Shown: positions 1 through 57,652, numbered from the stretch's first letter. The stretch: DNA of 57,652 nucleotides from Actinomycetes bacterium (GCA_021847945.1 JAJZNG010000194.1:1-57652), one strand, 5' to 3'. Translations and numbers: made by a program. Notes: a model not told the origin generated them from the sequence alone.

Positions 1-126
1 TTCCGATTTTGACAGCGCACGCAACAGCAGCACTATCCCCACCTTAATCCCCACCACCTTTGCAGCGGCTCCAAACAAGGCTGGACTGGTGGTCCGGAGC
101 ATTCACAGGCGGTCAGCCGCTGCTCC

Positions 127-582
127 TTACCGCTCGACGCGGAGCCAATCGGTGAGCCCAGCAAAAAGTAGCACCTTATAGACCATGGCGGAGGGCGAGG
201 TGATGACGACGTCACGTCCGCTTTTGCGGATAAAGCACAGCGCACGGTGAACTTCTCGAACTCCCCTTGCGTCGAAAAAGCTTACAGCCACGAAATCCAA
301 CTCAATGAGATGTGGCTCGCCCGTAACACAAGACTTGATGCATACGCTGAATTCCTCGGCGCTCATACCGTCAAGCTCGCCTCGCAACGCCAACACTGTC
401 CGATCCGAAGACTTCATCTTCGAGCACTCGAAACGATGATCATTACCTAGCTCACGGCGGTCATCTTTCCCTGCAGACTCCCACGTCGCGCCTGCTCTCG
501 CTCCCTTCACACCAAACGCAGCCCAGCCTGGCTGACTAGACGCGTCAAACATCTTGGGATCCACTATTACTCGCATCAGCAA
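127..582 (-). CDS. STAS-domain protein (anti-anti-sigma factor-like); true start may be internal
   Basis: ORF translation contains a STAS-like core LRGELDGMSAEEF...LIELDFVAVSFFDARGVREVHRA...GRDVVITSPSAMVYKVLLFAGL. Confidence 0.7.
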   Translation of the reverse strand: MLMRVIVDPKMFDASSQPGWAAFGVKGARAGATWESAGKDDRRELGNDHRFECSKMKSSDRTVLALRGELDGMSAEEFSVCIKSCVTGEPHLIELDFVAVSFFDARGVREVHRALCFIRKSGRDVVITSPSAMVYKVLLFAGLTDWLRVER

Positions 583-722
583 ACCGACAACAGCTCAACG
601 ACCGCAAACCCGAGTCCCCCCGACGATCGAACACACCGTAAGCGCAAGCGTTCACCCGCATGCCTTCTGTCGACATCTACACCTCCTCCTCGACGGTCCC
701 ACCCTTAAGCGGGATCACAGCC

Positions 723-762
723 AGTGCCAAGGGGGCGAGGCCATGGTCTGGAGCGGCGTCAC
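723..762 (-). promoter_or_regulatory. Conserved leader motif, variant class (copy A): CGCCGCTCCAGACCATGGCCTCGCCCCCTTGGCACT
   Basis: Near-identical to 33541-33580, also upstream of a STAS-like ORF on the minus strand; shares the GCTCCAGACC core with copies at 10.2, 10.5, 13.7 and 24.0 kb. Confidence 0.5.
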
Positions 763-1399
763 CGAGACGTACGGCACCAAGATCCTACCAAAATGCTCCG
801 CTGGTCACAAGTAGTGGTAGAGCCAGATGCCGAGAAGCGCTGCGTGCTTCGTCCTCAGTCCGATACAAATAGAAATCTGACTTCCCTTCGGCCTAGTCTC
901 CCTCGAAGTCCGAGCGGCGGCTCCCCAAACCCAACGCAGGAGCACCACAGGTCGACACGTCGACGCCACACCCCCAGGGATACATGGAGCGTAGACCGCA
1001 CGGCGCCGCACCCTTTCCACTTAGACGACACAGACACCCGCAACGACTGCCACGAAGTACCGTCCCTGTGATAACCTAAGAGGAGTCTCGGCCACCTTGC
1101 AGCACCTGACCGGAACGCGACGCTCCTACGAACGCCGCCTAGGCCTCTCCAGTCCATGGAGGCTTTCTAACCGTTAGCACTACGGCTCTGAGAAAGTATC
1201 CACCGACACTATGCAGATTAGTTTGTACGACCCTCACAGGTACAGACGGGCACATCTACTACGCCACCTAGTGTCACAGTTGGATCAACTCTCACCGTAG
1301 AGCAATACGCGACCTGGAAGTGAACCTGCTGTAGGCAGGCCTCACCTCAGGTACCTATTTCTAACAATAGAGCGGACTCCGCGTTAAAAGGACCTCATT

Positions 1400-2851
1400 T
1401 TGGCAACTACCATTATCCGCCATACCAACCGCTGGTCGGTCCCCGCACTGACAGGGGCCGCCTTAGTAGCTACGGCAATAATAGCAATCACCAAAAGCCA
1501 TCTCGTCGACGTCACGATGATAGCCGGTGACCTTCTCTTCTTCGCAGCCCTACGTTATACCAGATGGCGTGGGTCTACATCCACGTCAACTTCACACACG
1601 GATCCAACCGCTCCAGACTCGAAGTCGCTACCTTTACGTCGACACCCGGCAATCGAATTATTGCTCTATCTATCGCCTGTCATATTTCTCGGAATCGCGT
1701 ATCCATTAATAGCCGGCAGGATCTCGAGCGACCACATCGGTGGAGTACCACTAACGACATTATTGTTAGGATCCTCCGTAACAGTGCCGTGGTTGACGCA
1801 AGCGGTCTGCCTGCCGCTCTACAAAGCCATCGCCGCACAGATCGCTGACGGCGACCCCCACCGTCTCCGGGATCGTGTGTGCGACGTCTGGCCGTCGGCC
1901 TTTCTACGTAGTCTTCCGACGGTCGTCGTATTTGCCATTCCGGTGGAGATCGCGACTCGCTGGTCGATCACAGCCTTAGCCGTGTATGTCTCTCTCTGCG
2001 TTCTTTATGTGGCATTCGCTCAGTCGCTGATCCTAAGCATCGTTCTTCGAGATCGTCTGCTCTGGGCCTTCGCATGGGGAAGTCTCGCCGTGACGCTTCT
2101 CATCGCGCCATCTTTGTGGTTCCTTCCTCCCCTTATCGCCATCGGAACTCAGCTAATACCGCTCCGCAAGCACCTGTACCGCATGACACGACGCCAACCG
2201 ATCGAGAGAGGTGAGGTATTCGTCGACCTCGTAAGGGGCTTGCTCCTCGGTTCGGTTCTCTGGGCTGACAAACTGCTCCTGTTCGTAAAAGACGGTAGCC
2301 ACTTCGCTGTGACTGCGATCTTCATCGGCCTCCTCCCCGCAGTGTTAGCGTACAACTACTACTTTGTTCGCTTGGCACCTCAGTTCGACTCTCACGTGGG
2401 AGATCTGCGTGCCGCCATGGAAGAAGCCGCCCATGAAAGTCTCAACGCGCATTCCAGTGCAGTGTTGCGCTACGTCGCATATTCCCTCAACCGAACTGGC
2501 CTAGCGGGTGCATCGCTGGTGCTTTTGATCACTGCACTCACCGGGCTTGTCGACCCCTCGTCGCTTGCCCTGGTTGCGACCGTGGCTGCGGCCTCTTGGC
2601 TGTTTATGATGACAACACTTGCCTGCTACAAGCTGGACTACATTGGCCAGAGGTTCACAGCACAGTTTTACAGCGGTCTTCACCTCGTGGGGTGTTTCAT
2701 CGTTTTCTCCGTAGTTGCTATTGGGCCGAGCCTCTACCTCTGGCTGATTGCGATTGACACGATTATCTTCGCCCGAGCGTTGTACAGTGTCAACGCTCAT
2801 TGGCGTTCATCCGAATATAACTTGTTCTGGCGTCATGCGACGGCCTGGTAA
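1400..2851 (+). CDS. Polytopic membrane protein, PelG-like
   Basis: 483 aa with many hydrophobic segments; the segment GSVLWADKLLLFVKDGSHFAVTAIFIGLLPAVLAYNYYFVRLAPQFDSHVGDLRAAMEEAA resembles PelG; directly upstream of a PelF-like GT. Confidence 0.65.
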   Translation: MATTIIRHTNRWSVPALTGAALVATAIIAITKSHLVDVTMIAGDLLFFAALRYTRWRGSTSTSTSHTDPTAPDSKSLPLRRHPAIELLLYLSPVIFLGIAYPLIAGRISSDHIGGVPLTTLLLGSSVTVPWLTQAVCLPLYKAIAAQIADGDPHRLRDRVCDVWPSAFLRSLPTVVVFAIPVEIATRWSITALAVYVSLCVLYVAFAQSLILSIVLRDRLLWAFAWGSLAVTLLIAPSLWFLPPLIAIGTQLIPLRKHLYRMTRRQPIERGEVFVDLVRGLLLGSVLWADKLLLFVKDGSHFAVTAIFIGLLPAVLAYNYYFVRLAPQFDSHVGDLRAAMEEAAHESLNAHSSAVLRYVAYSLNRTGLAGASLVLLITALTGLVDPSSLALVATVAAASWLFMMTTLACYKLDYIGQRFTAQFYSGLHLVGCFIVFSVVAIGPSLYLWLIAIDTIIFARALYSVNAHWRSSEYNLFWRHATAW

Positions 2852-2864
2852 GGAGTTCTCTGAA

Positions 2865-4640
2865 ATGTTCGCTAGCCATTTGTTCCGCTCCAAGGCCCAC
2901 GATGCCACGTATCAAGTTCCGCCACGGCCGCAGGATAGTCGAGAGGATCCGAGGGTCGTGGTGCGTGGAGGGCTACACGTGGAAGTCGATGTTGCAATAG
3001 TGGCGGAGTCGACATACCCTTTTCTCAAAGGAGGCGTATCGACGGTTATACATGATATCGTATGCGGAAACCAGGACCTCAGTTTCGGCATCATCCACAT
3101 CACGTGGGACGCTACTTCGGCACGTGAGGATCTTTATGGCATGCCAGCGAATGTAAAGTGGGTTTATCCGGTGTATCTGAGCATGCAGGAGCACCTGGAT
3201 GATTTTGTCAACGTTGATCCCTACTCGCTGAAGCTTCGATCTTCGGAGCGAACTAGGCTTGCGAATCGTATATTCGATGCGCTAGAGGCTATTTCGCAAG
3301 GTGAGAATGCCCTGGCGTTGGATCTCTACGATATCGGAATGAATCCCCGGACTCGCGAATACTCGGTCTGGACGGTGCTGGGAACGAAGGAGTTCATGAC
3401 AGTCGCGAGCAAGCGGCTCAGTGGGCTGGAGCTTTCGCTCGTCGACATGTTCTGGCTTCTGCGGGAGTTCTTCTCTTTGTCCTTCGCTATCCTTGGCGAG
3501 GACATACCGTCTGCTCGCGTATACCATGCGCACACGACCGGATACGCTGCGCTACTCGGAGCGATCGGGGCACGGCAGAACGATTCGGAGTTTCTTCTCA
3601 CCGAACACAACCTCTATGTTCGCGACACAGTCAACACGCTACTGAATCGCAGCTTAGCCTTAACCTTGAGTGGACGCGACTGGCACGAGTTCGACGTCGG
3701 TCCCCTGGAACGCTTGTGGATGGCCTGGTGGATCGAGATGGGCCGCTTCTGCTATCCCATGGCCGCGGTCGTCACGTATCTCTATCCATCGGCCATCACT
3801 GAGGCAGCTGATCTAGGTGCTCCCCTGGAGAAGGCCGTAGTGATCCCTAACGGAATGAAGGTGGACAGTTTCGACGCAGTATACGCTGAGCGTTGCCGGG
3901 CTATCGACCGGATCGAGGTTGAAGGCAGCGATCGGATGTGGAAGCTGGTTTACATCGCACGCATCGTGCCAATCAAGGGCCTCTCCGACCTGATCAGCAC
4001 GGTGGACCTGCTAGTCAGACGGGGCATAACCAATTTCACGCTTGATATTCTCGGGCCTACCGACCACCATCCTGACTACTACATGCTTTGTCGCGAGAAG
4101 GCACGAACCCTTGGAGTAGAGGACTACCTCAACTTTCGAGGTATGGTGAATGTGAGGGAGCTTCTCGGAGAGTTCGACATCTTGGTGCTACCCAGCTACA
4201 ACGAGGGCCAGCCGATCGTCGTGCTCGAGGCGATGACAGCAGGCATACCTGTGGTCGGAACCAATGTTGGTGGTATGGCACAGCTTATATCTGATCCTCT
4301 TACCACCCCCGGAGGAAGGACGTTCGATGCATGCGGTATTCTAGTCAACCCTGACTATATCGTCGGAATGGCCGACGCCCTCCAAGAGGTGATGGAATCT
4401 GCCGACGGCTACAGGCACTTCGCTGAGCAGGCGAGGGGCCGCGTAGTCAATTTCTTCCAGATTGACGACGTGATGGGCTCCTACAACAGGCTCTACAAGG
4501 AGCTCGCACGCCTCCCAGGGAACACCCTCGAAGATGCCGACCTGGACATCCCATTGGTAATCGACCTCACCGACCCCTCCGATGAGAGCACCGCCGCCCG
4601 GGAACCCAACAGGCTCGGGGTTGGATCGCCCCTCAAGTAA
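2865..4640 (+). CDS. PelF-like GT4 glycosyltransferase
   Basis: VDVAIVAESTYPFLKGGVSTVIHDIV N-terminus, LLTEHNLYVRD, IPNGMKVDSFD, VLPSYNEGQPIVVLEAMTAGIPVVGTNVGG; start placed at ATG 2865 behind AAGGAG (the ORF track extends to 2748). Confidence 0.85.
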   Translation: MFASHLFRSKAHDATYQVPPRPQDSREDPRVVVRGGLHVEVDVAIVAESTYPFLKGGVSTVIHDIVCGNQDLSFGIIHITWDATSAREDLYGMPANVKWVYPVYLSMQEHLDDFVNVDPYSLKLRSSERTRLANRIFDALEAISQGENALALDLYDIGMNPRTREYSVWTVLGTKEFMTVASKRLSGLELSLVDMFWLLREFFSLSFAILGEDIPSARVYHAHTTGYAALLGAIGARQNDSEFLLTEHNLYVRDTVNTLLNRSLALTLSGRDWHEFDVGPLERLWMAWWIEMGRFCYPMAAVVTYLYPSAITEAADLGAPLEKAVVIPNGMKVDSFDAVYAERCRAIDRIEVEGSDRMWKLVYIARIVPIKGLSDLISTVDLLVRRGITNFTLDILGPTDHHPDYYMLCREKARTLGVEDYLNFRGMVNVRELLGEFDILVLPSYNEGQPIVVLEAMTAGIPVVGTNVGGMAQLISDPLTTPGGRTFDACGILVNPDYIVGMADALQEVMESADGYRHFAEQARGRVVNFFQIDDVMGSYNRLYKELARLPGNTLEDADLDIPLVIDLTDPSDESTAAREPNRLGVGSPLK

Positions 4641-4666
4641 ACCGGCTTGGCCGTCGATGGCGGGGG

Positions 4667-5908
4667 GTGAGGAAAACTTCCGGCGTAACCCGCATCGCAA
4701 CCTTCGTGATCCTCGCCGCCAGCGCGACCCTCAGCTGGCCTGGGACGACTGAGAGCTCCATCGTCAACCTTTCGGCTCCGGGTGTCCAGGTGCCTACTTC
4801 GATCCTGGCTTCTGCCGATTCATCCAGTACCCTGCCATGTGCTCAACAGTCGCTACTTCCCGCGTACTTTTATCCCGGGGCGGCATGGCAGAGTGCTCTC
4901 AGCAGCGCTACCCCTGGCTCCTCTATCATCGTTAATCCGTCGAGTGGGCCGGGAACAACGCCCAATGCTGCCTACCAACAAGTCATCGCAGCAGCCCGGT
5001 CCGAGGGCGTGCGCCTCTGGGGTTACATCGATACAAAGTACACTTCTACACCGCTCGGGTCGATCGATAGTCAGATCGCGGACTACCAGGAGTGGTATGG
5101 CATAACGAATATTTTCTTCGACGACGCTTCTAGCAGCGCAGGTGACCTCTCTTACTATCGCCTGGTTAGCCAGGCGGTACGCACCGCAGATCCTGGCGCA
5201 TCGGTGATGCTCAATCCTGGGGACTACCCCGACTCCTCCTATGCCAGCTTGGGGGACGTCCTGGTCGTCTTCGAAGGTGACTATCAGTCTTTCCTCCAAT
5301 CTGAGCCCCCGTCGTGGGTTAATACCCTGCCGGCCGACATGTTTGCCGCCCTTGTCTCGGCGGTACCGGCAGCGCAGATGCCCTCGGTCGTAGCTCTCTC
5401 GTCTGCGCGCAACGTCGGCTACACGTACGTGACCGACCACGTGGATGTGGCGACACTTTACGAGCAGTTGCCCAGTTACTGGACCGCCGAACTACAGGAC
5501 CTCTCTGCGAACTGTGGGTCCGGACCTACACTCACCGCCCCCTCGCAGCCGGGGTCTGCTTCAAGCAGCCAGCCGGGGACGGTAGATCCGCCAGGTCTTT
5601 CGGATCTGCCGCCGGGCGAGCCCGGCGCTCCGGCTGTACCTAGCCCTGCGTCGAACCCAGGTTCGCTCGGAGACAGTCTCGGCTACCGCATGGTGACATC
5701 TACCGGCGGAGTGCTCACCTTCGGCGACGCCGCCTTCTACGGCACCACAGCCTCAAAACACCTCAACGCCCCCATAGTCGCCATGGCCCCAACCCCCGAC
5801 GGACACGGCTACTGGCTAATCGGCGCAGACGGCGGAGTCTTCACCTTCGGCGACGCCGCCTACTACGGCACTGGCGTCTCCCTGAGGCTTCCCGTCGTCG
5901 GAATGTAA
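4667..5908 (+). CDS. Secreted spherulin-4 / GH135-like hydrolase with Pro/Ser linker and a short C-terminal repeat tail
   Basis: Signal-like N-terminus; PAYFYPGAAWQSAL...IIVNPSSGPG...LWGYIDTKY...YQEWYGITNIFFDDASS...VMLNPGDYPDSSY...VVFEGDYQSF; tail with two GGVxTFGDAxxYGT units. Confidence 0.75.
   Translation: MRKTSGVTRIATFVILAASATLSWPGTTESSIVNLSAPGVQVPTSILASADSSSTLPCAQQSLLPAYFYPGAAWQSALSSATPGSSIIVNPSSGPGTTPNAAYQQVIAAARSEGVRLWGYIDTKYTSTPLGSIDSQIADYQEWYGITNIFFDDASSSAGDLSYYRLVSQAVRTADPGASVMLNPGDYPDSSYASLGDVLVVFEGDYQSFLQSEPPSWVNTLPADMFAALVSAVPAAQMPSVVALSSARNVGYTYVTDHVDVATLYEQLPSYWTAELQDLSANCGSGPTLTAPSQPGSASSSQPGTVDPPGLSDLPPGEPGAPAVPSPASNPGSLGDSLGYRMVTSTGGVLTFGDAAFYGTTASKHLNAPIVAMAPTPDGHGYWLIGADGGVFTFGDAAYYGTGVSLRLPVVGM
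5713..5888 (+). repeat. Two imperfect 126-bp (42-aa) repeat units at the C-terminus of the GH135-like protein
   Basis: GYRMVTSTGGVLTFGDAAFYGT... and GYWLIGADGGVFTFGDAAYYGT..., with ttcggcgacgccgcc repeated at a 126-bp period. Confidence 0.75.
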
Positions 5909-5972
5909 GGACCCGGATCGTAGGTTACGGACCAACTCGTCGCATTCGACGCTGTCACTTCCTGTAGAGCAA

Positions 5973-7064
5973 GTGGTACTGTGGGACATGGTAGGTACTC
6001 ATGGTGCTTGGGTGCGTTATGGCGACGTGATTACGGACGCTGAGGTTGACTTCGCAGTTGAGCACTACGCCGTGGCGATACTCCAGCCGTGGGAATCATC
6101 TGTGGCAGTGCGGCTAAAGCAAGCCCGGTCTGACATGACGGTCATATGCTATAAGTGTCTTTCGTCGTCTCGAAGCTACGAGCGTGGCCCGATCTACACT
6201 TCCGGGGTCAGCCACGAGGAGGCCGAAGAGTCCGGGGAGCACTGGTTCGCCCATCGCGAATCCGGTGAACGTATTGAGTGGGCCCACTACACGGGACACT
6301 GGCAGATGGCGGTCTGGGAAGCAGACTACTGCGAACGGTGGTGTGACAATGTTACCGACGAGTTGGCAGACTCGCCATGGGACGGGGTAATGGCCGACAA
6401 CGACGTCTACGACGACTACTACGGCCTGCGTCCACCGATAGAAGGCGGGCGCTCAATGCACGATATCCGCGTCGCGCTCGACCGTCTAGTCCCAATGGCT
6501 GGCGTCCGTCTTAACTCCATCGGAAAGATACTCCTTCCGAACATCGCCGAGTCGCGCCGAGAAAAGGGCCGCTGGGCTCGCCACAGCGCTTTTGGTGGCG
6601 GCTTCGAGGAAGTCTGGCTCGCCTACGGCCCCGACGACTACTTCGACGCACAAACCTGCCTTTCCCAGGCCAACGAGCTACGCGGACCAGGCCTGCGAAT
6701 CCTAAGAACCGCCTCGGATGGCAACGAAAGTCACCCGAACTTTCTTTATGGCCTCGCAGCAATGTGGGTCTTCTTAGGCCCCCACCCAGGCTGTTTCACC
6801 GCGACAGCCCACGACGGATACTCGTCGACTCCGTTCGTAGCCGAGCTCGGCGTCGACCTCGGTGAACCCGACGAAGACCCCTGCCAGCGCGGCAACGGTT
6901 GGTCCAGGTCGTTTAGCGCAGGATGGGCCGCCGTCAATCTCAACTCAAACCGCCGCCGCAAGGTCACCTTCCGGGTCCCCCCCGGACTCCACGACACCAA
7001 CGGAACGCCAGCACCCCCGCAAGTAACTTTAGAACCCCACCACGGCATCCTATACCAACGCTAA
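5973..7064 (+). CDS. GHL15-like putative glycoside hydrolase
   Basis: Translation has the TIM-barrel glycosidase feel of the family: WDGVMADNDVYDDYYGLRPP, GGGFEEVWLAYGP; no obvious signal peptide. Confidence 0.6.
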   Translation: MVLWDMVGTHGAWVRYGDVITDAEVDFAVEHYAVAILQPWESSVAVRLKQARSDMTVICYKCLSSSRSYERGPIYTSGVSHEEAEESGEHWFAHRESGERIEWAHYTGHWQMAVWEADYCERWCDNVTDELADSPWDGVMADNDVYDDYYGLRPPIEGGRSMHDIRVALDRLVPMAGVRLNSIGKILLPNIAESRREKGRWARHSAFGGGFEEVWLAYGPDDYFDAQTCLSQANELRGPGLRILRTASDGNESHPNFLYGLAAMWVFLGPHPGCFTATAHDGYSSTPFVAELGVDLGEPDEDPCQRGNGWSRSFSAGWAAVNLNSNRRRKVTFRVPPGLHDTNGTPAPPQVTLEPHHGILYQR

Positions 7065-7300
7065 GCGCAACAACACACCCTGCTGAGCCTGCAGCCACCA
7101 TCCCCGCGCCATCTACAACTCTCCCATCAGGATCCCCCACTACTAGCTGCACCAAAGGACCAGTGTCCATTAGCAGGGATCGTAGCGGGCTCCCGCCGAT
7201 CACAATTAGCCGGGCCGGATGCGACTCCTTAGCAGTGTGACTGCGTCGATCTAGCAGGTTTATAAACGGTAGCCTGTGATCACTTGGCTATCACGGCCAG

Positions 7301-7897
7301 TCATCGCGACCAGCCGTGATAACCGCTGTGGCCCTCGAGAAGATCGTCGAGGTATTCAGACATCCGGCCCCGTATAGTGGTCTGTGTCCGCCGCCCAGAA
7401 AAGGGGCTTGTCCGTCCAGCGATCCGTCTAGCCTCCAAGGCTAGGCGCGCTGCCAGTACGTCAGGGTCTGTGTTGGTCGAAGATTCCTCAAGGAGCCACC
7501 CGACGTCGACACTCTCGGCAGTGTCATGTTGTTGAAAGTTGACTCTAATGTTAGACACGATCCGATCAATCTCAGCTACATTCCTATCGTAGAGAGCATA
7601 GGGGCTAGGTCCAAGAGTCGCTTGTCGCAGTTGCTCTAATAGGGCTGATCGGCGTTGGGTGTCCGATAGAAGAGGTGTCGAAGTGTGACGGCCATTTGGC
7701 AGTTCTTCTAGGATCGGGCACAGAACTGACTGGATGACCGAGTCGTGGATCGCGACAGAATGGCGAAGTTGACCAAGGACATATAGTCGGTTGCTAGCAC
7801 TGTTACTGTCGGTTGCAATTTCTATCAACTCGCTGATCTCTTTGTCATAGCTTACTAAGAGATCTCTGACGCTGGTATCTTCTGTCAACCGTGACAC
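7301..7897 (-). CDS. Hemerythrin/HHE-domain-like protein
   Basis: EDTSVRDLLVSYDKEISELIEIA...LGQLRHSVAIHDSVIQSVLCPILEEL resembles actinobacterial HHE-domain proteins. Confidence 0.6.
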   Translation of the reverse strand: MSRLTEDTSVRDLLVSYDKEISELIEIATDSNSASNRLYVLGQLRHSVAIHDSVIQSVLCPILEELPNGRHTSTPLLSDTQRRSALLEQLRQATLGPSPYALYDRNVAEIDRIVSNIRVNFQQHDTAESVDVGWLLEESSTNTDPDVLAARLALEARRIAGRTSPFSGRRTQTTIRGRMSEYLDDLLEGHSGYHGWSR

Positions 7898-8058
7898 GGT
7901 CGTTCCTTCCTTAACTTCGTTAGACTACCTGCTTAGCTGGGATCCTGCTAGCTTCAAGTGAAATGCTTCTTTTATGTCATATCCGGTGCGTTAGACATTC
8001 CTATCTCTCCGTATCCTGCTGGTCAGGCATTGACAGGTATAGACTTTCAAACGATCAA

Positions 8059-8121
8059 GAGTTTCTCGCACTGCGGGACATCGCTGGGGGATGGCGACCT
8101 CGGCCGCAGTGCGAGAAGCTC
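8059..8121. other. Long near-perfect inverted repeat (RNA hairpin candidate)
   Basis: GAGTTTCTCGCACTGCGG (8059-8076) pairs with CCGCAGTGCGAGAAGCTC (8104-8121): 17 Watson-Crick pairs plus one T-G; 27-nt loop. Confidence 0.85.
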
Positions 8122-8488
8122 TCCAGCACTTGTGAATACACCTTAGAGAGCGGTCGACGTTCGAATCGACTTCCGCTCCGTCCGAGCACAACGCACTCCA
8201 AGTCCGTACCTGTCTGCCTGACAACTTACGCCTATCACCTGTACGTCGAGAACTGGCGACCGTGGTCTAGAGCAGCGTAGTGACGACTTGTTTCTGCAAT
8301 CATCATACAGGGGTAAGACGGGAAACACAAGTAGATCTCAGAGCGCCAAGGTGCTGAACCGGTCGAATCGTTCACCCGTCCCGGTTCAGCGCAAGGCTGC
8401 TCGCCGAGGAGGGAGTCCCCTCTACGGCGATCGCTTCCAAGTCAATGTCCGATCCGTAGAAACGGGTTGCGGACATGGCGAACTAGGT

Positions 8489-8653
8489 TCACCAACGGAA
8501 GAAGCGGTGCCGGCCAGAGGTCGAGCCTCGCCCGATGGCAGCGCCCACGAGCCAGACAGCGAGCAAGATCAGAGCTACAATCCACAGCAAATGGACTGCG
8601 AAGCCCACACCTGCCACTATGAGCACGAGTAGTAGAGCTAGTAATAGCAACAT
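8489..8653 (-). CDS. 54-aa hydrophobic small membrane protein (lmo0937/DUF5670-like)
   Basis: Hand translation MLLLLALLLVLIVAGVGFAVHLLWIVALILLAVWLVGAAIGRGSTSGRHRFFRW*; below the ORF-track length cut-off; paralogue at 36581-36745. Confidence 0.8.
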   Translation of the reverse strand: MLLLLALLLVLIVAGVGFAVHLLWIVALILLAVWLVGAAIGRGSTSGRHRFFRW

Positions 8654-8710
8654 TTCAGCCACAACCTTTTCGAGTTGGTAATTTTGATCTTTTCATGCCT
8701 TCACACCTCA

Positions 8711-8965
8711 TCAGGGTCGGTGCTCTTCTTGCGAGACTACCTGTGGTGTCCCGTCGCCAACGACAGTTCGGCTACGTCGAGAGCCGGAGATCGAAAGTGC
8801 TACGATAGAGACGATCGCTCCAAATCCACCGACTGCCATCAAGATGATGCCAACTGTGTGGATGTTGAAGCCATGTTGATAAGGGCTTACTGTCAGAGCG
8901 AACTTCATTACTGCTCCTACAGCGATCGCAACAATGCTTATGCCTAGACCTATTCCCATTTGCAA
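8711..8965 (-). CDS. DUF6458-like small two-TM membrane protein
   Basis: MGIGLGISIVAIAVGAVMKFALTVSPYQHGFNIHTVGIILMAVGGFGAIVSIV; paralogue at 36802-37056. Confidence 0.8.
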   Translation of the reverse strand: MQMGIGLGISIVAIAVGAVMKFALTVSPYQHGFNIHTVGIILMAVGGFGAIVSIVALSISGSRRSRTVVGDGTPQVVSQEEHRP

Positions 8966-9241
8966 TACTCCTTTTGTTGCCGTGAATATCTTCTACCCAA
9001 TATTCGGGGTCTCTAACCTACAAGTGAGACGTGTTCGCAAAAGTGCCGGCGGCGTTTGCCCGTCCAAAGAGACGTCTTATCTCAAGAGAATAGATGTCAG
9101 CTTGTTCGGCCTCTATCCAGGAGAGCGAGCAACGGGATGCTGACCGTTCCACGTTACGCCAGCAGTCCCAGTATCGGCTCTGCTTCGACGACCCGAAGTA
9201 AGGGCAGGTTGCGCTAGGTGTTTAACACCGGTCGCTTGATG

Positions 9242-9748
9242 TCACTCGGTGAGAGTCCCTCCCTCATCTGCGCGGACTCCTTGTGCTTCGTCGCCATATT
9301 GTTGGCTAGCCGGGGGCTGGGTGCTCGGCGCTGGGCTCTGGAAGAGGATGTAGAGCCATACGAGTGAAGGGACTACGATGACAGCTCCGATTACCAAACT
9401 CGCGAACGTCGCAGTGAGTACCGAGGATGTAGCGGCTGCCGATGAGATCGTGAGCCCAGGATCGAGCAGATGAGGGTATTGCGCTACCGCCCAGGCCCAC
9501 ACAACTGCCGTTACCGCTACGGCGGCAGCGAAACGTGCCAGGACAAAGCGTGAAGCGAACAGCAGTATAAAGGCGGCGATGCCGGCAGCCCCAGAGAGGA
9601 ACACAAGGGCGATCGCCCGGTGGGCCAGTCCATGGGCGAGGACGGGGGCCTTACGATGCAGAAAGACCAAACCCATGGCGGCGATCGCCCCAGCGACGGC
9701 GCCAGCAATCAAGGCCCGGGTACGAAAGTAGGTGACTAAAGTGCCGTC
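9242..9748 (-). pseudogene. Cytochrome bd oxidase subunit II (CydB-like) C-terminal fragment
   Basis: TYFRTRALIAGAVAGAIAAMGLVFLHRKAPVLAHGLAHRAIALVFLSGAAG...LLDPGLTISSAAATSSVLTATFASLVIGAVIVVPSLVWLYILF; N-terminal half absent. Confidence 0.7.
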
Positions 9749-10029
9749 GCCCCTGCGGCGGGCGTCGGATCGACGGACGTGACTTCGGCGTTTACGAACT
9801 GGCTTCCGTCATGGTCATGGAATCGGACCGTATCCATATGCATCGTCAACAGGGGGTCACGATCGGCGAAGACCTCCATGGGAATGTTGGGGACAAAGGA
9901 CAGGTAAGGGTTGTGATCGATTACCGTGAGCCTCACCCCACTCCCGGCCAGAGCATGGATAAACCGTGCGGTCGTCAGACCGGCAAAGCTGCTTCCTAAG
10001 ACCACGACATGCGCCTGAGAGGGCGAAGT
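9736..10029 (-). pseudogene. FAD/NAD(P)-dependent oxidoreductase (NDH-2/SQR-like) N-terminal fragment
   Basis: MTSPSQAHVVVLGSSFAGLTTARFIHALAGSGVRLTVIDHNPYLSFVPNIPMEVFADRDP; truncated after about 98 aa at the junction with the CydB fragment. Confidence 0.7.
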
Positions 10030-10189
10030 CATGCAACGCCGTCCCAAATCTCGTCTGCCGGCACACCTGACTCCGGCTTGGCAGGTTGCAATTCGACTGG
10101 AGCAGGGCTGGCCGTACTCACCCTCAAACTGCTTGCGAGCCAGTTTGGCGACCGTGCATCATCGGTGGGTGCTGGCATCAGCGCTGATC

Positions 10190-10250
10190 CTCTCCTGGAC
10201 ATCTTCCGAGCGATCCGCTCAGGGTCTGCGTCGCCAGGGTCTGGAGCAAC
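10190..10250 (-). promoter_or_regulatory. Conserved leader element copy F (partial)
   Basis: Minus strand GTTGCTCCAGACCCTGGCGACGCAGACCCTGAGCGGATCGCTCGGAAGATGTCCAGGAGA; followed by a 49-aa ORF overlapping the FAD-oxidoreductase start by ATGA; distal GGAGCRAY arm not found. Confidence 0.5.
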
Positions 10251-10487
10251 GACGTCGCGGTCAAAACCTACCCGGCCGCGACTGCATTTGGCTCCTAGCC
10301 AGTACCACGATGCTCGCGACGATGCAATACACATGCCACGCGTGATCGATTACTAGAGGGGGACAGTATGCGACGCCAGTCAGCCGTGGTCTCGACGCTA
10401 CTGCCCCGGCTTGCACCGGAGCCCTTCGGGTAGTAGGCCTATAAGCAATAGATCCGGCCGATCCCCTCGGGCCCAGTCGGCGACTTC

Positions 10488-10560
10488 GTTGCTCCAGACC
10501 CTGGCGGCGCCGACACGAGCCTCAGTGCTCGGAAAGCACGACCAGGAGCAAAGGAGCAAT
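10488..10560 (+). promoter_or_regulatory. Conserved structured leader element copy C (73 nt)
   Basis: GTTGCTCC at 10488-10495 pairs with GGAGCAAT at 10553-10560 (one G-U); internal GTGCT-CGGAA-AGCAC hairpin. Confidence 0.65.
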
Positions 10561-10674
10561 GTTGGAGACCCGCCTATCGGACCAGCTCCATGAGATCAGA
10601 AGGACAGACCAGAGGGGCCGTCGCCCCCGAGGTCTTCGGGCCGAGCCGACGACGACTCGTCAGGCTGTCGCTTC

Positions 10675-12768
10675 GTGTTGGCTATGCCCCGGACTTCTCT
10701 TATCCGAGGCCCCGACTTGAGCGGCGCGAACCGGACGATTCCGCCACGCGCTGAACCGACCAACCAGCGGCCTCTGTTCCCAGCGCCAGCACCCGGCGCG
10801 CGGCGCTGGCTCGTATGGATCTTGCCCATCGGCATCGCGCTTGCGCTCCTCCTCCTGCTCCACCCAGGAGCGAAGGGTACGCCGACCCGCAAGTTGACCT
10901 ACACCGACTTCGTCAACGACGTCACAGCGAACGAAGTGTCGACGGCGACGGTCACCCCGGCGGGCTCAGTCACCGGCACGCTTCGAGGGGGCGCCGCATA
11001 CACCTCCCAGATCCCCACCGCCTTGAACGACACCTCGCTGTCCCCGTTGCTTCGTGCGCACAAGGTGCAGGTGACGGGCACCATCCCTTCCACCAACTCG
11101 CTGCTCGGCGTGCTGGACTTCCTCCTGCCCCTCGTCCTCATCATCGGCGTCTTCGTCTGGATCGGCCGCAGGAGCCGCAAACAGATGGGAGGCGGATTCA
11201 GCGGGATCATGGGCATCGGCAAGTCCAAAGCCAAGGTCTACGACGAGGAACGACCCACGACACGCTTTTCCGACATCGCCGGATACGAGGGATCCAAGGC
11301 CGAGGTGATGGAGGTCGTCGACTTCTTGAAGCACCCGGGCCGCTACGCCGCTGCGGGGGCGGTCGGCCCGAAGGGCGTGCTCATGGTCGGCCCGCCCGGC
11401 ACCGGTAAGACCCACCTGGCGAGAGCCGTCGCCGGAGAGGCAGGAGTCCCGTTTTTCGCCTTGTCGGGGTCGAGCTTCGTCGAGATGTTCGTCGGCGTTG
11501 GCGCCTCGCGGGTAAGGGACCTGTTTGCCGACGCCCGGAAGCGTTCACCGTCCATCATCTTCATCGACGAGATCGACGCCATCGGCGGCCGGCGAGGCCC
11601 CGGCGGCTTCGGATCGAACGACGAGCGCGAGCAGACCCTCAACCAGCTTCTCTCTGACATGGACGGCTTCGACCCGGGTGCCGCCGTGGTCGTCATGGCG
11701 GCGACCAATAGGGCCGAGATCCTCGACGCCGCCCTCTTGCGGCCCGGGCGTTTCGACCGGACCGTCGAAATCCCACTGCCAAACCAAAAGGAGCGCGAGG
11801 CGATCCTCGCGATCCATTCGAAAACCAAGAAGCTCGGCCCGCACGTCGACCTCAACGCCGTGTCACGAGGTACGCCCGGGTTCTCCGGCGCCGACCTGGC
11901 CAACCTCGTCAACGAGGCGGCGATCAACGCTGTGCGGTCACGGCGCGCGGTCATCTCCTCGGCCGACTTCGACTCGGCACGCGACCGGCTGCTCATCGGC
12001 CGGCGCGACACGTCGAACGCACTGCTGCCCGAGGAGAAACATGCCGTCGCCGTCCACGAAGCCGGCCACGCGCTCGTCGCGAACCTCTCCGAGCACGCCG
12101 ACCCCGTCGCCAAGGTCACCATCCTGCCCCGCGGCGCCGCTCTAGGGGTGACCGAGCAGCTCCCGATCTCCGAGCGTCACCTCTACCCCGAGAGCTACCT
12201 CACCGACACCCTCGCCGTGCGCCTCGGCGGGCGAGCGGCAGAGATCCTCGTCCTCGGCGAGCCCTCGACCGGCGCCTCGAACGACCTGGCCGGGGCGACC
12301 GACCTCGCCACGCGCATGGTGCGCGAGTGGGGGTTCTCGACCGAGATTGGACCGATCGGCTACGGGCCAGAAGGCCCCAGCCGCGACAACCCCTTCGCTG
12401 GGCGGCCCTACGCCGAGGAGACCCAGAGGGCCATCGACACCGAGGTCGCCCGGCTCCTCCGCGAGTCCGAGCTCCGAGCGACGGCCGTTCTCTGCGCCCA
12501 CCGCGACACGCTCGACCGGGTCGTCGATCTGCTCTTAGAGCGTGAAACGATCGACGGCTCGGACCTAGCAGCGATCACGGGGATACCGAAACGGGTCGCA
12601 CGGCCCAAACGGGTCCGGGTGCCGCAGACCGTGACATTGGCGTCCGCCAACCCCGTCGGGAGATCCAAGGTCGGGAACATACCGAGCGGTGCAACAGGAA
12701 AGAGCGGACTGGGCAACGATGAATCCGGGACCGAACTCAATAGCGACTACAGGAAGGAAACGACATGA
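10675..12768 (+). CDS. ftsH: ATP-dependent zinc metalloprotease FtsH
   Basis: VGPPGTGKTHLARAVAGEAGVPFF, IIFIDEIDAIGGRRG, RPGRFDR, VAVHEAGHALVA; an alternative TTG start overlaps the upstream short ORF stop by TTGA. Confidence 0.95.
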   Translation: MLAMPRTSLIRGPDLSGANRTIPPRAEPTNQRPLFPAPAPGARRWLVWILPIGIALALLLLLHPGAKGTPTRKLTYTDFVNDVTANEVSTATVTPAGSVTGTLRGGAAYTSQIPTALNDTSLSPLLRAHKVQVTGTIPSTNSLLGVLDFLLPLVLIIGVFVWIGRRSRKQMGGGFSGIMGIGKSKAKVYDEERPTTRFSDIAGYEGSKAEVMEVVDFLKHPGRYAAAGAVGPKGVLMVGPPGTGKTHLARAVAGEAGVPFFALSGSSFVEMFVGVGASRVRDLFADARKRSPSIIFIDEIDAIGGRRGPGGFGSNDEREQTLNQLLSDMDGFDPGAAVVVMAATNRAEILDAALLRPGRFDRTVEIPLPNQKEREAILAIHSKTKKLGPHVDLNAVSRGTPGFSGADLANLVNEAAINAVRSRRAVISSADFDSARDRLLIGRRDTSNALLPEEKHAVAVHEAGHALVANLSEHADPVAKVTILPRGAALGVTEQLPISERHLYPESYLTDTLAVRLGGRAAEILVLGEPSTGASNDLAGATDLATRMVREWGFSTEIGPIGYGPEGPSRDNPFAGRPYAEETQRAIDTEVARLLRESELRATAVLCAHRDTLDRVVDLLLERETIDGSDLAAITGIPKRVARPKRVRVPQTVTLASANPVGRSKVGNIPSGATGKSGLGNDESGTELNSDYRKETT

Positions 12769-12809
12769 CAGCTTTGAAAGACTCAGGAAGGGCGGAGGGC
12801 GAATCGTGA
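12765..12809 (+). CDS. Putative 14-aa micro-ORF MTALKDSGRAEGES
   Basis: ATG overlaps the ftsH stop (ATGA) and its TGA overlaps the PRC-barrel GTG start (GTGA). Confidence 0.4.
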   Translation: MTALKDSGRAEGES

Positions 12810-13468
12810 ACGAAGCCACGAGGTTCACTATCGGTAGCGACGTGTCTTGCAGCGACGGCACATGCGGGGAACTGCGACGCGTAGTCGTCGATCCCGTCGC
12901 CCGGGCGCTCACCCATCTAGTCGTCGATGAGAAGCACCATCAAGGATTGGGCCATCTCGTCCCGATCGAGCTCGTGAGCTCTTCTGGAACCGAGATCCAC
13001 TTGCGCTGCACGGTGGTTCAGTTCCAAGCCCTCGAAGACGCCGAAGAGATCCGGTTCCTGCCCGGACCACGTGGACAGTGGGGCTACGAGCAGGGCCAGA
13101 TGCTCTCCCAGCCCTACTACGGACTGGGCATGAGTGGCATGGGCATGATGGGCGGCGTGGGCATGGGCATGAGTCCTGGTCCCCGGTCGATCACCTCCGA
13201 TCGTGTACCCGTGGGCGAAGTGGAGGTGCGCCGCGGCGAACCCGTCCTCGCCGTTGACGGCCCCATCGGAAAGGTCCAGGGACTGGTAATAGACACTCAC
13301 GATCATCACGTAACACACGTCCTTCTCGACGAAGGCCATCTGTGGGGCAAAAAGAGAGTTGCCATCCCGATCGGCGCCGTAGCCAAAGTAAATGACGGCG
13401 TCCAGGTCAAACTCACCAAAGACGAGGTGCGCGACCTGCCGGCAGTCGGCCTCGCCGACGAGGAGTGA
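12806..13468 (+). CDS. PRC-barrel domain protein, paralogue 1
   Basis: FTIGSDVSCSDGTCGELRRVVVDPVARALTHLVVDEKH...GKVQGLVIDTHDHHVTHVLLDEGHLWGKKRVAIPIGAV. Confidence 0.85.
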   Translation: MNEATRFTIGSDVSCSDGTCGELRRVVVDPVARALTHLVVDEKHHQGLGHLVPIELVSSSGTEIHLRCTVVQFQALEDAEEIRFLPGPRGQWGYEQGQMLSQPYYGLGMSGMGMMGGVGMGMSPGPRSITSDRVPVGEVEVRRGEPVLAVDGPIGKVQGLVIDTHDHHVTHVLLDEGHLWGKKRVAIPIGAVAKVNDGVQVKLTKDEVRDLPAVGLADEE

Positions 13469-13728
13469 CCGCCGGACACACCTCCCTCGCCACTGTCAGG
13501 GTCGCCAAAGATGCCACACGCTAGCCTGCTACGCTCCGATTGCCGGTCTGCATTTCAGCCGACGATTCACAAAGGGGCGCGCCGTTTGCTCCTCAACACC
13601 CAAGACGTTGACACCCCCTAAGAGGCCACACCACCCTTTGCGCACACCGGCTTGCGCCGTACCGCCACCGGTGGTTGACTAGCGACCAGCAGTTCCGGTG
13701 GAGCCTTGCGGTCCCAGCCGGCGAAAAC

Positions 13729-13799
13729 GTTGCTCCAGACCCTGGCGGCGCTAACCCCGAGTGTTGTGATCGAACGACGCCCAAGAGCAAAGGAGCAAC
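13729..13799 (+). promoter_or_regulatory. Conserved structured leader element copy D (71 nt)
   Basis: GTTGCTCC 13729-13736 pairs perfectly with GGAGCAAC 13792-13799; internal GTGTTG...CGACGC hairpin. Confidence 0.65.
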
Positions 13800-13800
13800 C

Positions 13801-13869
13801 ATGGACACCTGTCCTGGAGGTCACCAGGTTGAGATCACCCGACTAGACGAGCGGGCGTGTCTCACGTGA
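13801..13869 (+). CDS. Putative 22-aa leader ORF MDTCPGGHQVEITRLDERACLT
   Basis: Starts just after element D and ends with TGA overlapping a zwf GTG start (GTGA at 13866-13869). Confidence 0.4.
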   Translation: MDTCPGGHQVEITRLDERACLT

Positions 13870-15333
13870 GCGAGTCCACGTCGCAGTCAACCGACGTCCT
13901 GGTCGTCTTCGGTATCACCGGGGACCTCGCCAAGAAGATGACCTTTCGGGCGCTGTACCGCCTCGAAGCGGCCGGCCGCCTTGACTGCCAGATCATCGGC
14001 GTGGCCAAGGAGTCCTGGTCCGAAGATCAGCTGCGGGACGCGGCACGGGCCGCCGTTGAGGGGGCCGGGCAGCCGGTGGACGACGGGGCCTTCGAGCGCC
14101 TCGCCGGGCGGCTCGGCTACGTGCAGGGGGACTTCGCGGACCCCGCCACCTACCAGAGGCTGGCCGAGGCGCTCGGGGGCTTTGCCCGGCCGTTGTTCTA
14201 CCTGGAGATACCGCCGGCGCTGTTCGCGCCGGTGGTGGCCGCCCTCGGCCAGGCCGATCTCACCGGGGGGGCCACGGTGATGATCGAAAAACCCTTCGGC
14301 CACGATCTGGCCTCGGCCCGCCAGCTCAACGCCGACCTGCACAAGGTCTTGGACGAAGACCAGATCCTTCGCATCGACCACTTCTTGGGCAAGCAGCCTG
14401 TCCTGGACATTTCGTTCCTGCGTTTCGCCAACGCGCTACTCGAGCCGGTATGGAACCGCGACCACGTGGCCGCCGTGCAGATCACGATGGCCGAGGACTT
14501 CGGCGTGGAGGACCGCGGTGCGTTCTACGACCCGGTCGGGGCGATCCGCGACGTGGTCCAGAACCACCTCCTTCAAGTGTTGGCTCTCGTCGCCATGGAG
14601 GCACCGGTCGGGCCGGGGCGCCGGGCACTGTGGGACAGCAAGGTCGACGTCTTCCGGGCCATGGCCGACGTCGACCTGGCCCGCTGCGTGCGAGGCCAGT
14701 ACGCCGGGTACTCGAAGGTTCGCGGGGTGCGCAAGGGCTCGAAAACCGAGACTTACGTTGCGCTGCGTCTCGACGTGCAAAGCGGGCGCTGGGCGGGCGT
14801 TCCGTTTTTCATCCGGGCCGGAAAGGCGCTCGACGCCCGTGCCACCGAGGTGAGAGTGATCTTCCGACGGGCCCCACGACTAGCTTTCTTGGACCAACGC
14901 CAACAGGTCGACCCGAACCAGCTGATCATCCGGATCGACCCCGACCCGGGCCTGCGCCTGGTGATGCTCTCCAAGGGTGCGAACGCCAGGGCGTCGGCAG
15001 ACGTGCACATGGACCTTCCCTTTGCGGCCGAGCTGGGCCGCCCTGACGAACCCTACGAGCGGCTGTTGCACGACGCGCTCATCGCCGATCACTCCCTGTT
15101 CACCCGGGAGGACTCTGTCGAAGAGACCTGGCGGGTACTTCAACCGCTGGTCGACCATCCGCCGGCACCGCTGCCCTACCCGCAGGGGTCGTGGGGACCA
15201 GCCAATGCCGACAAGCTCCTCCAAGGCCACACCCCCTGGCAGCAACCGTGGCTGCCCGTCCCGAACGGCGCATCAGCGGGAGCACTCGACAAGGCACGCA
15301 CACCCATCCACCAAGACGACCAACAAGGAGAAC

Positions 15334-15353
<20 letters not shown>
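13857..15353 (+). CDS. zwf: Glucose-6-phosphate 1-dehydrogenase
   Basis: VVFGITGDLAKKMTFRALYRL, RIDHFLGKQPV, FIRAGKALDARATEVRVIF; start at 13857 or 13866. Confidence 0.95.
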
Positions 15354-16374
<1,021 letters not shown>

Positions 16375-16375
16375 A

Positions 16376-17101
16376 GTGGCTGAGGTGGCCGAAGCAGCCG
16401 ACCCTACGAGACCGACGAAGCTGGCGGAGACGGCCAAGCCGATCGTCGTGCTCTTCGACGTCGACGAGACCCTCGTCCATACCGGCGGTTCGGGGGCGAG
16501 AAGTTGGAAAGCCGCGTTCGACAAGCTCTACGGCATCCCCGCCGATATCGGCGAGCACAGCTCGGCGGGCGAGACCGACCCCCAGGTGGCCCGCGCCACT
16601 TTCAACGCTGTCCTTCACCGCGACCCGAGCGACGACGAGCTCGGCCGGCTCTACGCCCAGTACCTGCTGCACCTGGCCGACGACATCGGCGTCTCGGAGG
16701 GCTACCGGGTGCTGCCCGGGGCAGAGCAGGTCCTGGTTCGCCTGGGGGAGGCCGGGGTCATGCTCGGGCTGGTCTCTGGTGCCATGGAAGGCGCGGCGCG
16801 CACCAAGCTCGTCCCCGCCAACCTGAACCGGTTCTTCGTCTTCGGCGCCTACGGGACGGACTCACCGGACCGCGCCGAGCTCACCGGGCTCGCCATCGAA
16901 AAGGCCGCCCGTCTGCACGACCGGCTCACCCCGTCCCAAGTGTTCGTGGTGGGCGACACCCCCCACGACATGGAGGCGACCAACGCGTCGGGCGCGGTGT
17001 CGGTGGGGGTAGCTAGCGGCCACTACTCGGTCGACGAGCTCAAAGCGGCTGGCGGCGCCCACGTGCTCGGCTCACTAGAACAAGGTTTCCCAGGCCTGTG
17101 A
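16376..17101 (+). CDS. HAD-family hydrolase (phosphoglycolate phosphatase-like)
   Basis: VVLFDVDETLVHTGGSG...GLVSGAMEG...VFVVGDTPHDMEATNASG. Confidence 0.85.
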   Translation: MAEVAEAADPTRPTKLAETAKPIVVLFDVDETLVHTGGSGARSWKAAFDKLYGIPADIGEHSSAGETDPQVARATFNAVLHRDPSDDELGRLYAQYLLHLADDIGVSEGYRVLPGAEQVLVRLGEAGVMLGLVSGAMEGAARTKLVPANLNRFFVFGAYGTDSPDRAELTGLAIEKAARLHDRLTPSQVFVVGDTPHDMEATNASGAVSVGVASGHYSVDELKAAGGAHVLGSLEQGFPGL

Positions 17102-17361
17102 CAACGCTACCTGTCTTGACTGGCCGACGTCGACTTCGGCGGCTGTCCTCGTTCGACAAGGAGTTCGTCACCAGCCTTCTCCACATCGGGGCGATGGTCG
17201 GCGCGTTCTTCGCGGAGGAAGTCGCGGACCGGATTGTTCGCCATCGGACGCCGACCTGTCGTCTGGTTGCTGATCAGCGAGATCTATCCGGTCGGCATCA
17301 GACGCCAGGCTGAACCACCCTGGATCCTCCGAAGCGCCGCGTTGATAGCGATGACAGCTAA
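17098..17361 (+). pseudogene. Remnant of an MFS sugar-porter-type transporter
   Basis: FVTSLLHIGAMVGAFFAEEVADRI, then after a frame change LISEIYPVGIRRQA; too short for an MFS protein. Confidence 0.55.
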
Positions 17362-19463
17362 TCGGCGAGCTTGATGCCGTCTGGTAGTCCGCTGACCTTC
17401 GCCGTGGTGCCCGCCGCCTCGATCGAGAGGCGCGCGTCGGCGAGGAAGAGATTCTCCACGGAGATACTCCCGAAGTCTTCCGGGATGCTCGGAGCGCACG
17501 ATAGGGTCCCCGCGGGAATGGACGGCTCTAGTCGTAGCAGCGTCGTCCGCAGCAACCAGAAGGGGGTGGCAGACGCCCACGCCTGTGGTGCACATGACGC
17601 CGGGTAGGAGACCGGGACGGGGAATGCCTTTCGATCGAAACCGCAGAAGAGCTCCGGTAGACGTCCCCCGAACGCCCGGGCCGCCTCCAAAAGGCCGACT
17701 GTCACAGCTTGGGCCTCCTCCACGAAGCCGTAGCGGGCAAGCCCCGCTGCACAGATGGCGCTGTCGTGAGGCCAGACCGAACCGTTGTGGTAGCTCACCG
17801 GGTTGTATCTACCCATCGACTTAGCGAGCGTCCGTATCCCCCACCCTGTGAACATGTCAGGCCCCGAGAGGTGCTCGACGGTGCGCTGCGCCTTATCGTC
17901 GTCGACGATTCCGCTCCACAGACAGTGGCCGATGTTCGAGGTGAGCGCGTCTATCGGGCGCTTGTCCCCGTCAAGGCCTAGGGCGAAGTACCCTTCTTCC
18001 TCCAACCAGAATCGCTCATTGAAGCGTACTTTGAGACGAGCAGCGCGTTGCTCGTAGTCGGCAGCGAGACCAGTGTCACCTCGCCCTCGGGCGAGTTCGG
18101 ATCGCGCCAGATAGGCGGCGTAGACATAGCCTTGAACCTCGCAGAGCGCGATCGGTGGCTCGGCGATGCGCCCTTTGGCGAAGGTCACACCGTCGAAGGA
18201 GTCTTTCCACCCCTGGTTGCGCAACCCGCGGTCCGTCGCACGTTGGTACTCGACGAACCCGTCGCCGTCCCTGTCCCCGTACTCCTCGATCCATGCGAGC
18301 GCTCGATCGGCATGTGGAAGGAGCTCGGTTACGACCTCCTCGGCCACGCCCCACTGATACAGCGCGCCGAGCGTCACCACGAAAAGTGGTGTCGCGTCGA
18401 TCGAACCGTAGTAGACGGAGCCAGCGCGTGCGTCTGCATCCGTTGGTAGCCCACGGCGCGTCTCGTGTAGGATCTTCCCCGGTTGCTCCTCAGTGATCGC
18501 GTCAGAGCGAGCTCCCTGCATGCGGGCAAGGGTGAGCAGCGTGCCCGAAGCGAGAGCCGGGTCGACGTCCAGGGTCATCAGCGACGTGATTAGCGAGTCG
18601 CGACCGAACAGTGTCATAAACCATGGCGCGCCCGCAGCGATCACGGACCGCTCAGGGTGCTCCGGGTCGAAGATCCGCAGCGCGCCGAGGTCCTGCTGGC
18701 TCTGCAGAAACACTGCGTCAATATCCTTGTCCCCGGTTCGAACTCGGGGCGTCGTCTGGTCCCACGCTCGAAGGAGAGCCGCTGGGGCAGAGAGGTCGTC
18801 TCCGACGAAGCGAGGCTCGACAACTTTACCGTCGACGGTGAGCCGGATCTCGACGGTCGCCCGCCACTGGCCCGCTGGGGGGACGACGACATCCAGACGG
18901 GCCACACCGGCGGTCACGACCGTGCCCGCAGGGAACACCACCTCGATGCCCCTTCGTAGGTCCATGTACTCGTACTGGAAGGACATCACTGGACCGTCGA
19001 CCTTGACGGTCCGTTTACCCCGCGGATGAACCCGGTTCTCCTTCACTTCAAACAGGTGCGCGAAGTCGGCGTCGAGCTCGAACGTCAAGACGCACGCTGT
19101 AGCCTCCCGGCCTAGGTTCTCCAGCACAATGTCGTCTCGCATCCCGTTACCAATGGATCGAAGTCGTTGGAGGAGAAGCGTGCTATCGACCTCTCCGAGC
19201 TCCGGTTGTCCACGCGAGACGAAGATTGCCGAGAACGGGTGATCCGCAATCAGCGCGAGGCTCTGCGGTATTTGGTCGTCGAGTCGTAGCCGCCATGTAG
19301 ATACGAAACGAGTGTCCTCGAAGAACACGCCTTCAGAGCCACCCGGTTCTATGTCGCCGTTCGCCGCCGAGATGACGAACGAAGTCCCTTCGACGAGAGT
19401 GACCGTCGCTACGTGCGGTCCTGCCAATACGGGTTCCCCGACGAAGTTCCAAGGGTCGCTCAC
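17358..19463 (-). CDS. Amylo-alpha-1,6-glucosidase / glycogen debranching-type enzyme
   Basis: N-terminal FVISAANGDIEPGGSEGVFFEDTRFVSTWRLRLD, GAPWFMTLFGRDSLITSLMTL, NGSVWPHDSAICAAGLARYGF. Confidence 0.85.
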   Translation of the reverse strand: MSDPWNFVGEPVLAGPHVATVTLVEGTSFVISAANGDIEPGGSEGVFFEDTRFVSTWRLRLDDQIPQSLALIADHPFSAIFVSRGQPELGEVDSTLLLQRLRSIGNGMRDDIVLENLGREATACVLTFELDADFAHLFEVKENRVHPRGKRTVKVDGPVMSFQYEYMDLRRGIEVVFPAGTVVTAGVARLDVVVPPAGQWRATVEIRLTVDGKVVEPRFVGDDLSAPAALLRAWDQTTPRVRTGDKDIDAVFLQSQQDLGALRIFDPEHPERSVIAAGAPWFMTLFGRDSLITSLMTLDVDPALASGTLLTLARMQGARSDAITEEQPGKILHETRRGLPTDADARAGSVYYGSIDATPLFVVTLGALYQWGVAEEVVTELLPHADRALAWIEEYGDRDGDGFVEYQRATDRGLRNQGWKDSFDGVTFAKGRIAEPPIALCEVQGYVYAAYLARSELARGRGDTGLAADYEQRAARLKVRFNERFWLEEEGYFALGLDGDKRPIDALTSNIGHCLWSGIVDDDKAQRTVEHLSGPDMFTGWGIRTLAKSMGRYNPVSYHNGSVWPHDSAICAAGLARYGFVEEAQAVTVGLLEAARAFGGRLPELFCGFDRKAFPVPVSYPASCAPQAWASATPFWLLRTTLLRLEPSIPAGTLSCAPSIPEDFGSISVENLFLADARLSIEAAGTTAKVSGLPDGIKLAD

Positions 19464-19487
19464 CGCCTGCTCCCACCCAGCCGCGGG

Positions 19488-20657
19488 TCAAGCCGCACCG
19501 AGCACCGCCATCCCCGCCGGCGGGCGCAACACTCCCGGCGCACGCTCTCCAACGGCCATCTCGTAGACCGCCACATGCTGGGCGACCATGCGATCGACCG
19601 AGAAGTGCTCCTCGACCCGAGCCCGGCACGCGGCACGGTCAATCTCGTGGATCCGGCCGAGTGCGTCTACGAGACCGGACCGTCCGTGACGGACGAAGCC
19701 GACCACGCCGTCCTCGACGATCTCGGGCGCGGCCCCGTAATCCGACGAGACTACCGGCGTACCGCACGCCAGCGCCTCGATCATGACCATGCCGAACGGC
19801 TCCGGCCACACTATCGGGTTTAGCAGGCAGTCCGCCCCGCCAAGCAGATCGAGCTTCGCCTGACGGTCGACTTCGCCAACGTAGGTCACGTCAGCGCCGA
19901 GTAGCGGGCGGACAGTCGCCTCGAAGTAGGCGCGCTCCTCCGGTTCGCGCATCTTCGCCGCTATGACGAGGGGCATGCCCGCAGCTCTGGCGATCTGCGC
20001 GGCGAGATGCGGAGCCTTGGTGGGGTGCATCCGTCCGAGAAAGACCGCATAACCCCCGCCGCCCGTTCCGACGGGGAAATCGGCGACGTTCACCCCATGG
20101 TGGATCACGGCGGCAATCTGGACGCCAACGGCACTCGCCGCCTGATCATGCGAGATGGCGATTATAGGAATCCGGCCTGCGATTGCACGGTACAGGTCGA
20201 TAAGCTCTGCGTTGAAAGGCCCATGGTTTGTCGTCACCACAGGGAGCGACGGAAACGCAGCGCTGTAGAGGGGCCCGATCAGAGTGTGATCGTGCACCAC
20301 GTCGAACCCTCGGATCGCATCGTAAGCATGGATAACGTGGCGGATCTCGTCCACCCCGCTTCCAGCGCCCACACCAACCGCGTGCTCGAAAACCGACGAC
20401 GACGGGACCGGACAGGTACTGTCCCCAACGGTACACAACAACACCTCGTGCCCCGCAGCATCAAGCCCCCGAGCAAGACCGTCAAGCACGTTCTCCGTCC
20501 CACCGTAGGCCGGTGGAGGCACAGGTAACCACGGAGGCGCAACGATCGCGATCCGCAGGCGACGATTATCAAGGCCCACCCGATGCTCAGCGCTGGCCTG
20601 GTGAGAAGACGGCATGGCAGCAGGCGGGCCCGGTAGGACACCCGAGAAGGGCTGCAT
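19488..20657 (-). CDS. GT4-family glycosyltransferase
   Basis: RIAIVAPPWLPVPPPAYGGTENVLDGLARGL...AVFLGRMHPTKAPHLAAQIAR...EPFGMVMIEALACGTPVVSSDYGAAPEIVEDGVVGF. Confidence 0.85.
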   Translation of the reverse strand: MQPFSGVLPGPPAAMPSSHQASAEHRVGLDNRRLRIAIVAPPWLPVPPPAYGGTENVLDGLARGLDAAGHEVLLCTVGDSTCPVPSSSVFEHAVGVGAGSGVDEIRHVIHAYDAIRGFDVVHDHTLIGPLYSAAFPSLPVVTTNHGPFNAELIDLYRAIAGRIPIIAISHDQAASAVGVQIAAVIHHGVNVADFPVGTGGGGYAVFLGRMHPTKAPHLAAQIARAAGMPLVIAAKMREPEERAYFEATVRPLLGADVTYVGEVDRQAKLDLLGGADCLLNPIVWPEPFGMVMIEALACGTPVVSSDYGAAPEIVEDGVVGFVRHGRSGLVDALGRIHEIDRAACRARVEEHFSVDRMVAQHVAVYEMAVGERAPGVLRPPAGMAVLGAA

Positions 20658-20824
20658 TTAGTGGACCGACCGATCTTCCCCCGGACGAGCGAGGGTACGT
20701 TGGCCCGAAGTGAGCCGTATTCAGCCTACCCTCACAGATCTTTAATCCGATCGAATCCTTCACAAGCTAGATCCGGAGGGATTAACGCTGCATCACATGC
20801 CGAACAAGGTGACGGAGCGGGACT

Positions 20825-21007
20825 CTACTTCTCGTTCACACCCAGAGCATCTTTGACTTTTTCGCCGGCTTGTTTGATGTTGCCCTTGGCCTTGTCGGAC
20901 GTCCCCTCGGCTTCGAGATCGTCTTTGCCGGTCGCCTTACCCGCCGTCTCTTCGGCCTTGCCTCTCAGTTCTTGAGCTTTGTTCTTCACCTTATCAGTAA
21001 ATCCCAT
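20825..21007 (-). CDS. CsbD-family stress protein
   Basis: MGFTDKVKNKAQELRGKAEETAGKATGKDDLEAEGTSDKAKGNIKQAGEKVKDALG. Confidence 0.9.
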   Translation of the reverse strand: MGFTDKVKNKAQELRGKAEETAGKATGKDDLEAEGTSDKAKGNIKQAGEKVKDALGVNEK

Positions 21008-21540
21008 GGTCTTTCTCCCTACTATTCTCTAATTGATATTGGACGCGGAAGGCGACACGTCGTCATCTCCCGCCTAAAGTACTCACGTTCAAATCCACCG
21101 ATCTGCTCGAGCAGTACCGGGGCGCTTGGCGGCCACACCTGACCCTCCCCGGTATTGACGCACTCGACCGCACTTGGGAGCTTGTGTGATGACCATAATA
21201 GCAACAATCGTCAACTCCACGATACCTTACCGAGTCGAGGACCGCAGGGTGAACTCGGCTGAGCCGATGCGCTGCACCTAGCCACTTCGCCTGTTGGATT
21301 GGTGAGAAGGGCCAACGAGATGATCACCTGCTGGCGCGGAACCATCAATCGCGGGGCCCGTCGGGGCTCATCCATCGCTACACCCCGTACGCACCAGGCG
21401 AGACGCCCCGAAACACCCTGTAGTGATGGGGAACGGTCGAGACGACACAATTATCGAGCAAAGCGAATGTTGGCGTGCCGGTAGGGACCGATACATGGCC
21501 AGACTGACCTTGGCAATAGTCAATCAGAGGAGATATTTGG

Positions 21541-22242
21541 ATGAGTAAGGTACTTTTTGTGGTTACCGGTGCTAGGTACTGGACTCTCGCCGATGGCTCT
21601 AGGCACCCGACTGGCTATTGGGCAGAGGAGTTGGTCCAGCCCTACCTATCGTTTAGCAGAGCTGGGTTCGAGATTGTTGTGGCTACCCCTGGGGGGAGTA
21701 TTCCAGTTGTGGACAAGGCTAGCCTTGCGCCAGCGGCGAATGGCGGCGATTCGAGTGCAGCTGTACTTGCAGAGCAACTTGAGGCAATCAAGGAGTTGCA
21801 AGGTCCTATCGCCTTGGACAAGGTCAACCTCTCTGAGTTTGCCACGGTGTTCTATCCAGGTGGGCACGGTCCTATGGAGGACCTATCTAGCGATAGCTGC
21901 TCGGCTCAGCTCCTGGCAGCAACCCTCAGTTCAGGCAAGCCACTTGGGCTCGTCTGCCACGCTCCGGCCGCACTGCTAGCAACCGAGGATGCGGTGGGCT
22001 CGTCTCCGTTCGCTGGATACCGGCTGACCGGTTTCACTAATGCAGAGGAGATCCAGACAGGACTTGCCGACAAAGCCAAGTGGCTTTTACAGGATAGCTT
22101 CGTTGCCATGGGAGCCACCTTCGAGGAGGCGTCTCCGTGGTCCGAACATATCGTTGTCGACCGGAATCTACACACCGGCCAGAACCCGGCGTCTGCCGGA
22201 CCGCTCGCCGACGAGATCGTCAACACCCTCACAAGATACTAA
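21541..22242 (+). CDS. DJ-1/PfpI-family protein (type 1 glutamine amidotransferase-like)
   Basis: TGYWAEELVQPYLSFSRAGFEIVVATPGG...TVFYPGGHGPMEDL...GLVCHAPAAL. Confidence 0.9.
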   Translation: MSKVLFVVTGARYWTLADGSRHPTGYWAEELVQPYLSFSRAGFEIVVATPGGSIPVVDKASLAPAANGGDSSAAVLAEQLEAIKELQGPIALDKVNLSEFATVFYPGGHGPMEDLSSDSCSAQLLAATLSSGKPLGLVCHAPAALLATEDAVGSSPFAGYRLTGFTNAEEIQTGLADKAKWLLQDSFVAMGATFEEASPWSEHIVVDRNLHTGQNPASAGPLADEIVNTLTRY

Positions 22243-22447
22243 GAGCTGCGTTGAAGATTTGTCCTAGTGGATGACCGTGGCACGCCGAGCGCAGTCTGTT
22301 TTGGCACTGCAAAAGCCCAGCTGGACGGCCAAGCCGCCAGGAACTTCTTGCACCTGGCTGCCCCGTACCTGGCGTCGTCGTGCAGCTCGGGCAGCGTGCT
22401 GAGTGTTGGACCCAGCCCGGCGGCCGCGACCTACTTGGACTCACCGC

Positions 22448-23092
22448 TCACTGTGAGTCCGCGACGCCAGTATTCACCAGCTCTTCCGCTTGATCTTTGG
22501 TGATGTTCAGGCGGATAGCGCCCTCCAAGTCCGCCACCGACGTGGCTGGTATCGCAAGACTCTTGCGTCCCCAAAGATGCCCTTCTTGAAGAAGCACGTG
22601 AGTGAGATAGTGGTTTGCGAGGTCGACACGGACGCCCCGGAGATGCCCGATGGCACCGTCGACGGCTTGAACGGTGACTGCACGCACACCGACCGCGTTA
22701 GGCGGGAGAGAGTCGTAGACGACCGGATCGAAAGCGTCGCTCTTACCCCCGCCGAGCACACCGAAGCTACTCCTGTTCACATACGACCCTGGGACAGCTT
22801 GGCCAAGGCCGTAACCCCCGTAACCACCGTTGCTTCCCGGAAGCAACCCGGTCCTCTCGCCGCGTTCGAGCTTTTCGAAGTCCGTCAGGCTGCAGGCCAG
22901 CACGATCTGCTCAGCGACGGTGTCCAGCAGGCGAAGAGGTACGAGCCGACCGAGACCGCTACGGTGAAATGGCTCGACGACAAGATAGGTGACCACCAGC
23001 GTTGAGGAATCAACGACGACTTCCGTCAGGTGACCGCACTTTCCGTCGGTGCATTCAACCTCGGTGCCTAGCGTGAGTTCAATAATTGCCAT
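22448..23092 (-). CDS. PRC-barrel domain protein, paralogue 2
   Basis: TLGTEVECTDGKCGHLTEVVVDSSTLVVTYLVVEPF...GHLRGVRVDLANHYLTHVLLQEGHLWGRKSLAIPATSV. Confidence 0.85.
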   Translation of the reverse strand: MAIIELTLGTEVECTDGKCGHLTEVVVDSSTLVVTYLVVEPFHRSGLGRLVPLRLLDTVAEQIVLACSLTDFEKLERGERTGLLPGSNGGYGGYGLGQAVPGSYVNRSSFGVLGGGKSDAFDPVVYDSLPPNAVGVRAVTVQAVDGAIGHLRGVRVDLANHYLTHVLLQEGHLWGRKSLAIPATSVADLEGAIRLNITKDQAEELVNTGVADSQ

Positions 23093-23262
23093 CTGTTGTC
23101 CTTAGGTTTGCTGAGCATCACAGCTGTCGAAATGGCGCAGTTGCTAGTGGAGCGTCAATGACCCTACCGCAGCGTATCGACCAAAGCGAGCGCACTAAGG
23201 AGGAAATTGCGAGGATCGTCGTGACCTCAGCGCAGCCGCACGTTAGAGCCTGATCTCGTTGG

Positions 23263-23625
23263 TCAGGGCCGTACGTAAGCCCAGCCGTCGTGTTGGCGTC
23301 GCACGAGATGTGATATCCCCGCAGGGATCACGGTGAGACCCGGCATGAGATCCGTGCCAGAAAGGCTGGCAGCGACCATCGAGTTGTTGCAAGCGAGGAG
23401 GAGGACGCCTCGGGTCCTAAGCATCGAGAGGTCGGGCACCAGTCCCGACGTTGCAGTCACTGCCAAGATCACCGGACCGTTGAACACGATCTCGACTTCC
23501 GCTCTTTGGCTGCCTAGGTCGTCGAGCAGGTTGGATACGTCGCAGAGAGCAAGCTACTGACGTTCGGCATTAGACTCGTCGATGTGGACCACCACGCGCA
23601 CGGAGTTATCGGGGTTTGCGGTCAT
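23263..23625 (-). pseudogene. DsrE-family-like gene interrupted by an in-frame TAG
   Basis: MTANPDNSVRVVVHIDESNAERQ-[TAG 23554-23556]-LALCDVSNLLDDLGSQRAEVEIVFNGPVILAVTATSG...GVLLLACNNSMVAASLSGTDLMPGLTVIPAGISHLVRRQHDGWAYVRP*, one continuous frame. Confidence 0.65.
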
Positions 23626-23649
23626 CCATCGAACTCTACCCGCTCCTCC

Positions 23650-23953
23650 CATGATCCGAGATGCTGTCGCATCAAAGGACCCAGTGCAGCGGCACCGCTT
23701 CGACCAGCATGGCAGCGAGCTAGACAGGGCAGGCTCCAACCTTCGGCTAGTCCAAGGCGCCGGGCGCCTCATACACGGAGGCGGCTACATCGACCTTGAG
23801 GTCGCCTGCATGTTCAGGTCTCTCGGCAGCGGAGTAATCGGGATCGAAGGACGTCCCGAACTGGTAGCCGGCTTGGACCACGACTTCGTTTCTCTAGCAG
23901 CGCGTTGTCACCCAAACAGGTCTTGCACCGCGAAGGCTGCGGATATACAATGA
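23650..23953 (+). pseudogene. Remnant of a pyridine nucleotide-disulfide oxidoreductase (dihydrolipoamide dehydrogenase-like), internally deleted
   Basis: LRLVQGAGRLIHGGGYIDLEVACMFRSLGSGVIGIEGRPELVAGLDHDFVSLAAR resembles two separate segments of that family joined together. Confidence 0.5.
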
Positions 23954-24065
23954 GGGTGTATTAGCGGCAATCTCCCTTGGGGACTTCGCCGTCGACATCG
24001 TTGCTCCAGACCTTGGTGATGTCAGCGCCTAGCGTCCTTCGCCCGACGTGCACTCAGGAGAAAAG

Positions 24066-25413
24066 GGCGCTTCCGGGTTTTGAGTGGGTGAATCACACGA
24101 ACAGATGTTCGCTAGAACGACGTCGGGGTCCTCGGCAACGATGGCAAGATGCGTGACACCGAGCTCTACCGCCACCTGTTGGGACTCGTCGCCCCCTGGG
24201 AGGTGAGTCGGGTCGAGCTCTCGGTCGGCGGGGGTCGGGTGGACGTGTGGGCCGAGCATCCGAAGGGCACTCGGTTCGCTTGCCCCGAATGCGGTGCAGA
24301 ACTGGCCGTCTATGACCACGCCGAGGAACGAGCCTGGCGTCATCTCGACAGCTGCGCGTTCTTGACCTACCTGCACGCCCGCCCTCCTCGCGTCAGCTGC
24401 GCCGACCATGGAGTCCGGCAGGTGGCCCTCCCGTGGGCCGAACCGATGAGCCGCTTCACCGTGCTCTTCGAGCGTCTGGCGATCGACGTGCTGCAAGAGT
24501 GTGACGTCGAAGGCGCGGCCCGGCTCCTGCGGCTCAGCTGGGACGAGGCGTGGCACCTGATGGACCGTGCGGTCGCACGAGGGCTCGAGCGAAAGCCCCA
24601 CGTCGTCCCGGCCCGTATCGGTGTCGACGAGAAGGCAGCAGGCCGGGGCCAGGACTACATCACCGTCGTGTCGAACATCGACACCGGCACGGTCGAACAC
24701 CTTGCCGACGAACGGCGTCAGACCAGCTTGGACGGCTTCTTCGAGAAGTTCAGCACTGAGGAGCGCGAAGGCATCGAGGCAGTGGCGATGGACATGTGGG
24801 ACCCCTACATCGCCTCTGCGCGCGAGCACCTTGCCGACGCGGACCAAAAGATCGTCTTCGACCGCTACCACCTCATGAAGTACCTCACCGGAGCCGTCGA
24901 CACCGTGCGCAAGCAGGAGAACCGGGCCCTCGCTGCTACAGGAGACAAGAGCCTTTCGGGGACGAAGTACCTCTGGCTCTACTCGGCGGAGAACCTCCCC
25001 GAGCGCCACCAGGACCGGTTCGCCGCCCTTCGAGGCGGCGACCTGAAGACCGCGCGGGCGTGGGCGATCAAAGAGAGCCTGCGGCACTTCTGGCTCTACA
25101 AGCGCAGGGGCTGGGGGGAGAAGCACTTCCGGCGCTGGTACTTCTGGGCAACGCACTCGCGTCTGCAGCCGGTGATCGACGCGGCACGCACCCTAAAGCG
25201 CCACAAGGCGGGGCTGATGAGCTACTTCGCCCACCGGGTCACCAACGCCGGCGCCGAAGGCCTCAACAGCCGCATCCAGGCGATCCGGGTCTCCGCTCGC
25301 GGCTATCGCAACCGCGAGCACTTCAAGACCGCCATCTGGTTCCATCTCGGCGGACTCGAGCTCGACCCGACCACCCCGTGACCTGGGCTACCCACGGAGA
25401 ACCCGGAAGCGCC
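24066..25413 (+). mobile_element. ISL3-type insertion sequence, 1348 bp, with TIRs and an 8-bp TSD
   Basis: TIRs GGCGCTTCCGGGTTtTgaGTGGGT / GGCGCTTCCGGGTTcTccGTGGGT; exact direct repeat GAGAAAAG at 24058-24065 and 25414-25421. Confidence 0.95.
24149..25381 (+). CDS. ISL3-family transposase
   Basis: ACPECGAELAVYDHAEERAWRHLDSCAFLTYLHARPPRVSC...IGVDEKAAGRGQDYITVV...DRYHLMKYLTGAVD...EGLNSRIQAIRVSARGYRNREHFKTAI. Confidence 0.9.
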   Translation: MRDTELYRHLLGLVAPWEVSRVELSVGGGRVDVWAEHPKGTRFACPECGAELAVYDHAEERAWRHLDSCAFLTYLHARPPRVSCADHGVRQVALPWAEPMSRFTVLFERLAIDVLQECDVEGAARLLRLSWDEAWHLMDRAVARGLERKPHVVPARIGVDEKAAGRGQDYITVVSNIDTGTVEHLADERRQTSLDGFFEKFSTEEREGIEAVAMDMWDPYIASAREHLADADQKIVFDRYHLMKYLTGAVDTVRKQENRALAATGDKSLSGTKYLWLYSAENLPERHQDRFAALRGGDLKTARAWAIKESLRHFWLYKRRGWGEKHFRRWYFWATHSRLQPVIDAARTLKRHKAGLMSYFAHRVTNAGAEGLNSRIQAIRVSARGYRNREHFKTAIWFHLGGLELDPTTP

Positions 25414-25428
25414 GAGAAAAGGAGCGAT

Positions 25429-25473
25429 ATGGATATTCTTCTGTACCCACAAGAGAAGAGAGACATATGGTGA
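25429..25473 (+). CDS. Putative 14-aa leader ORF MDILLYPQEKRDIW
   Basis: ATG directly after GGAGCGAT; overlaps the PRC-barrel start (ATGGTGA). Confidence 0.4.
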   Translation: MDILLYPQEKRDIW

Positions 25474-26138
25474 GCGAGGCGGCACAGTTCACTATAGGAA
25501 ACGACGTCTCGTGCACTGACGGCGCCTGCGGCAGACTGGACCGTGTGGTCGTCGACCCGGTAGCCCGGACACTTACCCACCTTGTAGTCGAAGCGAAACA
25601 CCGACAGGGCAAGGGTCATCTCGTTCCGATCGCACTTGCGACTTGTTCTGACGCCGAGATCCAATTGAGTTGCACCATTGCTCAGTTCGATAACTTCGAG
25701 AGGGCCGAGGAGACCAGGTTCCTTCCAGGAGCGCGGGGCCATTGGAGCTACGGTCAGGATCAGATGATCTCCCATGCCTACTATGGGCTAGGCATGGGAG
25801 GCGGCGGGTTGGGAATGGGAGGTATCGGGCTGGGAGGAATCGCTGCAGGTTCCCAGCTGATCACCTCTGACAACGTGCCAGCCGGCGAGGTAGAAGTACA
25901 CCGAAGCGATCCTGTCTACGCCAAGGATGGCCCAATCGGCAAAGTACAAGGCTTGGTCATCGATCCCAGCAACCATCACGTGACCCACGTCCTGCTTAAC
26001 GAAGGGCACCTGTGGGGCAAGAAGAGGGTCGCGATCCCAATCGGGGCCGTCACCCGAGTGGACGACGGCGTCAAGCTCAACCTAACCAAGGACGAAGTGC
26101 GTGACCTGCCACCGGTAAATCTAGCCGACCAGGAGTAA
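25467..26138 (+). CDS. PRC-barrel domain protein, paralogue 3
   Basis: FTIGNDVSCTDGACGRLDRVVVDPVARTLTHLVVEAKH...GKVQGLVIDPSNHHVTHVLLNEGHLWGKKRVAIPIGAV. Confidence 0.85.
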   Translation: MVSEAAQFTIGNDVSCTDGACGRLDRVVVDPVARTLTHLVVEAKHRQGKGHLVPIALATCSDAEIQLSCTIAQFDNFERAEETRFLPGARGHWSYGQDQMISHAYYGLGMGGGGLGMGGIGLGGIAAGSQLITSDNVPAGEVEVHRSDPVYAKDGPIGKVQGLVIDPSNHHVTHVLLNEGHLWGKKRVAIPIGAVTRVDDGVKLNLTKDEVRDLPPVNLADQE

Positions 26139-26426
26139 CCACCAAAGCGGGGTTGTCCAGCGTCTGGCTTTGGCGCGGAGGTTCCACTGCGACGCGAAGC
26201 AATACCGGCAGGCTTCTAGGCTGATGTGAGAGGAGCGTGCGGTGGCAGACGACACCGCGGGCCAGCTGGCGAGCGCCCGATGCTGTAGCGGGCATCAGAG
26301 CGTCCTCAGTGCTCATCGATACGCGTCGGGTCAGCACGGTCAGCTCGGCATTGCTGGGGCAGCGCGTCAGAGTGCGAAGCTGCCGGCGGATCCGCTTTGG
26401 CGAACTAGCGGCCGGAGCGTGACATC

Positions 26427-27911
26427 ATGGTATATGGTCAACTCTTCTGTCGCCGCGTCTTGAGCAATCTCCGGGTTCTGGTCACGGGGGCGTCGGGTTA
26501 CGTCGGTGGCCGCCTGGTCCCGGCGTTGCTTAAGCAGGGGGCTGAGGTGCGCTGCCTGGCCCGGACCCCAGCGAAACTGGACGCCGCCCCCTGGAGGGGT
26601 TCGGTAGAAGTCGCCCAGGGTGATGTCGGCGGGGCCCTAGGCGAAGCCATGAAGGACGTGGACGTGGCGGTCTACCTCGTCCATTCGATCGGGCAGGGGA
26701 CCGGGTGGGCGGATCGCGAGCAGCGTGACGCCGCGAACTTCGCCCGCGCCGCAGCCGGCGCAGACGTGCGGCGAATCGTCTACCTCGGAGGGCTCGGACG
26801 GGACGGGGACGCTCTGAGCCGCCACCTGCAGAGCCGACACGATGTCGGCCGCTTGCTGGCGTCGACGGGGGTCAAGGTCGTCGAGCTGCGCGCCGGGGTG
26901 ATAATCGGATCCGGCTCGGCGAGCTTCGAAATGTTGCGTTATCTGGTCGAGGTGCTCCCTGTGATGGTGACGCCCCGTTGGGTGGAGACAAGGTGCCAGC
27001 CGATCGCTATTGCCGACATCGTCAATCTCCTAGTGGACGCCGTAGGCCGCGCAGGAGACCCCGGCGGCGTATACGAGGTGGGCGGCCCTGATGTCGTGAC
27101 GTACGCCGAGATGATGGCGACTTACGCCGATATTGCCGGGCTGGCACGTCGGCGCCTCATTCGCGTGCCGTTGCTCACGCCCGGGCTCTCCTCACACTGG
27201 GTCGGCCTGGTCACACCCGTTCCGGTGCCACTGGCTCGCGAGCTGGTCGAGTCTCTCGTCAACGAGGTGACCGTGCAGGGACGGCCGGCCAGCGAAGCCT
27301 TCTCGATCTCGCCGATGGGTCTGCGGGAGGCGATCCGCCGGGCGCTGGCGGCGACTCGTGACGACAATGTTCCTACATCCTTCGTCGACGCAGACCTCGT
27401 CCATTTCCGGCCCGCGACCACGGACCCGGACTGGTCCGGCGGCACCGTCCTCAAGGACGTCCGTAGCGCAGTGGCCACCGCCGACCCCGATCAGGTGTTT
27501 GCCTGTTTGGAGCAGATTGGCGGTGAGAAGGGCTGGTACAGCGGCGAGTGGCTGTGGCGCGTCCGCGGTGTGACGGACCAGCTCTTAGGCGGTCCAGGCT
27601 TGCGCCGGGGCCGTCGAGCGACCCTACGGGTCGGCGAGGCCCTCGACTTCTGGCGGGTCGAGGATCTAGCTCAGGGGCGGCGTCTGAGCCTCCACGCCGA
27701 GATGCGCCTCCCCGGCGAGGCCTGGCTGAGCTGGGACCTCGAACCGGTCAAGGGCGGGACCAAGGTCACCCAGACCGCCCTGTTCCGGCCGCGGGGGCTC
27801 CTAGGCCGCCTGTACTGGCTCGGCGTCGCCCCGTTCCACCGCTTCGTCTTCCCGGGGATGCTGGCCGGGCTTGTCGCGGACGCGGAAGCGTCCGCCCGGC
27901 GCCAGCCCTAA
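26427..27911 (+). CDS. SDR/NAD(P)H-binding epimerase-like protein with C-terminal DUF2867-like domain
   Basis: RVLVTGASGYVGGRLVPALLKQGAEVRCLAR; C-terminal YSGEWLWRVRGVTDQLLGGPGLRRGRR...ALDFWRVED. Confidence 0.85.
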   Translation: MVYGQLFCRRVLSNLRVLVTGASGYVGGRLVPALLKQGAEVRCLARTPAKLDAAPWRGSVEVAQGDVGGALGEAMKDVDVAVYLVHSIGQGTGWADREQRDAANFARAAAGADVRRIVYLGGLGRDGDALSRHLQSRHDVGRLLASTGVKVVELRAGVIIGSGSASFEMLRYLVEVLPVMVTPRWVETRCQPIAIADIVNLLVDAVGRAGDPGGVYEVGGPDVVTYAEMMATYADIAGLARRRLIRVPLLTPGLSSHWVGLVTPVPVPLARELVESLVNEVTVQGRPASEAFSISPMGLREAIRRALAATRDDNVPTSFVDADLVHFRPATTDPDWSGGTVLKDVRSAVATADPDQVFACLEQIGGEKGWYSGEWLWRVRGVTDQLLGGPGLRRGRRATLRVGEALDFWRVEDLAQGRRLSLHAEMRLPGEAWLSWDLEPVKGGTKVTQTALFRPRGLLGRLYWLGVAPFHRFVFPGMLAGLVADAEASARRQP

Positions 27912-28430
27912 GCCCATGGCGGATTCGAACCCCCTCTGAGCCCGGCCGGTACACCCCCCTGGCGTTCACCGACAGCCATATCGAGACCAGCATCACCCGA
28001 GGTACCGGCGGTGTCGGTGGCGGATCTCGCCGACCGTTCCGACGAAACTACCCGACGCTAAATCCGGACCTCAGGGGATGAGGGCAAGCAGGTTCTTGGG
28101 CGAGCCAATACCGGAAGTAGCGGCTTTATCACGACTGCTCCGTGCAGACGCCAGGTGTATCCCAATTCACAGTTGCGCTGTCCTCCTAGACCTCGGGGTT
28201 GTGCTCGCTTCTAAGCGAGGAGGTCGGTATCTCACGTTTCTCGGTGCCACTCAGACGGTGATCGCTGGACGAATTAAGGCCAGCACGTCCACGTCTCAGG
28301 TTAGCGAAAGGTTTGCGAGCCTGTATCCGTTTGAACGGGCGAGAAAGCCCACCAAGGCGGCTGGCGACGCGCTCTGGTCACAGTCAGTACTTTCGGCTCT
28401 AGCCGGCTACCCCGCAGAGCCGCATACTTT

Positions 28431-29257
28431 ATGGGAGAGCTCAGTTCCTGCCACTCCCGTTCGTTGGTGTCATCGGTTGGTTCTTCGTGACTAGCGCGCA
28501 TTTCGGCCCGTTCAACGCGTCTGGGGGCAGCCTGTACAGCGGAATCGGCATCGTCGCCGGAGTGGCACTGTTCTCCTTCATCGGCGTGGAGGCCGCTACG
28601 GTAATGGGCCTGGTAGCCCACGCCACTTTGGTCAAGACGGGCTCGCCATTCGTCAACGCCTTCCAGACGATATTCCCGAACGAGGCTTGGGCACCGAAAG
28701 TCATTGCTGCCATTGCTGTCATATCCGGTATCGGAGCCCTCAACGGCTGGACTCTTATCGTGACCGAAACGTCAAGAGCCATAGCCCAAGACGACCTGTT
28801 TCCGAAGCCGTTCGCCTGGGTCGACCGTAACGGCACAGCCTGGTTCGGCATAGTCGTCGGAACGATCCTGCCGTCACTGCTCATGTTCTGGCGCTACGAG
28901 TCCAGCTCCGGACTTACCATCTTCACCTACCTGGTCGACCTCACCGTAGTTACGGTAGCCATTCCCTATTTTATGTCGGCCATCGCCCAACTCACCTACC
29001 TCGTCTCGCGGCGCCGGCGGGTGTCCGGGTGGCTTCTAGCCCGAGACCTAACGGTAGCCGGAATCAGCGTGCTTTTCTCGATGTGGGTGACCTTCGCTTC
29101 GGGCTACCAGGTCGTCTACCAAGCGCTGGTGGTGATCTTGGCCGGCCTCATCCTCTACGCCTTCTTGAACGCCCGCCGGCAACGCCTGTGCGAAGCGTCC
29201 GAGCCGGTGGACAACCCGCAAGCCCAACCGGCGCTCGACCTGACCAAGGCCCCGTGA
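28431..29257 (+). pseudogene. APC-family permease (ArcD-like) lacking its N-terminal part
   Basis: LYGRAQFLPLPFVGVIGWFFVTSAHFGPFNASGGSLYSGIGIVAGVALFSFIGVEAATV...; about 270 aa, first TM helices missing; directly upstream of arcA. Confidence 0.6.
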
Positions 29258-29304
29258 CCGCCGCACGACATGCAACCGAACCCCTTCCAAGAAAGGAACA
29301 AGCC

Positions 29305-30525
29305 ATGACATTCACCGTCGCTTCCGAGGTAGGCCAACTCCGCCAGGTGATCGTGCACAGGCCCGGGCTGGAATTGTCCCGGTTGACTCCCGACAACATC
29401 GAGTCGCTCCTGTTCGACGACGTGGTGTGGGCATCCAAGGCCAAAGAGGAACACGACGCTTTCACCGAAGCCCTGCGCGAAAGAGGTGTGCGGGTCCACT
29501 ACTACGGCCAGTTGCTGGCCGAGACGCTCAGCCTTCCAACTGGGCGTGCCTTCGTGCTAGACCGGCTGTGCACCCCGCAGCTCTTCGGGCCGTCGCTGGT
29601 AAGCCAGGTGCGGCAACTCTTCGACGACCAAGACGACAAGACCTTGGCGGAGTTCCTGATCGGCGGGATCCTCAAAGCAGACTTGCACCCGCTGCGAGCC
29701 CACAGCCTGAAGTGGAACATGCTTAAAGCCGACGATTTCATCCTCCCTCCGCTGCCAAATCATTTGTTCCAGCGGGACAACTCGTGTTGGATCTATGGGG
29801 GAGTGACTATCAACCCGATGGCTTGGCCTGCCCGCCAACGCGAGTCGCTACACACCCGGGCGATCTACCGCTTCCATCCACCCTTCGCGGACCCCGATTT
29901 CGTCACTTACTACGGTGAGGACGACATCACCTACCAGCCGGCCACCATCGAAGGCGGCGACGTGCACGTGATCGGGCACGGAGCGGTCCTGATCGACATG
30001 GGAGAGCGGACCACCCCTATGGCCATCGAATCGGTAGCCCACTCGATGTTCGACAGCGGCCAAGCTACCAAAGTCGTAGCGATCGAACTGCCGCACAGCC
30101 ACGCGTTCATGCACCTCGATACCGTCATGTCGATGGTCGACGTGGGCACGTTCATTCTCTACCCCTACTTCAATCGACACCTCCGCAGCTGGACCATCTC
30201 GCCGGGCGAAAGCCCGGGCGAACTGTCTATCGTTCGTAACCACAGCCTATGGGACACCTTGGCCGAGATCCTCGAAGTGCCCGAGATCACCGTCTTGACC
30301 ACCGACGAGGACGTCAGGGCCGCAGAGCGCGAGCAATGGGACGACGGCACGAACTTCCTGGCTGTATCCCCTGGGGTGGTAATGGGCTACGAACGCAACG
30401 TCGCTACCAACACCATGCTGCGCAAGCACGGCATCGAAGTGATCGACATCGGCGGTAGCGAGCTCGGCCGCGGTCGAGGCGGCCCGCGCTGCATGACCTG
30501 CCCCATAGAGAGGGACCCAGCATGA
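29305..30525 (+). CDS. arcA: Arginine deiminase
   Basis: [74 protein letters not shown]. Confidence 0.95.
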
Positions 30526-31544
30526 CCAGCACCGACGTCGCAGCTTCCCGCAGCCTGAACGGCAGAAGCCTTCTAAAAGAGGTCGACCTCACCAAGGAAG
30601 AGTTCGTCTCGCTCCTAGATCTTGCTGACGCGCTGAGAACGGAGAAGCGCAACGGGACGGAACGTCAGCGGATGACCGGCCTCAATATCGCCCTCATCTT
30701 CGAGAAAGCCTCGACACGCACCCGTTGTGCCTTCGAGGTCGCCGCCTACGACCAGGGAGCGCGCGTCACCTACCTCGGCCCCGACGGTAGCCACATCGGT
30801 GTCGGTGAGACGATCAAAGACACCGCCCGGGTGCTCGGCCGAATGTTCGACGGGATCGAATACCGCGGGTTCTCCCAGGAATCGGTGGAGACCCTAGCCC
30901 GATTCAGCGGGGTACCCGTGTGGAACGGGCTCACCGACCAGTGGCACCCCACCCAGATGCTCGCGGACGTCTTGACCATCCGCGACCACACCGACAAAGC
31001 CCTTGAGCACGTCACGTACTGCTACGTGGGCGACGCACGCAATAACACGGCCAACTCCCTCCTTGTCACCGGCGCTCTCCTCGGCATGGATGTCCGCATC
31101 GCCGCACCCGAGGATCTGTGGCCCAGCACTGAGGTTCAAGGCATCGCCTCCGGACTTGCCTCTGGTTCGGGAGCACGGATCAACATAACTGCCGACCTCG
31201 ACGAAGGGGTCCGTGGATCCGACTTTATCTACACCGACGTATGGGTGTCCATGGGCGAACCGGACTCCGAATGGAAGGACCGGATCAAACTGCTTCTTCC
31301 CTACCAGGTAAACGCTGCGACCATCAAGGCCACCGGGAACCCGAACGTCAAGTTCATGCACTGCCTGCCGGCGCTGCACAACGCCGACACCGACCTCGGT
31401 AGAAGAATTTCCAGTCTGTACCAACTCGACGCCCTGGAAGTAACCGACGAGGTCTTCGAGTCACCGGCCACCATCGTATTCGACCAGGCGGAGAACCGGC
31501 TTCATACCATCAAAGCGGCCATGGTCGCCTCTCTCGGGGACTGA
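30522..31544 (+). CDS. arcB: Ornithine carbamoyltransferase, catabolic
   Basis: [48 protein letters not shown]; overlaps arcA by 4 nt. Confidence 0.95.
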
Positions 31545-31545
31545 A

Positions 31546-32484
31546 ATGCGTATCGTCGTGGCCGTCGGCGGGAATGCGCTCCTCGAACGCGGCGAGGTCC
31601 CCCTAGCCGAGATCCAAGAGAACCACGTTCAGGTCGCCGTCAACGCTCTGGCCCAGTTGGCAGCCGGACACGACCTTGTGGTCACCCACGGCAACGGGCC
31701 GCAAGTCGGGATGCTGGCGAACGAAAGCGCCTCGGACCCGGCCCTGCCCCACCCGTACCCGCTCGACGTGCTCGGCGCTCAAACCCAGGGCATGATCGGC
31801 TACTTCCTACTTCAAGCATTCGAAAACGCGCTACCCGAGCGCGAAATCGTTAGCCTCGTCTGCCAGACCGAGGTCGCCTCCGACGACCCAGCATTCCTCA
31901 CGCCAACCAAGTTCGTCGGACCGCAGTACAGCGACACCGACGGCCACCGAATCGCCGAGGCGCGCGGTTGGCAGATCCGACGGGACGGGCCCTCATGGCG
32001 CCGAGTCGTCGCCTCCCCCGAACCCTTGGCTATCGTCGAGATCGCCACCATCCGAACGCTCCTCGCCGAGCGCTCTATCGTTATCTGCGCCGGAGGCGGC
32101 GGCATACCAGTCACCCGCGGCGCGGACGGGCTGCTTCGCGGCGTTGACGCAGTCATCGACAAGGACCTCACCGCCGCGCTCCTCGCCCGCAACCTCCACG
32201 CCGATGCGCTTCTGATCCTCACCGACGTGCCCAATGTCGAAACTGACTTCGGCACTGCTGGAGCTCACGCCATCGGGCGCACCACGCCCGGAGCGCTACG
32301 CAAGGAGGCTTTCCCAGCCGGATCCATGGGGCCTAAAATTGAAGCCGCATGCCGTTTCGTCGAAGCGACCAGCAACCCAGCTATGATCGGCAGCCTCGAC
32401 GAGGCCGCCGACCTCCTCCAAAAGACGCGTGGCACCATCATCGAACCCGACGACCCGCCGCCAGACCTTCCAGCAAGCCTCTGA
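31546..32484 (+). CDS. arcC: Carbamate kinase
   Basis: MRIVVAVGGNALLERGE, VVTHGNGPQVGML, VICAGGGGIPV, AVIDKDLTAALLA. Confidence 0.95.
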   Translation: MRIVVAVGGNALLERGEVPLAEIQENHVQVAVNALAQLAAGHDLVVTHGNGPQVGMLANESASDPALPHPYPLDVLGAQTQGMIGYFLLQAFENALPEREIVSLVCQTEVASDDPAFLTPTKFVGPQYSDTDGHRIAEARGWQIRRDGPSWRRVVASPEPLAIVEIATIRTLLAERSIVICAGGGGIPVTRGADGLLRGVDAVIDKDLTAALLARNLHADALLILTDVPNVETDFGTAGAHAIGRTTPGALRKEAFPAGSMGPKIEAACRFVEATSNPAMIGSLDEAADLLQKTRGTIIEPDDPPPDLPASL

Positions 32485-32594
32485 CCTGACACCCACTGGC
32501 ACAATGGACCTCGGAGCAACCCGCCACCCGACGCCATCTCCCGACCTAGGGAGACGCCGGTCACGTAGCTACAATGGTGCGACGTCCTGAAACG

Positions 32595-33251
32595 TCAGAG
32601 CGTTTTATGTTTCGCAGCCTGATAGTTACTCGTGGGTAGATCGCCGTCCGGAGACGATACATGACCCGGCAGTCCTCTCTCAAGGCTCGCTACTCCTATG
32701 GCCAACTCAGCGCGGAGGCGATCAACAGGGATTCCCAGCAACTGAGCGCTGCGACGGTCTCGTATGGCCTCTAGGCGCAAAGCTAAAGCTTCTTGTTGTA
32801 GCCCTGAAAGTACCGGTATTCGGTGCGGCGGGGCGCTCGGCATCGTACTGTGAGACTTGTGCAAAGCCTGGGCTGCTAGGTGCACGCGGCCCGCTAATGT
32901 CCTCCAGCGCGCGCGGGGACAGCGTTGGTGTGCAAGACGCGTACTCACCCCGTTTTCATACACAGCCGTTAGGGCATACTCAACTACTTTGAGGGCATCG
33001 TCTGGATGTCCTGACTCCAGGTACGCCAACGAGAAGAGAATCCGCCCAACACCACCGAGTTTATCTGCACTTGGCGAGAATGCTTCGCGGCCCTCGGTCC
33101 GGGGGACTGCGCCCGGCCTATGTTGGGGTCGTGAGGTGTGCTTTTGATACCAGCCACGGCATGCTTGTTGCGCGTCGTCTGCTCCGCACTGCAGATCGTC
33201 CGACTGGCGTGGCTCGCCGCCAGACTTGGATGACAGCTGCGGGAATTTCAC
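32595..33251 (-). CDS. Hypothetical protein
   Basis: 218-aa ORF overlapping the upstream STAS-like ORF by GTGA; no family recognised. Confidence 0.4.
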   Translation of the reverse strand: MKFPQLSSKSGGEPRQSDDLQCGADDAQQACRGWYQKHTSRPQHRPGAVPRTEGREAFSPSADKLGGVGRILFSLAYLESGHPDDALKVVEYALTAVYENGVSTRLAHQRCPRARWRTLAGRVHLAAQALHKSHSTMPSAPPHRIPVLSGLQQEALALRLEAIRDRRSAQLLGIPVDRLRAELAIGVASLERGLPGHVSSPDGDLPTSNYQAAKHKTL

Positions 33252-33490
33252 AGGCTATAGCTCATTTTGCCCGGCTCTTCGATGGACAGAATTTGAGCTA
33301 TACCTCTTAGCGTTAGCACCTTGTAGGCCATGGCGGGAGCCGACGTGACATCGAGGTCGCCCCCTTCATCTGGGCGGTTCACGAACGCTCCTCGCGTCGA
33401 GACCACCGGGACGTGCGTAGTCGAGCTCGCAGTTCCCTCAGACGAAACAGGCCTGGACTCAACAATTGCTAGCGGCGGACATGTCGACAT
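33248..33490 (-). pseudogene. STAS-like ORF, shortened paralogue of 127-582
   Basis: DLDVTSAPAMAYKVLTLRGIAQILSIEEP matches the C-terminus of the 127-582 product (DVVITSPSAMVYKVLLFAGLTDWLRVE); central STAS core missing. Confidence 0.5.
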
Positions 33491-33540
33491 ATAAGCCTCC
33501 TTTCGGCGTTAACCCACTGTTACAGCAACAGGTTCAGAGC

Positions 33541-33580
33541 TAGTGCCAAGGAGGCGTGGCCATGGTCTGGAGCGGCGACA
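33541..33580 (-). promoter_or_regulatory. Conserved leader motif, variant class (copy B): CGCCGCTCCAGACCATGGCCACGCCTCCTTGGCACT
   Basis: Near-identical to 723-762. Confidence 0.5.
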
Positions 33581-33822
33581 CCGTGACTCGAACTTTGTTA
33601 ACTGTACTGCCAACCGACACTGACCACAAGTACCGGAAGGCTCTGCTGACGGCATGTAGATGTGCAAGACCGAGGTGCCTGATAACATGATCCTTGAGCG
33701 TGTCGGATCTGGCCCACGTTGGACGCCTCTGGTTGCTGAACTTGGGAAAGAGGTCCTACGTGTTCGACAGGGTTGTTGTGATTGATAGCGGTGCCGGGGA
33801 CCACATGGGTAGTGGTACATAG

Positions 33823-34515
33823 GTGCCAGGCAAGGATTTGGAATGGGCTGCCGCAGAGATCGCCGAGAACGCCGGGGGGCTTCCCCAGCCCGGTCGCGTA
33901 GGAGAGGTTTGCCGGGACGCTCTGCACGTCACCGGGGCCGGACTCATGCTCATCTCCGGTGACGGCGTTCAAGGATCTCTCTGCACGACGGATCCTGTCA
34001 GCACCCTCATCGAAGAGCTGCAGTACAGTCTCGGCGAAGGACCCTGTCTCGACGCCTACCGCCAGGACCAAGTCGTGGCGGAGCCTGATCTTTCCAACCC
34101 AGCCACCAGTCGCTGGCCGGCATTCACTTACGCAGCGCTCCGCGGCGGAGCACACGCAGTCTTCTCGCTGCCCCTTAAGACAGGCGGCCTACGCCTAGGC
34201 AGCCTCGACCTGTACATGGACCGGCCTGCCTCCCTGAGCGTGGATCAGATTGCCGATGGGATCGTCCTAGCAGGTCTCGCGGCCGGCTGGGTCATGGCCG
34301 CCCAGGGAGCGACGACTCCGGGCGCCCTCTCCGATATTCTTACCACAGGCGACTTTCATCTAGCCGTCCACAACGCTGCCGGAATGGTATCCGTCCAGCT
34401 CGGGGTACCGGTTCGCGAAGCACTACTCCTCCTCCGTGGGCACGCCTTCGCCCAAGGCGTCGCTCTCAATACGACCGCCCAAGACGTGATCACGGGTAGG
34501 CTACGCTTTGGGTGA
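33823..34515 (+). CDS. GAF-ANTAR domain regulator 1
   Basis: GAF part YSLGEGPCLDAYRQDQVVAEPDL...RWPAFTYAALRGG; ANTAR-like C-terminus LAVHNAAGMVSVQLGVPVREALLLLRGHAFAQGVALNTTAQDVITGRLRF. Confidence 0.75.
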   Translation: MPGKDLEWAAAEIAENAGGLPQPGRVGEVCRDALHVTGAGLMLISGDGVQGSLCTTDPVSTLIEELQYSLGEGPCLDAYRQDQVVAEPDLSNPATSRWPAFTYAALRGGAHAVFSLPLKTGGLRLGSLDLYMDRPASLSVDQIADGIVLAGLAAGWVMAAQGATTPGALSDILTTGDFHLAVHNAAGMVSVQLGVPVREALLLLRGHAFAQGVALNTTAQDVITGRLRFG

Positions 34516-34652
34516 TTTACTATTGACGGAAGCCCCTCGACACAGACATGACTCGATCTTGTCCCCGGGCAAAGAATACACAGCAACCGCATTCGTCTGT
34601 AGAGGTAATAAAACTCCATGTAACTGTAGCATCACGACTGAGATCGGCTGAA

Positions 34653-35429
34653 ATGGATACCCAAGACGCAATAATACAAGCGCTAGTTTCGATGGCCGAT
34701 GTGCTCGTCGAAGACTTCGACGTCGTAGACATGCTCACCGGACTAACACGCAAATGCGTTGACTTGTTGGGCATCTCGGCCGCCGGAGTGATGATCGCCG
34801 ATCCGTCCAACGTCCTCCACGTCATCGCTTCTTCAAGCGAAGAGATGCGGGTATTGGAGCTATTCGAGCTCCAATCCGAGCAAGGACCCTGCCTGGATGC
34901 CTACCACAGCGGCGAGAGTGTCCACCACCAGATGCTCCTCACCAGCCCGGCAACGACATGGCCTCTTTTCACCCAGGCAGCCCTCGATGCCGGGTTCCAT
35001 GCCGTGTCGGCCCTCCCGCTACGGCTGCGGGACACAACCATCGGAGCCTTAAACCTTTTCACCACTGGGCGGATGCCCATGGACACAGGAGGCGCTGTCG
35101 TCGCTCGCGCCTTTGCGGACCTTGCCACGATCAGCATCGTCCAGCATCGTTCAACCGACCAGCTGCAGAGGATTAACGACCAGCTCTCCTACGCCCTGAA
35201 TAGCCGGATCCTCATCGAGCAGGCCAAGGGTATCATCGCCGAAAGAGCCAAAGTCGATCTTCAAGAGGCCTTCAATCGTCTCCGCAGGTACACCAGAAAC
35301 AACAACTTACGCCTGACCGACGTTGCTGCCGCCGCTGTAGCCGGCACACTCGACTCGACCGCGTGGACACCTAGAGCCACCGCTCCAACGCCCCCTCTAC
35401 CTCGAAGCGGACCCAGCCGTCCAGCCTAG
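34653..35429 (+). CDS. GAF-ANTAR domain regulator 2
   Basis: GAF: ELQSEQGPCLDAYHSGESVHHQM...TWPLFTQAALDAGF; ANTAR: LNSRILIEQAKGIIAERAKVDLQEAFNRLRRYTRNNNLRLTDVAAAAV. Confidence 0.85.
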   Translation: MDTQDAIIQALVSMADVLVEDFDVVDMLTGLTRKCVDLLGISAAGVMIADPSNVLHVIASSSEEMRVLELFELQSEQGPCLDAYHSGESVHHQMLLTSPATTWPLFTQAALDAGFHAVSALPLRLRDTTIGALNLFTTGRMPMDTGGAVVARAFADLATISIVQHRSTDQLQRINDQLSYALNSRILIEQAKGIIAERAKVDLQEAFNRLRRYTRNNNLRLTDVAAAAVAGTLDSTAWTPRATAPTPPLPRSGPSRPA

Positions 35430-35676
35430 ATACGTTCCAACTGCTTCACGTTAGCTTGGACTTTTAATAGCATTACGCTCATCCCGTTTTACATTTCTCG
35501 TGGCTCCTGACCTCGGCCCCGCTAGCACGATCCGCAGCTGGCGCCCTACGGCGATCGCTAAGTTGACCAGCGATTGGACCTTGAGCCAGCACTTGTAGTC
35601 TTACAAATCTTCCGGGACTATCAGATTCTCTTGCATCCGTCCTTTAGATTTCGCAGCGTGAACAGGAGTTAGGCGC

Positions 35677-36513
35677 ATGACCAGTTTAGTGATCGCCCTC
35701 ATAGTCGTAGCGGTCCTTGCCCTCATAAGTATTGCGCTTTCTCTGCACATTATTCAGCAGTATGAGAAAGCTGTCGTCTTCCGCTTCGGTCGCGTCGTCG
35801 GAGAAAAGGGCCCGGGTCTCGCAGTGATCATCCCGGTCGTAAACACCCTCCGGAAGGTATCGTTTCGGATCGTAACCATGCCGATACAGTCGCAAGGTAT
35901 TATCACTCGCGACAATGTGAGCATCGACGTGTCTGCAGTTGCGTACTACAAAGTAGTTGCTGCAACTAAATCGGTTGTGTCGATATAGAACGTGCGCGAG
36001 GCGATCAAAGAGATCGCCCAGACGACACTACGCAAAGTTGTCGGCCAGCACACGCTCGACCAGATCCTTGCAGAAACAGACAAGATCAACCTCGACGTGA
36101 AACAGATCCTAGACGTACAGACTGACGACTGGGGAGTCCTTGTCACCCTCGTCGAACTCAAGGACATTCTACTACCTGACACCATGAGGCGGTCTATGGC
36201 TAAACAGGCGGAGGCAGAACGCGAGAAGCGTGCGAAAATAATCGCCGCTGAGGGGGAATACCTCGCAGCCTCAGCACTCGGTGAAGCCTCCGACATTATG
36301 ATGGTCCATCCACTAGCGCTCCAGCTTTGTAACCTGCAGACATTGATGGAAATAGGCGTCGACAAGAACACCACCGTAGTGTTTCCAGGGCCGCTAATGA
36401 GCACCATCCAGGAGATGGGGGCGTTCATGTCGAGAGAGACGGCAGCACAAGCACGGATGGCTCAGACTGCCAATGCTGGTCCTCAGTCTGAGCCATCGCC
36501 GGGCGCAACGTAG
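35677..36513 (+). pseudogene. SPFH/band-7 (stomatin-like) gene interrupted by one in-frame TAG
   Basis: QYEKAVVFRFGRVVGEKGPGLAVIIPVVNTLRKVSFR...AATKSVVSI-[TAG 35986-35988]-NVREAIKEIAQTTLRKVVGQHTLDQIL..., same frame on both sides. Confidence 0.8.
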
Positions 36514-36580
36514 CCCAACAGAATCCTACGAAGCTCCCGGCGATGGCCGACCGGGCAGCCTTGGGGGCTTAACCCTTTGT

Positions 36581-36745
36581 TTACCAACGATAGAAGCGGT
36601 GGCGTCCTGCGCTTTCGCCTCTGCCGAGGGCAAAACCTATCAGCCAGATGGCGAGGAGGACGAGAGCCAGGATCCACAACAGATGGACGGCGAATCCGAA
36701 GCCCGCCACTATAAGCACTAATAGTAAAGCTAGCAGTAGCAACAT
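36581..36745 (-). CDS. 54-aa hydrophobic small membrane protein (lmo0937/DUF5670-like), paralogue
   Basis: Hand translation MLLLLALLLVLIVAGFGFAVHLLWILALVLLAIWLIGFALGRGESAGRHRFYRW*. Confidence 0.8.
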   Translation of the reverse strand: MLLLLALLLVLIVAGFGFAVHLLWILALVLLAIWLIGFALGRGESAGRHRFYRW

Positions 36746-36801
36746 GTCAGTCTTTTCCCTTCAACTTCGAACGCCATGATTTCCCAATATTTCTAGAGCC
36801 G

Positions 36802-37056
36802 TTAAGCATTGCTTTCCTCTTGCGTGACAACCTGCCTTACACCGTCGTCGACTATCACCCGTCTGCGCCGGTAGCCAGAGGTAGCGATACCTATTATTGA
36901 CAGAACTGCGCCCAGCCCGCCGACGACCATCAAGATGACGCCGACAGTGTGAACGTTGAAGCCATGCTGATAAGGAGTTACTGTCAGTGCAAACTTCAAG
37001 ATTGCACCAACGGCGAGTGCCACGATACTTACGGCTAGACCTGCTCCCACTATCAC
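36802..37056 (-). CDS. DUF6458-like small two-TM membrane protein, paralogue
   Basis: VGAGLAVSIVALAVGAILKFALTVTPYQHGFNVHTVGVILMVVGGLGAVLSII. Confidence 0.8.
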   Translation of the reverse strand: MIVGAGLAVSIVALAVGAILKFALTVTPYQHGFNVHTVGVILMVVGGLGAVLSIIGIATSGYRRRRVIVDDGVRQVVTQEESNA

Positions 37057-37306
37057 TCCTCCTTTTCTTTCGGTGAATCTGTTCTACCCCAAAGACAAAT
37101 TCTCAAACGGGAAGTTCAGTTCATTTACTTCCACCTGGCGTTCGGTGTCGATAGACGTTCGTCTACTTGCCAAGAGTTGACCGCCCAGGCCAGAAAGAGT
37201 CGGTGAGTCACATGTTTCTGCAGGGTCTTGTGCCGACATCGCAGCATTTGGCACGGTCCGCTATGCCGTTATAATCGGGACCCATGACTCACAGGGAACA
37301 CCTGGA

Positions 37307-38080
37307 TTGAACTTGGAGTTGACCGTCGTGGATGCTTTCGCCAAACAGGCATTCACTGGCAACCCCGCTGCTGTGGCGCTCGTAGAGAAGTTCCCCTCTG
37401 ACGACATGATGCGACGGGTAGCAATGGAGATGAACCTCTCAGAGACAGCCTTCGTGCGCCCCCGTACCGATGGCGATTACTACCTGCGTTGGTTCACCCC
37501 CGCGGCAGAGGTTGAGCTTTGCGGACACGCCACTTTGGCCGCCGCCAGTGTCTTGGGAGGAAACCCCAGGTTCCACACGCTGAGCGGGATGCTTGGCACC
37601 CGCAACCTGGCTGACGGAAGGGTGGAACTGGACTTCCCGGCGGATCCGCCCAGACCCGAGGTTATTGATACCCGGCTCGTCGCGATGGGAGCCGTAGCAT
37701 GCTGGAGGGGACGCTTCGACCTGCTGGTGGAACTGCCAGATGCCGAGGCGGTTCGCAACCTTGCCCCGGATCTGGGGGTTATCTCAGGTCTGGGAACCAG
37801 AGGAGTGATCTTCACCGCCGCCGGGGACCGCCTGGGAGTGGACTGCGTAAGCCGGGTGTTCTGTCCCAACGTGGGAGTGCCGGAGGATCCCGTTACCGGC
37901 TCTGCTCACTGCACGCTTGCCGTGCTGTGGGGTCACAGGCTGGGTAAGGAGGTCCTGCTGGGAGAGCAGGCCTCGGCCCGGGGTGGCGAGGTCGGCATGT
38001 CTTTAGATGTGGACAGGGTCCGGCTTTCCGGACGGGCGGTACGTGTCGCCCGGGTGGACATGTCTGCTCCAGGGCTCTGA
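37307..38080 (+). CDS. PhzF-family isomerase-like protein
   Basis: VVDAFAKQAFTGNPAAVALV...NLSETAFV...DYYLRWFTPAAEVELCGHATLAAA...EDPVTGSAHCTLAVLW. Confidence 0.9.
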   Translation: MNLELTVVDAFAKQAFTGNPAAVALVEKFPSDDMMRRVAMEMNLSETAFVRPRTDGDYYLRWFTPAAEVELCGHATLAAASVLGGNPRFHTLSGMLGTRNLADGRVELDFPADPPRPEVIDTRLVAMGAVACWRGRFDLLVELPDAEAVRNLAPDLGVISGLGTRGVIFTAAGDRLGVDCVSRVFCPNVGVPEDPVTGSAHCTLAVLWGHRLGKEVLLGEQASARGGEVGMSLDVDRVRLSGRAVRVARVDMSAPGL

Positions 38081-38171
38081 GCTCGAGCAGCAAGGTGTGA
38101 GTCCGGACGGGTCTTAGACCGGCCGGCCTCACACTCATGCTTTGGTAACTGTGCGCCGGCTTAGACGTTGA

Positions 38172-39668
38172 TCACTGGCCCTGGCCGAGCGAGAAACCAG
38201 GTTGGCCGTCGAAGGTGAACAGGCCTTCCGTCTTGATGAACTCGAGTCCGCGATCGGCGAGCCGTGACAGCAGGTCGATTATCTGTCGGTGGTTTACCGG
38301 GTCTCCGGGTTTGGCCGCTTGGAATCGGCAGCGCCAGTGGTCCACGCAGAACGTCTCGGGCAAGCCTCCCGGGTATACCTTCTGGCCACGGTTGCTGATC
38401 ATGACGAGAGCAAGGTCGGGCCCGGCGTTTTGCTCCAGAAGTCTGCCGAGCTCGTCTGTAGGCCCACGCCAGTCCAGGAACACGTCCATGCCTACGAGCT
38501 CCTTGTGAGCGGGGGTACGTTCCGACACCTTCACAGCAATCGGCTCGGCGTAAGACGAGTACTCGACCGCCTTGAGAGTGGAAGGGGTCTCTCCGAGGCG
38601 GGAGATGACTGCTTCTGCGAACTCGGCGGTGCCGACCTTGGTCTTGGACACCGACGGGTCGAAGACGTCGTAGGTGTGGATTCCGTCTTCGATCGTGCGA
38701 AGCCATGCGTTGTGAACTCGGGTTGCCGCCTCGCCTTGACCTATGTGGACGAGCATCTGGACAGCGCCCAGGAGAAGACCGGACGGGTTGGCCAGGTTCT
38801 GGCCGGCGCGCCGCGGGGCCGAGCCGTGGATCGCTTCGAACATGGCTACGTCGGGGCCGATGTTCGCGCTGCCGGCCAGACCGACCGAGCCGGCGATCTG
38901 GGCTGTCACGTCAGAGAGGATGTCCCCGTAGAGGTTGGGGAGTATGACCAGGTCGAACGCTTCTGGGGTGTCGGCGAGTTTTGCTGCTCCTATGTCGACG
39001 ATCCAGTGCTCCGACTCGAGATCTGGGTACTCAGCGGCCACTTCGTCGAACACCTGGTGGAACAATCCGTCGGTCATCTTCATGATGTTGTCCTTGGTGA
39101 AACACGTCACCTTGGACCGACCGTAGCGGCGGGCGTACTCGAACCCGTAACGGATAAGACGTTCGCTGCCCGGACGGGTTATCAGCTTGAGGCATTGGGT
39201 GACGTCCTCAGTCTGGCGATGCTCGATCCCTGCGTAGAGGTCCTCCTCGTTCTCCCTGATTATCACGACGTCCATTCCTGGATGCTTGGTCGCGACGTAC
39301 GGGGCGTAAGAGGGGCATGGGCGGACGTTGGCGAACAGACCAAGCGTCTTGCGCACAGTCACGTTCAAGCTTTTGAACCCTCCCCCCTGGGGAGTCGTGA
39401 TCGGCGCCTTCAAGAATACCTTCGTCCGCCGCAGAGACTCCCACGCTGAGGGTTCGATGCCAGCAGTAACGCCTTCGGAGTAGACGGACTCACCGATCCG
39501 GATCGTCTCAGGTGCGAGTGACGCCCCGCCGGCAGTGATGATAGCCAGGGTCGCGTTCATGATCTCAGGGCCGATCCCGTCTCCATAGGCGACGGTGATC
39601 GGAGTGCCCCCCTCCGACTGCGAGGCGGGGGCGGACCCGGCCTTGACGTCAACGCTCGACGGTGCCAT
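38172..39668 (-). CDS. icd: NADP-dependent isocitrate dehydrogenase
   Basis: TPITVAYGDGIGPEIMNATL...ENEEDLYAGIEHR...DLVILPNLYGDILSDVTAQIAGSVGLAGSANIG...FEAIHGSAPRRAGQNLANPSGLLL; start at ATG 39668. Confidence 0.9.
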   Translation of the reverse strand: MAPSSVDVKAGSAPASQSEGGTPITVAYGDGIGPEIMNATLAIITAGGASLAPETIRIGESVYSEGVTAGIEPSAWESLRRTKVFLKAPITTPQGGGFKSLNVTVRKTLGLFANVRPCPSYAPYVATKHPGMDVVIIRENEEDLYAGIEHRQTEDVTQCLKLITRPGSERLIRYGFEYARRYGRSKVTCFTKDNIMKMTDGLFHQVFDEVAAEYPDLESEHWIVDIGAAKLADTPEAFDLVILPNLYGDILSDVTAQIAGSVGLAGSANIGPDVAMFEAIHGSAPRRAGQNLANPSGLLLGAVQMLVHIGQGEAATRVHNAWLRTIEDGIHTYDVFDPSVSKTKVGTAEFAEAVISRLGETPSTLKAVEYSSYAEPIAVKVSERTPAHKELVGMDVFLDWRGPTDELGRLLEQNAGPDLALVMISNRGQKVYPGGLPETFCVDHWRCRFQAAKPGDPVNHRQIIDLLSRLADRGLEFIKTEGLFTFDGQPGFSLGQGQ

Positions 39669-40057
39669 TACCTCGACCTCCTCGCAGCAGGGACTGTGGG
39701 CTCGCCTGAACAGGAGCCCCTGTCGGCGGCCAGCTCCCCCAGGGCGACTCGTCCTGCGGGTGGGATGAACGGATGGGCCGGGGAGGACAACCTCATAAAA
39801 GACGCTCCTTAAGTTGCGAACTATACAACAGTATTTACCCTGGGAGGCTTGGCGTGAACCCGGCAACCCCCATCCTGGACTCGACTGTGCGCGCGAGTCG
39901 AGTCGGCGGCCGGCAGACCGTGGAGATCCCGAAGGTGGCGCTCGTGGCGCGCTCCGGATGCGGAAGTGCCTTCAGTCCTCCACCGACCGCTGCATCTTGC
40001 AGCAAGTCAGCCCAAGATGACAGCATCTAATGCATCGGTGACTGCTAGCATTCTGAT

Positions 40058-40267
40058 ATGGCTTCATCGAGAACGACTTTCACGCTCGACGAGGAGTTGG
40101 CGCGACGGGCCAGGCAACTTGGTGTCAACATTTCGGCCGCTGCCCGCCAAGGAGTCACCGATGCCGTACGTACCGCCTTAGCGCGAGCCGACAGTGACGC
40201 ATATCTTCGACGGCCGGAACGCGCCGACGCCTTCTGGACCGACGCCGAAGCATGGGGTGAGCCTTGA
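40058..40267 (+). CDS. CcdA-like antitoxin
   Basis: 69 aa TTFTLDEELARRARQLGVNISAAARQGVTDAVR...FWTDAEAWGEP; overlaps the toxin ORF by 4 nt. Confidence 0.75.
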   Translation: MASSRTTFTLDEELARRARQLGVNISAAARQGVTDAVRTALARADSDAYLRRPERADAFWTDAEAWGEP

Positions 40268-40572
40268 AACGCGGGGAGGTGTGGTTGGCCGAGGCCGGTC
40301 GCAAGACGCGGCCCGTTGTGGTGTTAACCCGATCCGGAGTGCTCGACGCGCGCAGCCTCGTGACGGTTGCTGAGATCACCACCTCTATCCGTGGCCTCGC
40401 CGCCGAAGTCGACATCGACCACGTCGAGGTCGGGCTGGACCGACCGTCGGTCATCAACTGTGACGGTCTCCATACCGTCGAACAGGCATCTCTAACCGGC
40501 CCGGTTGGACAGGTCGGCGGCGACACTATGCAACGGGTCTGCTCAGCGATAAGTTACGCGCTCGCCTGCTGA
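40264..40572 (+). CDS. MazF/PemK-family toxin
   Basis: MKRGEVWLAEAGRKTRPVVVLTRSGVLDARSLVTVAEITTSIRG...VINCDGLHTVEQASLTGPVGQV. Confidence 0.85.
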   Translation: MKRGEVWLAEAGRKTRPVVVLTRSGVLDARSLVTVAEITTSIRGLAAEVDIDHVEVGLDRPSVINCDGLHTVEQASLTGPVGQVGGDTMQRVCSAISYALAC

Positions 40573-40930
40573 TGTTGACGAGTTAGCAGTTCGAACAAGG
40601 AGATCTGGTCGCGTTCTGCGTGATCCTAACTCGACGCAGCGGGGACACTTTCGCATGTGGCTGCGAAGCCAGTGCCAGGCGGCAGCGCCTGGGCGTGGAC
40701 GCCCGGGTGGCCGCAGGCACCGCAATGAATGGTTGTCATGACTCATCACCTCCGCTCCGGAGCAGTCGCTCCATCCCTTACGTGGTCTGGGAGGCGGGTT
40801 GACAGTATGCAATCGGTCACATTCGTTGCGGAGGACGGACGCGGCGGCTACGACGTCGGTTTGACGTTCAGCGGCTGCGTCAGCTGGTAACGGGAGCACC
40901 GCGAAGGGTCTCGCGCCGTGACAAAAATAG

Positions 40931-41004
40931 TGGGCGCTGAGGGACTCGAACCCCCGACCCCCGCCTTGTAAGGGCGGTGCTCTAACCAACTGAGCTAAGC
41001 GCCC
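40931..41004 (-). tRNA. tRNA-Val (anticodon TAC)
   Basis: Minus strand GGGCGCTTAGCTCAGTTGGTTAGAGCACCGCCCTTACAAGGCGGGGGTCGGGGGTTCGAGTCCCTCAGCGCCCA folds as a cloverleaf; anticodon stem CCGCC/GGCGG, loop CTTACAA. Confidence 0.95.
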
Positions 41005-41141
41005 GGGAGCCACTAATGATAGGCGCGACGCCCCGAGCCCGCTACCCCCACCCGCAGGTGCGGGAACACCCCGGTCTGGTAGAAGTAGATGCTGAACTTA
41101 GCTAACTATTCTCACGCCTGTCTTTACCGGAAGGAACCACA

Positions 41142-41864
41142 ATGCCAGACACCGTCCAAATCGACACCGCCGACGCCAAGATGGGTCTCTACGTGGCCCG
41201 GCCCGCGACCACAGCTACAGCGGCCGTCGTGGTCATCCAGGAGGCTTTCGGGGTGAACGACCATATAGAGGACGTCACCCGCCGCTTCGCCGGTGAAGGG
41301 TACCTGGCTGTGTCACCCCATCTGTTTCACCGCTCCGGCGACCCGAAGCTCTCCTACGAAGACATAAGCCAGGTGATGCCCCACATGCAGGCTCTCAGCT
41401 CCGAGGGTATCGCTAATGACCTTGGAGCAACTTTCGACTTCCTGGCCAAGGAGGGCCTCGAAGCCAAGCAGATCGGAATCGTCGGGTTCTGCATGGGCGG
41501 AACGGTCGCGTTCATAGCCGCAACCCGCTACCCGCTGGGTGCGGCGGTCAGCTTCTACGGCGGAGGGATAGCACAAGGACGTTTCGGCCTTCCAGCCCAG
41601 ACGGACGTCGCCGGGGACCTGAAATGCCCTTGGCTCGGCTTGTACGGGGATCTCGACCAGAGCATTCCCGTCGCCGAGGTGGAGACGCTACGGGAGTCGG
41701 CGTCTCGTTCAGGCGTGAAGGCCGAGGTGGTGCGTTACGCGGACGCCGGGCACGGCTTCCACTGCGACGCAAGGGACTCCTACCACGAGGCTTCGGCGAA
41801 GGACGCCTGGGGCCGCTGCCTCTCGTGGTTCTCCGACAACCTGCTCGGGCCGGCTGAGGCCTAG
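41142..41864 (+). CDS. Dienelactone hydrolase family protein
   Basis: VVVIQEAFGVNDHIEDVTRRFAGEGYLAVSPHLFHR...IGIVGFCMGGTVAF...YADAGHGFHCD. Confidence 0.9.
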   Translation: MPDTVQIDTADAKMGLYVARPATTATAAVVVIQEAFGVNDHIEDVTRRFAGEGYLAVSPHLFHRSGDPKLSYEDISQVMPHMQALSSEGIANDLGATFDFLAKEGLEAKQIGIVGFCMGGTVAFIAATRYPLGAAVSFYGGGIAQGRFGLPAQTDVAGDLKCPWLGLYGDLDQSIPVAEVETLRESASRSGVKAEVVRYADAGHGFHCDARDSYHEASAKDAWGRCLSWFSDNLLGPAEA

Positions 41865-41914
41865 GCAGGTCCGGCCGGAGAGCGTCCAGCCGACGTTCGG
41901 ACGAGCTGGTCGGG

Positions 41915-43441
41915 TTAGCGGCCGGCCAGTTCGTCGCGGATCACGCGGCGAAGGAGCTTGCCCGTCTCGTTGTAGGGCATCTCCGGGCGGAACTGCACCA
42001 AAGTTGGCGCTTTCGTGGACCGCAGGCGTTCCCTCACCCAATGTTGAAGCTCTTCGACGCTGACCGAGGCCCCTGGTTCGACGACAACGGCGGCTGCGAC
42101 CGTTTCGCCCCACTCCGGGTCGGGCACACCGACCACGGCCGCCTCCGCAACCGCTGGGTGTTCCATCAGAACCGCCTCTATCTCCCCCGGGGAGAGGTTC
42201 TCGCCTCCCCTGACGATGACGTCGTCGAGCCGGCCGTCGAGGAACAAGAACCCGCCCTCGTCAACCCAGCCGGAGTCACGCGTCGGGAACCACCCCTGGG
42301 CGTTGAGGGCGCTTTTGCCGATGTACTCGCCTGCCACCTGCTCTCCCCTGACCCACACCTCGCCGCGCTCGCCTGAAGCGACCTCGTTACCGTCGGCGTC
42401 GCGAATCGAGACTTCCACCGACGGCAGCGGGCGTCCAACCGACCCGAGGCGGGCGCGCACCGCAGGGTCCGAACTTGCCATCGAGCCCCTATGGTCCTCC
42501 GGGCCGAGCACGGCGACAGTCGACGAGGTCTCGGTGAGGCCGTAGGCGTTGACGAAATTGACGTCGGCCAGCAGGGTCATCGCCCGCTCGATCGTCTCGA
42601 CCGGCATACGACCGCCACCGTAGGAGACGTGGCGTAGCGTCGAGACGTCACAGCCCGACGTCTCGATCTCGTCGAGGATCCTCCCGAGCATCGTCGGTAC
42701 GACCATGGCCTGGGTTATACCTTCGGACTCGACGGTGCGAACCCACGCTCCCGCGTCGAAGCCGGGCAGGTAGACGAGCCGGCGTCCGCTGTAGAGACTT
42801 GACAGTATCGAAGACACACCGGCTATGTGGTAGGGGGGGACGCTCACCAGCTGAGCCTCGTCCTCGCCTGCGGACAGGAACTCGACGCTGGAGAGGATGT
42901 AGGAGGCGAGGTGACGGTGGCGGAGAACCGCCGCCTTAGGCTCACCGGTAGTCCCACTCGTGAAGAGGAGGACCGCCACTACCTCAGGGTCAACCCACTG
43001 TGACTCCCCGCTCGCCGGCGATGCCCCTGCGGTGCCGTCCCCCCCGTGCGTGCCTGAGAGCGCGTCAGCCATGACCGTGTCGGTGACGACGACGTCGAGG
43101 CCCTCGATCCCCTTGGCGCGCGAGGCCATCTCCGCTCCGACAACGGCGACGCCGGGAGTGACCCTGGCTAGGATCGCCTTGAGTTGGGAGTCAGCTAGCC
43201 GGTAGTTGACCGGCACGAAGGCCGACCCCGCCAGGGCGGCGCCGAAGAAAGCTACGGGCAGTGCCTCGGAGTTGTAGTCCAACCACACGACGTTCTGCGC
43301 GCCGGAAGACGTGAACGCATGTGCAGAGCGACGGGACGCCTCAAGCAGTTGCCCTGCCGTCAGGCCATTCGTCCGGCTCCCGACGACGACACGGTCTCCG
43401 GCCGCTTCGGCGACCATTTCTAGCAGCATCGGCACGTTCAT
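41915..43441 (-). CDS. AMP-binding acyl-CoA synthetase
   Basis: VLLFTSGTTGEPKAAVLRHRHL...NAYGLTETSS...GGFLFLDGRLDDVIVRGGENLSPGEIEAVLMEHPAVAEAAVVGVPDPEWGE...YNETGKLLRR. Confidence 0.9.
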   Translation of the reverse strand: MNVPMLLEMVAEAAGDRVVVGSRTNGLTAGQLLEASRRSAHAFTSSGAQNVVWLDYNSEALPVAFFGAALAGSAFVPVNYRLADSQLKAILARVTPGVAVVGAEMASRAKGIEGLDVVVTDTVMADALSGTHGGDGTAGASPASGESQWVDPEVVAVLLFTSGTTGEPKAAVLRHRHLASYILSSVEFLSAGEDEAQLVSVPPYHIAGVSSILSSLYSGRRLVYLPGFDAGAWVRTVESEGITQAMVVPTMLGRILDEIETSGCDVSTLRHVSYGGGRMPVETIERAMTLLADVNFVNAYGLTETSSTVAVLGPEDHRGSMASSDPAVRARLGSVGRPLPSVEVSIRDADGNEVASGERGEVWVRGEQVAGEYIGKSALNAQGWFPTRDSGWVDEGGFLFLDGRLDDVIVRGGENLSPGEIEAVLMEHPAVAEAAVVGVPDPEWGETVAAAVVVEPGASVSVEELQHWVRERLRSTKAPTLVQFRPEMPYNETGKLLRRVIRDELAGR

Positions 43442-43482
43442 GCGATTAGAAGCTCCCCGGCTTGAAGGTGGCTCAGAGGACT

Positions 43483-44268
43483 CTAACCTCCCTGGGCGCC
43501 GCCACGGCGGCGAACAGCGATCGCCTCGTCCAGCAGCTCCCTGGTCGCGGCGGCGACGACCGTTCGGCGCTCGTCGCCGGAGGTGACGATCAGGTCCCGA
43601 CCCTCCAAGTCCTCGACGCACGCTCCCGCCTCGCGACACACTAGAAGACCTCCGAGGTAGTCCCACGGGGCCAGAGACCGGTCCGCAAAGTCGATGAACA
43701 CGTCTAGGGCTCCCGACGCCACGGCGCATATGTCCAACGCAGACGCACCCAGGGACCGAAACTGCGACCAGCCCAGGTCCGATCCGGGATAACCGGACAC
43801 CGCCACGATCGATTCTGCGATGGTCGCGCTGGTGCTGGGACGCACCGGGCGACCGTCGCAGGTAGCGCCCTCACCGCGCAACGCCTCGAAGCGCTGCCCT
43901 GTCGCCTGGTTGACGACGACAGCAGCGAGGGGGCCTTCGCCGTCGAGCGCGCACAGGCTGGTAGCCCACCACGGCAAGCCACGCGACGCGTTGGTGGACC
44001 CGTCGACAGGGTCCACCACCACCCTGATCGGCCGTTGCGGGTTGTGCAACCCTGACTCCTCGGAGAACACCCCCAGGCCGGCAGCCGAAAGGACCTCGAT
44101 CGCAGCGGCGTCAGCCACCAAGTCGCTGCGGTACTGGCCTTCACGGGTCCCGGCCAGACCCCAGTCCGACAGCCCTTCGAGGGCTTTCTTGACAGCGGAC
44201 GCTGCTGCACCTAGGACCTGAAGGACGTCGGACGGCTTCATTTTTTCGTCGTGGTAGGTCACCGACAT
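43483..44268 (-). CDS. Inositol monophosphatase family protein
   Basis: GVFSEESGLHNPQRPIRVVVDPVDGSTNASRGLPWWATSLCA...LAPWDYLGGLLVCREAGA. Confidence 0.9.
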   Translation of the reverse strand: MSVTYHDEKMKPSDVLQVLGAAASAVKKALEGLSDWGLAGTREGQYRSDLVADAAAIEVLSAAGLGVFSEESGLHNPQRPIRVVVDPVDGSTNASRGLPWWATSLCALDGEGPLAAVVVNQATGQRFEALRGEGATCDGRPVRPSTSATIAESIVAVSGYPGSDLGWSQFRSLGASALDICAVASGALDVFIDFADRSLAPWDYLGGLLVCREAGACVEDLEGRDLIVTSGDERRTVVAAATRELLDEAIAVRRRGGAQGG

Positions 44269-44322
44269 GGCAAGCTAGCGGAATCCGGTAGCTGGAAGTC
44301 CCGCCGTCCCGGTATCGTCATG

Positions 44323-44886
44323 TCCATGGCGGTCATCGACGTCGCTGGTTACGTAGCGGAACTAAAAGACCATGCAGTGGACCACGGGTTCCACGTGCAC
44401 GACGAGCGCCACTTCGTGGAGACCTACTCGCTGCGCCAAGCCTGGGAAGTGGACGTGCACCCCGAGGAGGCCTGCAACGGCCCGCTGGACCTTCACCTGG
44501 CTCTGGAGGTCGACCCCAGGGTGCTGCTCGCTTTCGAGGACGTCGTCGTAGACCTACCCGACGGTGAAGACCCACCCGACACGTTCCATTTCCCCCTTAC
44601 GTTCACCTGGGGTCTTCCCCCCCTCCCCCAAGGTCCGGACTTGCTCCGTCTCGCCATCGACCTGGCCGGCATAGGAGGGATAGAGCTACCTTTGGAGTCG
44701 TCGGCGATCGACAGTTACGCCTCAGCGACAGATCCGGCCGAACGGCGTATAACGATCGTCGCTCGCCAGCAGGTGTCCCTCGCCAGGGTCCTAGCCGGCG
44801 AGGAGTTGCTCTGCGAGACTTTCGACAAGGCCCTCGCTGTGAGCCAGTACCTCCTCGAACGCGCTCCGGCCTGGCTGGAGACTTGA
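44323..44886 (+). CDS. Conserved-looking hypothetical protein
   Basis: ORF with good coding character, start at ATG 44323; family not named from sequence alone. Confidence 0.5.
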   Translation, partial: SMAVIDVAGYVAELKDHAVDHGFHVHDERHFVETYSLRQAWEVDVHPEEACNGPLDLHLALEVDPRVLLAFEDVVVDLPDGEDPPDTFHFPLTFTWGLPPLPQGPDLLRLAIDLAGIGGIELPLESSAIDSYASATDPAERRITIVARQQVSLARVLAGEELLCETFDKALAVSQYLLERAPAWLET

Positions 44887-44930
44887 CAAACCCGTTGGGG
44901 TAGCGTTGACTTGGAGTAGGGCGGGTCCCC

Positions 44931-45203
44931 TCAGGCGTCGCGGTCGTTATTACTCAAGGCGTTGAGGCGGTCAGCCCTGTTTTTTACGTATGTGGCGGTG
45001 GCCAAACCCATGCCGACTACTAGCACAGCCACGACCAGGCCGAACGTCGGGCTCAAAGCAGCGACTACCGCCACTACCGCCAACGGAACCCCGATGAGAG
45101 CTGCCCTGACTCCAACCCTGAGCGCCGCCCACTGGTCGCGAAGGGGTGGTACCGACTGTCGAGTCGCCTGGTCGTCGGGCCCGTGTGTGCTCACCCCCGC
45201 CAT
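44931..45203 (-). CDS. Small two-TM membrane protein
   Basis: 90 aa with VRAALIGVPLAVVAVVAALSPTFGLVVAVLVVGMGLATATYV. Confidence 0.55.
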   Translation of the reverse strand: MAGVSTHGPDDQATRQSVPPLRDQWAALRVGVRAALIGVPLAVVAVVAALSPTFGLVVAVLVVGMGLATATYVKNRADRLNALSNNDRDA

Positions 45204-45260
45204 ATTGGCACGTCCGCAGAGAAGTTGCGCCGGTAGTGACCGGCGGCCAAGATCTCTCGT

Positions 45261-46007
45261 GTGACTTCTACGATTGACCTCAGCGGTAAGACGGCGCTGG
45301 TGACCGGTGCGTCGAAAGGCATTGGTGCTGCTATAGCAAAGCTACTGGCTGAGAGCGGGGCGAACGTAATGCTCTCGTCGCGCAAGATGGACGCTTTGGA
45401 GCAGGCGGCCGCCGGCATAGACGGGGACACCGCCTGCTTCGCTGCGAACGCAGGACGGCCCGACGAGGCCCGAGCCGCCGTAGCTGCGACCATCGAGCGT
45501 TTCGGCTCTTTGGACATCCTGGTGAACAACGCCGCCACCAACCCCTACTACGGGCGTTCGATCGACATCGACCTCCCCCGCTTCGACAAGATCTTGGAGG
45601 TCAACCTTCGCGGTCCGCTGGTGTGGACCCAGGAGGCGTGGAAGCAGGCGATGGAGGACAAGGGCGGGGTCGTGATCAACATCTCGTCGGTCGGCGGTCT
45701 CAAATTCAGCGGGCCTATCGGCATCTACGACACCAGCAAGGCAGCTCTGATACACCTCACCAAGCATCTCGCGTCCGAGCTTGGGCCCAAGGTGAGGGTC
45801 AACGCTATAGCCCCAGGGCTGGTCAAGACCGACTTCGCCCGCGCTCTGTGGGAGCCGAGCGGGGTCGACGCCGAGCGTCCCTGGCCGATGCGACGTCTAG
45901 GCCTGCCGGTCGACATCGCCCAGGCAGCTCTGTTTCTCAGCAGCGACCTTTCGTCTTGGATCACCGGCGAAGTGCTGACCGTCGACGGCGGAAGCATGGT
46001 CTTATAG
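45261..46007 (+). CDS. SDR-family oxidoreductase (FabG-like)
   Basis: GKTALVTGASKGIGAAIAKLLAESGANVMLSSR...LVNNAATNPYYG...YDTSKAALIHLTKHLASELGPKVRVNAIAPGLVKTDFA. Confidence 0.9.
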   Translation: MTSTIDLSGKTALVTGASKGIGAAIAKLLAESGANVMLSSRKMDALEQAAAGIDGDTACFAANAGRPDEARAAVAATIERFGSLDILVNNAATNPYYGRSIDIDLPRFDKILEVNLRGPLVWTQEAWKQAMEDKGGVVINISSVGGLKFSGPIGIYDTSKAALIHLTKHLASELGPKVRVNAIAPGLVKTDFARALWEPSGVDAERPWPMRRLGLPVDIAQAALFLSSDLSSWITGEVLTVDGGSMVL

Positions 46008-46081
46008 GACCAACAAGCTCCCGCCCCCGAAAGGCCGCCGGGCATGTGCCGGGATCCCCCGAGGCCTATCGCTGGTCAGGT

Positions 46082-47407
46082 CTAGCGGATATCGGATGCT
46101 GCGCTAACCGTATTGCCACCGTTCCTCTTGGACTGGTACAAAGCCACGTCCGCCGCCTTCATCAGCGCGTCGGCATCCCGGCCCGCGGAGGGGTAGACAG
46201 CCAATCCAATCGAGGTCTTCTGCTCCCAACCAGGTGCGAGCTCACTTGCGCATCCGGCCACGCACCCCGCCACGATCGCTTCACCAACACGCAGGCCGTC
46301 CCTCTCGCTCATCCCGGGGCACACGACCATGAACTCCTCCCCTCCCATCCTTATGACAGTGTCCGCCTTTCGGACACTGCCCTGGAGGAACTCGGAGAAT
46401 CTCCGCAGGACGTCGTCGCCAGCCGCGTGACCGAACGTGTCGTTCGCCTGCTTGAAGTTGTCAAGATCCAAGTAGATAAGACACAGGTAGTCATCCGACA
46501 TCTCCGCCAGCTTGAGAACCCGGTTCAGAATCGAGATGCCGTGGCGACGGTTGGCGACGCCGGTGAGCGAGTCGGTCTGAGCCTCGGCGAGGAGGCGCTG
46601 GCGTTCCGCCGCGCGGGTCATCGCAGCCGCAAGCAGACCGATCATGTCGGTCACGGTCTTTTCGTCCTCCGGCTGGGGGGGGACCGCCCAAGCCACGCCA
46701 GCCTCGATCGTGCCATCGGGCAGCACCAAAGCCGGCAGCTGCTCTTGAGGATCCAAACCTGAAGCGAGAGTTATATAGCCTCCCACCGCGGGGTGCGTTA
46801 TTCGCAGGTTGACGCCCGACAGCTTCGGAAGGTAGGACATGGCCTCTACGAGGTCTCGAAGGTCGGGCCCGGTCGGCTCGTCCCCGAGACCGTGTATAAG
46901 CCTCGCCGCGTCCCCGAGCGCCGCCTGCCGGCGAATACGCTCGGACTCCGACACTATGAGGAGACCGGAAGCCACCTGCTCGCTGACGGCGTCGACCAAT
47001 TCCTGAGATCCGACGTCAGCTAGCTCGAAAAGGCATGTCAGGTCCCCCGAGCCCTGGTCGCCGAGAGCCAGCGGGCTGCGAACCGCTTCTTTAGGAACAC
47101 TCGCTGATAACTTCCCGGCTGGAGCGTCTAACTTCCCGGCTGGAGCGTCGCCGCGCTCGGCTGCTATCGGTGGCACGCCGGCTATCTCACAGGTGAGCTG
47201 ACTCCACTGCACGGGAAGAAACTGGTCGACGATGGAGATCGCCGCCTCGGAGTAGGTGGAAACGTCAGTCACGTGAGCGGAAAGCCGAGCCAGCTCGAGG
47301 AGGCACTCGGTGTGTACTAGCCGGATCATCAACTGCGCCCTGTCTGACTCGCGGAACTCTGCCAGGCGTTCGGCTTCGCGTTCGGCGAGCGCTCTCAACG
47401 CGCTCAT
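46082..47407 (-). CDS. Diguanylate cyclase (GGDEF) with N-terminal sensory region
   Basis: DSLTGVANRRHGISILNR...LCLIYLDLDNFKQANDTFGHAAGDDVL...ADTVIRMGGEEFMVVCPG; start overlaps the HDOD gene stop (ATGA). Confidence 0.9.
   Translation of the reverse strand: MSALRALAEREAERLAEFRESDRAQLMIRLVHTECLLELARLSAHVTDVSTYSEAAISIVDQFLPVQWSQLTCEIAGVPPIAAERGDAPAGKLDAPAGKLSASVPKEAVRSPLALGDQGSGDLTCLFELADVGSQELVDAVSEQVASGLLIVSESERIRRQAALGDAARLIHGLGDEPTGPDLRDLVEAMSYLPKLSGVNLRITHPAVGGYITLASGLDPQEQLPALVLPDGTIEAGVAWAVPPQPEDEKTVTDMIGLLAAAMTRAAERQRLLAEAQTDSLTGVANRRHGISILNRVLKLAEMSDDYLCLIYLDLDNFKQANDTFGHAAGDDVLRRFSEFLQGSVRKADTVIRMGGEEFMVVCPGMSERDGLRVGEAIVAGCVAGCASELAPGWEQKTSIGLAVYPSAGRDADALMKAADVALYQSKRNGGNTVSAASDIR
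47108..47149 (-). repeat. 21-bp tandem duplication inside the GGDEF gene
   Basis: taacttcccggctggagcgtc twice in tandem, encoding DAPAGKL DAPAGKL. Confidence 0.9.
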
Positions 47408-48222
47408 ATATCCGCTCCGAGCCGGGTACTGAACCGGGCGAAGGACTTCCGGGTTGCTCGAAGCACTTGGGCGGGCTTCACCCAGAGGCGGCATTCGTCG
47501 ATGACCTCCTCAAGAGGCCTGGAATCCTCGTGGCAGGAAAGTCCGACGGCCTCTGCTACGGCCGCCTCCCCGATGGCAACCGCTTTCGTCAGCTTCCCGG
47601 CGCCTACGAGGGGAAGGTGGTGGTCTCTCACGGCTTCGACGAGGCTCTTGGGGAAACCCCACTTGGCGACGGCAGCGGCGCCCGCCTCGGGGTGGTCGGT
47701 GCCGAAAGCCGACCGCTCGTGCTCGAGGAGTCTCTCCCCGCCACGACGCACCACGGTGGCATAGAGAGCTGGGTCGCGAAGGTGCAGCAGGACGGCTCCG
47801 ATGTCGTGGAGCAACCCGGCGGTGAAAGCCTCCCCAGCCCCCACCTCCAGCTCAGCTGCGACGGTCGACGCCGCAGCGCCGACCTCCATGGCGTGAGGCC
47901 AGAAGGAGTCAGGACCGAGATCCACGCCGTCGGATAGCAGCGGGAACGCGGCCGCGGCGGTTATCGCTTGGACCGCCGACGAGCCGAGCATCATCACGGC
48001 TCTGGTCGCAGAAGCGACCCCTCCCCTAGTTCCGTAGGCGGCCGAGTTCGCCATCCGAAGCACCCGGGCGGAAAGTACCGGGTCTATCTCGACGATCTCG
48101 GCGAACTGCGACAGCGAAGCATCGGGATCGTCGATCAACTCGAACAGTCGGGTCGCCGTCGATGGCCTGATAGGCAACCTACGAGCCAGCTCGTCCCAGT
48201 CAACCGAAGCGCCCTTACCCAC
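47404..48222 (-). CDS. HDOD-domain signalling protein
   Basis: LARRLPIRPSTATRLFELIDDPDASLSQFAEIVEIDPVLSARVLRMANSAAYGTRGGVASATRAVMMLGSSAV...AGLLHDIGAVLL. Confidence 0.9.
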   Translation of the reverse strand: MGKGASVDWDELARRLPIRPSTATRLFELIDDPDASLSQFAEIVEIDPVLSARVLRMANSAAYGTRGGVASATRAVMMLGSSAVQAITAAAAFPLLSDGVDLGPDSFWPHAMEVGAAASTVAAELEVGAGEAFTAGLLHDIGAVLLHLRDPALYATVVRRGGERLLEHERSAFGTDHPEAGAAAVAKWGFPKSLVEAVRDHHLPLVGAGKLTKAVAIGEAAVAEAVGLSCHEDSRPLEEVIDECRLWVKPAQVLRATRKSFARFSTRLGADI

Positions 48223-48247
48223 AAGCGCTGATATTAATCACCGCTGC

Positions 48248-49318
48248 CTAAGCAACCGTAGCTTTTCGTGGCCTGCTACCACGGGGGTGGCGGTCCCGCC
48301 CGTTTGCCGCAGCGGAACGGCTCTCGGTTGCGGCGACGTCCGCGACCCTGGCCAGCCTTCTGAGCACTGTCCTGACGAGAACCTGAGCAAGCCGGTCCCC
48401 AAGCGACGGCGCCTCACCCGCCGGCGGCACGCCGGACCCCAAAGAAGAGGCCGGCGCGGCTGATACGTCAAGTCGGGGCAGTCGTATCCTGGCTCCGGCG
48501 CGCAACTCGCAGCGCTCCGGGTCCACGGCGACAACCGCCATCGAGATCTCACCATGAGCGCTCATCCCGCCTGGCATGGAAGCTTCGAACGAGATACCTA
48601 CCTGGGCACTGCCTTCTCCGCTTCGGGATCCCGGAATGTCTGAGTCTTCGGCTCGGCTGAGAGAAGCCGAAGACACGACGTGCACCGGCAGCCACGGCCG
48701 TGCGTCCACGACGATCCTGTTGCGCAGCTCTTCGACCTCGTGAAAAGCGCCGGCTAAAACCTCGGTCAGAACCTGCTCTCGTCTGAGAACTGCCAGAACC
48801 TCGGAGAGTCCGGCCTCGACTTGGATCGAGTCAGCTACGGCGACGCTTGGATCAGCTGACCTGTGAGAGTCCTCCGGGCGGCGCACCCTGCCGGCTTCTA
48901 TGTCCTCGTCGCGGCGAACTAGGTCGGCCAGACTCGTCGAACGCAGAACCTCGCGAAGGGCTTCGGTCGCGGAACGCCACGTCTCGTGCAGTGGGCACAC
49001 GGCGTCCCACCGGCAAGGCCCTTCTCCAAGGGCGCATCTCTCGGCTCGCAGCGGCCCCTCCCCGGCTTCGACCACCTCGACGAGGCTGACCTGCTCGGGG
49101 GGAGAGGCGAGACGGTACCCGCCGTCCTTGCCGGCCTTGGAGGTCGCGAGACCAGCTCGTACCAGGTCGGCGAGGATCTGCGACGCGAAAGTCTGGGGCA
49201 CCCCCATCTCGGCTACCACTTCGCGGATTTTGCGCGCTTCGCCGCTCGGGTAGGCCCTGGCGAGCGAGAGCGCCGAGCGGACCACGTAGTCCCCCCTCTT
49301 CGACAACGTCATATTCAC
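48248..49318 (-). CDS. Rrf2-family Fe-S transcriptional regulator with a long C-terminal extension
   Basis: MTLSKRGDYVVRSALSLARAYPSGEARKIREVVAEMGVPQTFASQILADLVRAGLATSKAGKDGGYRLA...ERCALGEGPCRWDAVCPLH, followed by about 200 further residues. Confidence 0.85.
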   Translation of the reverse strand: MNMTLSKRGDYVVRSALSLARAYPSGEARKIREVVAEMGVPQTFASQILADLVRAGLATSKAGKDGGYRLASPPEQVSLVEVVEAGEGPLRAERCALGEGPCRWDAVCPLHETWRSATEALREVLRSTSLADLVRRDEDIEAGRVRRPEDSHRSADPSVAVADSIQVEAGLSEVLAVLRREQVLTEVLAGAFHEVEELRNRIVVDARPWLPVHVVSSASLSRAEDSDIPGSRSGEGSAQVGISFEASMPGGMSAHGEISMAVVAVDPERCELRAGARIRLPRLDVSAAPASSLGSGVPPAGEAPSLGDRLAQVLVRTVLRRLARVADVAATESRSAAANGRDRHPRGSRPRKATVA

Positions 49319-49341
49319 AACAATAAGTATAGCTCAGGACT

Positions 49342-49353
49342 TGACATATGTCA
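49342..49353. promoter_or_regulatory. Perfect 12-bp palindrome TGACATATGTCA in the Rrf2/Fe-S divergent promoter region
   Basis: Seen between divergent genes at 49318 and 49423; flanked by inverted ATAAGTAT / ATTCTTAT. Confidence 0.45.
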
Positions 49354-49422
49354 CTACCTTAGTTATTCTTATCAACGTTGAGCGTCACACCCTAGGAAGA
49401 GTGTTCGAAGAAAGGTACCTAG

Positions 49423-51024
49423 ATGACGATCGTCGCCCCCGATGACCAGCGTCCCCAAGCAACCCAAGCGCCACCTCTGGCACGCCCCGCTCCAGTGGCC
49501 GTCAGGCTGCGGCCCCCAAGCCGCGAGGGTCTAGTCGAGCACTTCGCCCCGACCGACCCTCCTCGCTCCTGGGACCTCACACGCAACCCACGGGTAGCGA
49601 AGCTCGTCCGTAGCCGCAAGTTCCAGTTCCTTTTGATCCTGCCGAACCAGATCATCTTCTGGACGGTCATCTTCCTAGGGATCTTGGGCACGGTAGTGCC
49701 CGGCATCAACTTCGCCACCGCAATCACTTGGTACATCTGGTTCTGCCTCGTCTTCGTCTTGATGGTCGTCGTCGGACGCGGCTGGTGTGCGATGTGCCCG
49801 TTCGGCGGGTTCGCCGAGTGGCTCCAACGCCGCACGTTCTGGCAGCGCACACAAAAGACCCTCGGACTCGGGAGGAAGCTGCCTGAACCGGTCGCCCGCT
49901 ACGGGCTGCTCCTGTCGGTCGGCACGTTCGTGGCACTGACTTGGATCGAGGAGCGCTTCAACATCGCCGGGCCCGGCAATCCCGCAGACACCGGCTTGAT
50001 GGTCGTCGGGATCGTGGCGAGCGCCGTGGCCGTGTTCCTAGTGTTCGAGAGGCGCACTTTCTGCCGTTACCTCTGTCCGCTGTCGGCTCTGATCGGCAGC
50101 GTCGGGGCGATGGGATCAGCCGCCGGGTTCCGCACCAGGGACCGGGAGGTATGTCTCACCTGCCAGACCAAGGACTGCATGCGAGGCGGCGAGGAAGGCT
50201 ACGGCTGCCCCTGGTACACCTGGCCTGGCAGCGCCGACTCGAACCTGACCTGCGGGCTGTGCAGCGAATGCTACAAGGGCTGCCCCTCCGACAACGTCGG
50301 ACTCTTCATCCAGCCCCCGCTCAAGTCGGTGATAGCCCCGCAGAGGCGCCGGGCCGACGTCGCCTGGTCCGTAGCGTTCCTTTTCGGATTGGTCCTATAC
50401 CAGCAGATCAACTCCACCAGCGCGTACGCGAGCCTGGACAGCTGGCTCAACCGGGTCACCCACATCGGTCCCTACCCCAACCCCGTCGACTACCTGGGCA
50501 TGATCGTAGGTCTGGGGTTCGCAGTAGCTGGGCTCGCCTGGGCGGCGAGCAGGCTCGTCATGAAGGACCCAGCCCGGCTTCCCGTCACCGACAGGCTGGC
50601 GGCGCTTGCCCGCTCCAAGTCCTTCGTGGACCGTGCCAGCCAGTTCCGCTCCTTCTTCGTACCCGTCGCCTACGGCCTCATCCCCGTCGTAGGGTCGGAC
50701 TTCCTGGCCCGCCAGTTGCCGAAGTTCTTCAAGCATTCGCTGCGCATCATCCCGGCGATCGGCTCGTGGTTCGGCGCCGGCTCCACCCACTCAAGCCTCT
50801 ACAACACCCACATCCTCACCAACCCCCAGATCGTGATCGCCCAACTGGTGGTCGTCGGCCTCGGGATGGTCGCGTCGCTGTGGGCCACCCACAAGATTGC
50901 GTTGAGAGACCTCAGGCCTTCCGCAGCCCGGCCGATCGCCGCCGAGGTGAGCGGGATCGCCATGGTCCTCGTGTCAGCCGGAGTGGCCGGGTTCTTGTAC
51001 GTGATCATGCACGCCGCTTCTTGA
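49423..51024 (+). CDS. Polytopic 4Fe-4S membrane protein (NapH/NosR/CcoG-like electron transfer)
   Basis: GRGWCAMCPFGGFAEW, RTFCRYLCPLSALIG, CLTCQTKDCMRGGEEGYGCPW, CGLCSECYKGCP, plus several TM segments. Confidence 0.8.
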   Translation: MTIVAPDDQRPQATQAPPLARPAPVAVRLRPPSREGLVEHFAPTDPPRSWDLTRNPRVAKLVRSRKFQFLLILPNQIIFWTVIFLGILGTVVPGINFATAITWYIWFCLVFVLMVVVGRGWCAMCPFGGFAEWLQRRTFWQRTQKTLGLGRKLPEPVARYGLLLSVGTFVALTWIEERFNIAGPGNPADTGLMVVGIVASAVAVFLVFERRTFCRYLCPLSALIGSVGAMGSAAGFRTRDREVCLTCQTKDCMRGGEEGYGCPWYTWPGSADSNLTCGLCSECYKGCPSDNVGLFIQPPLKSVIAPQRRRADVAWSVAFLFGLVLYQQINSTSAYASLDSWLNRVTHIGPYPNPVDYLGMIVGLGFAVAGLAWAASRLVMKDPARLPVTDRLAALARSKSFVDRASQFRSFFVPVAYGLIPVVGSDFLARQLPKFFKHSLRIIPAIGSWFGAGSTHSSLYNTHILTNPQIVIAQLVVVGLGMVASLWATHKIALRDLRPSAARPIAAEVSGIAMVLVSAGVAGFLYVIMHAAS

Positions 51025-51044
51025 TTCTTGAGAGGAACACGACA

Positions 51045-52802
51045 ATGACGATTACCGCCCCATCTCACATAAATTCCGCCTCGCAAGAGGGCATCGTCTC
51101 TCCGACGATCCACGTTCTCATCGACCGCTGCGCCGGCTGCCAGGAGTGCATCGTAAGATGCCCGACGCAAGCCCTCCACATGGATCCAGTCACGTGGACC
51201 GCCGTCGGCGACGACCAGCTATGCGTCGGGTGCCGCCAGTGCGAGCGCACCTGCCCGTACTCTGCGATATACGTGGAAGGCCCTCAACTCGTGGCGGGCA
51301 GGGTGAACCTTGAGACAGTGCACCCCGATCAGCTCGCCTTCGACCGCAGCGAGACCCGCCGGGCTATCACCACCTGGCACGAGGCTCTCGACGAAGCGAG
51401 CCGCTGCCTCGACTGCCCGGATCCGACTTGCGTGCGCGGCTGCCCCGCACACAACGACATCCCCGGTTTCATCAAGGCGTTGCGCTCAGGTGACCTCGAC
51501 GAGGCTCACAAGATCCTGCGCCGGACCAGCTACCTGCCCGACGTCTGCTCGCGGGTCTGCGACCAGGCAGTCCAATGCGAAGGGGCCTGCAGCTGGTCAC
51601 TTGCCGGCAGCAGCCCTGTCGCCATCGGAGCCCTGGAACGCTTCATCGCCGATAATGCTCCTGTCCCGCCCATCGAAGTGGCCGAATCCGGAGAAAGCGG
51701 TCGAGTGCCGCGCGTGGCGATTGTCGGGTCCGGTCCTGCTGGCATCGCAGCAGCTGCCGAGCTGCGAGTCGGAGGTGCCGACGTGACCGTGTTCGAACGT
51801 GACGACACACCTGGAGGCCTCCTCATCTGGGGTATACCCGACTTCACGCTGCCCGAACCGGTCGCTAGACGCCCTTGGAAGCACTTAGTCGACGCGGGCG
51901 TGCACCTGCAGACGAACCACGGCGTGAACGCAGACGAGCTCGCTTCGCTCACCGAAGATTTCGACGCGGTGCTCGTCGCCGCCGGCGCGAGCGTAGCGAT
52001 GCGGGCGCCGGTTCCGGGGGCCGACCTGGACGGCGTGTGCGACGCCACCGAGTTCCTCCAAGCAGCCCGCCTGGCGATCGCGAGCGGAACCCCCATGGCG
52101 GCACTCGCCCCAAGGGCCGTCAACGCGTCCACCCCGGGCGACACCCGGCCTGCCAGAGTCCTCGTGCTCGGAGCCGGGAACACGGCTATGGACGTGGCCC
52201 GCAGCGCCCGACGCCTCGGCGCAAATGCCACCTGCATCGACTGGATGGACCGCCGCTTCGCCCCGGTGCGCCCCGACGAGCTCGACGAGGCGACCGCCGA
52301 AGGCGTAGAAGTCCGCTTCTCGACCACCCTGCGCCGTCTACTCGGAGACCAGGGGCACGTCAACGAAGCGGAGCTAGCGGAGACGGAGCAGCCGAAAGCC
52401 TCCAAGCGGCCCAAGGTGCTCGAGTCTAAGACGTCGAGGCTCCAAGTGGACATGGTGGTCATGGCGATGGGTTATCGCGTCGAGGCGGACATCGCAAAGC
52501 TGGGAGGAGATGTACCCGTAGCCAAGAAGGTCCAAGGCCTCGCCGACCGGCGCTGGATCGCCAGCGGGCTGCTGGCAAACCCCGCTCCGCCGGCCGCCCG
52601 CTACCAGCCCGTCGGGCTCTTGGCGCTGGGCCGTGAGAAAGGCGAAGCGCAGGCGGCCTACCCTCGGGGAAAGCGCACCTGGTTCGCGGGGGACTGCCTG
52701 GTCGGACCGTCGACTGTCGTGGAGGCGATGGCCCAAGGCAAGGTCGCCGCAGCTGCGATCCTCGCCTCGTTGTCGGCGGGGGAGCCCGACGGGGGGGTCT
52801 GA
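51045..52802 (+). CDS. FAD-dependent oxidoreductase (GltD-like) with N-terminal ferredoxin domain
   Basis: DRCAGCQECIVRCPTQAL, DQLCVGCRQCERTCPYSA, CLDCPDPTCVRGCPAHNDIPGFIKAL, VAIVGSGPAGIAAAAELRVGGADVTVFERDDTPGGLL; start at ATG 51045. Confidence 0.9.
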   Translation: MTITAPSHINSASQEGIVSPTIHVLIDRCAGCQECIVRCPTQALHMDPVTWTAVGDDQLCVGCRQCERTCPYSAIYVEGPQLVAGRVNLETVHPDQLAFDRSETRRAITTWHEALDEASRCLDCPDPTCVRGCPAHNDIPGFIKALRSGDLDEAHKILRRTSYLPDVCSRVCDQAVQCEGACSWSLAGSSPVAIGALERFIADNAPVPPIEVAESGESGRVPRVAIVGSGPAGIAAAAELRVGGADVTVFERDDTPGGLLIWGIPDFTLPEPVARRPWKHLVDAGVHLQTNHGVNADELASLTEDFDAVLVAAGASVAMRAPVPGADLDGVCDATEFLQAARLAIASGTPMAALAPRAVNASTPGDTRPARVLVLGAGNTAMDVARSARRLGANATCIDWMDRRFAPVRPDELDEATAEGVEVRFSTTLRRLLGDQGHVNEAELAETEQPKASKRPKVLESKTSRLQVDMVVMAMGYRVEADIAKLGGDVPVAKKVQGLADRRWIASGLLANPAPPAARYQPVGLLALGREKGEAQAAYPRGKRTWFAGDCLVGPSTVVEAMAQGKVAAAAILASLSAGEPDGGV

Positions 52803-52806
52803 GGTC

Positions 52807-53694
52807 TCAGACCCCGGACCAGTAGGTTCCCGAAGCCTCCGCTGACTCGTCGAGCATCTCCATTCGAGACTCGGCGGTTAGCGGGTCGGCTTCGCACATA
52901 GCATCCACCAGCAATCCCAAGGTTACGAGCACCGCCGGATGGACGTCGAAGGTCAACCCCGAGCCGACCGGGAGGGCTAGGCTCCACGCCGGCTGCACAC
53001 CAGGTATCGGGGGCATCGCCCGGTCGCAGACGAGAGCGATCCGATATCCGAAACCGACAGCCGCCTGGATCATACGGATCATCTCGGACGGATAGCGGGG
53101 CATGCATAAGGCCAAAAGGACGTCCGCTCCGGCCGCCCTGGCCCCTAAAAGCGCGTCGAGGGCTTTGGAGTCGGCCTCCGCTACCGACAGCACATGGGGA
53201 TGGACCTTTCCGGCCAGGTAGGCGAAATATTCTCCCAGATAGGCTGAGGCCCTAACCCCGGCGACTACCAGCGGCTTCGACGCTACTAGTGCCGCTGCGA
53301 GACCGTCAGCTCCGACCAGGACATCTGACGTCCTCGCAGCTTCTGCGACGTGACTGGCTTCTTCGCTGACGACCGCCTGAGCGTGGGTCAGTCCCCGAGG
53401 CGCACTGTGAAATTGCGCGTCGTCGACGAGAAGGTTTCGCAGGTGGTCCCGAAGAGCGCCGTAGCCGTCGAATCCGAGCGATGCGGCAAGGCGGCTGACA
53501 GAAGGTTGGCTGACGCCGACTCGCTCCGCTAGTTCCCTGGCGCTCAACCATGCAAGCTGGTGTGGGTTCTCCAACAGCAGGGCCAGGATCCTACGTGAGG
53601 TCGGGCTCAGCTTGGTCCCAGAAGCAAGGTAACGAAGCTCCTCGCCTGGAGTCAGAGACTGGGTCGGCGCCACCGGCCGAGACGCCGTCACCAA
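52807..53694 (-). CDS. MurR/RpiR-family transcriptional regulator
   Basis: LSARELAERVGVSQPSVSRLAASLGFDGYGALRDHLRNLL plus SIS-like domain; overlaps the hutI stop. Confidence 0.85.
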   Translation of the reverse strand: MVTASRPVAPTQSLTPGEELRYLASGTKLSPTSRRILALLLENPHQLAWLSARELAERVGVSQPSVSRLAASLGFDGYGALRDHLRNLLVDDAQFHSAPRGLTHAQAVVSEEASHVAEAARTSDVLVGADGLAAALVASKPLVVAGVRASAYLGEYFAYLAGKVHPHVLSVAEADSKALDALLGARAAGADVLLALCMPRYPSEMIRMIQAAVGFGYRIALVCDRAMPPIPGVQPAWSLALPVGSGLTFDVHPAVLVTLGLLVDAMCEADPLTAESRMEMLDESAEASGTYWSGV

Positions 53695-54944
53695 CGCCCC
53701 CCAGGTGGAGCTCCGGCTACGAGCTCACCGAGCCGGAAGACAGCTGAGACCATCGGAACACCCGGGCGGTAGGCGATCCACGACGCGCTGGGCGCGTCGA
53801 GGACCACGAAATCCGCCCTTTTGCCCACCTGTAGCCTGCCGACGTCGTCGCGCCTCAGAGCGTCGGCGCCGCCGCCCGTCGCAGCGTGCAGCGCTTCGGG
53901 TAAGGTCATTCCGAGCTCTCGCACCGCCAGCGCTACGACGAAGCTCATAGAGGTGGTATAAGACGTGCCGGGATTGCAGTCGGTAGCCAGCGCCACCCTC
54001 ACGCCGGCGTCGAGGAGCCGCCGGCCGTCAGGATAGCCCGACCTCGTAGAGAACTCAGCTGCGGGTAGTAGAGTCACTACCGTCGGCGAGCCGGCGAGGG
54101 CTTCGACGTCGGCGTCGGACAGGTGGGTGCAGTGGTCTACCGAGGCAGCGCCGACGGCTGCTCCCAGCGAAGCCCCCGGACCGTGGCGGAGCTGGTTGGC
54201 GTGCAGCTTGAGACCAAGACCCGCCCTGCGCCCGGCTTCGAGGACCGTTCTTGCCTGGTCTGCGTCGAAGGCTCCCTCCTCGCAGAACACGTCGATCCAT
54301 CGGCATTCCCCACGGCAGGCTTCGAGCATCTGCCCGCAAACTAGGTCCACGTAGTCGTCGCTACGCCCCGCGTACTCAGGGGGGACCACATGGGCTCCGA
54401 GGTAGGTCACCTCGTCGGTCAGTGTCGCTGCTACGCGGACCAGCCGTGCTTCGTTAGCCACGTCGAGGCCGTAGCCGCTCTTGACCTCTATGGTCGTCGT
54501 TCCACCTTCGAGCGCTTCGGCTACCAGCCTGTGCGCCCGCCTTGACAGCTCCGGCGTGGTCGCGGCTCGGGTCGCCTCGACAGTTCCGACGATGCCGCCG
54601 GCGACGTAGGCGCGTCCCGCCATGCGCGCCTCCCACTCCCCCGCCCTGTCGCCTGCGAAGACGAGATGCGTGTGACTGTCGACGAAACCTGGTATCACGG
54701 CCCTTCCGGCCACGTCGAGGCGTGAACTTCCCGCAGCCTCCGGCAGGGTCCTCTCAGGGCCCACCCAAACGATCCGGCCTTCCTCTACGACGATGGCCAT
54801 CCCAGCTGCCGGCGACGAACCCGTCCCGTCACACAACTCGCCGATACCGGTGACCACGACGCTGGCCCCGCCGTAGCCGCCTGCTATGCAGCTACGAATC
54901 TCACCGCTACGAGCGTCGGCGACCTCGCGCTCGTAGCTCGTCAT
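53688..54944 (-). CDS. hutI: Imidazolonepropionase
   Basis: VIPGFVDSHTHLVFAGDRAGEWEARMAG, EVKSGYGLD, YLGAHVVPPEY, LKLHANQL, VALATDCNPGTSYTTSM; start at ATG 54944 overlapping the hutF stop. Confidence 0.92.
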   Translation of the reverse strand: MTSYEREVADARSGEIRSCIAGGYGGASVVVTGIGELCDGTGSSPAAGMAIVVEEGRIVWVGPERTLPEAAGSSRLDVAGRAVIPGFVDSHTHLVFAGDRAGEWEARMAGRAYVAGGIVGTVEATRAATTPELSRRAHRLVAEALEGGTTTIEVKSGYGLDVANEARLVRVAATLTDEVTYLGAHVVPPEYAGRSDDYVDLVCGQMLEACRGECRWIDVFCEEGAFDADQARTVLEAGRRAGLGLKLHANQLRHGPGASLGAAVGAASVDHCTHLSDADVEALAGSPTVVTLLPAAEFSTRSGYPDGRRLLDAGVRVALATDCNPGTSYTTSMSFVVALAVRELGMTLPEALHAATGGGADALRRDDVGRLQVGKRADFVVLDAPSASWIAYRPGVPMVSAVFRLGELVAGAPPGGRW

Positions 54945-56425
54945 TCGCCGCGGCCCATGACCGTTGCGATAGCTTCTGACATGTGCTTTGCCACGTCGTC
55001 CAAGCCTAGGTGGTGGCCGTCTTTCACGACCGTCCTTCCGGCTACGACCACCTCTTGGGGAGAAGCCCCGCGCGTAGCGAAGACCAAGGCCGACGCGGCG
55101 TTGGCCCCTCCGGCGCTGAAAGTGCCCGCCACGTCCACGCCGGACAAGTCGAAGCTGCACAGGTCAGCCTGGGCGCCTACTGCGATCCGCCCGACGTCCT
55201 CCCAGCCCAACGAGCGCGAGCCGTTGCCTGTGGCCGCTTGGAGCAGGTCCGCTGGGCTGTGGGACCCGCGCCGGCCGCTGGCCAGGCGCTCGTCGAGCTC
55301 GACGGCTCGCGCTTCTTCTAAAAGGTCTATCACCGCGTGGGAGTCGCTTCCCAGGCAAAGCGGCACCCCGGCACGTCTCAGGGCGACCGTAGGTCCGATC
55401 CCGTCCGCGAGGTCGCGCTCGGTGGTCGGGCACACGCACACCGAAGAACCCGACGCTCCGAGCAGGTCGACGTCTCGGGCTTCGAGATGGGTGGCGTGCA
55501 CAGCAGTGAACGCCGGTCCGAGCAGGCCCGCTTCGCCCAGCAGCTGCGTCGGGGTCAGCCCCCAAGCGCGCACGCAGGCCGCGTTCTCGGCTGTTTGCTC
55601 GCTGACGTGAGCGTGAATCGGCCTACCCGAACGCCCCGTGCCGGACGGCGCCGTGCCGCTCGGCCCTGTGCCGCTTGGCGCTGTGCTGGACGGCGCCATG
55701 GCGGCGGCGATCTCGTCCAGAGCTTCACGGGGCACGGCCCGAACGGAATGCACTGCAGCCCCGAAGCGCACCGTCGGTCCGCTGAGGGATCTCGAAGCGG
55801 CTTCGAGGCGGGCCAGCCAGCCGTCTACGCTGCCATCGCTGAAGCGCCGCTGCGCGCCTTGGAGCGGCACGGCGGGGAGCGTTCCGACGCCGGGTCCCAC
55901 ACTTGGACTCGCCTCGCTCGCCGGTCCTATCCCTGCGGTCAAGTAGCAGGTGTCGAGCACGGTTATCCGTATTCCTGCGGTGCGCGCAGCCTCGACGATC
56001 GCAGCTTCCATAGCCTGGTTCTGGTAGGCACGGCCATTTCGGTCGTGGTGCAGGTAGTGGAACTCGCCGACCGTGGTTATGCCTGCTAGAAGCATCTCTG
56101 CGTATACGGCGCTCGCTAAGTCCAAGTAGGTATCCGGTTCGATCCTCTCGGCGACCCGGTACATGAGGGTCCGCCAGGACCAGAAGTCTCCGCCAGCGGA
56201 TTGAGTCCAGGCGCGCAACGCCCGGTGGAACGCATGGGAATGGCAGTTGACGAGACCGGGGACAGTCAACCCTCGCAGAACCTCGATACCGGGGTTCTCA
56301 GGGCGCGGCGCTCCGGGGACCACGTCGATTATGGTCCCGTCTGCGTCGCAGTCGATGCGGACGCCGCTGACCGCGTCGGGCCCGCCGAGCCAGGCCATCT
56401 CGGCCCACCAGGTGCGGGCGGTCAT
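54941..56425 (-). CDS. hutF: Formimidoylglutamate deiminase
   Basis: PGLVNCHSHAFHRALRAWTQSAGGDFWSWRTLMYRVAERI, GEFHYLHHDRNGRAYQN, HAHVSEQ, CPTTERDLADGI, LCLGSDSHAVIDLLEEAR. Confidence 0.92.
   Translation of the reverse strand: MTARTWWAEMAWLGGPDAVSGVRIDCDADGTIIDVVPGAPRPENPGIEVLRGLTVPGLVNCHSHAFHRALRAWTQSAGGDFWSWRTLMYRVAERIEPDTYLDLASAVYAEMLLAGITTVGEFHYLHHDRNGRAYQNQAMEAAIVEAARTAGIRITVLDTCYLTAGIGPASEASPSVGPGVGTLPAVPLQGAQRRFSDGSVDGWLARLEAASRSLSGPTVRFGAAVHSVRAVPREALDEIAAAMAPSSTAPSGTGPSGTAPSGTGRSGRPIHAHVSEQTAENAACVRAWGLTPTQLLGEAGLLGPAFTAVHATHLEARDVDLLGASGSSVCVCPTTERDLADGIGPTVALRRAGVPLCLGSDSHAVIDLLEEARAVELDERLASGRRGSHSPADLLQAATGNGSRSLGWEDVGRIAVGAQADLCSFDLSGVDVAGTFSAGGANAASALVFATRGASPQEVVVAGRTVVKDGHHLGLDDVAKHMSEAIATVMGRGE
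55640..55699 (-). repeat. Four imperfect 15-bp tandem repeats within hutF
   Basis: gtgccggacggcgcc gtgccgctcggccct gtgccgcttggcgct gtgctggacggcgcc, encoding a (PSGT[AG])n-type run. Confidence 0.85.
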
Positions 56426-57652
56426 CCCAACTTCCCGCAGACGGCCTCCGCTGCTTCCAGCAGACGGCCCGACGCCACGGCGTGCACTGCGGCTTCGACC
56501 TCCGGGGCGACCCATCGGTCAGGGCCGGGACCTGACACGCTGCGGCGCAGTTCGTCTCGGGCTGCTGCTGTTGCCGGGGCAGGCTCCAGCGGAGCCCTCA
56601 GGTCCAAAGCACGGGCGCCTACGAGCAGCTCTATTGCGACAACCCGGCGCAAGCCGTCCAGTGACTTGCGGAGTTTTCTGGCGGCCGACCAGCCCATCGA
56701 GACGTGGTCCTCTTGCATGGCGGAGCTTGGTATCGAATCCACGCTCGCCGGTGAGGCGAGACGCTTCAGCTCGCTGACTATCCCCGCCGCGCAGTACTGG
56801 GCGATCATGTAGCCGGAGTCGACGCCAGGATCGTCGGCGAGGAAAGGCGCAAGCCCGTGCGAGCGCGCAGGGTCCAGCATCCGGTCGCAGCGGCGCTCAC
56901 TCATCGACGCGAGGTCGGCGGCGACTATCGCTAGAAAGTCCGCCACGTAGGCGAGCGGGGCACCGTGGAAGTTGCCGTTGGATTCGACGCGTCCGTCTGC
57001 TAGCACCACGGGATTGTCGACGGTGGCGGCGAGCTCGCGTCCGAGCACCGTCGCCGCGTGCGACAGCGTGTCGCGTACCGCTCCTGACACCGCAGGTGCG
57101 CAGCGCAGCGAGTAGGCGTCTTGGACCCGGGTGTCGCCCAGCCGGTGCGACCCGACGATCTCGGAGTTTCGCAACAGACGCGACATGTTGTCCGCCGCTG
57201 CGACTTGGCCGGGATGGGGTCTCAACGGCCCGTGCAGGTCGGCTGCGAACACGCGGTCGGTTCCCAAGAGCGCTTCGACGCTCATAGCGGCCGCCAAGTC
57301 GGCTGTCTTGCAAAGCACGGTGAAATCGTTCACCGCCATGATCAGCATGCCAAGCATGCCGTCAGTGCCGTTGACTAAAGCCAGGCCTTCCTTCTCCTCG
57401 AGCTCTAGGGGTTCGATTCCTGCTAGGGCGAGGAGCTCTGCCGCCGGGCGTAGCTGACCGGCGCGGTCCCGGCCTTCTCCTTCTCCCATCATGAACAAAG
57501 CCGTGTGGGCTAGGGGTGCTAGGTCGCCGCTGCAGCCGAGGGACCCGTACTCTGGCACTGTCGGGGCTATCCCGGCGTTCAGGGCAGACGCGTAGGAGGT
57601 CGCTACTGACGGCCGGACGCCCGTTCGTCCCGACGCCAGGGTCGCCAGGCGG
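56422..57652 (-). CDS. hutH: Histidine ammonia-lyase, 5' end beyond the window
   Basis: EYGSLGCSGDLAPLAHTALFMMGEG, GTDGMLGMLIMA, QDAYSLRCAPAVSGAVRDTLSHA, NGNFHGAPLAYVADFLAI, QEDHVSMGWSAARKL. Confidence 0.92.
   Translation of the reverse strand, partial: RLATLASGRTGVRPSVATSYASALNAGIAPTVPEYGSLGCSGDLAPLAHTALFMMGEGEGRDRAGQLRPAAELLALAGIEPLELEEKEGLALVNGTDGMLGMLIMAVNDFTVLCKTADLAAAMSVEALLGTDRVFAADLHGPLRPHPGQVAAADNMSRLLRNSEIVGSHRLGDTRVQDAYSLRCAPAVSGAVRDTLSHAATVLGRELAATVDNPVVLADGRVESNGNFHGAPLAYVADFLAIVAADLASMSERRCDRMLDPARSHGLAPFLADDPGVDSGYMIAQYCAAGIVSELKRLASPASVDSIPSSAMQEDHVSMGWSAARKLRKSLDGLRRVVAIELLVGARALDLRAPLEPAPATAAARDELRRSVSGPGPDRWVAPEVEAAVHAVASGRLLEAAEAVCGKLG

Follow-up and report, generated by a model that had tools for sequence, protein, structure and literature searches.

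A probable divergent, reduced Pel-type exopolysaccharide locus in Actinomycetes, with a GHL15 protein as its constant partner

The window that we analysed is one entire contig of 57,652 bases from the assembly of an uncultured actinobacterium (3.0 Mb, 243 contigs, 90.5% complete). It carries four open reading frames in an array on the + strand at 1400-7064, separated from gene 1 to gene 4 by spacers of 13, 26 and 79 bases. The first-pass annotation had described a tight array on one strand, and the reading of the frames bears this out. The features are the following:

1400..2851, + strand: multi-pass membrane protein of 483 aa, putatively PelG-related and predicted to be a MOP-superfamily exporter (C-terminal end EYNLFWRHATAW)
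2850..2855, + strand: pelF ribosome-binding site AAGGAG, which overlaps the membrane-protein stop codon (direct sequence reading)
2865..4640, + strand: PelF-family GT4 glycosyltransferase of 591 aa with an EX7E motif (NF038011, PF11997, ribosome-binding site, tree)
4667..5908, + strand: exported GH135 hydrolase of the Spherulin-4/Sph3 type (PF12138; PDB 5c5g/5d6t)
5988..7064, + strand: GHL15 glycoside-hydrolase-like protein of 358 aa without signal peptide (PF14885; linkage; invariant residues)

Two gene starts were revised. pelF begins at ATG 2865 instead of 2748, behind the AAGGAG, giving 591 aa, and the GHL15 gene at ATG 5988 instead of 5973, in agreement with the starts of its orthologues. 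The membrane-protein gene and pelF are tightly coupled through the overlap of ribosome-binding site and stop codon. The contig edge lies 1.4 kb to the left of the cluster, with a gene for a STAS protein on the - strand in between. Compared with L042, a related locus, divergence falls mainly on third codon positions in four of four genes, where it is about 2-3 times that at first positions (for pelF, 0.21/0.16/0.56 at positions 1/2/3), showing that the four genes are under purifying selection. Given this selection and the repetition of the gene order in relatives, the comparison indicates that the cluster is more than a chance neighbourhood.

The glycosyltransferase, annotated from the start as PelF-like, scores 223 bits against NF038011 (cut-off 100 bits) and 133 bits against PF11997. 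In a tree of 24 PelF sequences, those of the GAG-type (galactosaminogalactan-like) Agd3/GH114 operons split from the canonical Pel PelFs plus the present group with a support of 100/99. The present group is monophyletic, on a long stem branch (2.28) in a tree for which the program warns of long branches meeting. Judged from this tree, the window PelF groups with the canonical Pel PelFs, apart from the GAG-type ones.

The secreted Spherulin-4/GH135-like protein of the first-pass annotation likewise stands: it matches PF12138 (Spherulin4) at 144 bits and PDB entries 5c5g/5d6t at E about 1e-16, has a hydrophobic N-terminus and ends in GDAxYYG repeats. Its predicted catalytic pair D152/E203, a D and an E that are invariant in seven aligned GH135s, aligns with the catalytic pair of Sph3, which we take to be Asp166/Glu222; the spacing of 56 residues in the 5d6t alignment agrees with these positions. 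In print the pair is given as Asp196/Glu222 (PMC12054363). GH135 Sph3 cuts N-acetylated GalNAc stretches, and Ega3 (GH114) requires deacetylated ones (PMC7229062, PMC12054363). The specificity of the window enzyme is assigned from these fungal enzymes and is thereby putative. An apparent GH135 at another locus (L038) was set aside, its match being to the shared C-terminal repeat only.

The fourth protein matches the GHL15 profile PF14885 at 143 bits, as had been annotated, and its acidic residues D137 and E207/E208 are invariant in eight orthologues. The GHL15 proteins of this group have no signal peptide and their N-terminus is not hydrophobic; given the missing signal peptide, the enzyme is probably cytoplasmic. 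It is rare, occurring in only 6 of the 148 genomes of the window's order, and a search of phage sequences for GHL15 gave 0 matches. Its model is poor (pLDDT 47.7) and comes closest to GH168 fucanases in the fold search. We had considered GHL15 as a relative of galactosaminidases, and dropped this when GH168 ranked first; given that nearest match, the enzyme may act on another substrate.

The membrane protein is the most difficult of the four to place. A Pfam profile search returned zero family matches, PelG (PF16933) included, and PF16933 matched 0 of 8 members of its family, in which orthologues share 36-64% identity. By HMM, the protein that had been called PelG-like therefore falls outside PelG, and its relationship to PelG and the MOP superfamily was recovered through profile-profile and fold comparison. 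When the eight family members were aligned with nine diverse PelGs in hhalign, 196 C-terminal columns fell in register (P=1.7e-4, probability ~50%), and the alignment was robust to leaving out any single sequence (P 5e-5 to 1e-3). The real score was 40.1-42.8, as against a mean of 18.6 (sd 4.3) for local column shuffles; one of 150 such shuffles reached 42.8, the real alignment scoring 40.1 under identical preparation. Control comparisons of the family with unrelated multi-pass proteins and with membrane proteins of GAG-type operons gave 24.8 at most. The signal emerged only at this depth of eight members against nine PelGs: searches with a single sequence or a four-member profile were negative, and a gapless test confined to the C-terminal EYxxFxR motif gave no significant result (p 0.17). 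The AlphaFold model is of low confidence (pLDDT 50.7), and the fold search made with it ranked WzxE first and MATE proteins next, with a best E of 0.018. PelG is itself a member of the MOP superfamily (PMC13254593). Profile alignment, fold matches and the position beside PelF, taken together, argue strongly that the membrane protein is a PelG homologue diverged past the reach of the HMM.

How widespread is this arrangement? The membrane protein, used as query against a collection of one genome per species (84,980 species), recovered three relatives. L042 has all four genes in an order identical to that of the window, and another metagenome-assembled genome (MAG) has the four-gene cluster split across two contigs (L041 and L074). 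The GHL15 frame of L042 is interrupted by a frame change and the GH135 repeats of L074 continue in another frame, possibly through assembly error. In Virgisporangium aurantiacum (L043) and four genomes of the same family (L098-L101), the membrane protein and PelF are accompanied by a divergently transcribed GHL15 gene, and GH135 is absent from these loci; in L098-L101 an epimerase gene follows pelF and a gene for a secreted DUF4874/DUF4832 protein follows GHL15. Among 72,556 plasmid records, only pTC2, a conjugative plasmid of Paenarthrobacter aurescens TC1, matches the membrane family or GHL15, and there the two matches sit together. Here, under locus tags AAur_pTC20228-20231, the order is membrane protein, PelF, GHL15, galE, the last three genes overlapping by 4-5 bases, and there is a weaker DUF4832 match. 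The survey of co-occurrence that the first-pass annotation had proposed thus yields nine actinobacterial loci, one of them on pTC2, with a core of membrane protein, PelF and GHL15. GHL15 is present in nine of nine and GH135 is confined to the window and the two relatives nearest to it, so the constant partner of the core is GHL15, not GH135. A DUF4832 protein lies close to the core in five loci without GH135 (L098-L101 and pTC2). Epimerase and DUF4832/DUF4874 genes belong to the known accessory genes of Gram-positive pel operons (PMC7112168), and the DUF4832 protein SIR_1591 of S. intermedius has hydrolase activity and breaks up Pel aggregates (PMC12345266). In the lineage of the window, GH135 may occupy the place of exported hydrolase that DUF4832 proteins hold elsewhere.

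Neither the c-di-GMP receptor PelD nor the scaffold PelE is encoded among the genes adjoining the core of the window, no PelA, Agd3 or galE adjoins the cluster, and there is no epimerase within it, in keeping with the earlier description of a unit without PelD, PelE and PelA. A search of the assembly for PelG, Agd3 and GH114 gave no sign of a canonical pel operon elsewhere. PelG was absent by HMM from the 90.5%-complete assembly and from its order, and neither Agd3 (PF25115) nor GH114 was detected in the three genomes that carry all four genes (G000, G749 and G750), which are incomplete MAGs. The joint absence of Agd3 and GH114, with GH135 retained, suggests a polymer that is mostly N-acetylated, weakly charged and rich in GalNAc. 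Pel of S. intermedius, a substrate of Sph3 and PelA and not of Ega3, offers a precedent for a GalNAc-rich product (PMC12345266). With neither PelD nor PelE beside the core, direct gating by c-di-GMP is probably absent. Against a system without PelD, PelE and PelA weighs the requirement for every gene of pelDEA(DA)FG in B. cereus and S. intermedius.

We regard it as probable that the locus is a divergent, reduced Pel-type exopolysaccharide locus. Most likely, by analogy with characterised PelFs, PelF (GT4) would polymerise UDP-GalNAc in the cytoplasm, and the PelG-derived, MOP-type membrane protein, whose family and fold are supported, would export the growing chain. GHL15 would most likely trim or clear chains inside the cell, at the complex of PelF and exporter, the weakest step of this scheme. 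Outside, the exported GH135 would cleave the N-acetylated alpha-1,4-GalNAc polymer and so free or remodel it, the job of PelA-H or of the DUF4832 hydrolase in other pel loci. Lacking PelD/PelE, PelA-DA and Agd3, the system would operate without PelD-mediated c-di-GMP control on a mostly N-acetylated polymer. A more far-reaching proposal, to which we give only tentative credence, is a separate Pel subtype without PelD, PelE and deacetylase. In it, PelF and a divergent PelG would have an obligatory cytoplasmic partner, GHL15, in charge of quality control or activation of the synthase, and would make poly-GalNAc that is neutral and N-acetylated throughout.

Alternatively, the product of the cluster could be another polymer (a glycan of capsule or wall type), for which a GT4 resembling PelF and a flippase resembling Wzx/MATE were recruited. 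The failure of HMMs to call the membrane protein PelG, the GH168-like model of GHL15, the long stem of the PelF group and the lack of a donor-sugar gene in the window cluster would all fit this. Nonetheless we consider it unlikely: the partners GH135, epimerase and DUF4832 all indicate a GalNAc polymer, and the four-gene array has no Wzy, no initiating transferase and no additional glycosyltransferases. Less likely still is descent from a GAG-type Agd3/GH114 operon through loss of agd3 and ega3. Operons of this type are widespread in the class (L033-L037, L039 and L075, the last a second locus of V. aurantiacum), where PelF-family glycosyltransferases occur with Agd3-type and/or GH114 proteins and with multi-pass proteins, sometimes also with GH135 (L035 and L075), and Spherulin-4 genes are known from GAG-type operons (PMC7229062). 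However, the PelF tree already disfavours this origin, placing the window PelF on the Pel side of the 100/99 branch and away from every GAG-type PelF. Moreover, the membrane family resembles PelG and not the GAG-type membrane proteins (best score 24.8), and V. aurantiacum has both types of locus, separately. That the cluster is a decaying, non-functional remnant of a pel operon, as the absence of PelD, PelE and PelA and the frame faults in L042 and L074 might suggest, is very improbable given that the window frames are intact with all catalytic residues retained, that third positions diverge so much more than first ones, and that the core persists in nine loci, among them the one on the plasmid, where genes overlap.

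The reading as a reduced Pel-type locus can be set against the systems already described. With the Gram-positive pelDEA(DA)FG operons of B. cereus and S. intermedius the window shares a PelF-family GT4, a PelG-related exporter and an accessory hydrolase, and its relatives share galE and DUF4832 as well. It differs from them in lacking PelD, PelE and PelA-DA, in a PelG beyond HMM recognition, in the cytoplasmic GHL15 as constant partner and in the pelG-like gene standing before pelF. In two single-contig actinobacterial genomes (L102 and L105), PelF is joined by a true PelG and by a deacetylase of the Agd3 type, with GH135 on the opposite strand; L102 has a GAF-GGDEF PelD-like gene upstream. 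These operons share PelF, PelG and GH135 with the window, whereas they contain the PelD-like protein, the true PelG and the deacetylase, and no GHL15 was seen in them. The bacterial galactosaminogalactan-type operons (PMC7229062) are likewise small actinobacterial synthase operons, some of them with GH135, but belong to another PelF branch, have an unrelated membrane protein and carry the Agd3 and GH114 that are missing here. The fungal GAG cluster (uge3, gtb3, agd3, ega3, sph3) also places GH135 next to a polysaccharide synthase; in contrast, the window has no epimerase, Agd3 or Ega3, and its glycosyltransferase and exporter are bacterial and separate.

Actinobacterial Agd3 operons that contain Spherulin-4 genes have been in the literature since 2020 (PMC7229062). 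Together with GH135 beside PelF and PelG in L102 and L105, this makes the pairing of glycosyltransferase and GH135 in Actinobacteria known ground and not new. Of the distinct architecture proposed at first, the GH135 pairing thus falls away, and what stands is GHL15, the diverged PelG and the missing PelD, PelE and deacetylase. We regard the cluster as a genuine and coherent reduced Pel subtype that is rare, found across actinobacteria and on one plasmid, and its combination with GHL15 seems new. If our reading is true, PelF plus a PelG-like exporter would be the least that is needed to produce and export a Pel-type polymer, with PelD/PelE gating and deacetylation as add-ons. Additionally, PelG homologues could then evade the current HMM, and surveys keyed to PF16933 would miss Pel loci. 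The uncharacterised GHL15 family also gains a context, as a predicted intracellular protein whose gene overlaps pelF on pTC2, and P. aurescens TC1 offers a culturable host in which to study what a glycosidase does on the side of the membrane where the polymer is made.

The first 10 kb of the window (1-10000), which include the cluster, have a G+C content of 0.54-0.62, against 0.63-0.66 in the following 4 kb, and blastn detected no flanks common to the cluster and its nearest four-gene relatives (L041/L074, one MAG with the cluster split over two contigs, and L042). Given the lower G+C and the lack of common flanks, it is possible that this region was acquired recently. Carriage of the GHL15-type Pel core (membrane protein, PelF and GHL15) on a mobile element is seen in Paenarthrobacter aurescens TC1, on the conjugative plasmid pTC2, whose annotation lists the core genes under integral membrane protein, glycosyl transferase and hypothetical protein.

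CP000476.1, 246248-253710: GHL15-type Pel core with galE (L106)

Elsewhere in the window, consecutive genes encode arginine deiminase, ornithine carbamoyltransferase and an amino-acid (carbamate) kinase (29029-32484).

24149-25378: ISL3-family transposase
46085-47494: diguanylate cyclase with a GGEEF motif

The GH135 protein of the cluster ends in repeats that are possibly a wall- or sugar-binding propeller; repeats of this type also occur on other proteins of relatives (L038:42-842; L067).

5650-5905: GDAxFYG(S/T) repeats, C-terminal part of GH135

In the GAG-type (galactosaminogalactan-like) operons of L033-L039, proteins with 9-12 TM segments adjoin PelF. These have no Pfam match and form several groups dissimilar to each other; the exporter class they make up appears to have gone without a name so far. 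The Virgisporangium aurantiacum genome harbors a GHL15-type Pel locus alongside a second locus, L075, with a complete bacterial GAG-type set in consecutive genes.

L075: Agd3-like, PelF paralogue, 12-TM protein, GH135, GH114

In two actinobacterial genomes, each a single contig, a Pel operon (L102, 4993-14139; L105) contains GH135 and a true PelG and, instead of PelA, a deacetylase of the Agd3 type (fungal GAG-like); L102 additionally contains a PelD-like GAF-GGDEF protein.
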